This document shows, piece by piece, positions 1 to 64,000 of a stretch of 64,000 bases of DNA (position 1 is the stretch's first letter; every line of letters starts with the position of its first letter). The notes beneath the pieces are model-generated. The model was given only the letters and a program-made list of their open reading frames with translations, was not told the DNA's origin and made no database searches. The position numbers and the translations under genes are program-made. Origin of the DNA: Bacillota bacterium (GTDB lineage Bacteria > Bacillota > Sulfobacillia > JAJZYS01 > JAJYTV01); the NCBI GenBank assembly GCA_021793645.1, contig JAJYSJ010000002.1, positions 66,003-130,002 on the forward strand. Reading direction: 5' to 3'.

Positions 1-2172
1 ACCTGCGGCTGGGTGGAGCTGCGCTTTCACTCAGCAGTAGATCTAGCACAACGCGAGGACCTGCTCGCGCCGCTCGTCCATCATGCCGCCGTGACGCTCG
101 CGCGCCAGCAGCAGCGCGAAGAAACGCAGAAGATGCGTCAGCGCATCGCCGACCTCCATGAGGGAACAGCCCGCCTCGCCCAAGGCGCGGACCGCACAGC
201 GATGCTTGCGGCTGGCGTCGCCCTAGGCCGTCGACTCGCCGGCGCACGCTATGCCGCGATCGCGCTGTGGGATGGGCAGGGCAGGCTGCGTGAATTCAGC
301 ACCTCCGGGCTCACACCGGAGCAGCAGGATCACCTCGGGCAGGGGCCTGCGGGCGATGGCCTTCTGCACATCGTGCGCAGTGCCCCAGGTCCAGTGCGGC
401 GCGCCTCGACGCAGACTGCTGTTGGCGAAGGTATACCACTGCCGCCGGGCCACCCGCCCATCACGTCGTTCCTCGGCGTGCCGCTGCGCCTGGGGGACTG
501 GACGGGCGCCTTCTACCTCCTCCGGAAGGAAGGAGCCGCCGAATTCAGCGACACGGACGAGCAGATCTGCGACCTCCTCGGAACTCACCTCGCCTTTGCC
601 TTAGGCGCCATACGCCAGGCCGGCGAGGAGCGTGAGCGATACAGCGCCCTCCTAGAGCTGTTGGGCGCTGTCACGGATGCACGCGAACAGGAGGTTGCAG
701 GCCACTCGCGGCGCGTCGCCGAGTACGCCAAATCGATCGCTGCAGCGCTCGGCCTTCCTTCGCGGGAAGCGGAGCGCATCGGCCACGGAGCACTTTTGCA
801 CGACATCGGCAAGATCGGCATCCCTGACTCCATCCTGCGCAAGCCCGGCCGTCTGAGCGATGAAGAGCGCCTCGTGATGGTCTCCCACGCACCGCTGGGT
901 GGACAGATCGTCTCGGGCGCCTCCACGCTTTCCCCGCTCGCCCCGCTGGTCCGCCACCACCATGAGTGGTTCAACGGACGCGGCTACCCCGACGCCCTCG
1001 TAGGCGAGGCGATCCCCCTCGGAGCGAGAATACTCTCGGTTGCCGACGCGCTCGACTCGATCACGACCGACCGGCCCTACCGCAAGGCGCGCAGTCTTCA
1101 AGAGGCGTTCGATGAACTGCAGCGCTGCGCGGGCAGCCAGTTCGACCCGGATATCGTCGCGGCGGCCATCACAGTGCTCGGCGGTGGCCTGTCCGCCGCG
1201 CCGTCGGATCCGCCAGAACTGCACAGCCTCGTACAGCAGGAGTGGGACCTGCGCACCGCCGCGTGGCGCGTATTGCGCCACCTTGGCGAGCGCCTGCGCA
1301 GCGTGCTGGACATCGAGGCGCTGGGCGCCGACATCCTCGACCTGCTGTCACGCGAACTCGGCTATGTACGCGGTTCACTCAGTGTCCTCGAGCCTTCCGG
1401 CGAGGAGCTGCGCGTCGTGGCCGTAGAAGATCTGCCGCAGGCGATCTGGCCTGGCATGATCATCCCACGCGGGCGCGGCATCTCCTGGGACGCCCTTGCG
1501 TCGGGACGGCCCATGTTCGTGCCGGATCTCGAGGCGGACCCGCGGCATGTCGGCCACTCTGGCATGCACCATGCCGCCGTGTTCGTGCCCCTCTTGGGAG
1601 CGGGCGGCGCTCCACAGGGCATGCTGGTCGTGCACCGACCGCTGCCTGCCATCTTCAACCCATCCGACATCGAACAGTTGGAGGCACTGGCGGTGCCGAT
1701 CGCCGAGGCGGTCGCAGTCGCGCGCCTGCACGACGAACTGCGCCGGCTGATGTCCCGCGACTCCCTGACAGGCACCCTGGACCGGCAGACCGGTTTGGGT
1801 GAACTCGAGGCCGCACTCGCGGTAAAGGCACCGCTCTCGATCCTGCTTTGCGATGTCGACGACCTTTCCGCCTACAACCGCGCGCGCGGCACCGGTGAGG
1901 GGGACCTCGCCCTGCAGCGCCTGGCGAACGCCCTGCGCAGCGCCCTTGAACCCGAGGACCGCCTCTCGCGCTTGAGCGGCGACTCTTTCCTTGTGCTCCT
2001 CCCCTTGCGCGGCACGGATGCCGCCGAGACCATCGCGCGTGCAATCGAGGACGCGGACGTGCCGCCGCACTCGTTCGGGTCTGCAGAAGCTCCAAAAGAC
2101 GGAGATACGGTTCAGGAACTGCTGGCGGTTGCCCAAGCGCGCATCACCGCAGTCCGCGTGGAGAAGATCTAG
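1..2172 (+). CDS. GAF/HD-GYP/GGDEF signalling protein (5' truncated by window edge)
   Basis: The frame is open to the left edge and its first codons look like the end of a GAF domain, so the gene starts outside the window; the first in-window start is the GTG at 13. Counting from there the order is GAF (about 60-205), HD-GYP (about 212-385), GAF (about 430-575) and GGDEF (about 590-710). The HD-GYP part has HDIGK at 262-266, HHH near 314 and GYP near 325, the features of a cyclic-di-GMP phosphodiesterase. The GGDEF part reads SGDSF near 655 instead of GG[DE]EF, so cyclase activity is unlikely. No membrane segment is visible, so it is probably a cytosolic sensor. A Y-family polymerase gene follows after 34 bases. 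Confidence 0.9.
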   Translation, partial: TCGWVELRFHSAVDLAQREDLLAPLVHHAAVTLARQQQREETQKMRQRIADLHEGTARLAQGADRTAMLAAGVALGRRLAGARYAAIALWDGQGRLREFSTSGLTPEQQDHLGQGPAGDGLLHIVRSAPGPVRRASTQTAVGEGIPLPPGHPPITSFLGVPLRLGDWTGAFYLLRKEGAAEFSDTDEQICDLLGTHLAFALGAIRQAGEERERYSALLELLGAVTDAREQEVAGHSRRVAEYAKSIAAALGLPSREAERIGHGALLHDIGKIGIPDSILRKPGRLSDEERLVMVSHAPLGGQIVSGASTLSPLAPLVRHHHEWFNGRGYPDALVGEAIPLGARILSVADALDSITTDRPYRKARSLQEAFDELQRCAGSQFDPDIVAAAITVLGGGLSAAPSDPPELHSLVQQEWDLRTAAWRVLRHLGERLRSVLDIEALGADILDLLSRELGYVRGSLSVLEPSGEELRVVAVEDLPQAIWPGMIIPRGRGISWDALASGRPMFVPDLEADPRHVGHSGMHHAAVFVPLLGAGGAPQGMLVVHRPLPAIFNPSDIEQLEALAVPIAEAVAVARLHDELRRLMSRDSLTGTLDRQTGLGELEAALAVKAPLSILLCDVDDLSAYNRARGTGEGDLALQRLANALRSALEPEDRLSRLSGDSFLVLLPLRGTDAAETIARAIEDADVPPHSFGSAEAPKDGDTVQELLAVAQARITAVRVEKI

Positions 2173-2206
2173 TCCGGCCAGCGAATCGATCCCAGGAGGG
2201 TCCCAA

Positions 2207-3457
2207 ATGGCGCTGATCGGCCTCTGCGACGTCAATGCGATGTTCGCCAGCTGCGCCGCGCTCGAAGATCCCTCGCTGCAAGGGCAGCCTGTGCTGGTCG
2301 CGGGCGATCCGAAGGACCGGCGCAGCATCGTGCTGACCGCGAGCTACGAGGCGCGCGCCTTCGGCGTGCGGACAGCGATGCCGGTCGGCATGGCCCTGCG
2401 CCTGTGTCCGACGGCGCGCATCGTGCCACCGGACCACGCCCTCTACCGCCGCTACAGCCACCTGCTGTTCGAGACACTGCAAGAGTTCACCCCCGTGGTC
2501 GCTCCCGTGAGCATCGACGAGGCGTTCATGGACCTCACCGGCTGCCCTGGGCTGGCAGAGGGTCCGCTCGCGTTCGGCGCCGCCATCCGCGCACGCGTGC
2601 TGGAAGCCGTGGGGCTGACCGTCGCGGTCGGCCTGGCGCCCGGCCGCTGGCTCGCGAAGATGGCCGCGGACCTCGCGAAGCGACGTACCGAAGGCGTACT
2701 GATACTCGGCCCTGGCGACCTCAGGCAGGAGATCTGGCCTCTACCCGTCGAGGCCTTCTACGGCGTCGGCCCGAAGACCGCAGAGCGCTTGCGCGCCCTC
2801 GGCATCCGCACGATCGGGCAGATCGCCCAAAGCGAGGCCCTGGCCGCACTCGGCCGACAGGGCGAGGAACTTCGCCGCCTCGCCCTTGGCGATGATCCGT
2901 CTCCTGTCGAAGCCGATGGGCCCACGAAGTCGATCTCGCACGAACTCACCTTCAGCCGAGACGTGCACCGGCCAGACGAGCTCCGCGGCGTCCTGCTCGG
3001 GCTTTCGGACCAGGTCGCCTACCGCCTGCGCCGCGCTGGCCTCTATGCCGGCAGCGTCACGCTGCGGCTGAAGAACAGCCGGTTTCAGAGCTTCACCCGT
3101 CAGGCGGCGCTCCCCGCACCATCCCAGCACAGCGACGCGCTTTTCACCCTTGCCCTGGATCTCATGACGCGCATGCCGCATGCGGCCTTCCCTGCGCGGC
3201 TGGCCGGCGTCGCCGCCGGTGGGCTCGGCGAGGCAGCCGCACAGGCGCCACCGCTCTTTCCCGACCCGGAAGCAGAGCGTCGCGAACGCCTCGCCGACAC
3301 GGTCACGGCGCTGCGCGCCCGCTACGGCGAAGGCGCCGTATTGCCCTTGGAGACGCTCGGCAGTGCTGCGGCAGAATCCTACGACAAGCGCCGGCACGGC
3401 ACGTCCTTCGAAAAGCCCGACCGCCAAAAGAGGCCGAAGGGAAGGCCCGAGGAATGA
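2207..3457 (+). CDS. Y-family translesion DNA polymerase (DinB/UmuC family)
   Basis: A 416-residue Y-family polymerase that copies damaged DNA. The ATG at 2207 has AGGAGG nine bases upstream; an in-frame extension upstream overlaps the previous gene and is not used. Metal-binding carboxylates are visible: D8 in CDVNA and D104/E105 in SIDEAF, followed by the helix-hairpin-helix thumb region and a little finger with SISHELTF. The N-terminal motif has Asn where DinB has a second Asp (DVNA rather than DMDA), which is the form seen in UmuC/UvrX-type enzymes. No LexA box was found just upstream. It is a second Y-family protein besides the apparently inactive ImuB at 32.7 kb. The subfamily is not certain. 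Confidence 0.9.
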   Translation: MALIGLCDVNAMFASCAALEDPSLQGQPVLVAGDPKDRRSIVLTASYEARAFGVRTAMPVGMALRLCPTARIVPPDHALYRRYSHLLFETLQEFTPVVAPVSIDEAFMDLTGCPGLAEGPLAFGAAIRARVLEAVGLTVAVGLAPGRWLAKMAADLAKRRTEGVLILGPGDLRQEIWPLPVEAFYGVGPKTAERLRALGIRTIGQIAQSEALAALGRQGEELRRLALGDDPSPVEADGPTKSISHELTFSRDVHRPDELRGVLLGLSDQVAYRLRRAGLYAGSVTLRLKNSRFQSFTRQAALPAPSQHSDALFTLALDLMTRMPHAAFPARLAGVAAGGLGEAAAQAPPLFPDPEAERRERLADTVTALRARYGEGAVLPLETLGSAAAESYDKRRHGTSFEKPDRQKRPKGRPEE

Positions 3458-3481
3458 CATCTCCCACTATTCCGATTTGTG

Positions 3482-3490
3482 TGCTATGAT
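3482..3490 (+). promoter_or_regulatory. Extended -10 promoter for cysK
   Basis: TGCTATGAT matches the extended -10 form TGnTATAAT at eight positions; no good -35 lies 17 bases upstream. Transcription would start near 3497, leaving a short leader before the GTG at 3521. This supports the downstream start over the in-frame GTG at 3479, which lies inside the promoter. Confidence 0.55.
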
Positions 3491-3520
3491 TTCCGCATCA
3501 TCGGATCGGAGGGATACGCC

Positions 3521-4447
3521 GTGCAGATCGCCGATTCCATCCTGGACCTGATCGGCCACACGCCGCTCGTCCGTCTCGCATACCTTGGCGAGGGCTCAGG
3601 AGCACAGATCGTCGCAAAGCTGGAGAGCCGCAATCCCGGCGGCAGCGTGAAGGACCGCATCGCCTGGAACATGATCCGCCGCGCCGAGGAGGCCGGCAAG
3701 CTGAAGCCCGGCGGCACGATCGTCGAGCCGACCTCCGGGAACACCGGCGTCGGTCTGGCTGTGGTCGCCGCCGCGCGAGGCTATCACCTGGTCGTGACGA
3801 TGCCGGAGTCGGCATCGATCGAGCGCCGCCTCCTGATAGCCGCATACGGGGCGGAAGTTGTGCTGACTCCGGCCCCCGCGGGCATGAAGGGTGCGATCGC
3901 CAAGGCCGAGGAGATCGCCAAGGAACGCGGTGGAGCCTTCGTTCCCCAGCAGTTCGAGAACCCTGCCAACGCGGAAGTGCACCGCCTGACCACCGCCGAG
4001 GAGATCTGGCAGGACACCGACGGCACAGTCGACGCAGTCGTTGCCGGCGTCGGAACGGGCGGCACGATCACCGGCATCGGCCAGGTACTGAAGGCACGCC
4101 GCAATGTCTTTGTGTTCGCCGTCGAGCCCGCGAACGCCGCCGTGCTCTCCGGCGAGGAGCACCACCCGCACAAGATCCAGGGAATCGGCGCGGGCTTCGT
4201 TCCATCCATCCTGGACCGCAAGGCCTTCGACGGGATCGTCAAGGTCACCGAGCAGGAGGCCTTCGACGCCGCCCGCGAAGCGGCCCGCAAGGCCGGCCTG
4301 ATGGCCGGCATCTCGTCCGGTGCCGCGCTGCACGCGGCGCGCGTCATCGCTGCGCGGCCAGAGATGCAAGGCAAGCTGATCGTCGCCATCCTTCCGGATA
4401 CCGGCGAGCGCTACCTCTCCACGCCGCTTTACAACCCCTCCGTCTGA
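3521..4447 (+). CDS. cysK: Cysteine synthase A (O-acetylserine sulfhydrylase)
   Basis: A PLP enzyme of 308 residues, the usual CysK length, that makes L-cysteine from O-acetylserine and sulfide. The PLP lysine is K44 in GGSVKDR, the TSGNTG substrate loop lies near 75-80, and GTGGTITG binds the PLP phosphate. The GTG at 3521 is preceded by GGAGGG with seven bases spacing. It stands alone on this strand and its 3' end overlaps the convergent histidine kinase gene by 19 bases. O-acetylserine and O-phosphoserine users are hard to tell apart by eye, so the substrate is inferred from overall similarity to CysK. Confidence 0.95.
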
Positions 4448-5910
4448 TTCCCGTCCCCCGCGCGCTCCGGTGGCGATTGCCGCCCGGGGCGCGCAGCGTC
4501 TTGCTGCTCTGGCGCGGGCGACAACTCTGGGGTCGGGTCCTCAGCCGGCGGCTCGCCCGCGTCGGTTGCGGTGGCCAGCGCCAGCTCCAGGCGAAACGTC
4601 GTTCCCCTGCCCACCGCAGACGAGATCCCGAGCCGAGCCCGGTGTGCGTCGGCGATCTCCTTTGCGATGGCGAGGCCAAGTCCGACGCCTGCGCCGGAAA
4701 CGCGCGCCGGGTCCGCCCGGTAGAAGCGTTCAAAGGCGTGCTCTTGCGCCTCTGCGGACATGCCGGGTCCCTCGTCCTGCACGGAGAGCATCGCGCGCTG
4801 TCCCTGGGTCAAGGACTGCACCCGGATCTCTTTGCCCTCGGGCGTAAACTTGATCGCGTTGTCGAGCAGAATCCAAAGGAGCTGCTTGAGGAGATCGAAG
4901 TCGGCGTAGACCGGCACCACTTCGCGCGTCGCGTCTACGACCTGACGGCCTGAACGCAGCGCCTCCGCTTCCTGCACCGTTTCCGCCACGAGCTCCGAGA
5001 GGTCGAAGTAGCTCTTCGTAAGTTGGAGGCCCTGCGCGCCGCGGGCAAGGAACAAAAGGTCCTGCACGAGGCGCTGCAGGCGTCCAGCCTCGCGGCCGAT
5101 CGCCGAAACCGCCTCGCGGCGCACATCCTCCTGCGTCGATCCCCAGCGGTCGAGGAGTTCCGCGTAGCCGGAGATCACCGCGAGCGGTGTGCGCATCTCG
5201 TGCGACGCGTCCGAGACGAAGCGCGACTGGCGCTGAAAGGCGACGTGCAAGCGGTCGAGCATCCGGTTGAAAGCCTGCGCGAGCGCCGAAAGTTCGTCTT
5301 GGCCGCGCGGCTCCTCCAGGCGCTGCGCGAGGTCGCTTTCGGAGATCTGCATCGCGAGGTTCGTCAGCCGCCCGACCGGACGCAGGGCGCGGCGGGCGAA
5401 GAGATAGCCGACCAGGCTGACGAGCAGTAGCCCGGCAAGGCCCGTCCAGATCAGAAGGCCGCGCAAGAGCTGCAGCGCGTCCTCGCTCGCGCGTAGCGTG
5501 ACCGCGACCTCCACGGCGCCGGGCAGGCCGTTGTAGGGGAACGGCAGGCTGACGTAGCTCGCCGGGGCGCCGCGGTAGGTGATCATCTCGCTGACGGTCT
5601 GGGTGATGTTCTTCGGCACCGGCAGGAAGGGCTTCTGCGACCAGACCACCACCTGTCCACCGATGACGACCTGAGCGATCGTCTCGTCTGGCCGCGTGCC
5701 GAAGAGGTACGACGTGTTGTTTACGGTGATCTCGTCTTTGTGGCTCTCGATCTGGGCCAGGGTCTGCTCTGCCGTCGTCTGGGCCGTTTTCTGCGCCTGC
5801 TGCGTCACCTCGTTCTCGAGGAGCGTGAAGATCGTGCCGCCCAGAAGCAGCATGACGGCCGCCATCGCCACTGCGATGAAGACCGTCAGTCGAACGGAGA
5901 GGCTACGCAC
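4429..5910 (-). CDS. Sensor histidine kinase with HAMP domain
   Basis: A 493-residue membrane histidine kinase. It has a transmembrane helix at about 8-28, an extracytoplasmic region of about 125 residues, a second helix at about 165-185, a HAMP linker, a HisKA domain with ASHEMRTPL (phospho-acceptor H237) and an ATPase domain with DNAIKF, DEGPGM and GVGLGLAI. The GTG at 5910 starts eight bases inside the response regulator gene, implying translational coupling; an in-frame extension to 6075 is only a shadow of that gene. It has no PAS domain. Its place downstream of pstSCA invites a PhoR reading, but the architecture is generic and the signal is unknown. Confidence 0.93.
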
Positions 5911-6580
5911 CCTCTTGAGCCGCCCGCACGGTGTATCCGACGCCCCGCACCGTGTGGAGAAGCGGCTCCGTGAAGGGCTCGTCGATCTTCGCGCGCAGCT
6001 GGTAGACATATACGTCGACAACATTCGTCGTGCCGTAGAAGTCGTAGCCCCAAACGTGCTCCAGGATCGTCTCACGCGTCTGCGGGTAGCCCTGGTGCAG
6101 CATCAGGTACTCGAGCAGAGAGAACTCGCGCTTCGTCAGCCGAATCTCCCGGCCGGAGCGGGTCACGCTGCGCTCCGCGCGGTCCAGGCGCAGGTCCCCC
6201 ACCTCGAGCACGTCCTGCACCGGGCCCTGGTGGCGGCGAGTGACCGACCGGATCCGCGCCAGAAGCTCCTCCAGCGAGAAGGGCTTGGTCAGGTAGTCGT
6301 CCGCCCCGTAGTCCAGACCTTGGACCTTGTCCTCCAGGCGGTCGCGCGCCGTCAGCAGGATGACGGGCGTACTGGAGCGGCGCCTGAGTCCCTGCAGCAT
6401 GTCGAGGCCCGACATGCCTGGCAGCATCACGTCGAGCAGCACGAGGTCCTGTCCCGAGGAGCCCAGAGAGAGCCCTTCCTCGCCGTCGCGCGCAACCGTC
6501 ACCGTGTGTCCCTCGTGCGTCAGGGCAAGTTCGAGATAGCGCGCGAGGTCGCGGTCGTCCTCCACCACGAGTATCCGCAT
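5903..6580 (-). CDS. OmpR/PhoB-family response regulator
   Basis: A 225-residue DNA-binding response regulator and partner of the overlapping kinase. The receiver has the acidic pair near 8-9, phospho-acceptor D50 in LLDVMLPG, T77 and K99. The C-terminal winged helix carries LTKREFSLLEYL and the VDVYVYQLRAKI recognition helix typical of OmpR members. The ATG at 6580 has GGAGGGG six bases upstream; the in-frame extension to 6649 overlaps the preceding gene and is rejected. It lies 20 bases after the hypothetical gene at 6601 and is probably co-transcribed with it. Phosphate control is possible from the neighbouring pst genes but is only inference. Confidence 0.94.
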   Translation of the reverse strand: MRILVVEDDRDLARYLELALTHEGHTVTVARDGEEGLSLGSSGQDLVLLDVMLPGMSGLDMLQGLRRRSSTPVILLTARDRLEDKVQGLDYGADDYLTKPFSLEELLARIRSVTRRHQGPVQDVLEVGDLRLDRAERSVTRSGREIRLTKREFSLLEYLMLHQGYPQTRETILEHVWGYDFYGTTNVVDVYVYQLRAKIDEPFTEPLLHTVRGVGYTVRAAQEGA

Positions 6581-6600
6581 TCCGATCCCCTCCGCAGCGC

Positions 6601-7035
6601 CTATTGTGCGCGTGCGCTGCGAATCAGGTCCGCAGCGGAGCGCAGCCAATCCATCCGAAGGCCCATCAGGCTGTCCGCGAGACGCACGCTGACGACGAAC
6701 GGACGGTTCCCCGAAGTGATCTCGTCGTACGGCAGCTCCTTGAGCGCCCCCTCTATGAGCCGCAGGCCGCCTATCGTGTCGAACGATCGCACGACGGCAA
6801 GCGACGGGATGTCGACGCGGATCGTGATCGACCCCGACTCTTCGAGCGACGCGCCCAGAAGATAGATTCCGCCGTCTTCGCTGATTCGCATCACCGAGGG
6901 CGCAAGCTGCGCGGGGCGCGGCGAGCGCTGCTTCACGGCATGTACCAGGCTCTCGATCTCATCGGCGGTCAGCACAGGCAGCTTGACAATCTCCTCCAGT
7001 GTCTCGGGAGAAAGCTGCGCGGCGATGTCCTCCAT
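6601..7035 (-). CDS. Hypothetical protein, first gene of the two-component operon
   Basis: A 144-residue protein I do not recognise. It has no signal peptide, membrane helix or cysteine motif. The sequence alternates hydrophobic and charged residues, with a leucine-rich start (PETLEEIVKLPVLTADEIE) and a C-terminal helix ending in RSARAQ. The ATG at 7035 has AGGAGG about ten bases upstream, and an extended -10 element lies about 40 bases upstream. It sits directly before a response regulator and kinase on the same strand, so it may be an accessory or output protein of that system. The reading frame and ribosome site are convincing, but no function is claimed. Confidence 0.75.
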   Translation of the reverse strand: MEDIAAQLSPETLEEIVKLPVLTADEIESLVHAVKQRSPRPAQLAPSVMRISEDGGIYLLGASLEESGSITIRVDIPSLAVVRSFDTIGGLRLIEGALKELPYDEITSGNRPFVVSVRLADSLMGLRMDWLRSAADLIRSARAQ

Positions 7036-7071
7036 GGTGTGCGGCCTCCTGCGTTCACCGTCTGTGGCTAC

Positions 7072-7080
7072 AGCATAGCA
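7072..7080 (-). promoter_or_regulatory. Candidate extended -10 promoter for the two-component operon
   Basis: On the minus strand the sequence is TGCTATGCT, an extended -10 form without a recognisable -35. It lies between the hairpin that closes the pst operon and the AGGAGG of the gene at 7035. This is pattern matching only. Confidence 0.35.
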
Positions 7081-7119
7081 GGAGTTCCTCAGGTTCGGAT
7101 GAGAAAGCGCACGCGAAAG

Positions 7120-7148
7120 GGCCCGGGACGCATCGTGCGTCCCGGGCC
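7120..7148 (-). terminator. Hairpin after pstA
   Basis: A perfect 13-base inverted repeat (arms 7120-7132 and 7136-7148) with a three-base loop lies 13 bases after the pstA stop. The minus-strand T-run after it is weak (CTTTC), so it may be an imperfect intrinsic terminator. It separates the pst genes from the two-component operon. Confidence 0.6.
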
Positions 7149-7160
7149 TCCAACCCGCTC

Positions 7161-7997
7161 TCAGCTGTGTACGGTAGCCCGCTTGATCAGGCTGCGCGCG
7201 ATGACGTTGACGAGCACGATGAACACGAGCAGCAGGAAGCCTGCGGCGTACGCGAGCGCGTTTGCCGACGCGAAGGGCTCATTGATGAAGGTCCACACGA
7301 CGTAGGTCAGGTAGCCGATTGGCGAGTGCGTCAGCGCAAAGCTCGGCATGTAGCTAGACCAGCCCGCGGTGTAGAGAAGCGGTGCCGTCTCGCCGATTGC
7401 AAGCGACAGCGCGAGCAGCACCCCCGTGAGGACGCCGGGAGCGGCAGAGCGCAGAGATACGCGCCAGACGGTCGTTGTCAAGTTCGCTCCAAGCGCCATC
7501 GAGGCTTCGCGCATGCCGCGCGGCACCTTCGAGAGCGCGATCTCCGTCGAACGCACGACGTAGGGGATGCCGATCAGCGCCAGCGCGATCGCCCCGGCGA
7601 GCGTAGAGAACCCCCAGCCGAGTCCGAGCACCATCGTCACGTAGCCGAAGTAGCCGATCACGATCGACGGCACACCGGCCAGCACGTCCGTGGTGAAGCG
7701 CACCATGGCAGAGAAGCGGCTGGTGGGTGCGATCTCGCCCAGGAAGACGCCGGCCGCGATGCCGAGCGGCGCGGCGATCAGGAGGCCCAGCCCAACGATG
7801 TAGAACGTCCCGACGATCGCGTTCGCGAGTCCTCCGCCCGTCCCGACCGTCACCTGCGTAAAGAGCTGGAAGTTGAGTGCCGGCAGCGCGCGCGAGACCA
7901 CGAGCCAGATCATGCCGACAATCGGGATAACGAGGATCAGCCCGAGCGCGGAGGCAAGGATCAGCATCAGACGGTCCTTGATGTAGCGCCAGGTCAT
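7161..7997 (-). CDS. pstA: Phosphate ABC transporter permease PstA
   Basis: A 278-residue inner-membrane permease of the high-affinity phosphate importer. About six hydrophobic helices are visible, with the ABC permease EAA-type loop near GMREASMALGAN, which contacts the ATPase. The start ATG overlaps the pstC stop by four bases (ATGA). It is the last gene of pstSCA; neither pstB (ATPase) nor phoU follows, and none is present elsewhere in the window, so the ATPase must be encoded elsewhere. A hairpin follows the stop. Confidence 0.95.
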   Translation of the reverse strand: MTWRYIKDRLMLILASALGLILVIPIVGMIWLVVSRALPALNFQLFTQVTVGTGGGLANAIVGTFYIVGLGLLIAAPLGIAAGVFLGEIAPTSRFSAMVRFTTDVLAGVPSIVIGYFGYVTMVLGLGWGFSTLAGAIALALIGIPYVVRSTEIALSKVPRGMREASMALGANLTTTVWRVSLRSAAPGVLTGVLLALSLAIGETAPLLYTAGWSSYMPSFALTHSPIGYLTYVVWTFINEPFASANALAYAAGFLLLVFIVLVNVIARSLIKRATVHS

Positions 7998-9082
7998 TGG
8001 GCTTCACTGCCTCCCCTGCGCGCGGCGGCCGAGAGGAGCAGGCGCGCCGGAACGTTCACTACCACCGAAATGAGGAACAGCACCAGGGCCACTTCCGCCA
8101 GCGCATGGACCGCCATGCCGGTCGGGTCGGTCATCGCCGAGTCCAGCTGGGAGACGATCGTCGCCGCCATCGTGCCGATCGGGCTGTAGATGTTTTGCGG
8201 CAGGTAGTTTGCCGCACTGCCGGAGACCATCAGCACGGCCATCGTCTCGCCGAGCGCCCGCCCGAGCCCGAGCACCACGGCGCCGAAGATGCCGCTGGAG
8301 GCCCAGGGAAGCGAAACCCCCCGAATCACTTCCCAGCGCGTGAGTCCAAGCGCCAGTGCGCCGTCCTTCGTTTCGCGCGGCGTCTGCCGCAGCACGTCGC
8401 GCGTCGACGCGGCGATGATCGGCGTGATCATTACGGTGAGAATGAGGCCGGAAGCGAGCAGGCCCTGTCCAGACCCGATCGGTCCCTTGAAAAAGGGGAT
8501 CCAGCCCAGCCAGTGCGAGAGGAACGGCCCGAAGTCGTGGCCGATCCACGGGATCAGCACCGCGATTCCCCAGAGGCCGAGCACCACCGACGGGACGCCT
8601 GCAAGCATTTCCACGACGAACGAGAGGCTGTCCCCGATCCGGGCCGGAAGGTACTCGACCAGAAGGAGCGCGAGCGCCACCGCAAGCGGAATGGCCAAGA
8701 TGACGGCGATCAGTGAGGAAAGCATCGTCCCGACGATGAACGGAACGATGCCGAAAGCTGCGCCGGACGCAGCGGTGGCGCCGTTGTGGTGCGAAAGGGT
8801 GCGGCTATATAGGCTGCCGATGTTCCAGGTGAGCGTTGTGACGAAGTGCCAGCCGTTATAAAGGATTGAGGGCCAGGAGTCGCGCAGCAGAAAGATCAGG
8901 ATGGCCAGCATCGCCGCCAGCGCGCCGCCGGCGATGGCTCCTGTGATCACCTTCAGCAGGATGTCACCCACGCGGCGATGGAAAAGGCTCTGCAGCGCAT
9001 CAAGGGCGCCACCGGCGCGACCGCCGGTGGCCCCCTTGCGCACGCGTTCGGCAAAATTCTCTCTGCCGGGCGTTGCGATCAC
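7994..9082 (-). CDS. pstC: Phosphate ABC transporter permease PstC
   Basis: A 362-residue partner permease of PstA with about six membrane helices after a hydrophilic N terminus of some 45 residues. The permease loop reads RETKDGALALGLTRWE, and the region EMLAGVPSVVLGLWG is typical of PstC. The GTG at 9082 has only a weak GAGGG before it, so the exact start is less certain than the gene. It follows pstS after 27 bases and overlaps pstA by four, giving a compact pstS-pstC-pstA operon. Confidence 0.94.
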   Translation of the reverse strand: MIATPGRENFAERVRKGATGGRAGGALDALQSLFHRRVGDILLKVITGAIAGGALAAMLAILIFLLRDSWPSILYNGWHFVTTLTWNIGSLYSRTLSHHNGATAASGAAFGIVPFIVGTMLSSLIAVILAIPLAVALALLLVEYLPARIGDSLSFVVEMLAGVPSVVLGLWGIAVLIPWIGHDFGPFLSHWLGWIPFFKGPIGSGQGLLASGLILTVMITPIIAASTRDVLRQTPRETKDGALALGLTRWEVIRGVSLPWASSGIFGAVVLGLGRALGETMAVLMVSGSAANYLPQNIYSPIGTMAATIVSQLDSAMTDPTGMAVHALAEVALVLFLISVVVNVPARLLLSAAARRGGSEAQ

Positions 9083-9109
9083 CCCTCAGGGAATTTCGAG
9101 ATGCTGCGG

Positions 9110-10195
9110 CTACTTGATCTCCGAGATCTGGTTCTGGCTCAGCTGCACGACCGCCGCCGGGAGCGGCAGGAAGTGCACCTGGCTGAGGAAGGTCTGCTGG
9201 TTGCCGCCCGAGGAGCTGATCGCCCAGTCGAGGAAGGTCCGTACCTCCGAAGCGACCTGGGTCGACGACTGCTGATCGTTCACGATGGCGTACTCGTAGT
9301 TGATGATCGGGTACGCCTGGGCGCCGGAGGAGTAGATCAGGGAGATCGCTTCGTTCTTCGGCGTCTGCGACACCTTGCCCTGCGCGGCGGCCGTGATGTT
9401 CGCCTGGGTCGGGAGAACGAAGTTGCCGGCCTTGTTCTGGACAGCCGCGTAGCCGAGGCCCTTCTGCGTGGCCTGGTTAAGGTACGAAATGCCGATGTAG
9501 GCGACGCCGCCCGGGTTTTGCGCCAGCGCGCCAACCATTCCGCCGTTACCAGTGGCGCTCACGGAACCCTGCACCGGCGGCCAGGTGATGGACGTTGCGT
9601 ACTGCGGTCCCGACGAGGAGCCCCAGGTGGTCGGGTTCGAGAACGAAAGGTACTGGGTGAAGAGGAAGGTGTCCCCTGAGCCGTCTGTGCGGTGAATCGG
9701 GACGATCTTGAGGTTCGGGAGGGTCTTGCCCGGGTTGATCGCAGCGATCGCGGGGTCATCCCAGTTGGTGATCTTGCCGGTGTAGATCCCGGCGAGCACC
9801 GGGCCGGAGAGTTGCAGGTGCGTGCTGTTGAACCCGGGGACGTTGTACATGATCTGTTGCGCCGAGATGGCCAGCGGAATGTTCAAAAGGCCGGAGGGTG
9901 CTCCAGGCGCGAGGTAGGCGTCGGATGCGCCAATCTGCACCGTGCCGTTGCCGGCGTCCGTGATGCCTGTGCCCGAGCCGGTGCCCGCGGTGGTGATGGT
10001 CACGCCCTTGTGGCTCTTCGTGTAGGTCGGAACCCAGATGTTGAAGAGCGGATACAGGAGCGTGGAACCAGTCTCCTGCAATGCGACAGGGCCTGACTTC
10101 GCGGCCGAGGTTGTGGAGCCGCATCCGGCGACCGCCAACGCGAGGGTCGACACAAGCGCGATCCCGACAGCAGCGCGGCGCATGGAAAGCTGCAA
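9110..10195 (-). CDS. pstS: Phosphate-binding lipoprotein PstS
   Basis: The extracellular phosphate-binding protein that feeds PstC/PstA, about 361 residues. It starts with a lipoprotein signal ending in the lipobox LAVAGC, so it is anchored to the membrane by lipid. The TTG at 10195 is six bases after GGGAGGG and is preferred; the in-frame ATG at 10183 is 18 bases away and is the alternative. Typical PstS segments are GSTLLYPLF and RTDGSGDTFLFTQYL near the phosphate site. A Pho-box-like repeat and -10 element lie just upstream, so phosphate starvation probably induces it. Confidence 0.95.
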   Translation of the reverse strand: MQLSMRRAAVGIALVSTLALAVAGCGSTTSAAKSGPVALQETGSTLLYPLFNIWVPTYTKSHKGVTITTAGTGSGTGITDAGNGTVQIGASDAYLAPGAPSGLLNIPLAISAQQIMYNVPGFNSTHLQLSGPVLAGIYTGKITNWDDPAIAAINPGKTLPNLKIVPIHRTDGSGDTFLFTQYLSFSNPTTWGSSSGPQYATSITWPPVQGSVSATGNGGMVGALAQNPGGVAYIGISYLNQATQKGLGYAAVQNKAGNFVLPTQANITAAAQGKVSQTPKNEAISLIYSSGAQAYPIINYEYAIVNDQQSSTQVASEVRTFLDWAISSSGGNQQTFLSQVHFLPLPAAVVQLSQNQISEIK

Positions 10196-10225
10196 ACGTA
10201 ACCCTCCCTTTCGTCGTGCGGGCAC

Positions 10226-10257
10226 AGAATAACTGGCCGTTGTTACGAGAGAGTTAA
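10226..10257 (-). promoter_or_regulatory. Candidate Pho box and promoter of pstS
   Basis: On the minus strand TTAACT (10252-10257) and GTAACA (10241-10246) are each one mismatch from the PhoP repeat TTAACA, separated by five bases, which is the 11-base period of Bacillus PhoP sites. A -10-like TATTCT (10226-10231) follows after nine bases, so the repeats cover the -35 region, as in PhoP-activated promoters. Whether the response regulator at 5.9 kb binds here is unknown. Confidence 0.5.
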
Positions 10258-10283
10258 CGTTTGTCCATTCTCGTCGATTTTTT

Positions 10284-11546
10284 TCAGGAAGTCGCTCTGA
10301 TGGGTGCCGGCGTGGCCACCTCGACCCGCCCGAACCAAAGCACGAGCCCAAGCGCCGCAATGAGCGACGCGCAGCTCACAATGAACATCGTCTGGTACTG
10401 GCCGTGCGCCGCATGAATGACGAGGCCCGCCACGGGTGCGGCCACCATCAGCCCCACAGATTGCACGAGATTCGCGCCGCCATAGAGCGCGCCATGCAGG
10501 GCGACGCCTTCGCGCTGCGCTTGTAGAGCGCTTTGCCCCCTGCGCAGGAGCGACTGACGCAGCATGTCTGCCGCGAGCGGGTACGAGGTCACTTGGATGC
10601 CGCCCCAGGCGATGCCGGCCACGAACAGCAGGATGAATGCGCCAAAAACCGTGTGCAGCCAAAGCCCGTTGATCGACGCGATCGCAAAGAGCAGCAGCGT
10701 CGACGACAGTAGGAGCCGCGGGTCGTAGCGCTGGTATAGCTTGCCGAACCAGAGCGAGACGCCGATGCCGGCGATCGTGAAGATCGACATGCCGAGCGCG
10801 GAGTCGAGCACGCTGCCGTGCAGCACGTGGATCATGTACGGCGTGAAGAAGCTTGCGATCGCTTCGAAGCCGAGCCACCAAAGGCCTTGCGCGATGTAGT
10901 ACTTGAGGAGCGCGCCGCTGATCAGCGGCGAATAGTCCGGACGCTCGCGCCGCCCCGCCTCCTCGGCGGACTCCTTCTTCTCCTTCGCCGCAAACGCGGT
11001 CCAAAGCCCGCCCGCGAGCAGGATCACGGCGCCCAGCACGAAGCCTGCGATGTGGTTCACGAGGGTGTAGACGAGCGGAACGATCAAAAACGAGATGAGG
11101 TTTCCGCCAGACCAGAGGAGGTTCAGGATCCCTGATGCCTCGCCGTAGGAGTGCTCGTCGACGCTGTCCGGCATCATCGCCTGGTACGGCGTCGGACTGA
11201 GCTGCTGGAAGAAGTAGAAGAGGACGACGGCGAAGATCGCGATGCCGAGGCTGTGGGTCAGGTACATGAGCATGAGCATGATGGCGGCGCCGGGAAAGGC
11301 GATGAAGAGATACGGCCTGCGACGGCCCATGCGGGTCGTATAGCGGTCCGATAGGTACCCGGAGAGCGGATTCAGGATGAGGCCGAAGAGACCCTCGACG
11401 CCCAGCACGGCGCCGATCAGACCGGTAGACGACGTGAGGGTTCCCAGAAGCGCTGCCGTGAACACCTTGTTCATACCCCAGCCGACGTTGCGGCCGAGGC
11501 CCGCCATGCCGAGGACCCAAACGTAGCGACGCTTTCGCTTATCCAT
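10284..11546 (-). CDS. MFS transporter, sugar-symporter-like (GPH/SLC45 type)
   Basis: A 420-residue membrane transporter with about 12 helices. The loop between helices 2 and 3 reads LSDRYTTRMGRRRPY, matching the D-x-TR-x-GRRRP motif of the glycoside-pentoside-hexuronide and sucrose/SLC45 carriers. The central loop is rich in Lys/Glu (KEKKESAEEAGRRER). The ATG at 11546 follows a G-rich ribosome site and overlaps the stop of the glycerophosphodiesterase gene by eight bases, so the two are co-translated. The substrate cannot be read from sequence; a sugar or polyol is the family expectation. Confidence 0.85.
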   Translation of the reverse strand: MDKRKRRYVWVLGMAGLGRNVGWGMNKVFTAALLGTLTSSTGLIGAVLGVEGLFGLILNPLSGYLSDRYTTRMGRRRPYLFIAFPGAAIMLMLMYLTHSLGIAIFAVVLFYFFQQLSPTPYQAMMPDSVDEHSYGEASGILNLLWSGGNLISFLIVPLVYTLVNHIAGFVLGAVILLAGGLWTAFAAKEKKESAEEAGRRERPDYSPLISGALLKYYIAQGLWWLGFEAIASFFTPYMIHVLHGSVLDSALGMSIFTIAGIGVSLWFGKLYQRYDPRLLLSSTLLLFAIASINGLWLHTVFGAFILLFVAGIAWGGIQVTSYPLAADMLRQSLLRRGQSALQAQREGVALHGALYGGANLVQSVGLMVAAPVAGLVIHAAHGQYQTMFIVSCASLIAALGLVLWFGRVEVATPAPIRATS

Positions 11547-12219
11547 TCGCTTCCCCCCCAATCAGGCGATCCGGAAAGTTCGTCGCGATGCCGTCCACTC
11601 CGATTTCCTGCGCCCGGCGCAGCTCCTCCGGGGTGTCCGCCGTCCAGACTGAATAGTAGAGCCCGTGCTGGTGCGCGATCTCTACCTCCTCCCGCGTCGC
11701 CGTCTCGAGGGCGGGCAGAAGGATCTGCGCGCCGGCCGCCTCCGCAAGCGTCCACGGCTGCACCGGAATGCCTGCGTAGAGAACCCCCGCCATCAAGCCC
11801 GGAACTTGATCCGTCAGTGCCTTGATAAGAGGGTGTGCGAAGGAGATCGGCCAGACCCGGTCCTTGAGCTTCGGATCCCGACGATAGAGCGCCAACAGCG
11901 GTGGAAGGGCGCCCGGCGCCTTCACCTCCACGACGACGGGGCACTCGACCGCGGCGAGCAGGTCTTCGAGCGTTGGAATGCGCTCCCCGTCGCCAGCGTC
12001 CAGTGCCTGCAGCTCTTGCATCGTCCGGGCGAGCACTGGGCCTTTGCCGTTCGTCGTCCGATCGAGCGTTGCGTCGTGGATCACGGCCAGCTTGCCGTCC
12101 GCGCTCGCATGCACGTCACACTCGACCATATCGACCCCAAGCTCGACCGCTGCGCGAAAGGAGCGCAACGTGTTCTCGGGATGGCGGCCGGAGAATCCAC
12201 GGTGCGCGATCACCCACAT
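11539..12219 (-). CDS. Glycerophosphodiester phosphodiesterase
   Basis: A 226-residue GDPD-family TIM barrel that releases glycerol 3-phosphate from glycerophosphodiesters. The catalytic motifs are at the start (HRGFSGRHPENT), followed by VECDVHASADG, VIHDATLDRTTNG and VVVEVKAP. There is no signal peptide, so it is probably cytosolic (UgpQ-like). The ATG at 12219 is about ten bases after GGGAGG. It is translationally coupled to the downstream MFS carrier, which may import its substrate or a related sugar compound. Substrate specificity is not assignable by eye. Confidence 0.92.
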   Translation of the reverse strand: MWVIAHRGFSGRHPENTLRSFRAAVELGVDMVECDVHASADGKLAVIHDATLDRTTNGKGPVLARTMQELQALDAGDGERIPTLEDLLAAVECPVVVEVKAPGALPPLLALYRRDPKLKDRVWPISFAHPLIKALTDQVPGLMAGVLYAGIPVQPWTLAEAAGAQILLPALETATREEVEIAHQHGLYYSVWTADTPEELRRAQEIGVDGIATNFPDRLIGGEANG

Positions 12220-12406
12220 CGCTGAGATCGCCTCCCAGCGCTCAGTTCGCGACTGGCTGGGGACGATCCTGGCGCCTGTACCTTAAATGTCTGCGACGCA
12301 ATGCCACCGAAGAATGCAGGGATATTCTTCCAGGCGGAGAATGTCCCGCCATGTCTCGTTCGCTGGCGGCCTGCGAACTGTCGATTCGTCGCATGGAGGT
12401 GCTTGC

Positions 12407-13306
12407 GTGGCGGAGTATGAGAGTGCCTACTTCCGCATCCAGGAACTCGCAGAAGGCGTGTGGGCCGCCCTGGCCAAAGCCGGACAGGGTGCATGGTCGA
12501 ACGCGGGCATTGTCGACCTCGGCCGGTCCACGCTGGTGGTCGACGCGATGTTCACGCCCGCTGCGGGTGCCGCGCTGCGCGAAGCGGCAGAGCACCTTAC
12601 GCGGAATCCGGTGCGCTGGCTCGTGCTCACCCACCGTGATCACGACCACGTGCTGGGCAGTCAGGCGTTCCAAGGTGTAGCGATTGTCGCCACCCGCACG
12701 ACTGCGGATTGCATGCGGGACCGGACCGGAGCCTTCCTCCAGACGGCTCGGCGCGAAGGAGCCCGGTGGCTCACCCAGCTGGAAAGGGAAGCCCGAGCAC
12801 AGGTCGACCCGTACGAGCGCACGCAGCGGCGGGCCGTGCGAGGCGAATACCAGGCGCTGATCCAAAACATCGAACGCATCACGCCTGCCCGTCCGTCGCT
12901 CATGGCGGACGAGAACCTGACGATCTATGGCCAGCGCCGCGAGGTGCAGATCCTCTCCTTCGGCGGGGTGCACACCGAGAGCGACAGCGTGGTGTACCTG
13001 CCGGAAGAGCGCATCCTCTTCAGCGGCGACATCGTGCAGGTAGGGCACCATCCAGCGGTGCGGCACGGCACTCCGACCCATTGGCCCGGTGTCGTACGGC
13101 AGGTCGCGGATCTTGAGGCTGACATCGTGTTGAGCGGGCACGGCCCGGTTGGCGCGCGCGAAGACGTGCTGCTCGCCGAGCGATACTACTTCGAACTGCC
13201 GGAGTGGGCAAACGGGGCTCCGGTCCCGGAGCCCTTCGCGAGTTGGGATGCTCCGCAGACGCTCGTGGAGAACCTGCGCTACGCACAGAACGCCATGGCG
13301 CAGTAG
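12407..13306 (+). CDS. Metallo-beta-lactamase-fold hydrolase
   Basis: A 299-residue MBL-fold protein of unknown substrate. The GTG at 12407 is seven bases after GGAGG; an in-frame extension to 12287 has no ribosome site. The main metal motif reads THRDHDH, that is H-x-D-x-D-H where most members have H-x-H-x-D-H; ComEC-type domains carry a similar Asp. Later motifs are GGVHTESDSVVYLP, FSGDIVQVGHHP and LSGHGPV, fitting the other ligands and the bridging Asp. It is divergent from the glycerophosphodiesterase gene and convergent with copA. Hydrolase function is a family inference. Confidence 0.85.
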   Translation: MAEYESAYFRIQELAEGVWAALAKAGQGAWSNAGIVDLGRSTLVVDAMFTPAAGAALREAAEHLTRNPVRWLVLTHRDHDHVLGSQAFQGVAIVATRTTADCMRDRTGAFLQTARREGARWLTQLEREARAQVDPYERTQRRAVRGEYQALIQNIERITPARPSLMADENLTIYGQRREVQILSFGGVHTESDSVVYLPEERILFSGDIVQVGHHPAVRHGTPTHWPGVVRQVADLEADIVLSGHGPVGAREDVLLAERYYFELPEWANGAPVPEPFASWDAPQTLVENLRYAQNAMAQ

Positions 13307-13420
13307 AAGCGGTCCGTCTTTGCGCTCTCGTTGACGGCAATCAGCCCGTCCTGCGTAAGGTTGCCGCGCGCCTGCCTCTGCGCTGGGAAGAACGGTGCGC
13401 GCGCACTGTCTGCAGAACGA

Positions 13421-15820
13421 TCAGAAGTTTTCCGGCCGCACCCGCACCATGCGCAGCAGCAGAGAGTTGGAGAGCACCGACACGGAACTGAGCGCCATCG
13501 CGGTCCCCGCGATCACCGGCGTCAGCAGCCCGAGGCCGGCGAGTGGGATTCCAAGTGCGTTGTAAAAGAGTGCCCAGAAGAGGTTCTGCCGGATCTTGCG
13601 CATCGTGCGGCGGCTGAGTTCGATGGCCGCTGGCACAGCACGCAGGTCCTGACTCAGGAGGACGATGCCCGCCGCCTCGCGCGACACATCGGCGCCGGAC
13701 CCCATCGCGATCCCGACGGCCGCCTCGGCAAGCGCCGGAGCATCGTTCACGCCGTCGCCGACCATCGCGACGCGCCTGCCCTCCGCCCGCAAGCCCTGGA
13801 TCGCCTTGGCCTTGCCCATTGGCAGCACCTCGGCGATCACTTCCTCGATGCCAGCCTCGCGCGCGATCGCCAGGGCAGTCTCGCGACTGTCGCCCGTGAG
13901 GAGCACGACGCGCATGCCGCGCTCTTTCAATGCCGCGACCGCACGTTGGGCGGTCGGGCGGAGCACGTCGCGCACTGCGAAGGCTGCCGTGGCCTGCGCA
14001 TCCACGGAAAGCGCTACGACCGTGGCTCCCCCTGCGCGCATGCGGGCGATCTCATCTGCGAGCGCCCCGAGCGCAACGCCCTGCTCTTCGAGCAGCCGCG
14101 GACTACCGAGCAGTGCGGCGCTTCCCTCGACCGTACCCTTGACGCCACGCCCGGGCAGATCGCGAAACCCCTCCACCTCGGGCACTATCCCTTCATAGGC
14201 AGCGGAGATCGCCGTGGCGAGGGGGTGCGCGGAGTTCGCCTCCAGCGCCGCTGCGATCCGCAGCACCTCCTCGCGGTCGAGCAACGGCGCAACAATCTCC
14301 ACTATTGCCGGGCGCCCCTGCGTCAGGGTGCCTGTCTTGTCGAAGACGACAGTATCGACCCTGTGCGCCGTCTCCAGCGCTTCACCGCTGCGGATCAGGA
14401 TGCCGGACTCCGCGCCGCGGCCGGTGCCCACCATGATTGCGGCAGGTGTGGCGAGGCCGAGTGCGCAGGGGCAGGCGATCACGAGCACTGCGACCGCTGC
14501 GATGAGACCCGTTTGCAGACTGCCGCCGAACACAGCCCAGAGCGCAAAGGTAATGAGGGCGAGGCCCAGAACCACCGGCACGAATACGTTCGCGATGCTG
14601 TCCGCCATGCGCTGCACTGGCGCCTTCGACCCCTGTGCCTCGCTGACGGCGTGCATCACATGGGAAAGCGCGGTATCACGGCCGATACGGGTCGCCTCGA
14701 CCACAAGGCGGCCCGAGCGATTCACCGTCGCACCGATCACCGTATCCCCAGGCTGTTTGGCCACCGGCATACTCTCCCCGGTGAGCATCGATTCGTCGAT
14801 CTCGCTCTGCCCCTCGCGGACGGTGCCGTCGACAGGCACGCGCTCGCCCGGGCGCACCAGCACGGCGTCCCCGACAGCGATGACGTCCAGCGGCACCTCT
14901 TCGGTCTGGCCGTCCGGCAGGTAGCGCAGTGCGCTTTTGGCCTGCAGGGAGGCGAGCGCCGCGATCGCCGAGGCGGCGCGTCCCTTGACGCGCGCTTCGA
15001 GGAACCTGCCAGCGAGGATCACGGCGATCAAGACCGCCGATACTTCGAAATAGGTGCTGGCACCCCGCAAAAAGAGCCCGGCGACGCTATCGGCGAATGC
15101 CACCGTCGTCCCGAGCGCCACCAAAACATCCATGTTCGCTGTGCCGTGCAACAGGTTTTGCACGGCTCCCCGGTAGAAGGGGAAGCCGCCATAGACCTGC
15201 ACCACGCTTGCCAGGCCGAGCTGCAGGTACCCGTTCATCAGCCAAGGGATAGGCTGTCCCACGGCCGACGCGATCATCGCCACAAGCAGCGGCGCCGCGA
15301 GCGCCCCTGACACGATCAGGCGGGCGAGAATCGCGCGCGTCTGTGCGCCCTGGCCGGTTGTTTCAGTCTCCGCAGCCCGCAGCTGGAAGCCCTGCTGGCG
15401 CATGGCCTGCACGAGTTCCTTGCCGCTCGTCTTGGAGAGGAACCGCACCAGCACTTCGTTCGCGGCCGGATTCGCATGCGCCTCGACGACGCCCGGCTGC
15501 GCGAGCAGAAGGCGCTCGAGGTTTTGCGCCGTGGTGCTGTCGAAGCCCTCAAGACTGCGCAGCCTCGCTTCACCGAGCACGACATCGTAGCCGCGTGCCC
15601 GCACTGCCGCAACGAGGTCCTGGCCGCGCACGCCGGGGGCCGCGTGAACCAGCGCCGATTCGCTCGCCAAGTTCACGTTCGCGATCTGGACGCCCGGAAC
15701 GGACCGAAGACCCTTCTCGACGTGTCGCACACACGATGCGCAGGTCATGCCCTGGACGTCGAGCTCCCATTCCCGCGCCGCCTCGTGGATCTGCGGCGTT
15801 TCCATCTGTGTTGCCGCCAT
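13421..15820 (-). CDS. copA: Copper-exporting P1B-type ATPase CopA
   Basis: A 799-residue Cu(I) pump of the cytoplasmic membrane. The first metal-binding domain has GMTCASC (C27, C30). A second ferredoxin-like domain follows at about 88-150 but has lost its CxxC. The core shows TGES, the transmembrane CPC of Cu/Ag pumps, DKTGT (phosphorylated Asp), the SAHPLA P1B motif, GDGVNDAP and C-terminal YN and MxxSS. The ATG at 15820 is preceded by GGAGG. It lies 17 bases after copZ, and both are behind a CsoR-type operator, so copper should induce it. Confidence 0.97.
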
Positions 15821-15837
15821 GGGACCGCCTCCGAATC

Positions 15838-16050
15838 CTACAGGGCGTGCGCCCCGTAGCCCTCTTCATCCACTGCCTGCACAAGCGCCTCCACCGACAC
15901 GCGCGCGGGGTCAAACTCCACATCGGCGCGGGCGTCCTCCAAAGAAACCTGCGCGGTCTTCACGCCCTCGACCCCCATGAGCGCCTTCGTCACCGTCATC
16001 TTGCAGTGATCACAGGTCATGCCGTCGATCGCCAGTGTCAGCGCAGCCAT
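15838..16050 (-). CDS. copZ: Copper chaperone CopZ
   Basis: A 70-residue heavy-metal-associated domain protein that hands Cu(I) to CopA. The copper site is GMTCDHC (C13 and C16) and the beta-alpha-beta fold pattern continues to the end. The ATG at 16050 is eight bases after AAGGAG; the in-frame extension to 16110 runs through the operator and is not translated. It is the first gene of copZA. A tight -35/-10 pair with a CsoR operator lies just upstream. Confidence 0.96.
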
Positions 16051-16072
16051 CAGAACATCTCCTTCAGTACAA

Positions 16073-16102
16073 ACCATACCCCCTACGGGTATGTACACGC
16101 AA
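16073..16102 (-). promoter_or_regulatory. copZA promoter with CsoR-type copper operator
   Basis: On the minus strand -35 TTGCGT (16097-16102) and -10 TATGGT (16073-16078) are 18 bases apart. The spacer and -10 hold the pseudo-palindrome ATACCCCCTACGGGTAT (16076-16092, plus-strand reading), the G-tract CsoR operator known from the Bacillus subtilis copZA promoter. A repressor here would block RNA polymerase until copper binds it. No csoR gene is in the window. Confidence 0.8.
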
Positions 16103-16126
16103 GCGGGCACGTAGCCGTGCCCGCTT
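16101..16126 (-). terminator. Hairpin between hemL and copZ
   Basis: A perfect 11-base inverted repeat (16101-16111 and 16116-16126) with a four-base loop lies 26 bases after the hemL stop. There is no T-run on either side, so it may act as a transcription barrier of low efficiency or a stabilising 3' hairpin. It overlaps the copZ -35 by two bases. Confidence 0.5.
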
Positions 16127-16152
16127 GTAGCATATCCGGGGGCTCCGATCTG

Positions 16153-17442
16153 CTATCGCACCGCGTCGCGCGCAGCGCGGAAGGCCTGCGGCAGGGCAGC
16201 GGTGATCTGTTCGACGTGTTCGTCTTTCAGCGCCAGCGATGGGAATACGGCCTCGTTTGCGGCAGGCGCGAACAGGACCCCGTGTGCGGCCATGGCCTGC
16301 CAGAACGCGCGGTAGCGCCGCGCATCGGTGCGCGCAGCCTGCTCTTGGTCCTCGATCGGGCCTGGGGCAAAGAAGCACGTGAGCAGCCCATGGGACACCT
16401 GCACCGTCGTCAGGACGTCCGCTGCCCGCGACGCTTCGCGCATCGCCGCGCCCAGCGCCTCCGCCACGGCATGGAGACGCCGGTAGGCACCTGCAGTCTG
16501 CTGCAGAATCCGCAGCTGTGCGAGGCCTGCGGCCATCGCCAGGGGACTGCCGGAGAGTGTGCCGGCCTGGTAGACATCGCCCTGCGGCGCGATGCGTTCC
16601 ATGATCTCGCGGCGGCCGCCATACGCCCCAACCGGCAGTCCGCCGCCCAGCACCTTGCCAAGGCACGTCAGGTCCGGCTGGATCGAGAAGGCCTCCTGCG
16701 CGCCGCCCAGGCTGACGCGGAAGCCAGTGATCACCTCGTCGAAGATCAGGAGGACGCCGGCGGCTGCGGTCGCCCGGCGGATTCCCTCGAGGTAGCCGGG
16801 CTTCGGCGGCACGACGCCCATGTTTGCGGCGATCGGCTCGACGATCACGCAGGCGATCTCCCCGCCGCGCTGCCGCATGAGGTCTTCGACCGCAAAGAGG
16901 TCGTTGTATGGCAACACCACCGTGTCTTCCGCCGCCTTGTGCGGCACGCCCGGCGAAACCGGCAGCGCCGAGAGCGCCGCCCCCGAGCCTGCACGCGCCA
17001 AGAGCGCATCCACATGCCCGTGGTAGCAGCCGGCGAACTTCACGACAACATCGCGCCCAGTATAGGCGCGCGCGAGGCGGATCGCGCTCATCGTCGCCTC
17101 GGTTCCGGAACTGACGAACCGCACTTCATCCACTGCAGGCATCGCCGCAGTGACGAGCTCCGCAAGTTCCACCTCGAGTCGGCTGGCGAGACCGAACGTT
17201 AGGGCGCGGCCGGCCTGTTCGCGAATCGCCTCCACGACGGCCGGGTGCCCGTGGCCAAGGATCAGGGGGCCCCACGAGTTGAGAAGGTCGATGTAGGCGT
17301 TGCCGTCGGCGTCGTACAGCAGTGCCCCTTCTCCCCGCTCCGCGAAGAGCGGGTAGTCCCGTACCCCGCGCATCGCGCGCACGGGACTGTTGACGCCGCC
17401 CGGGGTGACGCGCTGCGCCCGCTCGTAGAGCGCCTTCGACAT
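16153..17442 (-). CDS. hemL: Glutamate-1-semialdehyde 2,1-aminomutase
   Basis: A 429-residue PLP enzyme that converts glutamate-1-semialdehyde to 5-aminolevulinate in the C5 heme pathway. The N terminus TPGGVNSPVRA is characteristic, SSGTEATMSA binds cofactor phosphate, FDEVITGFR precedes the PLP lysine K263 in LGKVLGGG. The ATG at 17442 has AAGGA five bases before it and lies eight bases after the stop of the M24 peptidase gene; an upstream in-frame extension is rejected. No other heme C5 genes are adjacent. Heme supply is relevant to the oxidase operon at 55 kb, but linkage is only functional. Confidence 0.95.
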   Translation of the reverse strand: MSKALYERAQRVTPGGVNSPVRAMRGVRDYPLFAERGEGALLYDADGNAYIDLLNSWGPLILGHGHPAVVEAIREQAGRALTFGLASRLEVELAELVTAAMPAVDEVRFVSSGTEATMSAIRLARAYTGRDVVVKFAGCYHGHVDALLARAGSGAALSALPVSPGVPHKAAEDTVVLPYNDLFAVEDLMRQRGGEIACVIVEPIAANMGVVPPKPGYLEGIRRATAAAGVLLIFDEVITGFRVSLGGAQEAFSIQPDLTCLGKVLGGGLPVGAYGGRREIMERIAPQGDVYQAGTLSGSPLAMAAGLAQLRILQQTAGAYRRLHAVAEALGAAMREASRAADVLTTVQVSHGLLTCFFAPGPIEDQEQAARTDARRYRAFWQAMAAHGVLFAPAANEAVFPSLALKDEHVEQITAALPQAFRAARDAVR

Positions 17443-17450
17443 GTCGTCCT

Positions 17451-18539
17451 TCAAGCTTCGACCACCTCCAGGGCGCGGGGATAGTGCGTCAGCGTTTCCG
17501 CCCCCGAAGACGTCACCAGGAGGTCGTCCTCGATGCGCACGCCGCCTTGTCCCGGCAGGTAGATGCCCGGCTCGATCGTCAGGCACATTCCCGGGACGAG
17601 GAGGTCCTCCCTACCGGGCAGGAGGAACGGCTCTTCGTGCGTCTCGATGCCAAGTCCGTGGCCGACGCGATGCGGGAAGTACTCCCCGTAGCCTGCGGCT
17701 GAGATGTGCTCCCGGGCGGCAGCATCAAGATCACCCATCGCTGCACCCGGGCGGACGGCCGCGCGCCCGCGGGCCTGCGCCTCCTGAACGATGCCGTAGA
17801 TCCTGCGCATCTGCTCGTTGGGTTCTCCATAGAAGAACGTGCGGGTCGTATCGGCAATGTAGCCCTCCCAGCGAAAGCCGATGTCGACGAGCACCGTCTC
17901 GCCGGGCGAGAGGGCGCGGTCTGTGGGTTCGCCGTGCGGCAGCGCGCTGCGCTCGCCGAAGAGCACGATGCTGTTGAAGCCGGGGGCCCCGCCGAGGTCC
18001 TCTCGCATGTACCGCTCGATCTTTGCCGCCATCTGCCGCTCCGTGATCCCGCTGCGGATCACGGTCTTCGCGTAGCCTGTCGCCTGGTCGAGCCGACGGG
18101 CCGCCTCGCGCAACGCCTGGGCTTCCGCTTCGTCCTTGGCTGCGCGCAGTGCAACAAGGTCACGTGCGATGTCCGCGAGCGCCACGACCTCCAGTCCAGC
18201 GGCCTGTGCCGCCTCGCCTGCCCATCCGAGCGTGATGTGGTCGTGCTCGACGCCGATGCGCCCGCCGCCCAGGCGGCCATGGAGCACGTTGCGGATGCGG
18301 TCCTGGTCCTTCACCGCAACGAACGGAATGCCCAGGTTGCCGAGTTGTCCCGCCTCAAGCGCCGGCCCGAAGAGCGTGGCCTCTCCGGATGCGGGCACGA
18401 GCAGCGCGTAAAACCGCTCGTGCGGATTGATGAACCCGCCTGTCAGGTAGCCGATCTGCACAGGCCGCGTAACGAGCGCGGCCGCGAGTCCCTGCGCTTG
18501 CAGCCTCTGCTGCAGGATTGAAAGGCGCACTCTATACAC
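17451..18539 (-). CDS. M24-family Xaa-Pro aminopeptidase-type protein
   Basis: A 362-residue cytosolic metallopeptidase of the creatinase/PepQ type. The N-terminal creatinase domain covers about 1-125. The C-terminal pita-bread domain carries the metal ligands in DIGFRWEGYIADTTRTF (two Asp), GHGLGIETHEEP (His), LTIEPGIY (Glu) and GVRIEDDLLV (Glu). The GTG at 18539 follows AAGGAG closely, and another in-frame GTG at 18530 is possible. It starts 12 bases after the YchF-like gene and ends eight bases before hemL. Xaa-Pro specificity is the family expectation, not shown by the sequence. Confidence 0.9.
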   Translation of the reverse strand: MYRVRLSILQQRLQAQGLAAALVTRPVQIGYLTGGFINPHERFYALLVPASGEATLFGPALEAGQLGNLGIPFVAVKDQDRIRNVLHGRLGGGRIGVEHDHITLGWAGEAAQAAGLEVVALADIARDLVALRAAKDEAEAQALREAARRLDQATGYAKTVIRSGITERQMAAKIERYMREDLGGAPGFNSIVLFGERSALPHGEPTDRALSPGETVLVDIGFRWEGYIADTTRTFFYGEPNEQMRRIYGIVQEAQARGRAAVRPGAAMGDLDAAAREHISAAGYGEYFPHRVGHGLGIETHEEPFLLPGREDLLVPGMCLTIEPGIYLPGQGGVRIEDDLLVTSSGAETLTHYPRALEVVEA

Positions 18540-18551
18540 CCTCTCCTTCGC

Positions 18552-19604
18552 CTAGACGGCGAAGCGGAAATTGATGATATCCCCATCCTGCACGACGTAG
18601 TCCTTGCCCTCGAGGCGCACGGTGCCCGCATCCTTCGCTTTCGCCATGGAGCCCGCGGCGATGAGGTCTTGGTACGCGACGACCTCCGCACGGATGAAGC
18701 CGCGCTCGATGTCTGAATGGATCGCTCCGGCCGCACTGCGGGCGCTGACGCCAGCGCGCACCGTCCAGGCGCGCACCTCGTCGGTCCCCGCCGTCAGGAA
18801 GGAGATGCGGCCAAGCCCTTCGTAGACACCGTGGCTCAGGCGGCTCAGACCCGGCTCGCGCAGTCCGAGGTCGCCGAGGAAAGCTGCCTGCTCGTCTGCC
18901 GGCAGCTCTTGGATCTCGCGCTCCAGCAGCAAGGACATCGTAACGAGCGGCACGCCGCGCTCACGGGCGTACGCCGCGACCGCAGCATGCAGCGGCGCGT
19001 CCTCCGGGATCTGCGACTCATCGCCGTTCAGCACCAGCACGAGCGGCTTCTGCGTGAGGAGCGTGAAGCCGCGCAGCGCCTGGTCCTCTTCCGCCGAGAG
19101 TGCGACGCCGCCCGCCCTGCGGCCCTCGCCAAGTTCCTTGGCGATGCGCTGCAAGGCATCCCTCTCGACGTCTGGGCTCGGGCGCTTCTTCTCCTTTGCG
19201 ATGCGCTCGAGGCGCCGTTCGACGACATCGAGGTCTGCAACGGCAAGCTCCAGTTCGAGCGCCTCTGCATCCCTAACGGGATCCGGCTCCTCGATGCCGG
19301 GAAACCCCTGCAGCACATGGACGAGCGCATCCACCTCACGGATGTCGGAGAGGAAGCGCTTCGCTTCCTGCGCTGCGCCGCCGACGCGTACTCCGGGTAT
19401 ATCGACGAACTCGAGCTTCGCGTGGGTGACCTTCTTCGGGTGGAACATCTCGGCAAGCACCCAAAGGCGCGGATCGGGTACGTCTGCGGAGCCGACGTGC
19501 GCTTCGGGGCGTGACAGGGCGCCGGTCGGAAGGTCCGAGCCGGTCAAGAGGTTGAAGAGCGTGGTCTTCCCAGGCCCTGGGAGGCCGACGAGTGCGGTGC
19601 GCAA
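18552..19604 (-). CDS. ychF: YchF/OLA1-family GTP/ATP-binding protein
   Basis: A 350-residue Obg-like nucleotidase associated with ribosomes and stress. It has a P-loop near the start, a G2/G3 region with EFVDIPGV, a coiled-coil insertion (about 125-200) and a C-terminal TGS domain ending in DGDIINFRF. The P-loop reads GLPGPGKTT rather than the usual GLPNVGKST, and the base-recognition motif is NGDE, near the NxxE of ATP-preferring YchF. The TTG at 19604 is nine bases after GGAGG and gives the usual YchF start; the ATG at 19631 precedes the ribosome site. It heads the ychF-M24-hemL operon. Confidence 0.88.
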   Translation of the reverse strand: MRTALVGLPGPGKTTLFNLLTGSDLPTGALSRPEAHVGSADVPDPRLWVLAEMFHPKKVTHAKLEFVDIPGVRVGGAAQEAKRFLSDIREVDALVHVLQGFPGIEEPDPVRDAEALELELAVADLDVVERRLERIAKEKKRPSPDVERDALQRIAKELGEGRRAGGVALSAEEDQALRGFTLLTQKPLVLVLNGDESQIPEDAPLHAAVAAYARERGVPLVTMSLLLEREIQELPADEQAAFLGDLGLREPGLSRLSHGVYEGLGRISFLTAGTDEVRAWTVRAGVSARSAAGAIHSDIERGFIRAEVVAYQDLIAAGSMAKAKDAGTVRLEGKDYVVQDGDIINFRFAV

Positions 19605-19694
19605 CGCTGTATACCTCCAAAGCAAATCCATCCGTCGACGCGCAAAGGCCGACCCACCCGATCATACGGCGCGGGCTGCGTCCCGTCCACGCGG

Positions 19695-20462
19695 CTAGAT
19701 GTTGAAGCGGCGCGTGATCCGATCGACAGTGCCTGGCGCAATCCGGGAAAACGCCGTCAGGATGCGGTACCAGCCGGGTACGACGGCCAGTGGGCGCCGG
19801 GTGCGCCAAAGGCGCATCACGGCTCCCGCGATAATCGTCGGCGGCGGCATGCGGATGTCGACTCCCTGCTGCTGAGTCATTTCCGTTGCGATGAACCCCG
19901 GCAAGATCGCGCTTACCGCGATGCCGCGGTGCCCCACCTCGCGCCGAAGGCCGGTGCAGAATGCGATCAGGCCTGCCTTCGTCGCCGAGTAGAGGACAAG
20001 ACCGGGGATCGGGATGGCGCCAGCCACCGAGGCGATGGCGACAACGTGGCCGCTGCCGCGCGCGAGCATTCCCGGCAGAACGGCACGCACGGCACGCACC
20101 ACGCCGAGAAGGTTCGTCTCCACCATCGCGGCGATCTGTGCATCATCCGTCTCGGCGAGCTGTCCTCCGCCGCCGATGCCGGCGTTCGCGACGAGGAGGT
20201 CCACCTGTCCGAAGCGTTCTTGTGCCGCAGCGACGAAAGAAGCGATGGAATCCTTGTCGCGCACATCGAGCGGCAGTTCCAGCACCTCCGCTCCGTGCGC
20301 GCGCAGGCGCTTTGCGACGTCGGCGAGCAGTTGCGCCCGCCGCGCGCCGATCACGAGTTGGAAGCCTTCCTGCGCAAGCCGCTCCGCCACTGCGGCACCA
20401 ATGCCGCTGGATGCGCCAGTGACGAGCGCGACCGGCCGCTCGCCTCCCCCACCCGGTGTCAT
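19695..20462 (-). CDS. Short-chain dehydrogenase/reductase
   Basis: A 255-residue classical SDR using NAD(P)H. The cofactor motif TGASSGIG is near residue 15, NAGIG lies near 92, and the catalytic Ser and YSATK (Tyr/Lys) near 140-160. GARRA after the second strand favours NADPH. A C-terminal extension rich in Arg and aromatic residues (RLWRTRRPLAVVPGWYR) resembles membrane-associated SDRs acting on lipids. The ATG overlaps the stop of the LmbE-family gene by four bases, so the two are coupled. The substrate is unknown. Confidence 0.9.
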   Translation of the reverse strand: MTPGGGGERPVALVTGASSGIGAAVAERLAQEGFQLVIGARRAQLLADVAKRLRAHGAEVLELPLDVRDKDSIASFVAAAQERFGQVDLLVANAGIGGGGQLAETDDAQIAAMVETNLLGVVRAVRAVLPGMLARGSGHVVAIASVAGAIPIPGLVLYSATKAGLIAFCTGLRREVGHRGIAVSAILPGFIATEMTQQQGVDIRMPPPTIIAGAVMRLWRTRRPLAVVPGWYRILTAFSRIAPGTVDRITRRFNI

Positions 20463-21184
20463 TCTTCCATGCCCTCCGGGTCGGGGATGTGCAGCTCCGT
20501 ACGCCTGCGCAGGTGCAAAGGCTCCGCAGCGATCGCCCCCGCCGTACTGCCGTAGTGTCTGAGCTGTGCCTCCAGCCGCTCGAGGTACTGATCGTCTCGG
20601 CCGAATTGGCTGCGGTGGCAGGCAAGTGCACGCCTGCGCCGAGCGAGGCTCTCCTCGTCGAGCGGCGAGAGTTCTGTCGCCCTGCGAGGGAAGTAGTAGA
20701 GGATGCCCTCCGTGTCGTGCGCAGCCCCGCTGCCGCCCGCATAGTGCGGGAGTCCCGCGAGGAGCACCGCCTCACTGACTGCAAGTCCCACCATGCGGTG
20801 ATCGCTGTGCACCTCGTACGGCAGGTAGGGATCGCAGACGAAGACGTAGTCCGGCCGCACGTCGCGGATCAGCGCAACCGCCCTGTCGCGCAGCCGGTAG
20901 TAATCGTGCGGGCCGCCATCCGGCAGCCCGAGCATCCGCAGCTTTGCGCCGAGTTCCTTCGCTGCCGCCTGCTGCTCTTTGGAGCGGATGAGGGCGATCT
21001 CATCCGGCATGCGCAAGGGATCGCGGGTGCCCAGGCGCCCATCGGTGACAACGGCGAGGTGCACCTCCGCGCCAGCCCTTGCGAGTGTTGCGAGCGTGCC
21101 CCCGCAGCCGAGTTCAACGTCGTCCGGGTGCGGAGAAACAAAAAGGAAGCTGCCGGCGTCGCGCCATTCGTGCAGGGTCCTCAC
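20459..21184 (-). CDS. PIG-L/LmbE-family N-deacetylase
   Basis: A 241-residue zinc deacetylase of the family that includes BshB (bacillithiol) and MshB. The metal motifs are SPHPDDVELGCGG near the N terminus and VHSDHRMVG in the middle. The GTG at 21184 has AGGA about six bases upstream and gives a normal family length; the longer in-frame reading to 21499 looks non-coding. Bacillithiol synthesis would fit a member of the Bacillota, but bshA and bshC are not in the window. The coupled downstream SDR is not part of that pathway, so the substrate stays open. Confidence 0.88.
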   Translation of the reverse strand: MRTLHEWRDAGSFLFVSPHPDDVELGCGGTLATLARAGAEVHLAVVTDGRLGTRDPLRMPDEIALIRSKEQQAAAKELGAKLRMLGLPDGGPHDYYRLRDRAVALIRDVRPDYVFVCDPYLPYEVHSDHRMVGLAVSEAVLLAGLPHYAGGSGAAHDTEGILYYFPRRATELSPLDEESLARRRRALACHRSQFGRDDQYLERLEAQLRHYGSTAGAIAAEPLHLRRRTELHIPDPEGMEE

Positions 21185-21506
21185 CCCTAGTCCTGTTTCC
21201 GCATGCTTCGCAAGGTGCCCGCGTTCTCCTTCGTCCCACCGGTGATGAGGTGCACTTCTCATACGGGGACGGCACCTTGCTGCCCAATGTCTTGAACCGC
21301 AGGCTCGAGTCAGAAGCCGGCGTGGCTCCAGTCGGCCTGGCGCGAGACCGTAGGCGTACCCGCTGCACTGGATGACGGTGGCACGGAGGTCGGCGCGGTG
21401 CACCCGTCGACCGTACCCATGAACAGCGCTGCGCTGCCGCTTGGCGGGCAGACGAAGTGGTCCGTGACAAAGGAGCGCTCGGGTCGATGACGGCGCCACA
21501 CTGAAT
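21185..21506. other. 322-base spacer without a supported gene
   Basis: The spacer lies between the LmbE-type gene and the deiminase-like gene, both on the minus strand. A 63-codon minus-strand frame (GTG 21501 to stop 21310) follows the deiminase gene but has no ribosome site. No clear terminator or promoter was seen. It may hold a decayed gene or an untranslated leader. Confidence 0.4.
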
Positions 21507-22439
21507 CTACACAGGATCGCGCTTCAGGAAGCCGGTCATGCAGTGCACGGCGCCGCCGCCGCGCAGGATCTCGTCGATCTCGACCTCCACCGCCTCGATG
21601 CCGTTCGCTTCGAGGAGGCCCCGGGTCTCGGGGAAGCCGGCGGCCATGATGACCTTGCGCGGCTCGACGCATACGAAGTTCGTCCCCAACCGACCGACCT
21701 CATCGAGGTTCGTGGCGACGATCAGCGTGAAGCCTCGGTCGAGCAGCCAGCGCCGAAGGTCCCAGGTGACCAGCCAGGGCGAGATCACGGCCGTCTTCTT
21801 GTCCACCATGGAGATGAAGCCGTCGACGTGGATCTGGCCGTAGGGTACGGCGACACGGATCACGCTCTCTACGCCGAGATTGCGCAATTCGTGCTCGACC
21901 TGGTCGGCGCCGGCTCCGTTTGTCCGGCTGGACGTGCCGAGCAGGCAAGTGGTCCGATCAAGCCACATCACGTTCGAGCCTTCGTAGGTCGCCTGCGCGT
22001 TTACCGTCTTGAGGATCGGCACGCCGAGCCCCGCCAAAGTACTCGCCACAGCCCGTTCCTCGCCGCGTCGCTGGCGTGTGGCGGGACGCGCCAGGATTGC
22101 GCCTTCCGGCGTCATCGTATAGAGGTCACGCACGTATACGGCATTCGGGCGGTCCAGACGCTGGCCCTCGACAAGATGAACGGCTACGCCGAGGCTGCGG
22201 TACATCTCGACGAGCGCGTCGAACTGCTCGCGGAACCGGCCGTGGTGGATGGGCGCGTCGAACAACAGATCTTGGTAGGTGTCGGGCGTGACGATCTCAA
22301 GTTCGGGGCCGGGACGGTGCATCAGCACGGCCCGCAGGCGCCCCACCTCCGAATCACAATACCAGTCGCCCCAGACCTCGCCCATGTCCTCGGAAAACGC
22401 ATTCTCCGAAGGTAGCCAGCGGTCGCCTTGCACGTACAT
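21507..22439 (-). CDS. Arginine deiminase / dimethylarginine hydrolase-like enzyme
   Basis: A 310-residue guanidine-modifying enzyme of the amidinotransferase fold. The family start VLMHRPGPELE is near residue 33, followed by RDLYTMTPEGAILARP, EGSNVMWLD, the catalytic His in HVDGFISMVD and the nucleophile C300 in GGGAVHCMTG. The ATG at 22439 is seven bases after GGAGG; a longer in-frame reading is rejected. Arginine deiminases are usually over 400 residues and this is nearer the length of dimethylarginine hydrolases, so citrulline formation from arginine or a methylarginine is likely but unresolved. No carbamate kinase or ornithine transcarbamylase gene is nearby. Confidence 0.88.
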   Translation of the reverse strand: MYVQGDRWLPSENAFSEDMGEVWGDWYCDSEVGRLRAVLMHRPGPELEIVTPDTYQDLLFDAPIHHGRFREQFDALVEMYRSLGVAVHLVEGQRLDRPNAVYVRDLYTMTPEGAILARPATRQRRGEERAVASTLAGLGVPILKTVNAQATYEGSNVMWLDRTTCLLGTSSRTNGAGADQVEHELRNLGVESVIRVAVPYGQIHVDGFISMVDKKTAVISPWLVTWDLRRWLLDRGFTLIVATNLDEVGRLGTNFVCVEPRKVIMAAGFPETRGLLEANGIEAVEVEIDEILRGGGAVHCMTGFLKRDPV

Positions 22440-22637
22440 ATCGATACCTCCGCCGCAAGCCTGCCGCCGCTCCGATATCGGCGGTGTGTACGGCTCCATT
22501 CGCGGCCAAAAGGTCAGCGGCCTCTTGGCGCGAGCACGAAAGCCGGGAATCGAGACGGCGGTGCCGTCATCAGTCCGTCGCTCAGGCAGCGACGTTCCCC
22601 ACAAAGGGCAGCCCATGGCGTCATCAGCGCAACGCGC
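22440..22637 (-). other. About 200-base leader of the deiminase-like gene
   Basis: No gene is visible on either strand. On the minus strand CTGATGACG occurs twice, with a short hairpin GTCGC-N7-GCGAC just before the second copy and CGGC-N3-GCCG just after it. This could be a structured leader RNA. It does not fit the fluoride, SAM, TPP or hammerhead consensus as I know them. The ribosome site is GGAGG near 22450. Confidence 0.3.
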
Positions 22638-22664
22638 GCGAGCCGCCCGTCAAGGGCGGCTCGC
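22638..22664 (-). terminator. Hairpin after the 218-residue membrane protein gene
   Basis: An 11-base perfect inverted repeat (22638-22648 and 22654-22664) with a five-base loop lies 14 bases after the stop at 22679. It lacks a T-run on the minus strand. It separates this gene from the leader of the deiminase-like gene. Confidence 0.5.
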
Positions 22665-22678
22665 GTGCGGAAGCCCGG

Positions 22679-23335
22679 CTAGAAGCCTTGCTGGATCGAC
22701 TGCATCATCTTCTGCAGCATCTGTGCGTCCTTCTGCACTTCGGCCCAGTTCTGCTGCGTCGCAGCCTTGTTCAGGTCGGAGACCAGACTCGACATCTCCT
22801 GGAACGTCGGACCGGAGCCGGCAACGTAGTTGGTTGTCATCCAGGCGAGGGTCTTCTGGGCGTTTTGCACGCTCGCGGCAACCTGCGCCGCGTTCTTCTC
22901 AGAGATCGCCAGCGCGAGGTTCGCAAGGTCCGCGGTGAAGCCGTTCATGTCTGTGCTGGCAATCCCGGCCTTGCCGTACGACTCCTCGAGGCGTGCCCAG
23001 CTCGCCTCTGCTGCGCGCAGTTCGTCACCCGCGAGCTGCCAGTCCTGTGTCTTGGCCGATGAGGCCACCGTCGAGAGCTCCTGCGTCAAAGACTGCGCGT
23101 CCGCCGGTCCCGCTGACGCCGGGGCCAATGTCTGCGTCACCGCAGGCGTGCCGGTAAAGTAGCTCCCGAGCTGGCGCAGGATCTGTTGACTCTCCTGAGA
23201 GTGATAGATGAGACCAAGTGCGACGAGGACCAGGAGCCCGCCGACCAACTGTCCCCGCCACCTCGGCGCTGAATTGCGCGAGGGCCCCGCCTGGGGCCGC
23301 ATCGCATCGCGCCACGGAATGCGCCGCGTCCGCAC
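22679..23335 (-). CDS. Membrane-anchored hypothetical protein, DUF4363-like
   Basis: A 218-residue protein with a basic N terminus, one membrane helix at about 29-45 (LVGGLLVLVALGLIY) and an exported domain. That domain is rich in Ala, Gln and Ser and forecasts long helices, with two similar stretches (about 80-130 and 140-215) containing WQLAGDEL and WAEVQKDAQML. This resembles the helical domain of DUF4363-type proteins, but the match is by impression only. The GTG at 23335 has GGAGG eight bases upstream. It is a single gene closed by a hairpin. Function unknown. Confidence 0.7.
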   Translation of the reverse strand: MRTRRIPWRDAMRPQAGPSRNSAPRWRGQLVGGLLVLVALGLIYHSQESQQILRQLGSYFTGTPAVTQTLAPASAGPADAQSLTQELSTVASSAKTQDWQLAGDELRAAEASWARLEESYGKAGIASTDMNGFTADLANLALAISEKNAAQVAASVQNAQKTLAWMTTNYVAGSGPTFQEMSSLVSDLNKAATQQNWAEVQKDAQMLQKMMQSIQQGF

Positions 23336-23397
23336 CGCCGCACCTCCAGTACGACCCGCTTTCTTGGCGATGCCTATGGCGCGTCCGCAAACGATAG

Positions 23398-23426
23398 AAC
23401 GGGCAGGCCCAAAGTGCCTGCCCGTT
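23398..23426 (-). terminator. Hairpin after the 54-residue gene
   Basis: An 11-base perfect inverted repeat (23398-23408 and 23416-23426) with a seven-base loop lies 14 bases after the stop at 23441. Neither side has a strong T-run, although the plus side continues TGTTGTG. It supports the small minus-strand gene being a real transcription unit. Confidence 0.55.
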
Positions 23427-23440
23427 TGTTGTGTCGAAGC

Positions 23441-23605
23441 CTATTCCCGCTGCGAAACTTCCTCGAGCGGCGTGCTGTACTTTGCAGCGCTTCTCGCGGC
23501 GTTGCGGCCAGCCTGCTTCTTCAGGTCCGCCGCGATCTCCGCGGCCACCTCTTGCGCGAACTGCTGCGGGTCGATGCGCAGCTGAGGCCGCCTTTCCTCC
23601 GCCAT
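23441..23605 (-). CDS. Small hypothetical protein, 54 residues
   Basis: A short gene with a strong ribosome site: GGGGAGG lies eight bases before the ATG at 23605. The product begins MAEERRPQLRIDPQQF and ends in EEVSQRE. It is hydrophilic and helical, rich in Ala, Gln, Lys and Arg, with no cysteine or membrane helix. A clean 11-base hairpin follows the stop. I do not recognise it; it is not an alpha/beta-type small acid-soluble spore protein by its motifs. Coding status rests on the ribosome site, the frame and the terminator. Confidence 0.6.
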   Translation of the reverse strand: MAEERRPQLRIDPQQFAQEVAAEIAADLKKQAGRNAARSAAKYSTPLEEVSQRE

Positions 23606-23725
23606 TGCCCCACCTCCCCGGCATTATGGTTCCCCACGGCGTACGCTCATGCGCTGGAAGTTTTCCTCGCCGCATGGCGCGCTGCGCATCGGGAATCATG
23701 CCATCAAAGGGAGGCGCAACGCTGC

Positions 23726-23884
23726 ATGGGATTCTTCGGGGCGCAGATCCACCATTTGCCGCATCGATTCCACATCGCAAGCGGTGCTGTCGCCGTGCCG
23801 ACCGCGCCGGGCTGGGTCCCCATCCTGCTTGTGGCGATCGCGATCTTCGCCGTCGGCCTCTGGTGGGCGTCGACGCGCGTCTGA
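23726..23884 (+). CDS. Small single-helix membrane protein, 52 residues
   Basis: The ATG at 23726 follows GGGAGG at about 11 bases. The product has a His-rich N-terminal part (GAQIHHLPHRFH) and one strong membrane helix near the C terminus (WVPILLVAIAIFAVGLWWAS) ending in TRV. The His pairs could bind metal or heme, but this is speculation. It is followed 50 bases later by an even smaller membrane peptide gene on the same strand. A longer in-frame reading upstream looks non-coding. I do not recognise a family. Confidence 0.5.
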   Translation: MGFFGAQIHHLPHRFHIASGAVAVPTAPGWVPILLVAIAIFAVGLWWASTRV

Positions 23885-23934
23885 ACCTTATGGGGCAGAC
23901 CGCGTAGCATGTAGCGCGGAGGTGCAGCGCGGCG

Positions 23935-24033
23935 ATGATGTGGGCGTTTATCGAGGTTGGCCTTCTGACCGTTGTGTGGCTGGTCGTGATCGTGCTTCTC
24001 TTCGCGCGGCACCTCTTCGGCTCACCAGACTAG
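23935..24033 (+). CDS. Very small membrane peptide, 32 residues
   Basis: A candidate gene starting ATG-ATG at 23935/23938, with GGAGG 12-15 bases upstream. The peptide is almost entirely one membrane helix (IEVGLLTVVWLVVIVLLFA) followed by a short polar tail ending in GSPD. Such peptides occur as oxidase or transporter subunits or as regulators. It lies between another small membrane protein and the deacetylase gene. Coding status is uncertain because the frame is short and the ribosome site spacing is long. Confidence 0.4.
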   Translation: MMWAFIEVGLLTVVWLVVIVLLFARHLFGSPD

Positions 24034-24093
24034 CTTCCCGCATTCGGTGCCTCCGTGGGGCGTAGAGATGCGACACCAGGAGGTCGAAGCTCT

Positions 24094-24867
24094 TTGGTGA
24101 TCGCACTTCACCGCGGCTGGGTCGCAATCGGCGGCCTTGCCGCGGGCCTCGGCTTCGCGGCGCTCGTCCTCTGGGCGAGTGCGCCGCTGCAAAACGCCGC
24201 ACAAACACGCTCCGCCGCCAGTATGAACGCGCCGGTACTCTCCTTCATCCGGACTGGTGCGCGGGAGGTAGCGTTGACGTTCGATGACGGCCCTGATCCG
24301 CGCAACACCCCGGCGATCCTGCACCTTCTGAGCGAATACCATGCCAGGGCGACATTTTTCGTGCTGGGAGTCCAAGCAAAAAGGTATCCCGGCCTCGTCG
24401 AGACGATCGAGCGGGACGGGAACGAGATCGGCAGCCATGGCATGAGCCATCGCTCGCTTCCATCACTGAAGCCTTCCAGGGTTACGTATGAGCTGTCGTC
24501 CACCGCCGGCCTGATCCAGGAGCTCACGGGCTCGGGGCCGCTTTTTTTTCGACCGCCGTACGGCAACCTCAGTCCCACCGTGCTCACGACGGCCGCCCAT
24601 CTGCACGAGACGGTGACGCTCTGGACGATCGACACGCGGGACTGGGCAGGGCGCAGTGCGAAAGACATCGCAAAGACAGTGCTCTCGCAGCTGCGGCCCG
24701 GAGCGATCGTCCTGCTGCACGACGGCGGCGGGCCGCGTGTCCAGACGATCAAGGCGCTGCGGGACATCCTGCAAGCTCTGCAAGAGCGCGGCTATACCTC
24801 CGTCACCCTGCAACGGCTCGTGCACGACGCGGGGCCACGGGTCGGCGCCGCAACGGCTGGACCCTAG
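24094..24867 (+). CDS. Membrane-anchored polysaccharide deacetylase (NodB family)
   Basis: A 257-residue carbohydrate esterase family 4 protein, probably acting on peptidoglycan or another wall glycan outside the membrane. After one N-terminal membrane helix come the NodB motifs: TFDDGPDP (catalytic and metal Asp), HGMSHRSL (metal His pair), RPPYG, DTRDWAGR and LLHDGGG. The TTG at 24094 is ten bases after AGGAGG; GTG 24097 and GTG 24055 are alternatives. It resembles PdaA/PdaB-type sporulation or wall deacetylases, but the exact substrate is open. Confidence 0.92.
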   Translation: MVIALHRGWVAIGGLAAGLGFAALVLWASAPLQNAAQTRSAASMNAPVLSFIRTGAREVALTFDDGPDPRNTPAILHLLSEYHARATFFVLGVQAKRYPGLVETIERDGNEIGSHGMSHRSLPSLKPSRVTYELSSTAGLIQELTGSGPLFFRPPYGNLSPTVLTTAAHLHETVTLWTIDTRDWAGRSAKDIAKTVLSQLRPGAIVLLHDGGGPRVQTIKALRDILQALQERGYTSVTLQRLVHDAGPRVGAATAGP

Positions 24868-24897
24868 CGAGGGGTGGAAAGAGCGCGTCTTAGGGCT

Positions 24898-26130
24898 CTA
24901 GAACGCCCAGCGTCCCTTGCGCAGGATCGGCACCGCATTGCCGTCCCAGTCCTTTGCCGTGACGTTCAGCTCATCCGATCCGATCATGAAGTCGACATGG
25001 GTCATGCTGCGGTTCGCCCCGGCCGCCAAGAGTTCGTCCTCCGACATGTCCCGCCCGCCCTTGAGGCACGTCGGATACGCCTCGCCGATGGCCAGATGGC
25101 AGGACGCGTTCTCGTCGAACAGCGTGTTGTAGAACAGCCGGCCGGAACTTGCGATCGGCGAGTCCTGCGAGACGAGCGCGACCTCCCCAAGGCGGCGTCC
25201 GCCCCCGTCTGTCTCGATGATCGACCGCAGCGCCTCGTAGCCGCTGTCGGCCTCATACTTGACGATCTCACCATCGTGCAGCTCCAGGCGGATGTTCTCG
25301 ACCGTCACGCCGTTGTAGTTGAGCGGCATCGTCGCGCGCACAGTACCGTTCACCCCGTTGCGATCCGGGAGCGTGAAGGTTTCCTCCGTCGGCAGGTTGA
25401 CGACGCAGTGCGTACCCTGCTCATCCGTCTCGTCGGCGGAAAGCCAGAGGTGACCCTTCGGCAGCTCGACGACGAGATCGGTGCCCGGCCCTTCGTAGTG
25501 GAGGCTCTTGAAGGCGTGGCGGTTCAGGAACTCCGCACGCTGCTCAAGGCCCTCGACATGCTCGCGCCAAGCCTCGATCGGGTCCTCCCGGTCGATCCGG
25601 CAAAGGCGGAACACCTCGTTCCAGAGGTGCTCAAGGGCCTGCTGAGGCGCCTCGTCTGGGTAAACCTGCGCCGCCCACTCCGGCGTCGCCGGCGAGATCA
25701 CGAGCCAGCTTGCCTTGGTGACCATCATGGCATCGCTGACCTTTTTGAGCGCTTTCTGCTGCGCCAGGGTCGCGCTCGCAAGGCGCTGCGGGTTCACATT
25801 TTTAAAGAGATCCGGGGTCGGTGCATAGACTGAGATTCGCGCCGCCCGCTGATCCACCAGGGTCTCGTGCTTCTGCACAAGCCATTGCGGTATATCGACG
25901 AGCGCCTCGTCGGACGCCATCAGATAGCGGGTCAAGCTGACCTGGTCGTCGTGCCAGTCGACGTATACCTCGTACGCCCCTACCGCATACGCTTCGCGCA
26001 CGAGTCGACGAACGTACTCTGCCGCCGGAAGGGGCGCATTGATCAGCACGCGCTGGCCCCTTTGAACGTTCACTCCCACCCGAATCGCGAGTCGAGCGTA
26101 AAGGTCGAGATTCTCGTCAAATGAACGCAT
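24898..26130 (-). CDS. M29-family aminopeptidase, copy 1 (downstream)
   Basis: A 410-residue cytosolic aminopeptidase of the AmpS/AmpT family, which removes N-terminal residues using two metal ions. The C-terminal half shows the family ligands: Glu in NIRLELHDGE, Glu in RRLGEVALV, HLAIGEAY (His and conserved Tyr), and MTHVDFMIG (His and Asp). The start MRSFDENLDLYARL is shared by all three tandem copies. The ATG at 26130 has AAGGAGG seven to eight bases upstream. It is the last of three genes in tandem on the minus strand, 135 bases from the second. All ligands appear intact. Confidence 0.93.
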   Translation of the reverse strand: MRSFDENLDLYARLAIRVGVNVQRGQRVLINAPLPAAEYVRRLVREAYAVGAYEVYVDWHDDQVSLTRYLMASDEALVDIPQWLVQKHETLVDQRAARISVYAPTPDLFKNVNPQRLASATLAQQKALKKVSDAMMVTKASWLVISPATPEWAAQVYPDEAPQQALEHLWNEVFRLCRIDREDPIEAWREHVEGLEQRAEFLNRHAFKSLHYEGPGTDLVVELPKGHLWLSADETDEQGTHCVVNLPTEETFTLPDRNGVNGTVRATMPLNYNGVTVENIRLELHDGEIVKYEADSGYEALRSIIETDGGGRRLGEVALVSQDSPIASSGRLFYNTLFDENASCHLAIGEAYPTCLKGGRDMSEDELLAAGANRSMTHVDFMIGSDELNVTAKDWDGNAVPILRKGRWAF

Positions 26131-26265
26131 AAACTGCCTCCTTGCCTACCGTCGGACCGGCGACGGCGCCATCCAATCTATTTTTGGCGAACGGTCGTCC
26201 GAATCCTGCACAAGGCAGCAGCAGGGCGGCGCGGTGCGCCGTGCCCTGCGAGCGTGAGGCCGCGG

Positions 26266-27501
26266 TTACACCTGGAACGCCCAGCGTCCCTTGTGCAGGA
26301 TTGGCACCTTCTTGCCGTCCCAGGCCTCAGCCGTCACATCCAGCTCGTCCGACCCGATCATGAAGTCGACGTGCGTCATGCTCTGGTTCGCGCCGGCCGC
26401 GAGCAGTTCGTCCTCGGACATGTCCTGGCCGCCGGCGAGGGAGGTCGCGTAGGCTCGGCCGATCGCCAGGTGGCAGGACGCATTCTCGTCGTAGAGCGTG
26501 TTGTAGTAAAGACGCCCGGATCTCGCGATCGGCGAGTCCTGGGAGACGAGGGCCGCCTCTCCGAGGCGCCGGCTGCCTTCGTCCGTCTCGATGATCGTAC
26601 GCAGCGTCTCGTAGCCGCTGTCCGCCGCGTACTTGACGATCTCCCCATTCCGCAGTTCCAGGCGGATGTTCTCCACCGTCACACCGTTGTAGTTGAGCGG
26701 CATCGTCGCGCGCACCGTGCCGTTCACCCCATCGCGCTTCGGAAGCGTGAAGACTTCCTCGGTCGGCATGTTCGGAACATACTGCGCACCGCTTTCACTT
26801 GTTCCGCCGCCGCCTCGCCAGACGTGGCCCTTCGGCAGCTCCAGGACGAGGTCCGTTCCAGGCCCTTCGTAATGCAGGGTCTTGATGGCGCACCGGGTGA
26901 GGAAGTCCGCGCGCTGCGCAAGGTCCGCACTGTGCTCGCGCCAGGCGGCAATCGGATCCTCCTGGTCAATGCGGCAGAGTCGGAACACATCTTCCCAAAG
27001 CTGCTCCAGGGCCTGGTCGGGTGACGCGTCAGGATAGACCTGGGCAGCCCACTGGGGGCTCGCCGGCGAGACAATCAGCCAGTTCGTCCGCGTGACCCTG
27101 TCCTCGTTGGACTTCTTGAGCGCCTTAGAAAGCGCCCGCGTGGCGCTTGCCAGCCGCTGCGGATCCACGTCCTTGAAGAGGTTCGGGGTCGGAGCATGCA
27201 CAGCGATGTACGCCGCCCTCTGGTCCACAAGGGTTTCCCGCATCGCAACGAGCCATTGCGGCACGTCCGCCAGCGCCTCGGCCGGTGCGTGCAAGTAGCG
27301 GATCAGGCTAACCCGGTCATCGTGCCAGTCGACAAACACGTCATAGGCCCCCGCTGCGTACGACTCGCGCACCAGCCGCCGGACGAACTCCGCGCCCTGC
27401 AGCTGCGCACTGATGTACACGCGTTGGCCTTTGTGCACGTTCACTCCCACCTGGGCTGCAACCCGGGCATAGAGGTCAAGGTTCTCCGCGAAAGACCGCA
27501 T
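26266..27501 (-). CDS. M29-family aminopeptidase, copy 2 (middle)
   Basis: A 411-residue paralogue of the two flanking genes, with the same start (MRSFAENLDLYARV) and the complete ligand set: Glu in NIRLELRNGE, Glu in RRLGEAALV, HLAIGRAY and MTHVDFMIG. A Gly-rich segment (RGGGGTSESG) near 220 is unique to this copy. The ATG at 27501 has GGAGG seven bases before it. The copies diverge clearly outside the active site, so the duplication is not recent. They may differ in peptide preference or regulation. Confidence 0.93.
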   Translation of the reverse strand: MRSFAENLDLYARVAAQVGVNVHKGQRVYISAQLQGAEFVRRLVRESYAAGAYDVFVDWHDDRVSLIRYLHAPAEALADVPQWLVAMRETLVDQRAAYIAVHAPTPNLFKDVDPQRLASATRALSKALKKSNEDRVTRTNWLIVSPASPQWAAQVYPDASPDQALEQLWEDVFRLCRIDQEDPIAAWREHSADLAQRADFLTRCAIKTLHYEGPGTDLVLELPKGHVWRGGGGTSESGAQYVPNMPTEEVFTLPKRDGVNGTVRATMPLNYNGVTVENIRLELRNGEIVKYAADSGYETLRTIIETDEGSRRLGEAALVSQDSPIARSGRLYYNTLYDENASCHLAIGRAYATSLAGGQDMSEDELLAAGANQSMTHVDFMIGSDELDVTAEAWDGKKVPILHKGRWAFQV

Positions 27502-27575
27502 GGACTGCCTCCAGATCTGCCGCCGCGGCGCGCCGCCGGCGGAGTGTAATCACGCTGCTCCTCTGCGCAGATCTC

Positions 27576-28805
27576 CTAGAACGCCCAGCGCCCCTTGCGC
27601 AGGATCGGTACCTTCGAGCCGTCGAAGCCCTCCGCAGTCACGTCCAGCTCATCCGAGCCGATCATGAAATCGACGTGGGTCATGCTGCAGTTGGCGCCGG
27701 CCGCGAGCATCTCTTCGTCGGACATCTCCTGCCCGCCCGCAATGCAGGCCGGGATCGCCGCGCCGATCGCGAGGTGGCAGGACGCGTTCTCATCGTAGAG
27801 CGTGTTGTAGAAAAGACGCCCCGATTGCGCGATTGGGGAGTCCTGCGAGACGAGCGCGACTTCCCCGAGGCGGCGGCTGCCCTCGTCCGTCTCGATGATC
27901 GAGCGCAGCGCCTCATGGCCGCTGTCCGCCGCATAGTTGACGATCTCTCCGTCATGCAGTTCGAGGCGAATGTTCCTGATCGTCACCCCGTTGTAGTTGA
28001 GCGGCAGCGTCGCCCGCACCGTGCCGTGCACGCCGTTGCGCTTCGGCACCGAGAAGGTTTCCTCGGTCGGCATATTGGCGACGTAGCGCGTGCCCGTATC
28101 GCTCGTCATCTCTGCAGTGGACCAGCGGTGGCCCTTCGGCAGCTCGATGACGAGGTCTGTGCCGGGACCGTCATAGTGCAGGCTCTTGAAGGCCTGTCGG
28201 TTCAGGAAATCAGCGCGCCGCGTGAGGTCCCCGATATGCGCACGCCAGGCGGCAATCGGATCCTCCTGGTCGATGCGGCAAAGCTGAAAGAGGTCGTTCC
28301 AAAGCAGCGCAAGCGCCTGCTCCGGAATCTCGTTCGGGTATACCTTCGCCGCCCACTCGGCGCTCGCCGTCGCCATGCCAAGCCAGTTCGTCTTCGAGAC
28401 CCTGTCGTCGTTGGCGTGCTTGGTCGCCTCGCGCATCGCGCGCGTTGCGCTGGCCAGCCGCTGCGGATCCACATCCTTGTAGAGGTCTGGGGTCGGTGCA
28501 AGCACGGTCATGTGCGCCGCACGCTGCTCTACCAGGGTTTCGTACTTCTGCACGAGCCACTGCGGCACATCTGTGAGCGCCTCTGTCGGGGCCATCTGGT
28601 AACGGGTTAGGTTGACCTTGTCATCGGACCAGTCGACATGCACGTCGTACGCCCCCACCGCGTACGCCTCGCGCACCAGTCGCCGGACGTACTCCGCCCC
28701 CTGCAGGGACGACCTGATGAAGACCCGCTGACCTTTCTGGACGTTCAACCCCACCTGAATCGCAAGCCGGGCGTAGAGATCGAGATTCTCGTCGAAGGAA
28801 CGCAT
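27576..28805 (-). CDS. M29-family aminopeptidase, copy 3 (first in order), conserved Tyr missing
   Basis: A 409-residue paralogue. The ATG at 28805 is seven to eight bases after AAGGAGG and matches the start of the sister copies; a longer in-frame reading to 28874 is rejected. Glu residues, His and the HVDFMIG ligands are kept, but the segment HLAIGxAY reads HLAIGAAI, so the Tyr counted as an active-site/metal residue in M29 enzymes is Ile, and the next residues also differ (PACIAGG). It may have low or altered activity. Being first in the row, it is closest to the operon promoter. Confidence 0.9.
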   Translation of the reverse strand: MRSFDENLDLYARLAIQVGLNVQKGQRVFIRSSLQGAEYVRRLVREAYAVGAYDVHVDWSDDKVNLTRYQMAPTEALTDVPQWLVQKYETLVEQRAAHMTVLAPTPDLYKDVDPQRLASATRAMREATKHANDDRVSKTNWLGMATASAEWAAKVYPNEIPEQALALLWNDLFQLCRIDQEDPIAAWRAHIGDLTRRADFLNRQAFKSLHYDGPGTDLVIELPKGHRWSTAEMTSDTGTRYVANMPTEETFSVPKRNGVHGTVRATLPLNYNGVTIRNIRLELHDGEIVNYAADSGHEALRSIIETDEGSRRLGEVALVSQDSPIAQSGRLFYNTLYDENASCHLAIGAAIPACIAGGQEMSDEEMLAAGANCSMTHVDFMIGSDELDVTAEGFDGSKVPILRKGRWAF

Positions 28806-28977
28806 GGGTTGCCTCCTTGCATGCCGCCAGGAACGCTTTGCCGTCCGGCAGTAGTCGTTGGCGAGCCCGCTCAAGGAATCCTGCTAGGTTGGGAAAGCGC
28901 TGTACACTTGCGTCGCCTGGTCTTCTGCCCCAATCTCCCCTCGAGAGTGTCGGCTACCTGCTTGCCGACATGGCTCA

Positions 28978-29020
28978 AAAGCGAGCGGAAGGTCGCCCTA
29001 GGGCGCCTTCCGCTCGCTTT
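28978..29020 (-). terminator. Terminator after the DarA-like gene
   Basis: Arms AAGCGAGCGGAAGG and CCTTCCGCTCGCTT enclose an inner GCCC/GGGC stem, giving a long hairpin 23 bases after the stop at 29043. On the minus strand it ends in CTTTTGAG, a short T-run, so an intrinsic terminator is likely. Confidence 0.7.
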
Positions 29021-29042
29021 CGTGCCGAACAGGATCTCCCGT

Positions 29043-29342
29043 CTAAAACCGCAGATCGAGCGTGAGCGGCAATACGAAGACGACCGTCCCGACTTCCGCT
29101 TCGTGCGGCGCCGGACGCTCGGCGCTGCCTGCCGCGTCGCGGATCTCTCCGACGATCTCGTCCACTTCCTCGGGCGGTGTGACCAGCAAGAGCACCGTCG
29201 TGCCGCGGCGCATGAAACCTCCCTGGGCCGTCAGGCGCGTAAACCGCCTGTCCTGGTGGCGCAGGCGCGCCTCCACGCGCTGCACGCGGGCCTCTGGCAC
29301 CACTGCGAGGATGCACTTTTTCTCCTCCGCCTCCTGTGCCAC
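29043..29342 (-). CDS. darA: Cyclic-di-AMP receptor-like protein (DUF970/DarA family)
   Basis: A 99-residue PII-like protein. It begins with ILAVVPEARVQRVEARL, has FTRLTAQGGFMRRGTTVLL, where the GGF-x-x-x-GxTT signature of DarA/PstA-type cyclic-di-AMP receptors is nearly complete, and ends with PLTLDLRF. Family members are cytosolic trimers that bind cyclic-di-AMP; their partners are poorly known. It is encoded 28 bases downstream of dnaE2 on the same strand and may be read through from that SOS operon, or have its own promoter. The family call rests on the GGF region and the length. Confidence 0.8.
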   Translation of the reverse strand: MAQEAEEKKCILAVVPEARVQRVEARLRHQDRRFTRLTAQGGFMRRGTTVLLLVTPPEEVDEIVGEIRDAAGSAERPAPHEAEVGTVVFVLPLTLDLRF

Positions 29343-29370
29343 CGTGACTCCCCCTACACCCTATCGCCCC

Positions 29371-32300
29371 TCATTGTACGCGCAGGCGGGGCAACGGCTC
29401 AAAGAGTTCCCGCGCTTGCACCGTCACGCCTCTTCCCTGGCGCTCTACCCGCCCGTGTACGCCCAGCACCGGCGGGTGGTCGCCGAACAGGAGATCTCCC
29501 TGCAGGCGGTAGACCTCCTCGAAGGCGACGAGGTCCAGCAGTCCCGTCTCATCCTCCAGCATGAAGAAGGCGACCACCCGTCCACTGCGCGTCGGCGGCC
29601 GGTGCGGGCGGAAGAGCACACCAGCGACCGAGACCTCCGCACGGTGGCGCAGGCGGCGTACCTGCGCGACAGGCCGGATGCCCTTGCCTTGCAATTGGGC
29701 GCGCACCTGGAGCATCAGGTGTGCCGGGCCGCGTAGTCCCAGCACCGCCTCCTGGCGCCAGAAGCGCTGCCAGGCGGGGAAGTCCGGAATGTCGGGCGGC
29801 GCCTCGGGGAAGAGTCCCCTGCCATGCGTCAGCCGCCCAGCCTGCCATAAAAGGCGACGGCGGTTGCGGTCCAGGCGGTCCAGTGCCCCCGCATCGACGA
29901 GCGCCTGCAGCTCGTCGGTGCTGAGCCCCGTCCGCCCCGCGAGGTCTGCAAGCGAACGGAAGGGCCCTTCGCCGCGCGCCGCAAGGATCGCCTGCTCCCC
30001 CTGCGGCCCCAGGCTCCGCACGGCGCACAATCCGACCCGTACCCGTCCGTCGGCCTCGACGCGGTAGAGACTCTCCGAGCGCGCGATGTCGAGTGGCGCG
30101 AAGCGCACCCCGCGTCGCATTGCCTCGGCAACCAGGATGTGCGGCGGGTAGTAGCCCATCGGCTGCTGTGAGAGGAGTGCCGCGAAGAGCGCCTCGGGCC
30201 GCCGCGCCGAGAGCTGCGCCGTGCGCAGCGCCGTGTGCGCGAAGGCGGCGGCATGCGCCTCGGGAAAGCCGTAGCTCGCGTATCCCTCAAGCATTCGGAA
30301 GATCTCCTGCGCCACAGCCTCATCTGTGCCGCCCGCCGTCGCCTGCGCGACGAACCGCTCCCCAATCGAAGCCATCTCCCGCGCCGAACGAGCATGGGTC
30401 ATGACGCGGCGCAGTTGGTCCGCCTCTCCCGGCGAGAAGCCGCCGATCTCCGTCGCGATCTCGATCACCTGCTCCTGAAAGAGCACGACGCCGTATGTCT
30501 TCTCGAGGATCGGCCGGAGGCGCGGGTCGAGGTAGGATACCTCCTCCTTGCCCGCCCGGCGACGAAGGTACGGACCAACCATGTTCCCCTTGATCGGGCC
30601 CGGTCGGATGATCGCGATCGCATGTACGATGTCCTCGAAGCCCCGCGCGCCCATTCTCCCCTGCAAGGCCCTCTGCGCGGGGCTCTCCAGCTGGAACAGC
30701 CCGAGCGTCTCGCCGCGGGCGACCAGTTCGATGGCCAAAGGGTCCTCTGCAGCACGCGCGTCGCGCAGCTCCGGCGCCGTCTTGTACGCCTCATCGAGCG
30801 CCGCCAGCGTACGCAGGCTGAGGAGGTCGAACTTGAGAAAGCCGAGATCCTCCACGTCCACCTTGTCAAACGGCACGATCGCGACGCCCTTCGCAGACCG
30901 CTGGCGCGGCGCGATGTCGCTGAGGGCGCCACGGCTCACAACGAGCCCCCCGAGGTGCGTGCCGAGGTGGCGCGGCAGGCCGGCAACGGCTGCGCAGGCC
31001 CGCAGCAGCAGGCCGAGGCGCTGCGGACCGATCGGCGACGCCTGCAGTTCCGGAAAGAGGTCCCAGCGCTCGGCGATCGCGTCGGCCGGCAGCCAGGGGA
31101 GCCTCCGCTGCACCTCCTTGACCTCTGCTTCCGGAAAACCGAGCGCCTTGCCGAGGTCACGCACCGCGGAGCGCGCTTGGAACGTCTGGTAGGTGGCGAC
31201 CCCAGCGACGTGCTCCTCGCCGTAGGTGCGGAAGAGGTAGTCGGCCACGCGGTCCCGTGCACGGTGGTCGAAGTCGAGGTCGATGTCGGGGCGCTCGGCG
31301 CGCTCGCGGCTGAGGAAGCGCTCGAAGAGGAGCCGCCGCGCGATCGGGTCCACTTCCGTGATCTCAAGGCAGTAGGCCACGGCAGAGTCGGCGGCGGATC
31401 CCCGTCCGGCGAAGCGGATCCCCTCGCGCTGCGCAAAGTGAACGACGTCCCAGACGAGCAGGAAGTAGTCGGCGAACCCCAGGTCCTCGATTGTGCGCAG
31501 TTCGTGCTCGAGGCGGCGCCCCACCTCGCCGTCCGTCCTGCCGTAGCGGCGCTGCGCTCCCTCGTACGTGAGACGGCGCAGCTCTCCCTCCGGCGTCTTC
31601 GTGGGGGGCAGCGGGAACGATGGATAGAGGCGGACGCCGAAGCTGAGCGCCGGTGCGCAGCGCGCAGCGATCTCGTCCGTTGCCCCTAGAAGCTCCGGGC
31701 GGTCCCTATAGCGCTCTGCCGCCTCCTGCGGCGAGAGCAGGTAGCGCTCGCCGTTCAGCGGGCGCTCGGGGTGCAGTTCATCGACCGTGATGCCCAAGCG
31801 CACGCACGTCAGGAGGTCATGCACCCAGAAGTCCTCGCGTTCCAGGTGATGCACGTCGCAGCTCGCGACCTCCGGGATCGATAGGTGGCGCGCCAGTTGA
31901 GAGAGTCCCGCCTCGAGCGCCGCGTCCCCGGGCAGGCCGCCGCGCTGGACTTCGACGTAGAAACGGTTTGGAAACGCATCGCGCAGCGTTCTGAGCGCTT
32001 CCTCCGCGCGCTCCCCGGAGCGGTCCAGAAGCGCCCGGGCCGCAGCACCCTTGCGACAGCCCGAAAGTGCGATCAGCCCCTCCTCGCGTCGCAGCGCGGA
32101 GAGGGGCATGCGCGGTCGGCCGCGTGTGGAGCCGAGATGCGCTGCTGTCAGGGCTCGGCAGAGGCCGGCATAGCCGTCTGGTCCCATCGCGAGCAGCGTA
32201 AGGTGCGATCCGTCGAGCAGTTCCACCTCCGCACCCGCGATCGGGCGGATGCCGGCTTGCAGCGCGGCGCGGTGCAGTGCGACGACGCCGCTGACACTGC

Positions 32301-32418
32301 TGTGGTCGGTGAGGGCGAGCGCCGGAAACCCGAGCTCCGCAGCGCGCCGCACGAGCGCCTCTGGGCTCGCAGCACCGTCGAGAAGCGAGAAAGCCGAGTG
32401 CACATGAAGGTGCACCAA
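29371..32418 (-). CDS. dnaE2: Error-prone DNA polymerase III alpha subunit (DnaE2/ImuC)
   Basis: A 1015-residue C-family polymerase, shorter than replicative DnaE. It has an N-terminal PHP domain (HLHVHSAFSLLDGA at the start; LTDHSS), the palm with the catalytic pair in RPDIDLDFD near 400, and C-terminal HhH and OB domains. The TTG at 32418 has GGGAGG nine bases upstream. It lies behind imuB and a DUF6504 gene in an operon with a LexA box, the set-up of the SOS mutasome that performs mutagenic translesion synthesis with ImuB at the sliding clamp. No imuA gene is present. Confidence 0.93.
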   Translation of the reverse strand: MVHLHVHSAFSLLDGAASPEALVRRAAELGFPALALTDHSSVSGVVALHRAALQAGIRPIAGAEVELLDGSHLTLLAMGPDGYAGLCRALTAAHLGSTRGRPRMPLSALRREEGLIALSGCRKGAAARALLDRSGERAEEALRTLRDAFPNRFYVEVQRGGLPGDAALEAGLSQLARHLSIPEVASCDVHHLEREDFWVHDLLTCVRLGITVDELHPERPLNGERYLLSPQEAAERYRDRPELLGATDEIAARCAPALSFGVRLYPSFPLPPTKTPEGELRRLTYEGAQRRYGRTDGEVGRRLEHELRTIEDLGFADYFLLVWDVVHFAQREGIRFAGRGSAADSAVAYCLEITEVDPIARRLLFERFLSRERAERPDIDLDFDHRARDRVADYLFRTYGEEHVAGVATYQTFQARSAVRDLGKALGFPEAEVKEVQRRLPWLPADAIAERWDLFPELQASPIGPQRLGLLLRACAAVAGLPRHLGTHLGGLVVSRGALSDIAPRQRSAKGVAIVPFDKVDVEDLGFLKFDLLSLRTLAALDEAYKTAPELRDARAAEDPLAIELVARGETLGLFQLESPAQRALQGRMGARGFEDIVHAIAIIRPGPIKGNMVGPYLRRRAGKEEVSYLDPRLRPILEKTYGVVLFQEQVIEIATEIGGFSPGEADQLRRVMTHARSAREMASIGERFVAQATAGGTDEAVAQEIFRMLEGYASYGFPEAHAAAFAHTALRTAQLSARRPEALFAALLSQQPMGYYPPHILVAEAMRRGVRFAPLDIARSESLYRVEADGRVRVGLCAVRSLGPQGEQAILAARGEGPFRSLADLAGRTGLSTDELQALVDAGALDRLDRNRRRLLWQAGRLTHGRGLFPEAPPDIPDFPAWQRFWRQEAVLGLRGPAHLMLQVRAQLQGKGIRPVAQVRRLRHRAEVSVAGVLFRPHRPPTRSGRVVAFFMLEDETGLLDLVAFEEVYRLQGDLLFGDHPPVLGVHGRVERQGRGVTVQARELFEPLPRLRVQ

Positions 32419-32445
32419 GGACGCCGCCTCCCGCTCGGCAAAGTT

Positions 32446-32694
32446 TCAGTCGTAGCTGCGCGTCAACGTCCAGTTGCGGCTGGTAAGGTCGAAGAGCAGT
32501 TCAAAGACGCCGCCTCCTTCGGTCTCGACGCGGTAGACCTGGCGGTCTCCCTTGCCCTCCCACCACTCGCCGGCCTCACGCCATACCTCGAGTATCCGCG
32601 AGACGCGGTGCTGATCCCGGTACCGGAAGAGGATCGGAGCGCCATCCTGCCGTGCAGCAACCTTGACCGGTCGGTTGACGAGTCGAGACATCAC
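32446..32694 (-). CDS. DUF6504-type small protein of the imuB-dnaE2 operon
   Basis: An 82-residue protein with a small beta-rich pattern: FRYRDQHRVSRILEVWREAGEWW, then RQVYRVETEGG and a C-terminal FELLFDLTSRNWTLTR. Proteins of this type (DUF6504) are found beside imuB and dnaE2 in other bacteria; the role is not established. The GTG at 32694 follows AAGGAGG after six bases, with an ATG as the next codon. It starts 11 bases after imuB and ends 27 bases before dnaE2, so it is in the SOS operon. It may bind DNA or ImuB, which is inference. Confidence 0.8.
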   Translation of the reverse strand: MMSRLVNRPVKVAARQDGAPILFRYRDQHRVSRILEVWREAGEWWEGKGDRQVYRVETEGGGVFELLFDLTSRNWTLTRSYD

Positions 32695-32705
32695 GTTCTC
32701 CTCCT

Positions 32706-33833
32706 TCAGCGCACTGCGTCTACGGACGTGCGACGGTATGGGTCGAAGAAGGCCAAGCGGCGCTCGCGCGCGGGCAGCTGCGGCACTGCCACGATGCGCG
32801 GCTTCGGTGCGCGCGCACGCACCGGGTAGAAGAGTCCCGGCTCGGCCTGTGCAGCCGCCTCCGCGCGCGACGGCGTGAGGCGCAAGGAGATCTCCCGCAA
32901 AGGCCCGTGCACCGCGGTCAGGGCAAGTCCGAGGACGGTTGCCTCGAGGCGGGCGCGCTGGCGAGTCGGGCGCAGGAGTTCTCGCCGGCGCAGCGTCTCT
33001 TCCCCAGCCTCATCCGCGAGGCGGACCTCTACCGCCCCGATCGCCGGGAGGCCGCCGCGTCGTGCGGAAAGTGCCTCGAGACCGTCCGAGACGGCACGCA
33101 CCAACTCCGCCTGCGCCTCGCAGGGGGCACCGTCGTAGCGACGCCGCCAGCCGAGTTCCGGCGCTTCGGCCTCCGGGCGGTAGCCCGTCGGCTCCTCGCC
33201 GCGGACGAAGGCCGAGAGCTCCCGCGCCGACGCGCCGATCTGTTCCCAAAGCGTCCCGGGACCGATCTCGCTCAGGTCGCCGACGCGCGTCATGCCGAGG
33301 CGCTCAAGTCGGCGGATCGTGGCGCCGGGCACCCATCCGAGCGCCGTGAGCGGCAGGTCCTGCCGCTCCCCGGCGCAGATCTCGCCGCCGTCTGCCAGGC
33401 GGCGGGCGCCGCCGCGAACGAGCGCCTGCGCCTCATGCAGGCTGCGGCCACTCGCGATGCGCGCCCACCAGCCAAGCCCACGCAGGGCGGAGAGCACTGC
33501 CCCTGGATCCGTTCCGGGCCACATCTCCGCCGCCGCTGCCCCGGTGCCGCAATCCATCCAGCTGCGCGCATGCAGCAGGAGGCGCTCCCCCAGCGCATCC
33601 TGCAAGTCCTGGCAGGTCTCGGCGCCGGGATCGCGGCGCCAGAGCGCCCCGAGGTTCAAAAGCGCGGCGGGCGACAACTCGTCGCCCACGTGGAGGCCGG
33701 CTGCCGCTGCCTCCGCCGAGAGGTCGGCGACGCGGCGCCCATCGAGCACGACGAGCGACCGGCCGCGCAACGCCGGTTCGCGCTCCTGCAGCACCTGTGT
33801 CCGCATCCCTGAAACCTCGACGTAGACCAGCAT
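32706..33833 (-). CDS. imuB: ImuB-like inactive Y-family polymerase
   Basis: A 375-residue protein with the Y-family fold (HhH near 170-215, little finger after 240) but no catalytic carboxylates: the N terminus is MLVYVEVSGMR in place of the D-x-D region and RSWMDCGTGA stands where SIDEA should be. This fits ImuB, a scaffold that tethers DnaE2 to the beta clamp. The C-terminal RERRLAFFDP may be the clamp-binding peptide. The ATG at 33833 follows GGAGGAGG. It is the first gene of the SOS operon, with a LexA box over its start of transcription. Confidence 0.85.
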   Translation of the reverse strand: MLVYVEVSGMRTQVLQEREPALRGRSLVVLDGRRVADLSAEAAAAGLHVGDELSPAALLNLGALWRRDPGAETCQDLQDALGERLLLHARSWMDCGTGAAAAEMWPGTDPGAVLSALRGLGWWARIASGRSLHEAQALVRGGARRLADGGEICAGERQDLPLTALGWVPGATIRRLERLGMTRVGDLSEIGPGTLWEQIGASARELSAFVRGEEPTGYRPEAEAPELGWRRRYDGAPCEAQAELVRAVSDGLEALSARRGGLPAIGAVEVRLADEAGEETLRRRELLRPTRQRARLEATVLGLALTAVHGPLREISLRLTPSRAEAAAQAEPGLFYPVRARAPKPRIVAVPQLPARERRLAFFDPYRRTSVDAVR

Positions 33834-33855
33834 CGAGCGCCCTCCTCCGGGAAAC

Positions 33856-33869
33856 AGAACATTTGTTCG
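33856..33869 (-). promoter_or_regulatory. LexA (DinR) SOS box of the imuB operon
   Basis: AGAACATTTGTTCG contains the perfect GAAC-N4-GTTC palindrome of the Bacillus/Actinobacteria LexA box (CGAAC-N4-GTTCG), with one flanking mismatch. It lies seven bases downstream of the -10 element, over the likely transcription start, and 23 bases before the imuB ATG. LexA binding here should repress the operon until DNA damage. Confidence 0.85.
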
Positions 33870-33876
33870 TTATCGC

Positions 33877-33906
33877 AGTATAGGCTCCCCCTGGCTGAGG
33901 CGTCAA
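33877..33906 (-). promoter_or_regulatory. Promoter of the imuB-DUF6504-dnaE2 operon
   Basis: On the minus strand -35 TTGACG (33901-33906) and -10 TATACT (33877-33882) are separated by 18 bases. Both are one mismatch from consensus. The LexA box follows directly. Confidence 0.8.
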
Positions 33907-33920
33907 GCGCAGCACAGCGC

Positions 33921-33954
33921 AAAAAAATGCCGCCCTCCCCAGAAGGAGGGCGGC
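33921..33954 (-). terminator. Intrinsic terminator after the small membrane protein gene
   Basis: A ten-base perfect stem (33929-33938 and 33945-33954) with a six-base loop is followed on the minus strand by A and seven T residues. This is the clearest Rho-independent terminator in the window. It insulates the imuB promoter from the gene at 33988. Confidence 0.9.
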
Positions 33955-33987
33955 TCGTCGGGAAGCCTTTAGCGGCCTAGCATCCGT

Positions 33988-34155
33988 TCAGGCAATGAAG
34001 CTGTAGATCCAAAGAAAGACTGCAACGGTTATGACGCCAACGAGAATGGCGATGACGCCGGGGGACCCAGTGGGCGTCTTGTCGGAGGCCGCCAGGGCAA
34101 CCTGTCCAAGCGACATCGCAACGAGAAAGACGATTCCGAAGAGCCAGCGGCGCAA
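33988..34155 (-). CDS. Small membrane protein, 55 residues
   Basis: The TTG at 34155 follows AGGAGG after about eight bases; a longer in-frame ATG lies upstream of the promoter and is rejected. The product has a first hydrophobic segment resembling a signal peptide (LFGIVFLVAMSLGQVALAA, with a possible AxA cleavage site), a short polar linker (SDKTPTGSPG) and a second membrane helix (VIAILVGVITVAVFLWIYSFIA). It is monocistronic, with an extended -10 promoter and a strong terminator, so it appears to be an independently expressed gene. Function unknown. Confidence 0.65.
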   Translation of the reverse strand: MRRWLFGIVFLVAMSLGQVALAASDKTPTGSPGVIAILVGVITVAVFLWIYSFIA

Positions 34156-34183
34156 ATCTCCCACCTCCTGAACTCCGAAACGT

Positions 34184-34192
34184 ATTGTATCA
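34184..34192 (-). promoter_or_regulatory. Extended -10 promoter of the small membrane protein gene
   Basis: The minus strand reads TGATACAAT, an extended -10 with one mismatch in the hexamer; the -35 (ATGAGC at 17 bases) is poor. It lies 28 bases before the TTG start at 34155. Confidence 0.5.
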
Positions 34193-34348
34193 GAAAACGT
34201 CCAAAGGCTCATGGTCATTCGCGACGAAGACATTTCCAGGCGGCCGATGGGCTCGTCCTAAAACACGTCATCTCAAAGTGGCGACGGACGGCACGGCGAC
34301 GGAAGGTGTCGGACCAGGGTTCAGAGAAATTACCTGTACGAATGCGCA

Positions 34349-34368
34349 GTGCATTTAGTAAAATGCAC
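34349..34368 (+). promoter_or_regulatory. Palindromic operator candidate over the DUF2203 promoter
   Basis: GTGCATTT and AAATGCAC form a perfect eight-base inverted repeat with a four-base centre. The centre and right arm overlap a -10-like TAAAAT (34359-34364). A dimeric repressor could bind here; the cognate regulator is not visible. Confidence 0.45.
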
Positions 34369-34431
34369 GGAAGGGATCTTCGGGGCGCTCCTGCCTGAAA
34401 TCCCAGCGAGCGCAGTGGGAGGTGCTCCGCA

Positions 34432-34884
34432 ATGGCCCACCGGCTGTTCACGGTGTCCGAGGCGAACGCTCTCGTTCCGTTCCTCGAAGGCCACCTCCGC
34501 CGACTCCAGGAGCTCCAGCGCCAGGCCCAGGCTCACTTTGAGGAGATGGAGCAGATCAAGGCGGTCGGCTACAAGCCGGACGGCAAGCTGATCCTCCAGC
34601 GCGACTTCCAGGACACGCGCGAATCATTTGACCGCTCCGTGGCTGAGGCCAACGCCCGGATCGCCGACATCAACCGTACAGGCTGCCAGTTGAAGAGTGT
34701 CGAACTCGGGCTCGTAGACTTCCCAAGCAAGATCGACGAGCAGGAAGTCCTACTCTGCTGGAAGCTTGGGGAAGACGCACTACGCCACTACCACACGCCG
34801 CTCGAGGGATTCGACGGCCGCCAGCTCCTTCCGGAGCGGTCGCTGCCGCAGGAATCCGGGGACCCGAACCAGAGCGCGGGATAG
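34432..34884 (+). CDS. DUF2203 family protein
   Basis: A 150-residue cytosolic protein whose start FTVSEANALVPFLEGHLRRLQEL and central GCQLKSVELGLVDFP match the DUF2203 family as I know it, followed by VLLCWKLGED and a Tyr/His-rich turn. It is mostly helical with a coiled-coil N-terminal half. The ATG at 34432 is nine bases after GGGAGG. It is monocistronic: a palindrome-overlapped promoter precedes it and a good terminator follows. The function of this family is not known. Confidence 0.85.
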   Translation: MAHRLFTVSEANALVPFLEGHLRRLQELQRQAQAHFEEMEQIKAVGYKPDGKLILQRDFQDTRESFDRSVAEANARIADINRTGCQLKSVELGLVDFPSKIDEQEVLLCWKLGEDALRHYHTPLEGFDGRQLLPERSLPQESGDPNQSAG

Positions 34885-34899
34885 ACAATAGCACGACAA

Positions 34900-34933
34900 G
34901 CGGGCGCCGGGAAACCGGCGCCCGCGGTTTTTC
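34900..34933 (+). terminator. Intrinsic terminator after the DUF2203 gene
   Basis: An 11-base GC-rich stem (34900-34910 and 34915-34925) with a GAAA tetraloop is followed by GGTTTTTC. It lies 15 bases after the stop codon at 34884. Confidence 0.88.
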
Positions 34934-35169
34934 GCTGTTGAGCCTTACCCTCCGTTTCACGGCGCTGCGGCCCTCAGTGCGGCATGCCTTCCGGTGCACT
35001 GGTCTCTGCGCCGCTGCGGATCAGCGTAGCGATCCCGCCCGCAAGACCGGCTGCGGGGACGCGCGCGTGATTCGCGTGCGCGTCCCCGTCTGCGTGCGGA
35101 GGATCATCTGGCGCGGCTGCTGCCCTAGGGGCCGTCGCAAGCCTCGGCCCCGAATCCTTTCCGGTGCGC
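34934..35169. other. Spacer with a long hairpin, no supported gene
   Basis: This convergent spacer holds a GC-rich inverted repeat, GGGGACGCGC and GCGCGTCCCC, around 35055-35090, which may terminate the minus-strand HD-hydrolase operon. A minus-strand open frame down to 34974 exists without a ribosome site and was not called. Confidence 0.45.
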
Positions 35170-35721
35170 CTATAGTTCGAGGCGATCCTTCGCCGCCTGC
35201 AACGCAGCAATCACGTTGGCGATATGGTCATCGAGCGGAATCCCGAGCTCATCCGCTCCCTGCGTAATGTCCTCGCGCATTACGCCGCGCGCGAACGCCT
35301 TGTCCTTCAGCTTCTTCTTCACGGAGCGCACCTCTAGGCCGTCAAGGCGTTCGGGGCGGACGAGGGCCACAGCGACCACGAACCCCGAGAGCTCGTCCAC
35401 TGCAAAAAGAGCCTTCGCCATGTCCGTCGTGCGGGCGACGCCGGTGTGGTTTCCGTGCCCCAGGATCGCGGTGACGATCTCCTCGTCGTACCCCTGCTGG
35501 CGCAGGATTTCGGCTCCCTTGTACGGGTGGTCCTCGAGGCTCTGATAGCGCTCATAGTCCATGTCGTGCAAGAGTCCCGCCGTCCCGAACCACTCTGGAT
35601 CCCCGCCTAGAATTCCGGCGTAATGGCGCATGCTGGCCTCGACGGCGAGGGCATGCTTCAGCAGTTGTGGGGACTTCGTCCATTCCGTGAGCAGCGTCCA
35701 CGACTCGTCACGCGTCTTCAT
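35170..35721 (-). CDS. HD-domain phosphohydrolase-like protein
   Basis: A 183-residue single HD-domain protein. The ligands are visible as H in LLKHALAVE, the HD pair in AGLLHDMDYE, and later HPYKGAEIL, GHGNHTG and a final Asp in AVDELSG. The ATG at 35721 has GGGGGAGG eight bases upstream and overlaps the preceding thioesterase gene by 14 bases. Such proteins hydrolyse nucleotides or phosphate esters; the substrate is unknown. It ends an operon of two nitrilase-family genes and a thioesterase. Confidence 0.88.
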   Translation of the reverse strand: MKTRDESWTLLTEWTKSPQLLKHALAVEASMRHYAGILGGDPEWFGTAGLLHDMDYERYQSLEDHPYKGAEILRQQGYDEEIVTAILGHGNHTGVARTTDMAKALFAVDELSGFVVAVALVRPERLDGLEVRSVKKKLKDKAFARGVMREDITQGADELGIPLDDHIANVIAALQAAKDRLEL

Positions 35722-36178
35722 TGCTTGCCTCCCCCGCTTCCATGGCCTGCCTGGCTTCCCTAGAACGGAACGTTGCTTGCACCGGCAAAAAAAGCCCTTC
35801 CGCCTCGGCAGCCAGCCGCCCTTCTGAGAGAATTCTCGCCTTGGCCTTCGCAAAGCGTCGCGTCCGGCGCTCGCAAGTCGCCTCCACGACGAACGGAGTC
35901 TCTGTGTACAGGGGACCGCGATAGCGCACCGTGAGCTCACCCGTCGCGACGCCCGGCATGCCTTGGGCCGCAACGGCGTAGTACATGGCCTCATCCAGGA
36001 TCGCGCTGACGATGCCGCCGTGGGTAGTTCCGGCGTATCCCTGCAGGTGCGAAGGAACCTCTCCCTCGGCGCGCGCGCCCTTTGCGCTGTACTCGAAGTG
36101 CAGGTGCAAACCGGATTTGTTGTCCGGCCCGCAGACGAGGCAAGCCCCGTCATCGCGCCAAACATTGTCGGTCGACAC
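35708..36178 (-). CDS. PaaI-type hotdog-fold thioesterase
   Basis: A 156-residue acyl-CoA thioesterase-like protein. It begins with CLVCGPDNKSGLHLHFEY, a Cys-containing start common in one PaaI subgroup, and has the active-site segment YAGTTHGGIVSAILDEAM (HGG and Asp/Glu). Two Cys near the start could bind a metal. The GTG start shares one base with the stop of the upstream nitrilase (TAGTG), implying tight coupling. Its partner acyl group is unknown; co-translation with nitrilases suggests amide or acyl scavenging. Confidence 0.88.
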   Translation of the reverse strand: MSTDNVWRDDGACLVCGPDNKSGLHLHFEYSAKGARAEGEVPSHLQGYAGTTHGGIVSAILDEAMYYAVAAQGMPGVATGELTVRYRGPLYTETPFVVEATCERRTRRFAKAKARILSEGRLAAEAEGLFLPVQATFRSREARQAMEAGEASNEDA

Positions 36179-37236
36179 TAGCTTGCTCCTCCTCGCCAGA
36201 AACCGGAGTAGACGCGCGGGAAGTAATGCTCGTAGAGGGCCGGGTTCAGATCCAACGGGTTTTCCTGACGGTAGCTTTGCAAAGCCGCGATGTCCATGTC
36301 CGCGACGACGATCGTCTCGCCCTCTGGTTCCGACGAGATCGCGAGTATCCCATCCCCGTTCGGCGTCATGGCCAGCGGCGCGTAGATCCCGGCATTGCCC
36401 GTAAGGCGCATGCCGAGCACGTTGCCGACAAGCGCCGCCTGCACGCCGAACACCTGGGACTCCTGCACCCGCGGCCAGATCCCTCTGAGGGCCTTCCAGC
36501 GGTTGTACGGATACTCCGCGTCCGCGATCGGCACCAGCACGATCTCCGCCCCCTGCAAGCGCAGGATGCGGAACGTTTCGAAGTAGGTCGCGTCCATGCA
36601 GACCGGCAGTCCGATCCGCCCGACCGAAGTGTCGTAGACCTCGAGATCCTCACCAGGCGCGAGTCCCCAGTCCACTTCCATCGGCAGGAGGTGGCACTTG
36701 GCCTGGCGCAGGATGTCGCCTTCCGGCGTGAAGACGTAACCGACGTTGAGCATACGGGCATCCGCAGCAGGCAGCATCGCAGAACCTGCGGCGATGTGTA
36801 CCCCGAAGCCGATTGCCAGCGTGCGGAAGGTTGTCTCGTAGATGCGCCGCGTCGCTCGGCCGAGTATGCGGAAGAGATCGGCGACCTGTACGCCGTCCCC
36901 AACTTGCTTAAGGGCCTCCTCCACCGTGAGCGTGCGCAGCAGCGGGCCGATGCCGGGAATAATACCAACGATCAGGCTGGCGGTGTCTTCCGGGAAGGCG
37001 ATCAGCTCGGCCCCTTCCGCAACAGCCCGCCGGACACGCTCGTAGATCAGGTCCACGTACTCGTCGGCCGTCTCACAGAGGTGGAACTCCAGCTGGACCG
37101 CGGCCGCGCGTACAACACCGACCTGCGGCGTCCGCGCCTTGTGGCGGAATCCGCGTCGGCGCAGCCGGCGGTGGATCCTCCCGGGTCGAGAGCGATACTG
37201 AAGCATCATTTGCAGGCCGATCTCGCGGAGGTTCAT
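36178..37236 (-). CDS. Carbon-nitrogen hydrolase (nitrilase superfamily), triad intact
   Basis: A 352-residue nitrilase-fold hydrolase. The catalytic triad is present: E83 in AFPEDT, K180 in AKCHLLPME and C213 in LPVCMDATY. A basic N-terminal stretch (about 10-40, RRLRRRGFRHK) precedes the domain. The ATG at 37236 has AGGAGG seven to eight bases upstream and overlaps the stop of the upstream paralogue by four bases (ATGA). Substrate could be an amide, nitrile or N-carbamoyl compound. The pairing with a triad-less paralogue suggests a hetero-oligomer, which is inference. Confidence 0.9.
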   Translation of the reverse strand: MNLREIGLQMMLQYRSRPGRIHRRLRRRGFRHKARTPQVGVVRAAAVQLEFHLCETADEYVDLIYERVRRAVAEGAELIAFPEDTASLIVGIIPGIGPLLRTLTVEEALKQVGDGVQVADLFRILGRATRRIYETTFRTLAIGFGVHIAAGSAMLPAADARMLNVGYVFTPEGDILRQAKCHLLPMEVDWGLAPGEDLEVYDTSVGRIGLPVCMDATYFETFRILRLQGAEIVLVPIADAEYPYNRWKALRGIWPRVQESQVFGVQAALVGNVLGMRLTGNAGIYAPLAMTPNGDGILAISSEPEGETIVVADMDIAALQSYRQENPLDLNPALYEHYFPRVYSGFWRGGAS

Positions 37237-38099
37237 CGCGGCCTCCTATAGAGCATCGGAAGGTGCTTGCGGTAGAGTCCCGGATTCAGTTGGCGGAAGA
37301 TCGGGTACTCGCGGCGAATGCGTTGCAGCTCTTCCGCTTTTAAGGTAGCCACCAGTGAACCGGTTCCGACGAAGTAGCCGGGCTGGGGCAGGAAACCCGA
37401 TTCCTGCGGCGTGATCTCGCAAGGGCCGAAGATCGCAGCCCTGCCGCCGTATGTGCGCGTTCCCAGGCTGCCCTGCAGGCCCGCCTCAATGCCGAACGTC
37501 TGGTTCTGCTGCACCTCTTGCCACAGCCCCCACAGAGCCTCTTCTGCCCGGTACGGGGCCTGCGGCGCGAGAGGCGCAACCAGAATGTCGGCGCCGGACA
37601 GCGCAAGGATGCGGCTCACCTCGGGATGCCAGGCGTCCCGACCGAGCAGGAGTCCGATCTTTACGCCCTCCTCAACGGCGATCGACGTCAGTTCGTCGCT
37701 AACCGCGAGGGCCGGAGCCATGACGTGCGTCTGCCTCTGTTCTCCGACGAGGTTCCCTTGTCGGTCGAACACTGCGGCATACTCCTGCAGCCGATCGTCC
37801 CCGGACCGAACGTAGACGCTGCCGGGTACCACGGTTGCGCCAAGCGTACGCGCCGCATAGGAGCCAGCGGCGAGATAGGCCTCCTTGATGCCCGCATCGA
37901 TGGCGGATGGGTCGGGCTGTTCTGGATCGAACGCAGGGCATAGCGTCATGGCCATCAGGGCGGGAAAGACGTAGAGGTCAGGTTCGGCGCGCTGTGCAAC
38001 CGGGGCCGCAGCTTCTACGATGCTGCGACCGAAGGAGGCTGCGTCCTCAGCGGCGAACGGGGGGAGGCGGAAGGTGGCAACCGTGAAGTCGCGCTCCAG
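37233..38099 (-). CDS. Nitrilase-fold paralogue lacking the catalytic triad
   Basis: About 288 residues with the nitrilase fold and clear similarity to the downstream gene (segments VKIGLLLGRDAWHPE, ILVAPLAPQAPYR, the C-terminal LNPGLYRKHLPMLY matching LNPALYEHYFPRVY). All three catalytic positions are changed: Glu to A47 in VFPALM, Lys to Q123 in QRQTHVM and Cys to G153 in LLGRDAW. It is therefore probably a structural or regulatory pseudoenzyme. The start is uncertain: CTG at 38099 sits after GGGAGGGG; TTG at 38135 is an alternative. It heads the operon, overlapping the active copy by four bases. Confidence 0.82.
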   Translation of the reverse strand: MERDFTVATFRLPPFAAEDAASFGRSIVEAAAPVAQRAEPDLYVFPALMAMTLCPAFDPEQPDPSAIDAGIKEAYLAAGSYAARTLGATVVPGSVYVRSGDDRLQEYAAVFDRQGNLVGEQRQTHVMAPALAVSDELTSIAVEEGVKIGLLLGRDAWHPEVSRILALSGADILVAPLAPQAPYRAEEALWGLWQEVQQNQTFGIEAGLQGSLGTRTYGGRAAIFGPCEITPQESGFLPQPGYFVGTGSLVATLKAEELQRIRREYPIFRQLNPGLYRKHLPMLYRRPR

Positions 38100-38183
38100 T
38101 AGGACCCCTCCCTGTATCCCGACAGAACATACCAAGTTATGCAGTTCCGACACGGATCGGCAAACTCCTGCCGGAGCCCTGCG

Positions 38184-39533
38184 ATGAATATGCCCGTCTT
38201 GCCGCCGTTCAAGGTGTTCGAAGCGGCATTCGCCCCCTCCACGTGGGCTGCCGGAGAGGACTACCTCCTGCAGGACCGCGTGCAAGAACTGCGGCGTGCA
38301 GGGCGTTCGCTTGCGGGTCGGGTGCTCGGCGTTCGCGGCGACTACTGGGTGCGCTGCGCGCTGGGAGAGCCTCCAGTAAGTGTCTGCAGTTGCGGCCGCC
38401 CGCGCTGCCGCCACGCCGCAGCAATCGTTCAGGCCTACTATTCGCGCCGGGTGCCCGCCCGGGACGCCGACGCGGTCATCGACGCGTTCATGGAACACCC
38501 GCGCCGTGCACCGCTTGCTGCCGCCGCATTGGGCGAAGATCTGCTGAATGCCCTCGCCTTACCCGCCGAGCGTGCAGAGGACCTCGCTTCACTGCCTGAA
38601 GAGCAGGCGATCTTACGCATGCAAGAAGCTCTGCAGGCCGCACCGGACAAAGCCGCACTTCTGTGCGCGCTGCTGCCGCAGGCCGCAGCGCCCGGTCCCA
38701 CACAGGACCTCGTGCGCGCATGGCTCGGGGACCTCGCCTGGCAGCCGCAAGACTGGCTGCGCTTCTATTCTGCGGCACCGCTGTCGCTGCTCGCGTTTCT
38801 CGAAGCCATCGAGCCCCCGGATTGGCCCGCGGAACTGCACCCATCCGTGATCGCGGCCCTTTGGCAAAGCGCCGCTGCTGACGTTCAGCGACTGCCGCGT
38901 CTCGCGGCCGTCGCTGCGCGTCACGCCCCGAAGGAGGCATTCGCCGCCCTGCGCTCCCTCGCCGAAGCACATCCCTCGCTGATCGCGCCGATGCTGGCCG
39001 CAGGGGACGCGGTCGGCAGTCTGGGGCGAGCGCTCGGCGTGGCGCTGCGCATCGTGGCAAGCCTGCCTCCCGGCGAGCAGAAGGCGGCCCTTGCAGACAT
39101 CCTCGCCGCTGCGGGCAGCCATCCGAAGGTGCGTGCGGAGGCGCTGTTGCGCCGCGCCGCGCAGGTGGGCGACGCCCGCGCTCTGCTCGCCGCACGCCGT
39201 GCCGCAGTGCGCGCCGGGAACTGGCCGCGACTGCGCCGCCTGGTGCCTGCCCTGCTGCGCGAGCGCAAGGATGCGCTCGCGCTCGAAACGCGCCTGCTGC
39301 TCGCCGACGGAGACCTGGACGCGGCCGCCCGAGTCGCTGCGCGCTCTCGGACGAGCAGCCTTCCCGAACGCCTTGTTGCGGAAGCGCTGCGCCTGCTTGC
39401 GCCTGCCGAGGCGCGCCTGCACGAACTGCGCGCGGATGCGATCGCAAAGCGCCTTGGCGAAGAGCCTGACGACGGCCCCGAATCACCCGGCTACAGACCG
39501 CAGGAGGATCGAACCCGTCCGCGGAAAGACTGA
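38184..39533 (+). CDS. SWIM zinc-finger protein with helical repeat domain
   Basis: A 449-residue protein. Near residues 66-82 it has SVCSCGRPRCRHAAAIV, a SWIM zinc finger (CxC-x4-CxH), preceded by a beta-rich N-terminal region typical of SWIM proteins. The rest, to about 420, is Ala/Leu-rich helical, probably a HEAT- or TPR-like scaffold, and the tail is polar. The ATG at 38184 (MNM) has CGGAG eight bases upstream. SWIM fingers bind DNA or proteins and are often near SNF2 helicases; none is in the window. It is followed after 21 bases by an unknown gene. Confidence 0.82.
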   Translation: MNMPVLPPFKVFEAAFAPSTWAAGEDYLLQDRVQELRRAGRSLAGRVLGVRGDYWVRCALGEPPVSVCSCGRPRCRHAAAIVQAYYSRRVPARDADAVIDAFMEHPRRAPLAAAALGEDLLNALALPAERAEDLASLPEEQAILRMQEALQAAPDKAALLCALLPQAAAPGPTQDLVRAWLGDLAWQPQDWLRFYSAAPLSLLAFLEAIEPPDWPAELHPSVIAALWQSAAADVQRLPRLAAVAARHAPKEAFAALRSLAEAHPSLIAPMLAAGDAVGSLGRALGVALRIVASLPPGEQKAALADILAAAGSHPKVRAEALLRRAAQVGDARALLAARRAAVRAGNWPRLRRLVPALLRERKDALALETRLLLADGDLDAAARVAARSRTSSLPERLVAEALRLLAPAEARLHELRADAIAKRLGEEPDDGPESPGYRPQEDRTRPRKD

Positions 39534-39554
39534 GGCCATAAAGGAGGCGGTGGC

Positions 39555-40019
39555 GTGGATCCGCGGGTTGTTCGGCTGCGCGTCGCCTTGGACGATGCAG
39601 AGTGGCAGCATCTGCAGCGACTGACGCAGGGTGACCGGCTGCCCTTTGACGAAGCCGACCGCATCGACGCGCTGATCGCCGACGCGGACGACCAGGCGAT
39701 CGAACTCCTAGCGAAATGCGAGAGCATCTTGCAAGAAGCGCCGGAACAGCCTAACGTCGATGCGGAACGCCGCGAAGACATGCTTGTCTACTCGTTCGAC
39801 CCGGACGCCGCGGAACTCGCCCACTTCCTCGGATCGCTGCGCCGCAACGGCTTCAATGCCTCGACCGTGGAAGGTGAGCAGGCGACGGTGCACATCTGGA
39901 TCGGCGCAGCCACGGACCAGGAATTCTTCCACCTGAAAGAGACCGTACGCTCTCTCTACGAGTTCACCCGCGTGTCGCGCGGAAGGAATCCGAAGGGCTG
40001 GCGGTTGCACGCGCCTTGA
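39555..40019 (+). CDS. Hypothetical protein downstream of the SWIM protein
   Basis: A 154-residue acidic, soluble protein that I do not recognise. The GTG at 39555 is about eight bases after AAGGAGG. The first half is Asp/Glu-rich and helical (EADRIDALIADADDQAIELL), the second half has a ferredoxin-like alternation (MLVYSFDPDAAELAHFL, TVHIWIGAATDQEFFHL) and a basic end. It probably forms an operon with the SWIM gene, 21 bases upstream. No motif indicates a catalytic role. Confidence 0.75.
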   Translation: MDPRVVRLRVALDDAEWQHLQRLTQGDRLPFDEADRIDALIADADDQAIELLAKCESILQEAPEQPNVDAERREDMLVYSFDPDAAELAHFLGSLRRNGFNASTVEGEQATVHIWIGAATDQEFFHLKETVRSLYEFTRVSRGRNPKGWRLHAP

Positions 40020-40092
40020 GCACTTTTTTCGCAGGGCGCACAATAGGCATTGGCAATCTAGTCTTTTGAGATTTCCTATTGGGGGGACCGGG

Positions 40093-40971
40093 ATGCGGCG
40101 ACTCCGTCCCGACATCGGGCTAAACCTGCGCATGACATTCTCGCTGATGCTGCTGGCAGCACTCTATCTGCTGTTCGTCGTTGTGCTGCTTCGGGCAGGC
40201 ATCGGCTTCCTCGGTATCGTTGTGATCGCCGGTGGGCTCCTCGTGGTCCAGTACTACTTTTCCGACCAACTGATCCTGATGACGATGGGCGCCAAGATCC
40301 TGCGCCCGGGCGAAGAGCCCGAACTCCAGCAGATGGTGGGGCGCCTCGCCCAACTCGCCGACATCCCGCAGCCGAAGGTGGCACTGGTGCGTACAGACAT
40401 GCCGAATGCGTTCGCAACCGGTCGCGACCCGCGTCACGCCGTGGTGGCCGTCACGACGGGACTCCTGCAGCGGCTCACCGACCCTGAGGTCGAAGCCGTC
40501 CTGGCGCACGAGATCACGCACGTCCACAACCGCGACATGGCACTGATGACGATGGCGAGCTTCTTCGCCACCATCGCGTCGTATATCGTACAGATGGCGT
40601 TCTGGTTCATGCCGCTGGGCGGGGACCGCGACGAGGAACGCAACGTCCTCATCGTCTACCTCGTCTCGTTCATCGTCTGGATTGTCTCGTTCTTCTTGAT
40701 CAGGGCATTCTCGCGCTATCGCGAATACGCCGCAGATCGCGGCTCCGCCATCCTCACCGGCCAGCCCTCCCAGCTCATGTCTGCGCTCGTCAAACTGCAC
40801 AACGCGAGTCGCATTCCACGGCGCGACCTGCGCCACACGGAGACGCTGCAGGCGCTGTTCATCATGCCGGCCGTCAGCAAGGGTTCGGTCTACGAACTGT
40901 TTCAGACGCACCCGACGCTGGAGCACCGACTGGAGCACCTGCGCAAGCTGGAGCAGGAGATCAACCGATGA
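40093..40971 (+). CDS. htpX: HtpX-family membrane zinc metalloprotease
   Basis: A 292-residue M48 peptidase of the cytoplasmic membrane. Two N-terminal helices (about 20-60) are followed by the zinc motif HEITH near 150, two further helices, and the third ligand Glu in YREYAADRGS. HtpX degrades misfolded membrane proteins during envelope stress. The ATG at 40093 is six bases after GGGGGG. It overlaps the next gene, pspAB, by four bases (ATGA), a pairing seen in organisms with an actinobacterial-type Psp system; pspA and pspAA are at 51.8-52.8 kb. Confidence 0.94.
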   Translation: MRRLRPDIGLNLRMTFSLMLLAALYLLFVVVLLRAGIGFLGIVVIAGGLLVVQYYFSDQLILMTMGAKILRPGEEPELQQMVGRLAQLADIPQPKVALVRTDMPNAFATGRDPRHAVVAVTTGLLQRLTDPEVEAVLAHEITHVHNRDMALMTMASFFATIASYIVQMAFWFMPLGGDRDEERNVLIVYLVSFIVWIVSFFLIRAFSRYREYAADRGSAILTGQPSQLMSALVKLHNASRIPRRDLRHTETLQALFIMPAVSKGSVYELFQTHPTLEHRLEHLRKLEQEINR

Positions 40972-41531
40972 GCTTCTTCGATGCCCTGTTCGGCCGCACG
41001 CGCCTCAAGGCGCCGAAGTTTGACGCGTTGTTTCGCCTTTCCGTCGCCCTCCCGGACCTCGAGGCCAAGGCGGTGCCGCTTGAGGGAAAGGGAGGAGTAT
41101 GCTGCAGACCTTCGGAGGAGCAGGCGTTTGGCGATGCGTTTACGCAAGCGCAGGAAGTCGCGCAGCTCTACGCGCAAGAGCATGGCCTGACGCTCGAAGC
41201 CCCCGTGGATTCGGAAGGCTATCGGTGGATCGTGCTGTCGGGCGGTGCGCCGGACGACGTCATCACAGGCCTGCACGCCGCAGCCGACACGCTCGAGGGC
41301 CAGGGATACGGCGGCGCACTGCTCGCGGCCCTGTTTCGGCTGCAGGATCGCGGCGGCGTGACCTATCTCGTCTATAACTATAAACGCGCCAAGTTCTACC
41401 CATTCCGGCCGGCGCCCGGCAAGGACCGCGAAGAGGCCCGAGAAATTCAACTGCAGGCGATGCTCTCCGGCATCCTGCCGATCGAGCCGGATCTCGAGCG
41501 CTGGTATCCGATTTGGGAGAGTCCGCTCTAG
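40968..41531 (+). CDS. pspAB: PspA-associated protein PspAB
   Basis: A 187-residue soluble protein beginning MSFFDALFGRTRLKAPKFD, a start characteristic of the PspAB family, with GGVCCRPSEEQAFGDAF in the first third and a C-terminal AMLSGILPIEPDLERWYPIW. It is translationally coupled to htpX. The family is defined by its link to PspA and HtpX; the biochemical role is not known. A degenerate copy of its last 80 bases lies 566 bases downstream, which marks a local duplication. Confidence 0.85.
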   Translation: MSFFDALFGRTRLKAPKFDALFRLSVALPDLEAKAVPLEGKGGVCCRPSEEQAFGDAFTQAQEVAQLYAQEHGLTLEAPVDSEGYRWIVLSGGAPDDVITGLHAAADTLEGQGYGGALLAALFRLQDRGGVTYLVYNYKRAKFYPFRPAPGKDREEAREIQLQAMLSGILPIEPDLERWYPIWESPL

Positions 41532-41535
41532 GGGC
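41452..41535 (+). repeat. Direct repeat, left copy (3' end of pspAB)
   Basis: These 84 bases encode the end of PspAB and recur with a number of substitutions at 42018-42100. The left copy keeps the stop codon; in the right copy it reads CTCTGG and the frame continues. Confidence 0.75.
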
Positions 41536-42213
41536 TTCTAAACGTCCGCCTCGCAAGTCAACTCGAGATTAGGCACTGGCTGTGCTGTAACGCGGTCGAT
41601 CGCATCTCTCCTTATGTAGGAGACTTGGAGCGGCCGCTTTGCGTTCTCCAGGCCTGTCGCGCATGTTCTTCTGACTCAGGGTATCAATGATTAGCACGAA
41701 TGCCATGGACGAAGTCCTGGATCCGGCCAGGAAGGTCTGGCCAGTGTGACCGCAACGGCGCAATGATCACCGAAGTTGCGACCACCTTTGGTGTCAGTCC
41801 CTCGGGCGACCGGCCGCAGTGCCCCCGATGCCGCTCCACGATCCGTGAGGCAGTTCCACAGGGCATCGCCTCGACGAGGCAGGATCCGATCTCTATCGGT
41901 GCCATGGGACACCTCGACGGCTGCCGAGACCTTCCGGGCGATGCCGCGGAACAGGCGAATCTCCATGCGGACTGCGTCATTCGGCGCAGTGTCCTCGAGG
42001 CGATGTGCGGATGCTAGTGCAGGCGATGCTCTCCGGCATCGTGCCGATCGAGTCGGATCTGGAGTGCTGGTACCCGATCTGGCAGATCCCTCTGGGGGCT
42101 CCTCTCCTTATGGTGGGGCGCCAGCGCAAGCAGGGTGGGGATGCCGACCTGTGGGCAGGCTAGATGGTGCGTGGCACATTTAGGTGCTTCTCAGGAGCCC
42201 TGCCCACAGCCGA
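41532..42213. other. About 700-base region without a supported gene
   Basis: Between pspAB and the glycosyltransferase gene no frame has a good ribosome site or recognisable product on either strand; the longest frames (about 100 codons at 41.69-42.02 kb on both strands) look random. A short inverted repeat CTGGCC/GGCCAG-like element is near 41735. Flanked by the pspAB direct repeats, it may be the remains of an insertion or a partial tandem duplication. Confidence 0.5.
42018..42100 (+). repeat. Direct repeat, right copy (decayed pspAB 3' end)
   Basis: This copy translates as AMLSGIVPIESDLECWYPIWQIPL in part, close to the PspAB C terminus, but has no start and no stop at the original place. 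It is a gene fragment, not a functional gene. Confidence 0.75.
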
Positions 42214-42222
42214 TGCTATACT
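42214..42222 (+). promoter_or_regulatory. Extended -10 promoter of the glycosylation cluster
   Basis: TGCTATACT is an extended -10 with one mismatch in the hexamer; no convincing -35 is 17 bases upstream. It lies 32 bases before the TTG start of the first glycosyltransferase gene. Confidence 0.5.
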
Positions 42223-42254
42223 TGCCGTGGATTTGCCGGATGAGGAGGGCGCCC

Positions 42255-43373
42255 TTGCTCTCATTGATTGTGCCTACCTACAACGAACGCGAGAATGTCA
42301 GGGTTCTATACCGCCGTACGGTCGAAGCCCTGGACGGTGAAGACTTCGAGATCGTCTTCGTCGACGACAGCCATGACGACACGCCGGACGAGATCCGCCG
42401 CCTCGCGGCGGAGGACTCCAGGGTCCGCCTGCTGCACCGCATGGAGCGTGGACTCGCGACTGCGGTGATCGACGGCTTTCGGATCGCGCGTGGAGACATG
42501 CTCGCCGTGATCGACGGGGACCTCCAGCATCCGCCGGAGATCCTGGCGAACCTGCTGCGCGTACAGCGTGAAACGCGTGCCGACCTCGTGGTGCCTAGCC
42601 GCTACATAGCCGGCGGGGATCCGGGCGGCCTCTCCTGGCCTCGGCGGGTGCTCTCTCTTGGAGGCCGCGCACTGGCGCACATCCTCCTACGGGAGAGCCG
42701 TGCGACGACCGACCCGATGTCGGGCTGCTTCATCGTCTCGCGGGCCGCCGCCGTGCCAATCCTGAACACGCGGCCGAAGGGCTTCAAGATCCTCCTGGAA
42801 CTGATGGTCCGGGGCAACGTGCAGCGCACGGTCGACGTGCCGTACGCCTTTGCGGCGCGAGACGCCGGCCAGTCCAAGCTCGGCTGGAAGACCCAAGCCG
42901 ATTACCTGCGACAGCTGCTGGATCTTGTCACGGTGAATCCGGACAACACACGATTTTTCCTTTTCGCCCTGATCGGCGGTACAGGCGTGGCCGTCAACGC
43001 CGCGCTCTTCGCGCTGATGACCAGCGGGTACTTCGACCTGGTCCCGTACGGGGCGCTGCTCGCCTCCCTGATCGCGTCGCACGTTGCCCTCCTGTGGAAT
43101 TTCATCTGGAACACGTCGATCACGTGGCGCGATCGGTTTCGTGCCGATCAGATCTGGCGCCACGCCTTCCGCTATCTGGTCGTAGCGGAGTTCGGCGCGC
43201 TGCTCACAGCGCTCGTCCTCCTCATGCTGCGCGGCATCGGCGTCGAATTCAACCTGCTCGACCAGTTGGTCGGCATTCTCGCCGGCGTGTTGTTCACCTA
43301 TCGCCTCAATGATCGGTGGACCTTCCTTCAGCACGCGCCGGCCCTGCAGACCGAACGCACCATGCGGCGCTAG
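42255..43373 (+). CDS. Polyprenyl-phosphate glycosyltransferase fused to a GtrA domain
   Basis: A 372-residue fusion. The N-terminal family 2 domain (about 1-235) has SLIVPTYNERENV, the metal motif DGDLQHPPE and SGCFIVSRA, as in dolichyl-phosphate mannosyltransferase. The C-terminal GtrA-type domain (about 240-360) has four membrane helices and the WNTSITWRDR turn. Together they would load a sugar on undecaprenyl phosphate and help move it across the membrane. The TTG at 42255 has AGGAGGG six bases before it; the ATG at 42240 precedes the ribosome site. It begins the cluster and a PIG-V-like transferase follows after two bases. Confidence 0.9.
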   Translation: MLSLIVPTYNERENVRVLYRRTVEALDGEDFEIVFVDDSHDDTPDEIRRLAAEDSRVRLLHRMERGLATAVIDGFRIARGDMLAVIDGDLQHPPEILANLLRVQRETRADLVVPSRYIAGGDPGGLSWPRRVLSLGGRALAHILLRESRATTDPMSGCFIVSRAAAVPILNTRPKGFKILLELMVRGNVQRTVDVPYAFAARDAGQSKLGWKTQADYLRQLLDLVTVNPDNTRFFLFALIGGTGVAVNAALFALMTSGYFDLVPYGALLASLIASHVALLWNFIWNTSITWRDRFRADQIWRHAFRYLVVAEFGALLTALVLLMLRGIGVEFNLLDQLVGILAGVLFTYRLNDRWTFLQHAPALQTERTMRR

Positions 43374-43375
43374 GC

Positions 43376-44503
43376 ATGCAGCGTTCCCCCGCCTACCCGC
43401 CTCGTGCGTACGCACGCTTCGCGGCCCGCGGCTGGCTGATCAGCCTGCTGGCGATCTGGGTGATCGGGGTTGTCACCGTCCTGATCGTCCCGACGCACGG
43501 CAAGTGGATGCCGGAGGTCTCCTGGCTCCTGTCTCCGTTCGCGCGCTGGGATTCCGCCTGGTATTACCGCATCGCTGCTTTCGGCTACTTCCGCCCTGCG
43601 GCCTACGTCTTCTTCCCGCTCTACCCCCTGGTCATAGACGCTCTGCATGCCTTGACCGGCGCCCCATACGTGGCCGCGGGGGTCATCGCTTCGTGGGTCG
43701 CAGACCTTGGCGCGCTCCTCCTGCTGGCACGCCTGTGGCGCGAGCAGGCCGGCGATCTGTTGATGCGACGCGCCCTGCTATTGCTGCTCGCCTACCCATC
43801 GGCCTTCTTTCTGGTGGCGATGTACGCGGAGTCCCTTTACCTCCTGTTGTCGGTCGGTGCCTACCTCCTGATGCGCAAGGGGCATTGGGGCTGGTCGGCA
43901 CTGCTCATCGCCTTCGCGTCCGTCGAGCGAGCGAACGGCATCCTGCTGCTGCTGCCTCTGCTGGCATACGCCTGGGAGGCCTCGGTGCGACGCTGCGACG
44001 CGGCCTTCTGGCGTCGGGCGCTATGGTCCCTCCTGCCGATCGCTGCACTCGGAGCCTACCTCGTGTTTAGCTACGTGAAGGTCGGCAACCCGCTCGAGTT
44101 CGTCTTCCAGCAGGCAACCTGGCATCGCCACTTCACCGGTGCCGGCTTCGCACTCGGCTACGCGCTGATCCACGTCTTCTACGGCCAGGGCTTGCCGCTT
44201 TCGATCCTCGACTTCTTCGTTCCGCTCACCTTCCTTCTCGCCATGGCGTTCGACCGCGGCAAACTCTCGCTCGGCGACAAACTGTACATCTTCTTCGGGG
44301 TGCTTTCGACCGTCCTCGATCCGTCGATTCCCAACGGCTTCGTGCTGATGAGCGCCACGCGGCTCGTCATGCCATACTTCCCGATCTACCTGTCGATCGC
44401 CGAACGCTTGAAGGACAATCAATGGCGTTGGACCATCGCGGTGATGGGGGCGCTGCAGGTGTGGTTCTGGGTCTCGTACACGCACTGGTTCTTCGCCGGT
44501 TGA
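43376..44503 (+). CDS. PIG-V-type membrane mannosyltransferase (GT-C fold)
   Basis: A 375-residue integral membrane protein with about nine helices. The first external loop reads FARWDSAWYYRIAAFGY, the WD-containing catalytic loop of the GPI mannosyltransferase 2 (PIG-V) type, followed by FFPLYPLV. Such enzymes use a polyprenyl-phosphate sugar as donor on the outer face. The ATG at 43376 lies two bases after the stop of the GT2-GtrA gene, which probably makes that donor. The acceptor could be a lipid or surface protein; this is inference. Confidence 0.88.
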   Translation: MQRSPAYPPRAYARFAARGWLISLLAIWVIGVVTVLIVPTHGKWMPEVSWLLSPFARWDSAWYYRIAAFGYFRPAAYVFFPLYPLVIDALHALTGAPYVAAGVIASWVADLGALLLLARLWREQAGDLLMRRALLLLLAYPSAFFLVAMYAESLYLLLSVGAYLLMRKGHWGWSALLIAFASVERANGILLLLPLLAYAWEASVRRCDAAFWRRALWSLLPIAALGAYLVFSYVKVGNPLEFVFQQATWHRHFTGAGFALGYALIHVFYGQGLPLSILDFFVPLTFLLAMAFDRGKLSLGDKLYIFFGVLSTVLDPSIPNGFVLMSATRLVMPYFPIYLSIAERLKDNQWRWTIAVMGALQVWFWVSYTHWFFAG

Positions 44504-44560
44504 ATTCTTAGGCGCTTCTAGGCTTTCTCGTATTTCTCTCTAATTAAGATGCGCTATCCT

Positions 44561-44586
44561 ACCTGATGGCGCGGTTTCCGTCAGGT
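44561..44586 (+). terminator. Hairpin between the PIG-V-like gene and the sulfoquinovose synthase gene
   Basis: Arms ACCTGATGG and CCGTCAGGT pair over nine bases with one G-T pair and an eight-base loop. There is no T-run, so it may be an attenuator or an RNA-stabilising structure in the 175-base spacer. AAAGGAGG for the next gene follows at 44661-44668. Confidence 0.35.
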
Positions 44587-44678
44587 GGAAGGACGCGGAC
44601 CGCACAGACACGAATAGTGCGTAAGCATCTAGGCCCGCTCCGGCGCACGGATCGTAAGACAAAGGAGGACCTTATTCG

Positions 44679-45827
44679 TTGCGAATCCTAATCATCGGCG
44701 GCGACGGATACCTGGGCTGGCCAACGGCGATGCATTTCGCTGCCCGGGGGCACCAGGTGGCCGTTCTCGACAATCTGCAAAAGCGCAAGTGGGAGAGCGA
44801 ACTTGGCGTCGCGCCTCTGGCGCCGATCGCTTCGCTCAAGGACCGAGCGGAAGTCTTTCAGCAAAAGACCGGACACCCGATCGAGGTCCACATCGGCGAT
44901 GTCGGAGACGAAGCCTTCATCCGCGGCGTCCTCTCCTCGTTCCGGCCTGAGGCCATCGTGCACTACGGCGAGCAGCCGTCCGCACCTTTCTCGATGATCG
45001 ACGCGAAACACGCCATCATTTCGCAAGCAAACAACGTCCTCGGAACACTGCAGCTGGCGTTTGCAATGCACGACCTGACACCAGACGCGCATCTCATCAA
45101 GCTGGGCACGATGGGTGAATACGGCACGCCGAACATCGACATCGAGGAAGGCTATCTCGATATCGAGCACAACGGCCGCCGCGACCGGTTGCCCTTCCCC
45201 AAGAGCCCGGGTTCGTTCTACCACCTGTCGAAGGTGCACGACAGCCACAACCTGATGCTCGCTGCGAAGCTTTGGAACCTTCGGGTCACCGACCTCAACC
45301 AGGGCGTCGTGTACGGCACCGACACCGACGAGACAGTGCTTGACCCTCAGCTGGCGACGAGCTTCCACTACGACGGTTGGTTCGGAACCGTGATCAACCG
45401 CTTCGTGACACAGGCCGTTGCGGGCGAACCGATCACGCTGTATGGCACCGGTGGCCAGAAGCGCGCGCTCCTGAACATCCGCGACACGCTGCAGTGCGTC
45501 GAGATCTCGGCGCTCAATCCCGCCGCCCCAGGGGAATTCCGCGTGTTCAACCAGTTCACCGAATCCTTCACCGTGCAAGAGCTCGGCAGCCTCGTGGTCG
45601 AAGCGGCACAACCCCTGGGCTTCAAGGCCGAGACCAAGGAGATCCCAAACCCGCGCATGGAGTCCGAAAGCCACCACTACAACCCGAAGAACAGCGGACT
45701 CGTGGCGCTTGGCATGAAGCCAAGGCTCCTGACGACCGAGGTTCTGCAGCAAATGGTCCAGTGGGTCGCATCGCACAAGGACCGGATTGACCGCAAGGTG
45801 ATCATGCCGACGGTCAAGTGGCGCTAG
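44679..45827 (+). CDS. UDP-sulfoquinovose synthase (SQD1/SqdB type)
   Basis: A 382-residue extended SDR that converts UDP-glucose and sulfite to UDP-sulfoquinovose, the head group of sulfolipid. It has the SQD1 start LIIGGDGYLGWPTAMHFA, GTMGEYGTPNIDIEEGYL and the active-site FPKSPGSFYHLSKVHDSHN with the catalytic Tyr/Lys. The TTG at 44679 has AAAGGAGG ten bases upstream. No SqdX/SQD2 sulfoquinovosyl diacylglycerol synthase is next to it; the surrounding transferases are of other families. Bacterial relatives such as Agl3 make sulfosugars for glycoproteins, so lipid or protein may be the target. Confidence 0.93.
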   Translation: MRILIIGGDGYLGWPTAMHFAARGHQVAVLDNLQKRKWESELGVAPLAPIASLKDRAEVFQQKTGHPIEVHIGDVGDEAFIRGVLSSFRPEAIVHYGEQPSAPFSMIDAKHAIISQANNVLGTLQLAFAMHDLTPDAHLIKLGTMGEYGTPNIDIEEGYLDIEHNGRRDRLPFPKSPGSFYHLSKVHDSHNLMLAAKLWNLRVTDLNQGVVYGTDTDETVLDPQLATSFHYDGWFGTVINRFVTQAVAGEPITLYGTGGQKRALLNIRDTLQCVEISALNPAAPGEFRVFNQFTESFTVQELGSLVVEAAQPLGFKAETKEIPNPRMESESHHYNPKNSGLVALGMKPRLLTTEVLQQMVQWVASHKDRIDRKVIMPTVKWR

Positions 45828-45886
45828 GATCAACTCGCTGCGGATGACGTGGCAAGGGAGTGCCCAGGAAACCCTAGGCCAAGGAC

Positions 45887-46831
45887 TTGAAAGGGGGCGA
45901 CAGGCTGAAACGGCGCATCTGGACCTGGGGAATCCCCATCGTCTTCTCCCTGGCTGGAGTCTACGCCGTGCTGAAAAGCCTCGGCTCGTTTGCGACCCTT
46001 TCCCACGTGCATCCGAACTGGCTATTCCTGGCTGGCGTGGTCCTCGTGTACCCCGTCTTCGCTGCGATGCGCGGATTGCGCTTTCGCCAACTGCTGCAGG
46101 ACGACCAGAGCTGGGCGGTGACGATCGGGCTGGGGTGGCTGTACTCTGCGGCCTGCAGCGTGTTGCCCGGCGGCATCGGCGAAGTCTCGATGCCGCTGCT
46201 CTACCGCAACGCCCCCGGCGGCGTCGCGCATGCCACAGCCGCGATGGCGGTGGCGCGCGTGCAGGATCTCCTATCCTGGCTCGTGATCCTCGCCGTCGCC
46301 GGCTTCGCGGTCTCCACGCTGCCGGTCGCGTCGTACTACCTGCTCGGCGCCTCGCTCCTCGTGACCGCAGCCGGCGCCCTGCTAGTTTTCATCCCGCCGC
46401 TGCGGCGGGCATTTTTCCGCCTTCTTCGCCCGATCCCTTGGCCCAAACTGCACGCGTTCCTAGAGCAGCTCGACGACCGCCTGCAAGGCATGGTCTACAA
46501 CCTGCCGAGTTGGGGCTCCACGCTCCTCCTGCGCCTGCTCTCGATCCTTTCCTACTACTTCGCACTGCGAGGGTTCGGCGCGCCCGTGACCTTCGCCGAG
46601 ACATCTGTCGGCGGAGCGCTGGCGGCGCTGCTTCTCGTGCTGCCGGTCCAGGGCGTGGCGGGCATTGGAACCGTTGAAGTCTGGTGGATCATGATCCTCC
46701 GGCTGTTCGGCACCCCGTGGTCCGTGGCCGCGATCGGCGCGATTGGCGTGCATGTTTCTCTGCTCGTCATGTCGCTCGTGGTTGGAGGCCTCTCCTTCCG
46801 GACCTCACCCAGGCTCCTGTCATCGACCTGA
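45887..46831 (+). CDS. LPG-synthase-type membrane protein (UPF0104/flippase-like)
   Basis: A 314-residue protein with about eight membrane helices and the family segments LPGGIGEVSMPLLY and LPVQGVAGIGTVEVWW, as in the transmembrane domain of lysylphosphatidylglycerol synthase and related proteins of glycosylation clusters. It lacks the cytosolic transferase domain of MprF. The TTG at 45887 is close to AGGA; CTG at 45905 after AAAGGGGG is an alternative. A role in lipid or lipid-linked sugar translocation is inferred from family and context. Confidence 0.85.
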   Translation: MKGGDRLKRRIWTWGIPIVFSLAGVYAVLKSLGSFATLSHVHPNWLFLAGVVLVYPVFAAMRGLRFRQLLQDDQSWAVTIGLGWLYSAACSVLPGGIGEVSMPLLYRNAPGGVAHATAAMAVARVQDLLSWLVILAVAGFAVSTLPVASYYLLGASLLVTAAGALLVFIPPLRRAFFRLLRPIPWPKLHAFLEQLDDRLQGMVYNLPSWGSTLLLRLLSILSYYFALRGFGAPVTFAETSVGGALAALLLVLPVQGVAGIGTVEVWWIMILRLFGTPWSVAAIGAIGVHVSLLVMSLVVGGLSFRTSPRLLSST

Positions 46832-46849
46832 AAACGGAGGTAGTGAACG

Positions 46850-47887
46850 ATGAGCCCCCTGCGCATCGGCGGCATACTGGTCGCGCTCGCCCTCGGCTAC
46901 ATGGTGCTGCATCGCCTCTCCCGGCGTGCACCGACTGCCGCAGACGGCTTCGGCTTTATCGCCGCACTCGTTCTTCTGCTGGTGTCCTTGTTCCCGTGGC
47001 TGGCAAACCTGCCGACGGAGTTCCTTCGCCTCGGCGCGTCGCCTCGCCGACGCCTGTTCATGCTGCTCGTCGTGTCGAACCTGGTGCTCTGGGTCTACAC
47101 CGTCTGGTCCTCGGACCAGCGCCGCCGGCGCCAGGAAGCGGCGGCGGAACAGATGGAGGCCCTCGTCGCCCGCATCTCGGCGCACACGGCGCCCTCTGAG
47201 ATCGATGGCGTCGCGATCATCATGCCAGCCTACAACGAGGACGAATCGGTTGCGCAGGTTATTGCGGGCCTGCCGAAGCAAATCCTCGGCCTGCCCGTTC
47301 AGCCCATCGTCGTCGCTGACGGCTGCACCGACCAGACGGCGGCCGTCGCGAAGCGGGCGGGTGCCGCAGTGCTGGACCTGCCGATCAACATGGGCGGCGG
47401 AGCCGCCATTCGCATTGGCTACAACTACGCCGCGCACGCCGGAGCACGGGCTGTTGTCACCATGGACGCCGATGGGCAGCACAAGGCGGACGACATTCCG
47501 CGCCTGCTCCAGCCCATCCTGGACGGTGACGCGGACTTCGTCGTAGGGTCCCGCCAACTGGGGAGCTTCGAGCGGGTGAGTGCAATGCGCTCGATGGGCC
47601 TCTCCTTCTTCAACTTCTTCCTCAACCTTCTGCTCGCCACCCATTTGACCGACTGCTCGTCGGGCTTCCGCGCCTTTGACGTACACCGTCTGCGCCACCT
47701 GGAGACTTCCGAAAGCCAATACCACACGGCCGAGACCATCATGCTGGTGCGCCGGCAGGGGCTGCGCATCGCAGAAGTGCCGATCACCGTACAGCGGCGG
47801 ATTGCGGGCCAGAGCAAAAAGGGCAACGACTTCGTGTACGGCTACCGTTTCGCACGCAGCATGCTGTCGCGCTGGCTAAGGGGTTAG
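46850..47887 (+). CDS. DUF2304-glycosyltransferase family 2 fusion
   Basis: A 345-residue fusion. The first about 110 residues have three membrane helices and end with a charged coiled-coil (DQRRRRQEAAAEQMEAL), as in DUF2304 proteins. The rest is a family 2 transferase with AIIMPAYNEDESV, DGCTDQT, the metal motif DADGQHKADD and SSGFRAF. DUF2304 proteins are normally separate genes beside such transferases, so the fusion suggests a membrane-bound complex. The ATG at 46850 is nine bases after GGAGG. It lies 18 bases downstream of the LPG-synthase-type gene. Confidence 0.88.
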   Translation: MSPLRIGGILVALALGYMVLHRLSRRAPTAADGFGFIAALVLLLVSLFPWLANLPTEFLRLGASPRRRLFMLLVVSNLVLWVYTVWSSDQRRRRQEAAAEQMEALVARISAHTAPSEIDGVAIIMPAYNEDESVAQVIAGLPKQILGLPVQPIVVADGCTDQTAAVAKRAGAAVLDLPINMGGGAAIRIGYNYAAHAGARAVVTMDADGQHKADDIPRLLQPILDGDADFVVGSRQLGSFERVSAMRSMGLSFFNFFLNLLLATHLTDCSSGFRAFDVHRLRHLETSESQYHTAETIMLVRRQGLRIAEVPITVQRRIAGQSKKGNDFVYGYRFARSMLSRWLRG

Positions 47888-47923
47888 CGCGGAGTGGAGC
47901 GAGCTTCCACCCCGGAGGGGTCC

Positions 47924-49747
47924 TTGTCCGCGCGCGCCGTTGCCGCCCTGCGCCGGCATGCAGAGCGCGTGGTAGGGCTCCCCATCGTGCAGCGGATCCA
48001 GCCTTCAGCGGCGCATCGACGCGAGCTCTCGCTCGCGCGCACGACCTCCTACGGTGTAGGGCTCGGCCTACTCCTCTATCTCCTGATCGCAGGGACCTTC
48101 CTCGGGCGGTCCATCTTCGATCCCAGCGGATCGTTCCCCGGCTTTCCTGGCGACGCTGAGCAGTATATGTGGTACCTTGGCCTCTTCTGGCATGCCGTGC
48201 TGAGCGGCCAGAACCCGTTCGTCACGCACCTGATGAACTACCCGCGCGGCATGAACCTGATGTGGAACACGTCGATCCTCGCCGAGGCACTTCTGTTCGG
48301 TCCGCTAGTCACCGTCATGAGTTCGACGGTGGCCTATAACGTCTGGTTTTTGGTCAACTTCCTCGCCTCAGGATTCCTGGGGCAGCAGCTTCTCGGACGG
48401 TTGGGCGTCCGTCAGTCGCTTGCGATCGCAGGGGGCGGCCTGGTTGCGATGCTTCCCTACGTCACGACGCAGGCGCTCTCGCACATCAGCCTGATTACAA
48501 CCGCGCCGGTGCTCGCCGGCGCGCTGATCCTGACGATCGTCGCGACGGGACAGGCCCGCCGCCCCGTACTGCTCGGCATGCTCCTCGGGTTCACGGCGGC
48601 CGTCCAATTCTACACGCTGATCGAGGTGCTTGTGAGCGCGGTGCTGGTTCTCGAAGCGGGCCTCGTCACGTCATACTTCGTCGACCGCCCCACGTTGCGC
48701 CGCGTGCTCCGCAAGGTACCGGCCTCGTTCGCGATCGCTGCCACAGCGACGCTGCTCGTGCTGGCAGCGCCGGGCCTGTACGAGATGATGCTGGGGCCGT
48801 TCCGGGTGTTCAACGCGGTGCAGCCGCCAAACACATACGTGACCGACCTCTTGAACTTCATCCTGCCGACGCACGCCTTCCTTTTGCAGATACCCTACGT
48901 CGATCCCGCGAACTGGTTCACCGGCAACTTCGCGGAGGACAACGGTTACCTCGGCATTCCAGCCATCCTGCTTATCTTCTGGGCGGGAAAGCGGCTGTGG
49001 CCGCGCACGGTCGCGCGCATCCTCCTGTGGAGCGCAGGCATTGTCGCTGTATTCTCGATGGGCAGCTGGATGCACGTCGCCGGCTTTGCGATACCGCTGC
49101 CTCTGCCATGGTTGCTGCTCGACCATGTGCCGTTCATCAAGGATCTCTTGCCGTCGCGCTTGATGTTCTACGCTGACCTTGCGCTCGTTGTGCTCGTGCT
49201 GCTGGCACTGGAAGACTGGCTGCGGCAGGCCCCCATCAGACCGCGCAGACCCCTTTGGTGGTTCGCCCTCGTGTGTCTCACCTGGCTGCCGGCCATACCG
49301 TTCCAGAACAGCCTGCTGCCGGCGGCGACGCAGGCCTTCGCGCCCGATACCGCTGTGACGCACGCATTGCAGGGAAAGCCGACATACGTCCTGACGACGG
49401 CTTTCCCTGAGATCATGCAGTCACTGCAGAAGGGCGGCTACGCCTTCCCTGTTGCGAACGTCTATGGCCACAACGACAACACCGCACAGCGGCAGGAGGA
49501 TATCCTGGGCGTGCAGGCGCTCTTGAACCCGTCCTTGTCCCCGCAGGTCTACCAGGCGGTGCTCTCCTCCGACCTCTCCCCACTGCATGTGCGTCGACTG
49601 GTCTTCATTCCGCGCCCCACCCGTGGCCTGACGACACTGCCGCAGTCTGCGCTGATGACGCTCAATGGGGCGTTCGGTCCGCCGATCGCGGCCTCTTCGA
49701 CAGGGGTGCTTGTGTGGCGCATCCCGCCCAGCGACGCCACCCGCTAG
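47924..49747 (+). CDS. Large polytopic membrane protein, GT-C glycosyltransferase-like
   Basis: About 607 residues with a short basic cytosolic start, some 11-12 membrane helices and a C-terminal soluble domain of about 130 residues. The first external loop has GFPGDAEQYMWYLGLFWHA, where an Asp-Ala-Glu stretch may be the catalytic loop of a GT-C enzyme, and MNYPRGMNLMWNTSIL. This resembles family 39/85-like membrane transferases. The TTG at 47924 follows GGAGGGG; GTG 47894 is the alternative. It ends the glycosylation cluster. Donor and acceptor are unknown. Confidence 0.8.
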   Translation: MSARAVAALRRHAERVVGLPIVQRIQPSAAHRRELSLARTTSYGVGLGLLLYLLIAGTFLGRSIFDPSGSFPGFPGDAEQYMWYLGLFWHAVLSGQNPFVTHLMNYPRGMNLMWNTSILAEALLFGPLVTVMSSTVAYNVWFLVNFLASGFLGQQLLGRLGVRQSLAIAGGGLVAMLPYVTTQALSHISLITTAPVLAGALILTIVATGQARRPVLLGMLLGFTAAVQFYTLIEVLVSAVLVLEAGLVTSYFVDRPTLRRVLRKVPASFAIAATATLLVLAAPGLYEMMLGPFRVFNAVQPPNTYVTDLLNFILPTHAFLLQIPYVDPANWFTGNFAEDNGYLGIPAILLIFWAGKRLWPRTVARILLWSAGIVAVFSMGSWMHVAGFAIPLPLPWLLLDHVPFIKDLLPSRLMFYADLALVVLVLLALEDWLRQAPIRPRRPLWWFALVCLTWLPAIPFQNSLLPAATQAFAPDTAVTHALQGKPTYVLTTAFPEIMQSLQKGGYAFPVANVYGHNDNTAQRQEDILGVQALLNPSLSPQVYQAVLSSDLSPLHVRRLVFIPRPTRGLTTLPQSALMTLNGAFGPPIAASSTGVLVWRIPPSDATR

Positions 49748-49757
49748 ACCGAAGTGC

Positions 49758-50507
49758 TCAGCGCGACTGCGCTAGAACCTCCTGCGGCCAACCGTCAAGG
49801 ATCCGGTCGACCTCCAGAAAGACCTCCTGCCGCATGAGATCATACACTTCGCGCGGGCTGAAGTCCGGTCGGTAGGCGCGCTGCGCGCGAATCGCGTCGC
49901 ACACGTCCGCGGCAGCGACGATCTGCGAGAAGATGTAGGTCTCATGCTGGCGGCGCCCGTACGGGCATCCCGAGCCATCGTTGCGTTCGTGGTGCTGCAG
50001 GGCGACAACCGACGAGGTCGACATGATCTGCGCAAACCCTTCGTGCAGAAACTCCCAGCCGATCTGCGGGTGCTGGCGCATGATCGCAAACTCTTCATCG
50101 GTCAGACGCGATTTCTTTTGCAGGATCTCGCGTGGAATCAAAGCCTTGCCGATGTCGTGGAGCATCGCACAGATCCCCAGCCGCTACAGGGCTTCCTGGC
50201 TCAATCCCATTCGGGCCGCGGCAATGACTTCTTCTCCACCCACGCCTCGGCACTGTCCAATGCTCCGGAGAGTGCGGTGCGGATGGCGTCTCTCGTCTCG
50301 AAGCGCACTGCCTCCCGAGCCTTCACCTCCGACAGCGGTTCGTCGCTGATCCACATGGTGACCATGCCGTACCGCTGCATCGCCCGCAGGAGTCTGTTAT
50401 TAATCCGAGCGCCCCTTGCGCATCAGCGGTCGGGGTGGCCGAGGTCCAGTCACATCCCTAGCCGCAAACGCTCCAATGATCTCTCTGGAGACGGCCACCT
50501 TGCGCAC
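49758..50507 (-). pseudogene. HD-GYP pseudogene, decayed paralogue of the neighbouring gene
   Basis: Reading from a GTG at 50507, the translation VRKVAVSREIIGAFAAR matches the start of the intact gene at 51703. The frame is broken near 50425 (RKG, one extra base), again near 50190-50210 by a stop and frame change, and a TAG replaces a sense codon just before RLGICAMLHDIGK. About 60 codons carrying the first HD-domain His are missing. The 3' 135 codons remain open, with HDIGK, HHERNDGSG and CPYG in place of GYP. It is 86 bases from the intact copy, so a tandem duplication followed by decay is likely. Confidence 0.85.
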
Positions 50508-50593
50508 TCATTCACCAGTCTCTGGCAATTCATCCTTATTAACTTACTATCTGTAGTCTCAGAGTCAATATTTCAATGCGGTAGCGTAGATTT

Positions 50594-51703
50594 TCAAACT
50601 CTTTGTGCGAGACCAGGCGGCCAGTTCTCAAGAATATCGGCAATCTGCAGTTCCGTGCCGCGCAGATCGAGTTCCTCGCGAGGCACCGGCATGTCCAGAT
50701 CGTCCCCCACCACCGTGACCAAGGGCTGCAGCGGCTCTCCCGCGTTAAGCCCTGTGACCATGCCGACCTGACCATTGGTCAGCCGCACGATCTCCCCCTC
50801 TGAGACAAGCGCAACATGGCGCAGTGCAATCTGCACCGCGCTCGCGTCGAGTTTCACCCCGGCATCTTGCAGCATGATCCGCAGCACGTCCGCCGGTCGG
50901 TGATTTGCGCGGTAAGTGCGCTCGGCCCGCACCGCATCCAAGACGTCGGCCACCGCAGTGATCTTGGAAAAGAGATAGATGTCGTCGCCTTTGAGCCCCT
51001 GCGGGTAACCCGAACCGTCCAGCCGCTCATGATGCTGCAGGACAACGATCGACGAGGTCGGCATGATGTTCTGGAAGCCTTGGTGGACGATGTCCCAGCC
51101 GTTGCGCGCATGTGTCTTGATGACCTCGAACTCCTCAGATGTGAGGGGCCCGGGCTTCTGAAGAATCTCCTGGGGCACAGTGACCTTGCCGACGTCGTGC
51201 AAGATGGCGCCGGTGCCCAGGCGGACGAGCTGGTCCTCGGTCATCAGCATGCGCTTGCCGATCACGACAGACATCGTCGCCACCTGGACAGAGTGTTCAA
51301 AGGTGTAGTTGTCCCAGGCGCGCACACGGCCGATGTTGGCCACCACGTCCTCGTTGGACGACACTTCCTCGACCAGCTTGCGCACCGCATCAGCCAGCCG
51401 GTGTTCCAGGGATTCCTTCGCCTGCCGATGCCCTTTGGTCGACGCTACGCGCCGGAAAATTTCCTGGACGGATCTACGGATCAGTTCTCTGGTCTCGTGA
51501 CGCACGACCTCACGCGCCTCGAACTCCGGGAAGACGTCGTCGGCGATCCAGATGGCCTCGATGCCACGACGAAGCAGCGCGTCGACCATCGGCGCGCTGA
51601 TGGTCGCTCCCTTGCGAACGAGCGGGTTATGCCCTCGCGCAGCGAGGATGGTCCTCGCTGCAGTCTTGCCTACGATTTCGGGTGTCACCGGTGCCTTGCG
51701 CAA
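50594..51703 (-). CDS. HD-GYP domain protein (putative cyclic-di-GMP phosphodiesterase)
   Basis: A 369-residue soluble protein. Residues about 1-75 are a divergent N-terminal domain, the HD-GYP domain follows with FEHSVQVA, ILHDVGKVTVP, HARNGW, HHERLDGSGYP and DVLDAVRAER, and the last about 80 residues form a beta-rich tail (LVSEGEIVRLTNGQVG) that resembles a PilZ-like or unknown sensor. All expected metal ligands are present. The TTG at 51703 has GGGGGA seven to eight bases upstream, and a good -35/-10 pair precedes it. A decayed copy lies just downstream. Confidence 0.92.
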   Translation of the reverse strand: MRKAPVTPEIVGKTAARTILAARGHNPLVRKGATISAPMVDALLRRGIEAIWIADDVFPEFEAREVVRHETRELIRRSVQEIFRRVASTKGHRQAKESLEHRLADAVRKLVEEVSSNEDVVANIGRVRAWDNYTFEHSVQVATMSVVIGKRMLMTEDQLVRLGTGAILHDVGKVTVPQEILQKPGPLTSEEFEVIKTHARNGWDIVHQGFQNIMPTSSIVVLQHHERLDGSGYPQGLKGDDIYLFSKITAVADVLDAVRAERTYRANHRPADVLRIMLQDAGVKLDASAVQIALRHVALVSEGEIVRLTNGQVGMVTGLNAGEPLQPLVTVVGDDLDMPVPREELDLRGTELQIADILENWPPGLAQRV

Positions 51704-51735
51704 GCACTTTCCCCCAGACGAGGGACTCTCATCTC

Positions 51736-51763
51736 ATCATATCGGGAACGGTCATTCCGTCAA
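51736..51763 (-). promoter_or_regulatory. Promoter of the HD-GYP gene
   Basis: On the minus strand -35 TTGACG (51758-51763) and -10 TATGAT (51736-51741), each one mismatch from consensus, are 16 bases apart. The start codon is 32 bases downstream. Confidence 0.7.
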
Positions 51764-51772
51764 CTCATAGGT

Positions 51773-51801
51773 CGGGCCCGCCGACCACTTCGGCGGGCCC
51801 G
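51773..51801 (-). terminator. Terminator hairpin after pspAA
   Basis: A perfect 12-base GC-rich inverted repeat (51773-51784 and 51790-51801) with a five-base loop lies ten bases after the pspAA stop. The following minus-strand bases are not T-rich. It separates the psp operon from the HD-GYP promoter. Confidence 0.65.
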
Positions 51802-51810
51802 CGGTTCGCA

Positions 51811-52077
51811 CTACGCGTGTTGGGTAAAAAGCTTTTGCGCTTCCTCCAGCGAGATGTCGGCGTACGGCACGACGAGGTCCGACTCGCGTAGGACGTCGGC
51901 CCCGACCACCTTGCCCTCGCTGCGCACCATGCCCACGAGGGCATCGCGCCGTGCTGCGAAGGCCTTTTCGTCGCCGGCTGCGACGGCCTCCATCAATTCG
52001 TCGTCGAGCTTGCGCAGGCGGCCAAGCGCCTCGGCCGACAACTCGTACTGTCCCTCATGGAGGATGCGGACGATCAC
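51811..52077 (-). CDS. pspAA: PspA-associated protein PspAA
   Basis: An 88-residue protein beginning MIVRILHEGQYELSAEALGRL and containing LDDELMEAVAAGDEKAF and ESDLVVPYADISLEEA, the complete pattern of the PspAA family found beside PspA in Actinobacteria, Chloroflexi and some Bacillota. It presumably modulates PspA; the mechanism is not known. The ATG overlaps the pspA stop by four bases (ATGA), so the two are coupled. A terminator hairpin follows. Confidence 0.9.
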   Translation of the reverse strand: MIVRILHEGQYELSAEALGRLRKLDDELMEAVAAGDEKAFAARRDALVGMVRSEGKVVGADVLRESDLVVPYADISLEEAQKLFTQHA

Positions 52078-52784
52078 TGTGTCCCGCCTCCGATCTTCGC
52101 CTTGAGCGCTGCCAAGTCCTCATCGACCTGAGCGCTCTGCTGCGTCTTCTGCAGTTCCCGCTCGATCGGATCCTGGCCCGGCACAAGCGCGTCATCCAGA
52201 ACACCCTTGTCGGTCAGTTCGTCGATTGCCTGGGCGCGGGAGCGCATGCGATCCGTCTTGTCCTGGGCCCGCTGCACCGCAAGTCCGACGTCCGCCATCT
52301 CCTCGGAGATGCCAGTCGTGGCCTCTCCCATCTTCACCTGAGCCTGGGCTGTCGTGTACTGCGCCTTGAGGACTTCCTTCTGCGCGCGGAAGGAAGCGAT
52401 CTTGGTCTCCAGGCGGCGTGCCGTCTCCGCCATCTTGTCTTCCTGCTGGTGCAGATCAGCGATCTGCGCGTCCAGGCCCTGCAGCTGTGCAGCCAGCGTC
52501 GCCTTGCGCTCCAGGGCCGCGCGCGCCAGGTCTTCCCTACCAGCCTTCAGGGCGGCTTCTGCCTCGCCCTGGTACTTTTGCGTGTCGCTCTCCAACCGCA
52601 CCTTCTGCAGTTCGATCTGCTTACGTGAGGTGACAGCGTCAGCGAGGCTGCGCTTCACCTTCTGGAGCAGTTCCATTTGCCGTTCGTACGAGTAATCAAG
52701 CGTCTGCCGCGGATCCTCGGCGGAGTCCAGCGCCGCGTTGACCTTCGACTTGAAAATCGTCGACATTCGAGACACCAGTCCCAT
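52074..52784 (-). CDS. pspA: Phage-shock protein PspA/IM30/Vipp1 family
   Basis: A 236-residue membrane-remodelling protein that coats and stabilises the cytoplasmic membrane. It starts with an amphipathic helix (MGLVSRMSTIFKSKVNAAL), continues with AEDPRQTLDYSYERQMELL and is almost wholly coiled coil up to EELTDK-like residues near 205. The ATG at 52784 has AGGAGG seven bases upstream; the ATG at 52790 is too close to it. PspAA follows in overlap. HtpX and PspAB, the other members of this type of Psp system, are 11 kb away on the other strand. Confidence 0.95.
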   Translation of the reverse strand: MGLVSRMSTIFKSKVNAALDSAEDPRQTLDYSYERQMELLQKVKRSLADAVTSRKQIELQKVRLESDTQKYQGEAEAALKAGREDLARAALERKATLAAQLQGLDAQIADLHQQEDKMAETARRLETKIASFRAQKEVLKAQYTTAQAQVKMGEATTGISEEMADVGLAVQRAQDKTDRMRSRAQAIDELTDKGVLDDALVPGQDPIERELQKTQQSAQVDEDLAALKAKIGGGTQ

Positions 52785-52890
52785 GTCCATTCCTCCTCGG
52801 CGGCCGCATGGCCCCACCGACTTATGATACCACCGATCACACGCGTCGGCATGTTCCCGGCGGGGCACACTGCGCCGGGAGGTGGGGCGT

Positions 52891-54126
52891 TTGTTCCTTC
52901 TTCTACGCGGCGCAGACGTCTACGCGCCCGAACCGCTCGGACGCCAAGACGTGCTGATCGCCAGTGGGCGCATCGCGCGGATCGCACCGCATATCTCGCT
53001 GTCGCGCAGGAGCCTGCCTGACCTAAGGGTGCACAGCCTTGCGGGCATGGCGCTCGTGCCAGGCTACATCGACGCCCACGTGCACATCGCCGGCGGCGGA
53101 GGCGAGGGCGGTTTCCAACACCGTACCCCGCCCGTGCACCTGGAGGCACTGGCGCCTCACGGCACGACGCGCGTCGTCGGGCTCCTTGGCACGGACGGAG
53201 TCACACGCACTGTCGCAGAACTGCTCGCCGAAGCCCGGCGTCTGACAGCACTCGGGCTCTCCGCCTCGATCCTGACCGGAGCATACCAGTTGCCGACCAG
53301 AACCCTGACGGGCAGTGTGCGTTCCGACCTCGTCCTGATCCCAGAAGTGCTTGGAGCCGGAGAGATCGCGATCGCCGACGACCGCGGCAGCCACCCGAGC
53401 GACCGAGATCTGCTGGAGATCGCTTCCGAAGTGCGGGTAGGCGCTCTGTTGGCGGGGAAGAAAGGCATCTTGCACATGCATGTCGGCGACGGAATCCGAA
53501 AACTCGCGTCGCTGCAAGCGGTACTGCGACGCAGTGCCCTGCCGAACGACCTTTTCTCTGCGACCCACCTGAACCGCAATCCAGACCTGTTGGCCGAGGC
53601 ACCAGACCTCACACACCGCGGCGCGTACGCAGACCTAACCGCTGGGATCTTCCCTGCCCCAGGCGATGACAAACCCGTGGATCCCGCAGAGGCGCTCGCA
53701 CACCTCTTGAAGGAAGGCGACCCCTCCCGTGTCACGATGAGCTCCGACGGCAACGGCTCCTCTCCCGTGTTCGACGACGCGGGGCGCCTTGTGGGAATCG
53801 GGGTTGGCGCCCCTGGCCGCCTGCACTGGGCGCTTCGTCGCGCGGTGATCGAACAGAAGGTGCCGCTGGAACTTGCGCTGCCGGTGGTAACGCGCAACGT
53901 CGCTGCGGCCCTTGGGCTGGAGGATGTCGGTCGCATCGCCGTGGGTTGCTCTGCCGATCTCGTCGCGCTGAACGTAGATCTCTCCGTCACCGAGGTCTTC
54001 GCCCGCGGCCGCCTCGCTGCGCAGCGCGGTCAGCTTCGGCTGCCCGATCCCTTTGCCCCGAGCGCCGATGCCAAGGGCAAGAAGAGGGTGGAAAGCGTTT
54101 CAGACAAGTCCCCGGCCCCGACGTAG
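52891..54126 (+). CDS. iadA: Isoaspartyl dipeptidase (beta-aspartyl peptidase)
   Basis: A 411-residue amidohydrolase-fold enzyme that cleaves beta-aspartyl dipeptides from damaged proteins. Metal ligands appear in GYIDAHVHIAGGGGE, HMHVGDG and ATHLNRNP, and the catalytic Asp in SSDGNGS. The TTG at 52891 has GGGAGG eight bases upstream; the GTG at 52882 overlaps the ribosome site. It is divergent from pspA. Its last 97 bases overlap the convergent Mrp-like gene. Other members of this family act on related cyclic amides, but IadA is the best match by motif. Confidence 0.9.
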   Translation: MFLLLRGADVYAPEPLGRQDVLIASGRIARIAPHISLSRRSLPDLRVHSLAGMALVPGYIDAHVHIAGGGGEGGFQHRTPPVHLEALAPHGTTRVVGLLGTDGVTRTVAELLAEARRLTALGLSASILTGAYQLPTRTLTGSVRSDLVLIPEVLGAGEIAIADDRGSHPSDRDLLEIASEVRVGALLAGKKGILHMHVGDGIRKLASLQAVLRRSALPNDLFSATHLNRNPDLLAEAPDLTHRGAYADLTAGIFPAPGDDKPVDPAEALAHLLKEGDPSRVTMSSDGNGSSPVFDDAGRLVGIGVGAPGRLHWALRRAVIEQKVPLELALPVVTRNVAAALGLEDVGRIAVGCSADLVALNVDLSVTEVFARGRLAAQRGQLRLPDPFAPSADAKGKKRVESVSDKSPAPT

Positions 54127-54845
54127 GGTATTGCGACGTCGCCTGGGCCCTGTGCCGCATTGCGCACGGTGAACGCGGCCGGTGGGCCTGCAACCGCAGT
54201 CGTCAGGGCCCCCTGCACCAGCACGCGCTCGCCGTCGAAGAAGGCGGCGACCTCATCGAGCCGTGGATCTCCGAGCGGCGGAAGATCGATCAGCAAGAAG
54301 TCCGGCTGCGCCCACAGCACGTCCTCGCGATAGCGCTCCAGCACCCGGCCGAGTTCCCTTCCCTGCCAGGGAAGCGGACCCGGCTGCGGCCAGAACGCGT
54401 CTAGCCCTTGCAATCTCATGCCTTGCGCGATATACGGCAGCACAAGTCCCCCGACCACGAGAGGCGCCGCAGTGCAGTCCATGCGGCGGCGCAGCGACGG
54501 CGCGGCGAGGTCTGCGTCCAGAATGGCGACCGTCTCGCCCACTTTGCGCAGCGCTGCGGCCAGCCCGAGCAGGACGCTCGTGCGACCGCTGCCCGCTGCC
54601 CCGTAGATGCCGATGGTCCGGGCGGAGCCAAGCAGCCCCGTCTGTGCGCGCAGGGCTCGTTCGAGTTTCGCCGCGTCTTTCAGTTGCATCGCTTCGGGGC
54701 GCGTTCCGCGCATGGCGGTAGCCTGATCGAGCCACTGTGCATGCAAGGGACTTTGCGGCTCCGGCAGTTCGACTCGGTCGCCGTCTGTCAGGCCGAGCCT
54801 GTCCGGTGGCGCCGCGAAGGCTGGGTGTGTTGGCCATGCTGGCAC
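54030..54845 (-). CDS. Mrp/ParA-like P-loop protein with altered Walker A
   Basis: A 271-residue protein. The first about 75 residues are polar with Pro and Gln, then comes a deviant nucleotide site: IYGAAGSGRTSVLLGLA, where Arg replaces the Walker A Lys, ILDADLAAPSLRRRM in the place of the MinD/Mrp switch Asp, and DFLLIDLPPLGDP as Walker B. The layout matches Mrp/NBP35 iron-sulfur carriers or ParA-type ATPases, but no CxxC is present. The GTG at 54845 has GGAGGG seven bases before it; TTG at 54869 is an alternative. It overlaps iadA tail to tail by 97 bases. Confidence 0.78.
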   Translation of the reverse strand: MPAWPTHPAFAAPPDRLGLTDGDRVELPEPQSPLHAQWLDQATAMRGTRPEAMQLKDAAKLERALRAQTGLLGSARTIGIYGAAGSGRTSVLLGLAAALRKVGETVAILDADLAAPSLRRRMDCTAAPLVVGGLVLPYIAQGMRLQGLDAFWPQPGPLPWQGRELGRVLERYREDVLWAQPDFLLIDLPPLGDPRLDEVAAFFDGERVLVQGALTTAVAGPPAAFTVRNAAQGPGDVAIPYVGAGDLSETLSTLFLPLASALGAKGSGSRS

Positions 54846-55159
54846 TACGAAACCCTCCGCATCATCCAAGCTTCTTCTCTATGCATGGTAGCGCTATGAG
54901 CAGCCCGGACGCACCCGCGGCTTGTCTGACATTCATGGTCCGTATGGCCCATGCAGCACTTCCTCCATTTGTATAGTGCTGGTGACCGTTTCACTTGGCA
55001 ATTCGGCGCTTTTTCGGTATCCTTGCGAAGAACAAACGGCGCCATCCGGCCACGGCCAAATGGGCGTACCGCAGGGGGGCCTGATGGCAGGCCCCGCGCA
55101 GGTGTCCCTTGGCTTTCGCAAACGGGTGACGTCCCCTGAAGATCGGAGGGCGGGGATCT
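54846..55159. other. 314-base divergent spacer upstream of the oxidase operon
   Basis: It lies between the Mrp-like gene (minus) and ctaC (plus). It holds the ctaC promoter at 54995-55023 and, further upstream, an inverted repeat around 54934-54953 (CATGGTCC-GTAT-GGCCCATG with one mismatch) that could be an operator. No gene is supported in it. Confidence 0.5.
54995..55023 (+). promoter_or_regulatory. Promoter of the cta oxidase operon
   Basis: -35 TTGGCA (54995-55000) and -10 TATCCT (55018-55023) are 17 bases apart. The -35 has one and the -10 two mismatches. The start of ctaC is 137 bases downstream, leaving a long leader. Confidence 0.6.
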
Positions 55160-56170
55160 TTGAGGTGGAAGCAGCGCGGCTTTCGGGTTACACTCCCTCT
55201 CCTCGCGGTCGGCGCGGCGGTTCTTCTTAGCGGCTGCGGTGTAAGCAAGCAGTCCGCACTGGCGCCTGTCGGCCCCGTGGCCCGCGCGCAGCTCGGCATG
55301 TTTTGGGAATCGCTTGCTATCATGACCGGAATCTTTGTCATCGTGGTTGCCGTCTTCCTTTACTCGCTGATTCGATTCCGGGCAAGAAAGACCGACACCG
55401 GACTTCCCAAGCAGGTGCATGGGAACACGACGCTGGAGATCGCATGGACCATTATTCCGATTGTCCTGCTGGTCTTCTTGGCGATCCCGACCGTCCACTA
55501 CGCGTACGCATTCGGGGACGTGCCGCCGAATGCCATGAAGGTTGACGTCGTCGGCCACCAGTTCTGGTGGGAGTTCGACTACCCCGGCAGCGGCGTCACC
55601 ACAGCAAACCAGGTGCACATCCCGGTGAATACCAAAGTGGATTTCGTGCTGACCTCCGCCGACGTCATCCACTCCTTCTGGGTGCCGCGACTCGGCGGCA
55701 AGACCGACCTGATCCCCGGGCGCGTGAACAACCTGTGGCTCGAATCCAATCAGACGGGCACCTTCTACGGCCAGTGCGCGCAACTCTGCGGTGCCGGCCA
55801 CGCCTACATGAAGTTCACTGTTCTCGTCCAAACGCAGGCCGCCTACGACGCCTGGCTCCAGTCCATGCAGCACCCCACGGTGAGCGTCACCACCCCGCTT
55901 GAGCAGGCTGGGATGAAGCTCTTCTCGCAAGACTGCGCCACCTGCCACACCATCGGCGGCACGGCGTTCAACGGCAAGGTGGGCCCGAATCTAACGGAGC
56001 TCATGCAGCGCCCCACGATCGCTGCCGGCACGCTCACCAACACTCCTGCGAACCTTGCCCAGTGGCTGCACAACCCGCCCGCCGTCAAGCCAGGCGCGCT
56101 GATGCCGAATTTGCACCTGTCCCAGACGCAGATCCAATCGCTCGTAGCCTTCCTGGAAACCCTCAAGTAG
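55160..56170 (+). CDS. ctaC: caa3-type cytochrome c oxidase subunit II with fused cytochrome c
   Basis: A 336-residue lipoprotein subunit. It has a type II signal peptide with lipobox LLSGC (C26), two membrane helices (about 48-72 and 95-115), the CuA domain with HSFWVPRLGGK and the copper motif GQCAQLCGAGHAYM, and a C-terminal cytochrome c domain with CATCH (C259, C262, H263) and a likely Met ligand near GALMPN. This fusion defines caa3 oxidases. The TTG at 55160 follows GGAGGG after about nine bases. First gene of the operon. Confidence 0.95.
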   Translation: MRWKQRGFRVTLPLLAVGAAVLLSGCGVSKQSALAPVGPVARAQLGMFWESLAIMTGIFVIVVAVFLYSLIRFRARKTDTGLPKQVHGNTTLEIAWTIIPIVLLVFLAIPTVHYAYAFGDVPPNAMKVDVVGHQFWWEFDYPGSGVTTANQVHIPVNTKVDFVLTSADVIHSFWVPRLGGKTDLIPGRVNNLWLESNQTGTFYGQCAQLCGAGHAYMKFTVLVQTQAAYDAWLQSMQHPTVSVTTPLEQAGMKLFSQDCATCHTIGGTAFNGKVGPNLTELMQRPTIAAGTLTNTPANLAQWLHNPPAVKPGALMPNLHLSQTQIQSLVAFLETLK

Positions 56171-56189
56171 GCACGAGGAGGAGGAACGT

Positions 56190-58049
56190 ATGGCGGCAAT
56201 CCCCGAGCGGCTCGCGGGCATACACCACGAGACCCGCACCTACACCGGCATCTGGTCGTGGCTAGCGAGCGTCGACCACAAGAAGATCGGCATTATGTAC
56301 ATCGTGAGCGCCCTCTTCTTCATGGCCTTCGGCGGCGCGGAGGCGCTCATCGTGCGTCTTCAGCTCTGGCAGCCGAACAACCACCTCGTATCCGCCGAGA
56401 CGTTCAACCAACTCTTCACCATGCATGGCGTCACCATGATCTTCCTCGTAGCGATGCCAATCCTGATCGGCTTCATCAACGCGATCGTGCCGCTGCAGAT
56501 CGGCGCACGCGACGTAGCCTTCCCTCGCATGAACGCCCTGTCGCTGTGGCTGTTCGTGTTCGGCGGGCTGTTCCTCTACTCGAGCTTCCTGTTCGGCTCC
56601 ATGCCGGACGCCGGCTGGTTCAACTACGTGCCGCTCTCTGGCGCGCACTACAGCCCAGGCGTCGGCATCGACTTCTACGACATCGGGCTCCAGATCACCG
56701 GTATCGGCACGCTGATGACGGCGATCAACTTCCTTGTGACGATCCTCAACATGCGGGCCCCCGGCATGCGTCTTCTGCGCATGCCGCTCTTTACCTGGTC
56801 CGCGCTGATCACGATGCTGCTGATCCTCTTCGCCTTCCCGCCGATCACCGTGAACCTGATCCTGCAGATGTTCGACCGGTTGTTCGGCGCGAACTTCTTC
56901 AATATCGCCGGGGGCGGCAATGCGCTTTTGTGGCAGAACCTCTTCTGGATCTTCGGCCACCCGGAAGTCTACATCGTCATCCTGCCGGCGTTCGGGATCA
57001 TCTCCGAGATCGTTCCGGTGTTTGCGAAGAAGGTGCTCTTCGGGTACGAGTCGATGGCCATGGCTCTATCGATCATCGCGTTCCTCTCCTTCATGGTTTG
57101 GACGCATCACATGTTCGCCGACGGCCTCGGCCCTGTCGTCAACTCGATCTTCGCCATCACATCCATGCTGATCGCGGTACCGACAGGCATCAAGATCTTC
57201 AACTGGCTGGCAACTCTCTGGGGGGGCCGGATCCATTTCAAGACCGCGATGATGTACGCGCTCAGCTTCATCCCGCTCTTTGTGATCGGCGGCGTCAGCG
57301 GCGTCATGCTGGCGATGGCGCCGGCCGACTTGCAGTACAACGACAGCTACTTCGTCGTCGCCCACTTCCACTACGTTCTGTTCGGCGGCACCCTGATGGG
57401 CGCGCTCGCAGGCCTGTACTACTGGTTCCCGAAGATCTGGGGCCGCGTGCTGAACGAGACTCTGGGCAAGTGGAACTTCTGGCTGGTCTTCATCGGGTTC
57501 AACGTGACATTCTTCCCGATGCACATTGTCGGTCTCGAAGGAATGCCGCGCCGAATCGCGACGTACTCCGCAGGCTACGGCTGGACGATCTGGAACCAGG
57601 TGTCCACCGTCGGCGCGTTCATCCTCCTCGTCGGCATGCTGATCCTGCTCTACAACCTGATCACCACGTTCATGCGCAAGGCCGATGCGCCGGGAGACCC
57701 GTGGGACGGCCGCGCACTCGAGTGGGCGACCTCTTCCCCGGCCCCGGAATACAACTTCGCACAGACGCCGCTTGTCCGTGCGCGTGACGCCTTCTGGGTC
57801 GAGAAGTATGAAGGTGATGGGACAGTGCCTGCGGCAGAGCCCGCAGGGCCGATCCACATGCCCTCGCCCTCCCTTGCACCGATCGGGATCGCGTTCACCC
57901 TGGTGCTGGCCGGCTACGGCGCCGTCCTGCACTCTGCGGTCATCGGCGGCTTCTTCCTCCTCGTGACCTTCTGGCAGATCGGCCGATCGCTGGTCGCAGA
58001 GGACCACGGCTACCACGTCACCCCGCAGATCGGAGGTGGGTCGCAGTGA
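56190..58049 (+). CDS. ctaD: Cytochrome c oxidase subunit I
   Basis: A 619-residue heme-copper oxidase core with at least 12 membrane helices. The heme and CuB ligands are visible: HGVTM, GHPEVYIVILPAFG (with the Glu and Tyr of the A1-type family), THHMF and HFHYV. It reduces oxygen at the heme a3-CuB site and pumps protons. The ATG at 56190 has AGGAGGAGG just upstream. The C-terminal about 110 residues extend past the core and include two extra helices, as in Bacillus CtaD. Confidence 0.97.
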   Translation: MAAIPERLAGIHHETRTYTGIWSWLASVDHKKIGIMYIVSALFFMAFGGAEALIVRLQLWQPNNHLVSAETFNQLFTMHGVTMIFLVAMPILIGFINAIVPLQIGARDVAFPRMNALSLWLFVFGGLFLYSSFLFGSMPDAGWFNYVPLSGAHYSPGVGIDFYDIGLQITGIGTLMTAINFLVTILNMRAPGMRLLRMPLFTWSALITMLLILFAFPPITVNLILQMFDRLFGANFFNIAGGGNALLWQNLFWIFGHPEVYIVILPAFGIISEIVPVFAKKVLFGYESMAMALSIIAFLSFMVWTHHMFADGLGPVVNSIFAITSMLIAVPTGIKIFNWLATLWGGRIHFKTAMMYALSFIPLFVIGGVSGVMLAMAPADLQYNDSYFVVAHFHYVLFGGTLMGALAGLYYWFPKIWGRVLNETLGKWNFWLVFIGFNVTFFPMHIVGLEGMPRRIATYSAGYGWTIWNQVSTVGAFILLVGMLILLYNLITTFMRKADAPGDPWDGRALEWATSSPAPEYNFAQTPLVRARDAFWVEKYEGDGTVPAAEPAGPIHMPSPSLAPIGIAFTLVLAGYGAVLHSAVIGGFFLLVTFWQIGRSLVAEDHGYHVTPQIGGGSQ

Positions 58050-58663
58050 GCACCACAGATGCCCACGTCGTAGCGCAACAGACCCAGCCGACGGAGATCG
58101 GGCTGCCGAAGGACAACAAGGTTCTCGGCCTATGGATCTTCCTTGCGGGCGAGTCCGCCTTCTTCGCCTCCCTGATCGGCACGTACCTCGGTCTTCACGG
58201 CGCCACACTCCACGGCCCGACGGCTCAGAGCATCTTCGACCTTCCGCTGACGACCGTCGCAACGCTGATCCTGCTGACAAGCAGCCTCACGGTCGTGCTC
58301 GGCGTACAGGCGATGCAGCGCAAGGACGTCCGCGGCATGCAGATCTGGCTGTGGGTTACGGCCCTTCTGGGGATCTTCTTCCTCGAGTTCCAGGGCTACG
58401 AGTTCTTCACGTTCTACAACAAGGGCCTGACGCTCCACTCGAGCGCGTTCGGCTCCGCGTTCTTCACCCTGACCGGGTTCCACGGGCTGCACGTGCTGTT
58501 CGGAGTCTTCTGGATTCTGCTGCTGCTCTTCCAATCGCTGAAGCACGGCATCAACGAGGAGCGCACCTCGAAGGTGTTCATTGCCAGTCTCTACTGGCAC
58601 TTCGTGGACGTCGTCTGGGTCGTCATTTTCACGCTCGTCTATCTCGCAGGAAAGGTGGGCTAA
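58046..58663 (+). CDS. ctaE: Cytochrome c oxidase subunit III
   Basis: A 205-residue membrane subunit with five helices, the short Bacillus-type form. It includes LGLWIFLAGESAFFASLIG near the start and FTLTGFHGLHVLFGVFW, a motif of subunit III, and ends LYWHFVDVVWVVIF. The GTG start overlaps the ctaD stop by four bases (GTGA), so the subunits are made in step. It helps sustain proton uptake by subunit I. Confidence 0.96.
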   Translation: MSTTDAHVVAQQTQPTEIGLPKDNKVLGLWIFLAGESAFFASLIGTYLGLHGATLHGPTAQSIFDLPLTTVATLILLTSSLTVVLGVQAMQRKDVRGMQIWLWVTALLGIFFLEFQGYEFFTFYNKGLTLHSSAFGSAFFTLTGFHGLHVLFGVFWILLLLFQSLKHGINEERTSKVFIASLYWHFVDVVWVVIFTLVYLAGKVG

Positions 58664-58666
58664 CGC

Positions 58667-58978
58667 ATGAGCACGCACGCACCGATCGAGACGCTGGCAC
58701 AGCCGCAGGCGTCGCACACTCCTCTGTACGTAGGCATCGGCGCCGCGATGCTGATCTTGACGCTGGCCGCCGTCTTCTTGGTGGAGATCCATGTCCAGAG
58801 CGCGATTCTTCTGCCGATCCTCGCCGTGATGGCCGTCATCCAGGTCGTCCTGCAGGCATTCTTGTACATGCACCTGCGGGGGAGCCGCCGGGCCTACACG
58901 CTGTTCTTCGTTGCCGGGGCGAGCATCGCCCTGCTGTTCGCCACGTGCTTGGCGATCCTGATCCAGCAGTGGGCCTAA
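58667..58978 (+). CDS. ctaF: Cytochrome c oxidase subunit IV
   Basis: A 103-residue subunit with three predicted helices, including LILTLAAVFLVEIHVQSAILLP and a VVLQAFLYMHLRGSRR turn typical of CtaF/COX4-pro proteins. The ATG is at 58667, three bases after ctaE, preceded by GGAAAGG. A short hairpin follows and separates it from ctaG, so the structural genes may be partly uncoupled from assembly genes. Confidence 0.92.
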   Translation: MSTHAPIETLAQPQASHTPLYVGIGAAMLILTLAAVFLVEIHVQSAILLPILAVMAVIQVVLQAFLYMHLRGSRRAYTLFFVAGASIALLFATCLAILIQQWA

Positions 58979-58998
58979 GCCGCGTCCATTGAACCCCG

Positions 58999-59018
58999 GG
59001 GGCGGCTTCAGCCGCCCC
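58999..59018 (+). terminator. Hairpin between ctaF and ctaG
   Basis: A nine-base perfect inverted repeat (58999-59007, 59010-59018) with a two-base loop is followed by TTCGC, a weak T-run. It may attenuate transcription so that ctaG onward is less abundant than the subunit genes, or protect the upstream mRNA. Confidence 0.45.
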
Positions 59019-59045
59019 TTCGCTCCGCGGAAAGGATGGATCGCC

Positions 59046-59945
59046 GTGCCCGCGCCACTTGCCCGGATGGGCTTCGCAGCCCTGTGGCACCCGGAGTTGA
59101 TCACAGCTACGCTCGTGATCGCGGCGCTCTACCTGTACGCCGCGCGTTATGTCGGCCGGCAGGGCTTCGCAGTACCGACCGCCGCACAGAGGTTATCGTT
59201 CTTCTCGGGTCTGGTACTGCTTTACCTCGCTGTGGGCTCGCCGCTCGACGCGCTCTCCGACAACTTTCTGTTCAGCGCGCACATGCTGGAGCACCTGCTG
59301 ATCGGCATCATGGCACCGCCCCTGCTGCTGCTCGGGCTGGCGGACGGCTTTTGGCGCATCGTCTTCCGCCGCGATCGCATCCGGCGCGTCGTCGCCTTCC
59401 TCACGAAGCCCGTGCTTGCGCTGTTCCTCTTCAACATCGCCTTCTCCGTCTACCACTTCCCCTACCTCTACGACCTCGGCCTGTACAACGATTCGTGGCA
59501 CTTCTTCGAACACGCGGTGCTGTTCGTGACGGGCCTCATCATGTGGTGGCCAGTCATCGCACCGTCTCAGCAACTGCCGCAGATCTCCGCTCCGGCCAAG
59601 ATGCTGTACCTGTTCTTGGACGCGATCCTGATGACGCCCGTCTTCGTGATCGTGCTGTTCGCCCCGAAGCCGCTCTACACGTTCTACCTGCACGTGCCGC
59701 GCCTATTCGGCCTCACGCCGCTCGCGGACCAGCAGCTCGGCGCCGTCGTGATGAAGCTCGGGGCACTCCTTGCCTACGGAACGGGGGCCGGCGTGCTATT
59801 CTTCGACTGGATCCGCAGGGAGGCCCAGCACGAGCGTGAAACCTCGCTGGCTGTCTACTCCTCCACCTCGACGGAGCCGGTGCGCGTCGTACGGCAGGGC
59901 GGGTCCGAGAAACGCGATTCCATTCTAGAACGGGAGTTGTCCTGA
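59046..59945 (+). CDS. ctaG: Cytochrome c oxidase assembly factor CtaG (caa3 type)
   Basis: A 299-residue membrane protein with about seven helices of the Bacillus CtaG family (not Cox11). Conserved His occur in the helices FSAHMLEHLLIGIMAPPLL, SVYHFPYLYD and HFFEHAVLF, consistent with copper delivery to oxidase. The GTG at 59046 follows AAAGGA; a longer in-frame reading overlaps the hairpin. It ends one base before ctaB. Confidence 0.92.
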   Translation: MPAPLARMGFAALWHPELITATLVIAALYLYAARYVGRQGFAVPTAAQRLSFFSGLVLLYLAVGSPLDALSDNFLFSAHMLEHLLIGIMAPPLLLLGLADGFWRIVFRRDRIRRVVAFLTKPVLALFLFNIAFSVYHFPYLYDLGLYNDSWHFFEHAVLFVTGLIMWWPVIAPSQQLPQISAPAKMLYLFLDAILMTPVFVIVLFAPKPLYTFYLHVPRLFGLTPLADQQLGAVVMKLGALLAYGTGAGVLFFDWIRREAQHERETSLAVYSSTSTEPVRVVRQGGSEKRDSILERELS

Positions 59946-59946
59946 C

Positions 59947-60861
59947 ATGGCAAATCCGATGCCTATCGAGGCGAAGGCGGCTTCACGCGCCGGAACAGCC
60001 AGTCTCGGCGACTACGCGCAGCTGACGAAGCCCCGCATCATCCTGCTGCTCGTCATCACCGCCTACTGCGCGATGGTGGTCGCCGCGCACGGCCTTCCGC
60101 CGTTCCTCCTCTCGCTGTACACGTTGCTTGGGCTTGCGCTCTCCGCCGGTGGAGCGCACGCGGTCAACATGTGGTATGACCGCGACATCGACGCCGTCAT
60201 GGCGCGCACGAACGACCGGCCTGTGCCGCAGGGCAAAATACCCGCTGTGCGGTCGCTCTACTTCGGCATCTCCTTGATGGGAGTGTCGCTGGTACTGCTG
60301 CTTGCCACGGTGAACCTTTTGACGGCCCTGCTGGCGCTTGGCGGATTCCTCTACTACGTGCTCATCTACACGATGTGGCTAAAGCGCTCGACGCCCCAGA
60401 ACATCGTGATCGGAGGCGGCGCAGGCGCCTTTCCGCCGCTAATCGGCTGGGCCGCCGTCACCGGCCAGATCGGACTGGCCGCAGTGCTGATGTTCCTGAT
60501 CATCTTCCTTTGGACGCCGCCCCACTTCTGGGCGCTTGCTCTCTACCGCCAGGACGACTACCGCCGTGCCGGCGTACCCATGATGCCCGTCGTGCGCGGC
60601 GAGCGTTCGACCAAGGTGCAGATGATCTCGTACGCCGCGCTGCTCCTGATCGCCTCGGCGGCCCTCTACTTCACGGGCGTCGTCGGAGCCGCATACCTCG
60701 GCATCGCACTTGCGCTGTCGATCGGCTTCCTCGTGATGACAGGCCTCCTGCTGCGCGAACACGCACCGGAAACGACGTTCGCGCGGCGCACGTTCGGCTA
60801 CTCGCTCCTGTACCTGACAGTGCTCTTCGCGGCCATGGTCTTGAACGTGCGCACGTTCTAG
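59947..60861 (+). CDS. ctaB: Protoheme IX farnesyltransferase
   Basis: A 304-residue UbiA-family prenyltransferase that converts heme B to heme O. It has LTKPRIILLLVITAY, the Asp-rich motif NMWYDRDIDAVMARTNDRP and the second motif YTMWLKRSTPQNIVIGG, and about nine helices. The ATG at 59947 overlaps closely with the ctaG end (one base apart). It acts directly before CtaA, encoded two genes downstream. Confidence 0.96.
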   Translation: MANPMPIEAKAASRAGTASLGDYAQLTKPRIILLLVITAYCAMVVAAHGLPPFLLSLYTLLGLALSAGGAHAVNMWYDRDIDAVMARTNDRPVPQGKIPAVRSLYFGISLMGVSLVLLLATVNLLTALLALGGFLYYVLIYTMWLKRSTPQNIVIGGGAGAFPPLIGWAAVTGQIGLAAVLMFLIIFLWTPPHFWALALYRQDDYRRAGVPMMPVVRGERSTKVQMISYAALLLIASAALYFTGVVGAAYLGIALALSIGFLVMTGLLLREHAPETTFARRTFGYSLLYLTVLFAAMVLNVRTF

Positions 60862-60908
60862 GGATACCCTCTTGCCAGTACACGGGACATCCCCGAGGAG
60901 GGCCCGCC

Positions 60909-61361
60909 TTGCCTCTCGCCTACCTGAACGAAGCGTTTATGATCCTCAGCGCACTCTGTGTCGCCCTTGGCTGGTATAACATCCGTCGGGGGCGGCGGGC
61001 TGTCCACCGCCGCTACATGCTGACCGGCAGCTATCTCGCGGCCGGGTTCTTCGTGAGCTACGCACTGCACACCGCGCTCGTCGGAGACACGAGCTTCGGC
61101 GGGCCGCCGGCTTGGCGCATCCCGTACCTGACCTTTTTGCAGGTGCACACAATCTTGGCGACGGCCGCTGCAGTGCTCGGCATCATCACGCTGACCTACG
61201 CCCTGAAATCGAACTTCCAGAAGCACCGGCGCATCGCCCCCTGGACCGCGGTCTCCTGGTTCATCGCGGCGGGCATGGGGCTCGGCGTGTTTCTGATGCT
61301 CTACATCGTCTTCCCCGCCGGCCCGACAACAAATATGTTCCGCGCCATCCTGGGGCACTGA
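60909..61361 (+). CDS. ctaM: DUF420 membrane protein (CtaM-like)
   Basis: A 150-residue protein with four membrane helices and the DUF420 pattern: YNIRRGRRAVHRRYMLTG, ALHTALVGDTSFGG, FLQVHTILATAAAVLGIITL and KHRRIAPWTAVSWF with conserved His. The family includes CtaM of Staphylococcus, needed for maturation of heme-A oxidases. The TTG at 60909 has GAGGAGG nine bases upstream. It lies between ctaB and ctaA in the heme A part of the operon, which supports the role. Confidence 0.85.
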   Translation: MPLAYLNEAFMILSALCVALGWYNIRRGRRAVHRRYMLTGSYLAAGFFVSYALHTALVGDTSFGGPPAWRIPYLTFLQVHTILATAAAVLGIITLTYALKSNFQKHRRIAPWTAVSWFIAAGMGLGVFLMLYIVFPAGPTTNMFRAILGH

Positions 61362-61362
61362 G

Positions 61363-62304
61363 ATGCAATCCAACCGACCTTCGAAGGGGCTCCTCTTGCT
61401 CGCGCGCGTGACGAACATCCTGATGTTCGTCGTACTGATGGCCGGATTCCTCGTCACCGAAACAGGCTCCGCACAGGGCTGCGGCCGCCACTGGCCGCTT
61501 TGCGACGGACACTTCACACCGCCGTTCGACCTGCATGGCTTTGTCGAGTATGGACACCGCTTCGTCTCGGGCATTGAAGGCCTGCTAGTCCTGTGGGTGG
61601 CCGTCTGGGCCTGGCGCAGCCTGCGTCGCGTGCCCGAAGTAAAGGTTTTGGCGATCCTGATGCTGCTCTTCACCTACATTCAGGCGTTTCTTGGGGCCGA
61701 GGCAGTCCTCTTCCCCACCTCGCCCTTCATCCTGGCAACGCACTTCGGCGTTTCGCTGATCGCATTCGCAGCGACTCTGCTGCTCGATGTGCGCGTGCAC
61801 CAGGCAGCGAACAAGGGTCCCGACGGAGCGCTGGGCCGGACTTGGCGCATACGCCCCGTGCCCCAGCGCTTGAAGCTGCTTGTATGGCTGACGGCAATCT
61901 ACATCATCGGCCTTGTCTACCTGGGAGCGCTCGTGTCGCACACGGCGACCGGCCTTCTCTGCGACGGGTGGCCTTTCTGCCGCGGCTCGCTCTTCCCGCC
62001 GCTCGCGGGTGAACTGTGGATCCCCTACCTGCACCGCGTCGCGGCGCTCGTAGCTGTGCTGCTGCTGGTTTGGATCTATCGTTGGGCCAGGCGTCTGACA
62101 GAGCGCCCGGATGTGCGCGCCGCCGCACTCTGGAGCTTGATCCTGATCCTTTCGCAGGCGCTTTCGGGATGGTACCTCGTCGCGAGCCAGATCACCCTCG
62201 GTGCGATCATGATCCACATCACGCTGATGACCCTGCTCTTCGGAGTCTTCTCCTACCTCGCGCTGCAGGTCGCAGGCGAACTGCCTGCCGAAAGCAGCCC
62301 ATAG
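61363..62304 (+). CDS. ctaA: Heme A synthase
   Basis: A 313-residue membrane protein with eight helices that oxidises heme O to heme A. Two homologous halves each contain a Cys pair in an external loop (GCGRHWPLCDG and LLCDGWPFCRG) and heme-ligand His residues (EYGHRFVSGIEG, LATHFGVSL, YLHRVAALVAV, MIHITLMTL). The catalytic Glu lies in HGFVEYGHR. The ATG at 61363 is one base after the DUF420 stop. It is the last gene of the operon and a hairpin follows. Confidence 0.96.
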   Translation: MQSNRPSKGLLLLARVTNILMFVVLMAGFLVTETGSAQGCGRHWPLCDGHFTPPFDLHGFVEYGHRFVSGIEGLLVLWVAVWAWRSLRRVPEVKVLAILMLLFTYIQAFLGAEAVLFPTSPFILATHFGVSLIAFAATLLLDVRVHQAANKGPDGALGRTWRIRPVPQRLKLLVWLTAIYIIGLVYLGALVSHTATGLLCDGWPFCRGSLFPPLAGELWIPYLHRVAALVAVLLLVWIYRWARRLTERPDVRAAALWSLILILSQALSGWYLVASQITLGAIMIHITLMTLLFGVFSYLALQVAGELPAESSP

Positions 62305-62319
62305 TGCACGTACGGCCAA

Positions 62320-62350
62320 ACGGGCCGGAGGGTCCTCCTCGCCGGCCCGT
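62320..62350 (+). terminator. Hairpin after the cta operon
   Basis: Arms ACGGGCCGG and CCGGCCCGT enclose a smaller AGG/CCT stem. No strong T-run follows (GTCCG). It lies 15 bases after the ctaA stop and probably closes the oxidase operon. Confidence 0.6.
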
Positions 62351-62370
62351 GTCCGAGAAATAGACCTCCA

Positions 62371-63120
62371 GTGCCCAAAGCGAATAGGCGCTGCAGCACT
62401 GTCCGGCTGTATTGCAATCGGAGCGGGTTGCAGAACCGCCTTTTTGGAGTCGTGTGGACGCCGGCCGGACCATCCCGGGACACCTGCACGCCATTTTTTA
62501 CAGATACTTCTATCTCCTGCAGGACTCCGGCGCCGCAACTGGAAGTTGTACCGTACCATGATGCGAGGCTGAATCTTGGAGAGGGGGGCACTACAACGAC
62601 GCAGATCGCCTTTCTGCCGGGTCGGCGCGATGACCTGAAGGAACTCGATGCGGCGCTCGCGGAACTGCTGGGAACGCCCGTTCGAACGCGCGAAGTGCGG
62701 CGGCGCATATCCGCGATCAGCGGCGCGGCGCAGCTGGTCGACACACCGGAAGAACCCGAAGTCGGCGTGCTTGTGACCGTCAATGCGTCAACTGTAGGGT
62801 CTCTTCTGCTGCTCTTCAGCCCAAAGGACGCGCGGCGCATCGGCCACCTGCTCGGCGAAGGCGATGCTTCCCAAGAGCGCCTACTCGACGCCTGTAGCGA
62901 ACTCGCCATGATCGTTGCAGGGCGCTACCTCGCAGTCCTTGAACGGTTTTCCACCCCATCCGGAATTCCGACCCCTCCCGTCTCCGCGGTCGACATGCAG
63001 GCGGCGATCGTCGAATCGACTGTCGCCCAGGCTGGAGCCTCCGCCATGGCGAGCGTCTTCGAGATCGCTGTGGCCTTGTCGCCGCAGCCGCTGACCATGC
63101 GTCTTTTGGTGCTCACCTAG
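62371..63120 (+). CDS. CheC-like protein, start unresolved
   Basis: The frame is open over 249 codons, but only the part from about 62590 looks coding. That part (about 175 residues) has the CheC/CheX fold pattern: LLDACSELAMIVAGRYL, PTPPVSAVDMQAAIVESTVAQAG and a second beta strand block. CheC phosphatases carry [DS]-x3-E-x2-N; here the sequence is D-A-C-S-E-L-A-M, so Glu is kept and Asn is Met. No in-frame ATG/GTG/TTG follows GGAGAGGGG at 62578-62586, so the true start is unclear. It may be a non-catalytic adaptor. A terminator follows. Confidence 0.65.
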   Translation: MPKANRRCSTVRLYCNRSGLQNRLFGVVWTPAGPSRDTCTPFFTDTSISCRTPAPQLEVVPYHDARLNLGEGGTTTTQIAFLPGRRDDLKELDAALAELLGTPVRTREVRRRISAISGAAQLVDTPEEPEVGVLVTVNASTVGSLLLLFSPKDARRIGHLLGEGDASQERLLDACSELAMIVAGRYLAVLERFSTPSGIPTPPVSAVDMQAAIVESTVAQAGASAMASVFEIAVALSPQPLTMRLLVLT

Positions 63121-63141
63121 AAAAGTCGTCGAACGTGCTCG

Positions 63142-63171
63142 CGGTCCGCCTCGTTCGAGGCGGACCGTTTT
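63142..63171 (+). terminator. Intrinsic terminator after the CheC-like gene
   Basis: A 12-base perfect stem (63142-63153 and 63156-63167) with a two-base TT loop is followed by TTTT. It lies 22 bases after the stop at 63120. Confidence 0.85.
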
Positions 63172-63272
63172 CCTGTGGCTCGCCTCCCCATCGCACATCA
63201 GACCGTCTCGGCAGGGTTTCTCGCGGCGTAAAAAGAAGCCGTAGACAGTTCATGCGAAGCGAGGTGCGCCCG

Positions 63273-63908
63273 ATGCGCGAACTGTACGTGGTCCGACACG
63301 GCGAGAGCGTCGCAAATGTCGAGCGCCGGTTCGATTCGACGCCTCCCGGCGTGCCCCTAACCGCCCGCGGCGTGGATCAGGCCAACCGCGTCGCAGAGTG
63401 GCTCCTTTCGCGAAGGCTCTCCCCAAAAACCGTTTACGCCAGCCCATTCCGCCGCACGCTGGAAACGGCAGTGCCCTTTGCCGATCGGATCGGCGCACGC
63501 CTCCTGACGTACGACGAGCTGCGTGAAGTGGCCGTAGGCGCCTGGGATGGCCGCAGTTCGCTGACACTGGCGGACGACCCGCACTACCTGCGCTGGCGCT
63601 TGGAACCGGAGGTCGCGCCGCCTGGCGGCGAGTCGCTGGAGGATGTGTGGGTGCGCGTCCACGAGGTTCTTGCCGCACTGTACGCCGCAGCACCTCTGGA
63701 GGAGCCGTTGATCCTCTTCACCCACCAACACACGCTGCGCGCACTGCTTTGGCACCTTTCCGCGCTGCGCGATCAGGAGGGCCGCCTAAGCCCCCTGCCC
63801 AACGCCGCGATTCTTCACCTGCAAGGCACGCCGGATGCCCTCAGGCTGGTCTCCTTGGACCGGTCCATCGACGAAGCGACGGGGGACTCCCGCCGTGCCG
63901 CGATCTGA
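63273..63908 (+). CDS. Histidine phosphatase (phosphoglycerate mutase family)
   Basis: A 211-residue branch-1 histidine phosphatase. The catalytic RHGES is at residues 8-12 (phospho-His), followed by LTARGVDQANRVA, YASPFRRTLETA, the Glu region LREVAVGAWDGR and the second His in LFTHQHTLRALL. It lacks the extra segments of cofactor-dependent phosphoglycerate mutase, so a phosphatase role is more likely. The ATG at 63273 has GAGG about nine bases upstream; ATG 63252 is an alternative without a ribosome site. Confidence 0.9.
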   Translation: MRELYVVRHGESVANVERRFDSTPPGVPLTARGVDQANRVAEWLLSRRLSPKTVYASPFRRTLETAVPFADRIGARLLTYDELREVAVGAWDGRSSLTLADDPHYLRWRLEPEVAPPGGESLEDVWVRVHEVLAALYAAAPLEEPLILFTHQHTLRALLWHLSALRDQEGRLSPLPNAAILHLQGTPDALRLVSLDRSIDEATGDSRRAAI

Positions 63909-64000
63909 AGCGCCACTGCCGCGGGGGTATCGCCCTGCCAGCGCCCTGACGGCTGAGGTCCATGCCATCTACCGCTCGCTGACGGGTGAGGACTGCCTCG
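63895..64000 (+). CDS. Start of a gene cut by the window edge
   Basis: From the GTG at 63895, which overlaps the end of the phosphatase gene, the frame is open to the last base and reads VPRSEAPLPRGYRPASALTA at its start. GGGGGA lies 8-10 bases upstream. Only 35 codons are visible, so no family can be named. Confidence 0.45.
   Translation, partial: MPRSEAPLPRGYRPASALTAEVHAIYRSLTGEDCL

Follow-up and report, generated by a model that had tools for sequence, protein, structure and literature searches.

A triad-less nitrilase-fold protein kept beside a catalytically equipped paralogue suggests a two-part enzyme in many Bacillota

Members of the nitrilase superfamily (PF00795), such as the Pyrococcus PH0642 amidase, Nit2/Nit3, N-carbamoylputrescine amidohydrolase and the Geobacillus aliphatic amidase, are known as dimers of identical chains or as larger homo-oligomers. 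A small number of enzyme families, most of them eukaryotic, have subunits that are catalytically dead paralogues of a live enzyme. In trypanosomatids, AdoMetDC needs its dead paralogue, prozyme (PMC5201418), and deoxyhypusine synthase also has a dead paralogue as partner (PMC3663545), activation having been measured in both cases.

The present analysis concerns two adjacent genes in a 64,000-nucleotide stretch of DNA from a Bacillota genome (hereafter the window), the upstream one designated u and the downstream one d. Both products have the nitrilase fold; d carries the catalytic residues of the superfamily (Glu-Lys-Glu-Cys), whereas the triad is absent from u, and the two are proposed to form a heteromer, unlike the known members with their identical chains. 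The pair would resemble the trypanosomatid systems in that a dead protein with the fold of its live partner may form a working heteromer with it; it differs in belonging to another enzyme family and another domain of life, and its heteromer is inferred from genomics and modelling. A search of the open-access literature returned no account of a nitrilase-superfamily pair of this kind, which is not proof of its absence. The features of the locus are as follows.

35170-35724, minus strand: HD-domain hydrolase, closing the local operon; linkage kept in the family only
35708-36178, minus strand: 4HBT (PaaI-like) thioesterase, following d in the local operon; linkage kept in the order only
36178-37236, minus strand: d, downstream gene, nitrilase-fold protein with an ATG start (Pfam CN_hydrolase, catalytic tetrad)
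37233-37236, minus strand: four-base overlap, ATGA, of the u stop and the d start (sequence)
37233-38099, minus strand: u, upstream gene, triad-less nitrilase-fold protein, a pseudo-amidase (Pfam CN_hydrolase, model, triad columns)
38097-38099, minus strand: probable CTG start codon of u (conserved in relatives)
38105-38112, minus strand: Shine-Dalgarno-like GGGAGGGG of u (sequence)

The four-base overlap described in the original prediction is present as ATGA, and translation of the two genes is likely to be coupled through it. The relatives support a probable start of u at the conserved CTG codon at 38099: the string CTG-GAG-CGC-GAC-TTY, following a GGAGGGG ribosome site, is kept in the window and at the loci of seven relatives (within L065-L072), and two of these (L071 and L072) carry an in-frame TGA just 5' of the CTG, leaving no ATG, GTG or TTG. 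On the plus strand, a divergent neighbour of u (38139-39533, 464 aa) is kept beside the pair in the family; it has no Pfam match, and a cysteine-rich SWIM-like motif is visible by eye. There is no sign that u is a phage gene, since a scan of IMG/VR with u gave zero relatives.

Both products match Pfam CN_hydrolase (u with 49 bits and d with 68, against a cut-off of 23). That they align with each other over the nitrilase fold, including the C termini, was confirmed by BLASTP (32% identity over 204 residues, E = 2e-26, C termini matching) and by profile-profile comparison (probability 100, E = 1.8e-59, 301 columns). Compared with ordinary nitrilases, d carries about 50 inserted residues following the Glu and is extended at its N terminus, and it scores far under every NCBIfam equivalog cut-off. 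An AlphaFold model of the window u has a pLDDT of 94.2 and a pTM of 0.91, and its match to solved amidases and Nit3/Nit proteins in the PDB (Z about 29 over 257 residues) argues that u is, as modelled, a nitrilase fold without the nitrilase machinery.

The window d contains Glu83, Lys180, Glu187 and Cys213. The replacement of Glu83, Lys180 and Cys213 by Ala, Gln and Gly in u, as first read from the letters, agrees with the profile-profile comparison, which pairs FPA with FPE, QRQTH with QAKCH and LLLGRDA with LPVCMDA; opposite Glu187 there is a gap, the loop with the second Glu having been lost. An intact triad elsewhere in the window u, for which the original prediction had allowed, was not seen in its alignments, including the structural match of the model. 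Automatic annotation labels both u and d as hydrolases, and the pair serves as a warning in this respect.

For the family as a whole, residues were examined in a d-selected set of 66 pairs (65 loci and the window), chosen without reference to u. The full Glu-Lys-Cys triad occurs in none of the 66 u proteins. The claim of a complete loss of all three residues stands for the window u and not for the family: Glu is retained in 3/66 (L220, L226, L228) and Cys in 9/66 (L184, L198, L199, L200, L202, L203, L206, L207, L208), never in the same protein and never together with Lys. The Lys position is Gln in 64 proteins, Ala in one and Glu in one. Since the Lys is replaced in every u and the loss of Glu and Cys is uneven, the change of Lys to Gln is the family signature of u, and the loss of Glu and Cys probably came later than that of Lys. 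A statement based on a pattern-selected set, that no u keeps Glu or Cys, was dropped because of these exceptions. The u proteins that have Cys (the nine above) or Glu (the three above) with Gln in place of Lys could be intermediate stages of triad loss.

In d, the Glu-Lys-Glu-Cys tetrad is intact in 65 of the 66, the exception being L232, with Gly for Cys. Degenerate copies of d are also seen at L078 (Glu changed to Asp and Cys to Thr), L133 (Cys changed to Ser) and L167-L169; the degenerate pairs of the last three lie at L167:4404-6363, L168:4242-6184 and L169:332-2589, and one genome (G082) carries a normal pair (L216) besides the degenerate pair L168. As d has lost catalytic residues at these six loci, it seems that the pair can persist at a few loci without canonical chemistry. 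One could go further and regard the whole pair as a non-catalytic scaffold or binding protein in which the triad of d is incidental, a reading to which the doubly degenerate pairs (L167, L168, L169) and the Cys-less d proteins (L078, L133, L232) lend themselves; the presence of all four catalytic residues in d of 65 of the 66 surveyed genomes makes it very improbable.

Two further readings give u a role of its own at the former active site. In the first, u is a ligand-sensing regulatory subunit: substrate or product would bind uncleaved at its old site and turn d on or off allosterically, so that u would do more than complete or stabilise the dimer. The pocket of u is largely conserved in keeping with this, namely the Gln in place of Lys, the His of QTH and the Asp after the Cys position, and the second Glu is often kept (54/72). 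A precedent exists within the superfamily: substrate and product are reported to regulate beta-ureidopropionase by shifting its oligomeric state (PMC10741476). However, the window u lacks the loop carrying the second Glu, and the strongest conservation of u lies in presumed dimer helices (see below) rather than only in the pocket, and we therefore regard a sensor role as unlikely. In the second, u is a new enzyme whose active site has been rebuilt from other invariant residues (Q122, Q124, H126, D156, R164, E206 and C228-E229-T231, in model numbering) acting in series with d. Many polar residues are indeed nearly invariant in the pattern-selected u set, including a Cys-Glu pair absent from the window d, with Cys228 at about 92%. 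This figure falls to 67% in the d-selected set, several of the positions show the same conservation in d (Q178, H182, D215) and may be structural, and some residues (G192, W194, Q199, N200) were fixed by the u search pattern itself; a rebuilt enzyme is thus quite improbable.

Co-occurrence of the two genes, which had been suggested as a check, was examined from both directions. A profile scan starting from u across about 85,000 species identified 71 loci, mostly in Bacillota, including Thermoanaerobacter wiegelii, Caldanaerobacter, Acididesulfobacillus, Dethiobacter and many metagenome-assembled genomes (MAGs). Two of the loci are cut by a contig end, and d lies directly downstream of u in 68 of the 69 testable ones. 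The exception (L097:3912-4880) has an intact u without d, followed by a transporter permease-like gene, and may reflect either a true loss or an assembly error in the MAG. Since the u-first scan relied on a motif specific to u, 398 Bacillota genomes were also surveyed starting from d, and a strong d was found in 68. After two d loci less than 350 bases from a contig start were left out, u was found directly upstream on the same strand at 66/66 testable loci; hence no d without u, and no locus at which the upstream gene had decayed away, was encountered among them. In relatives of the window genome, the u and d matches are neighbours in almost all genomes that give a strong match. One genome (L166) has a C-terminally truncated u without d, and two complete genomes of the window's class (L052 and L176, family f26) have a u with a long low-complexity C-terminal extension before d.

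In a maximum-likelihood tree, the u proteins form a single clade (SH-aLRT 99) and 33 of 35 d form another (SH-aLRT 99), those outside being the degenerate copies of L167 and L168; both clades stand apart from five ordinary nitrilases (SH-aLRT 99). By this tree, u and d are sister clades that go back to one old duplication. Single nitrilases of about 360 residues with an intact triad (L170, L171, L172, L173) are close outsiders to both. Among near relatives of the window, dN/dS ranges from 0.10 to 0.26 for u and from 0.12 to 0.27 for d, so that u is under purifying selection like d. The tree clades and the dN/dS values together indicate that u is an old, maintained paralogue and no pseudogene; like prozyme, it is an inactive paralogue retained with its live partner. 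The opposite reading, that u is a functionless, decaying duplicate or an annotation artefact, could appeal to the faster evolution of u in the phylum as a whole (a mean column identity of 29%, compared with 45% for d) and to its shortness in some species. Against this stand its dN/dS, the want of any testable d without it, its confidently predicted fold and its fusion to d in several lineages (below), leaving a negligible chance; for the phylum, the selection and co-occurrence data exclude decay.

The u and d sequences form a single open reading frame in at least four lineages (L128/L045; L076/L086; L101; and, in another family, L199/L200/L203/L207), always in the order u then d. The natural fusion L128 was modelled from natural fusions together with u-d neighbours that lie in the same frame, translated across the intervening stop codon so as to pair rows. 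The model has a mean pLDDT of 85.9 and a pTM of 0.87, with a disordered linker at residues 264-301, and its d half matches solved superfamily members (Z about 30). Two halves of uncertain mutual placement give an estimated pTM near 0.5; by comparison, the value of 0.87 indicates that the halves of L128 are predicted to pack as one unit, with their mutual placement confident, and does not by itself prove the geometry of the A-surface.

Two helices of u were assigned to the A-surface on the basis of known nitrilase structures. Conservation of u is highest in these presumed A-surface helices (mean 2.99 against 1.60 bits, P = 1e-7), as determined in the d-selected set, which was used in place of the pattern-selected u set, where conservation is inflated at residues fixed by the pattern. 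These helices are also conserved in d, which would be expected for any nitrilase. The underlying dimer is common to all known functional members of the nitrilase superfamily (PMC4700190), and we infer that a u-d heteromer would use the A-surface.

Considered together, the near-obligate pairing, purifying selection, common origin, recurrent fusion and predicted packing of the fusion favour, at a probability of roughly two in three, a reading in which u and d are two subunits of one heteromeric enzyme of the nitrilase superfamily, with u as the obligate pseudoenzyme partner. An ancestral homodimeric amidase gene would have been duplicated in tandem, the d copy retaining the Glu-Lys-Glu-Cys machinery and the u copy probably losing the essential Lys first (to Gln) and the Glu and Cys later, lineage by lineage. 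The u protein would pair with d through the usual dimer helices of the superfamily, supplying the second half of a dimer once built from two live chains. It may thereby activate, stabilise or regulate d, which would be stable, correctly shaped or regulated only within the heterodimer and weak or unstable alone. The proposal that the dead copy is a regulatory or structural subunit thus gains from the behaviour of u as a dedicated partner, paired in both directions, under selection, derived from one duplication and recurrently fused; the physical contact and the effect on d are its presumptive parts. The loss of the catalytic machinery of u and its maintenance under selection beside d, sometimes in one chain, suggest an enzyme of two parts, one of them a dedicated 'dead' subunit, across many Bacillota. 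The u-d pair would be a bacterial case of a dead subunit in a large and industrially used superfamily. As it offers dozens of natural replicates at differing stages of triad loss and several natural fusions, both the role of a pseudoenzyme subunit and the order of residue loss become directly testable in it.

The original prediction also joined the pair with the thioesterase and the HD hydrolase in one pathway. In the family of the window, both genes follow d in every member whose contig is long enough; linkage to the thioesterase reaches the order of the window and linkage to the HD gene does not. A general pathway of this kind was rejected, the linkage being limited to the order and the family, respectively. 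In other Bacillota, the pair recurs with a GH125-like glycosidase and a GPH-type symporter, a recurrent and unstudied gene set that is flagged here. The glycosidase was identified in 54 of the 398 genomes, d in 68 and both in 47 (odds ratio 103, Fisher P = 6e-37, a test that ignores kinship). It was not found in the genome of the window in the search that gave these 54 strong matches elsewhere, and the pair must therefore, so far as gene content indicates, serve another context in the lineage of the window.

The linked glycosidase, of about 620 residues, aligns with the metal-independent GH125 alpha-mannosidases (PF06824) over its C-terminal half; its N-terminal half is unmatched, and only positions of about 203-410 of the 414 in the GH125 profile align, which falls short of a whole-profile match. 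D418 and E581 are invariant in it and align with the Asp of PSDD and with a Glu in the C-terminal half of CPE0426, residues which we take to be the catalytic acid and base, as presumed for GH125. The linked transporter matches MFS_2 (PF13347) with 173-186 bits, in line with the glycoside-pentoside-hexuronide:cation (GPH) symporters (TIGR00792), whereas its scores of 122-130 bits are under the gph subfamily cut-off of 231. Gene neighbourhood was the one source of evidence found on the substrate of d. In the lineages with glycosidase and symporter, the most economical guess is that d may act on an amide or nitrile derived from an imported glycoside. A fuller scheme, tentative and on balance doubtful, would have the GPH symporter import the glycoside, the GH125-like enzyme remove the sugar and u-d hydrolyse the aglycone at its amide or nitrile; the pair would then be the first obligate pseudoenzyme/enzyme heteromer of the nitrilase superfamily and would form the centre of an undescribed catabolic pathway of four genes in Bacillota, and the lineage of the window would have rewired the heteromer to the thioesterase and HD hydrolase. 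In T. wiegelii (L124:4196-9144), glycosidase, u, d and symporter follow one another with overlaps of 4, 4 and 11 bases, and a two-component system comes next. At another locus (L050:5824-9549, minus strand), d and the GH125-like glycosidase lie in one open frame of 1242 aa.
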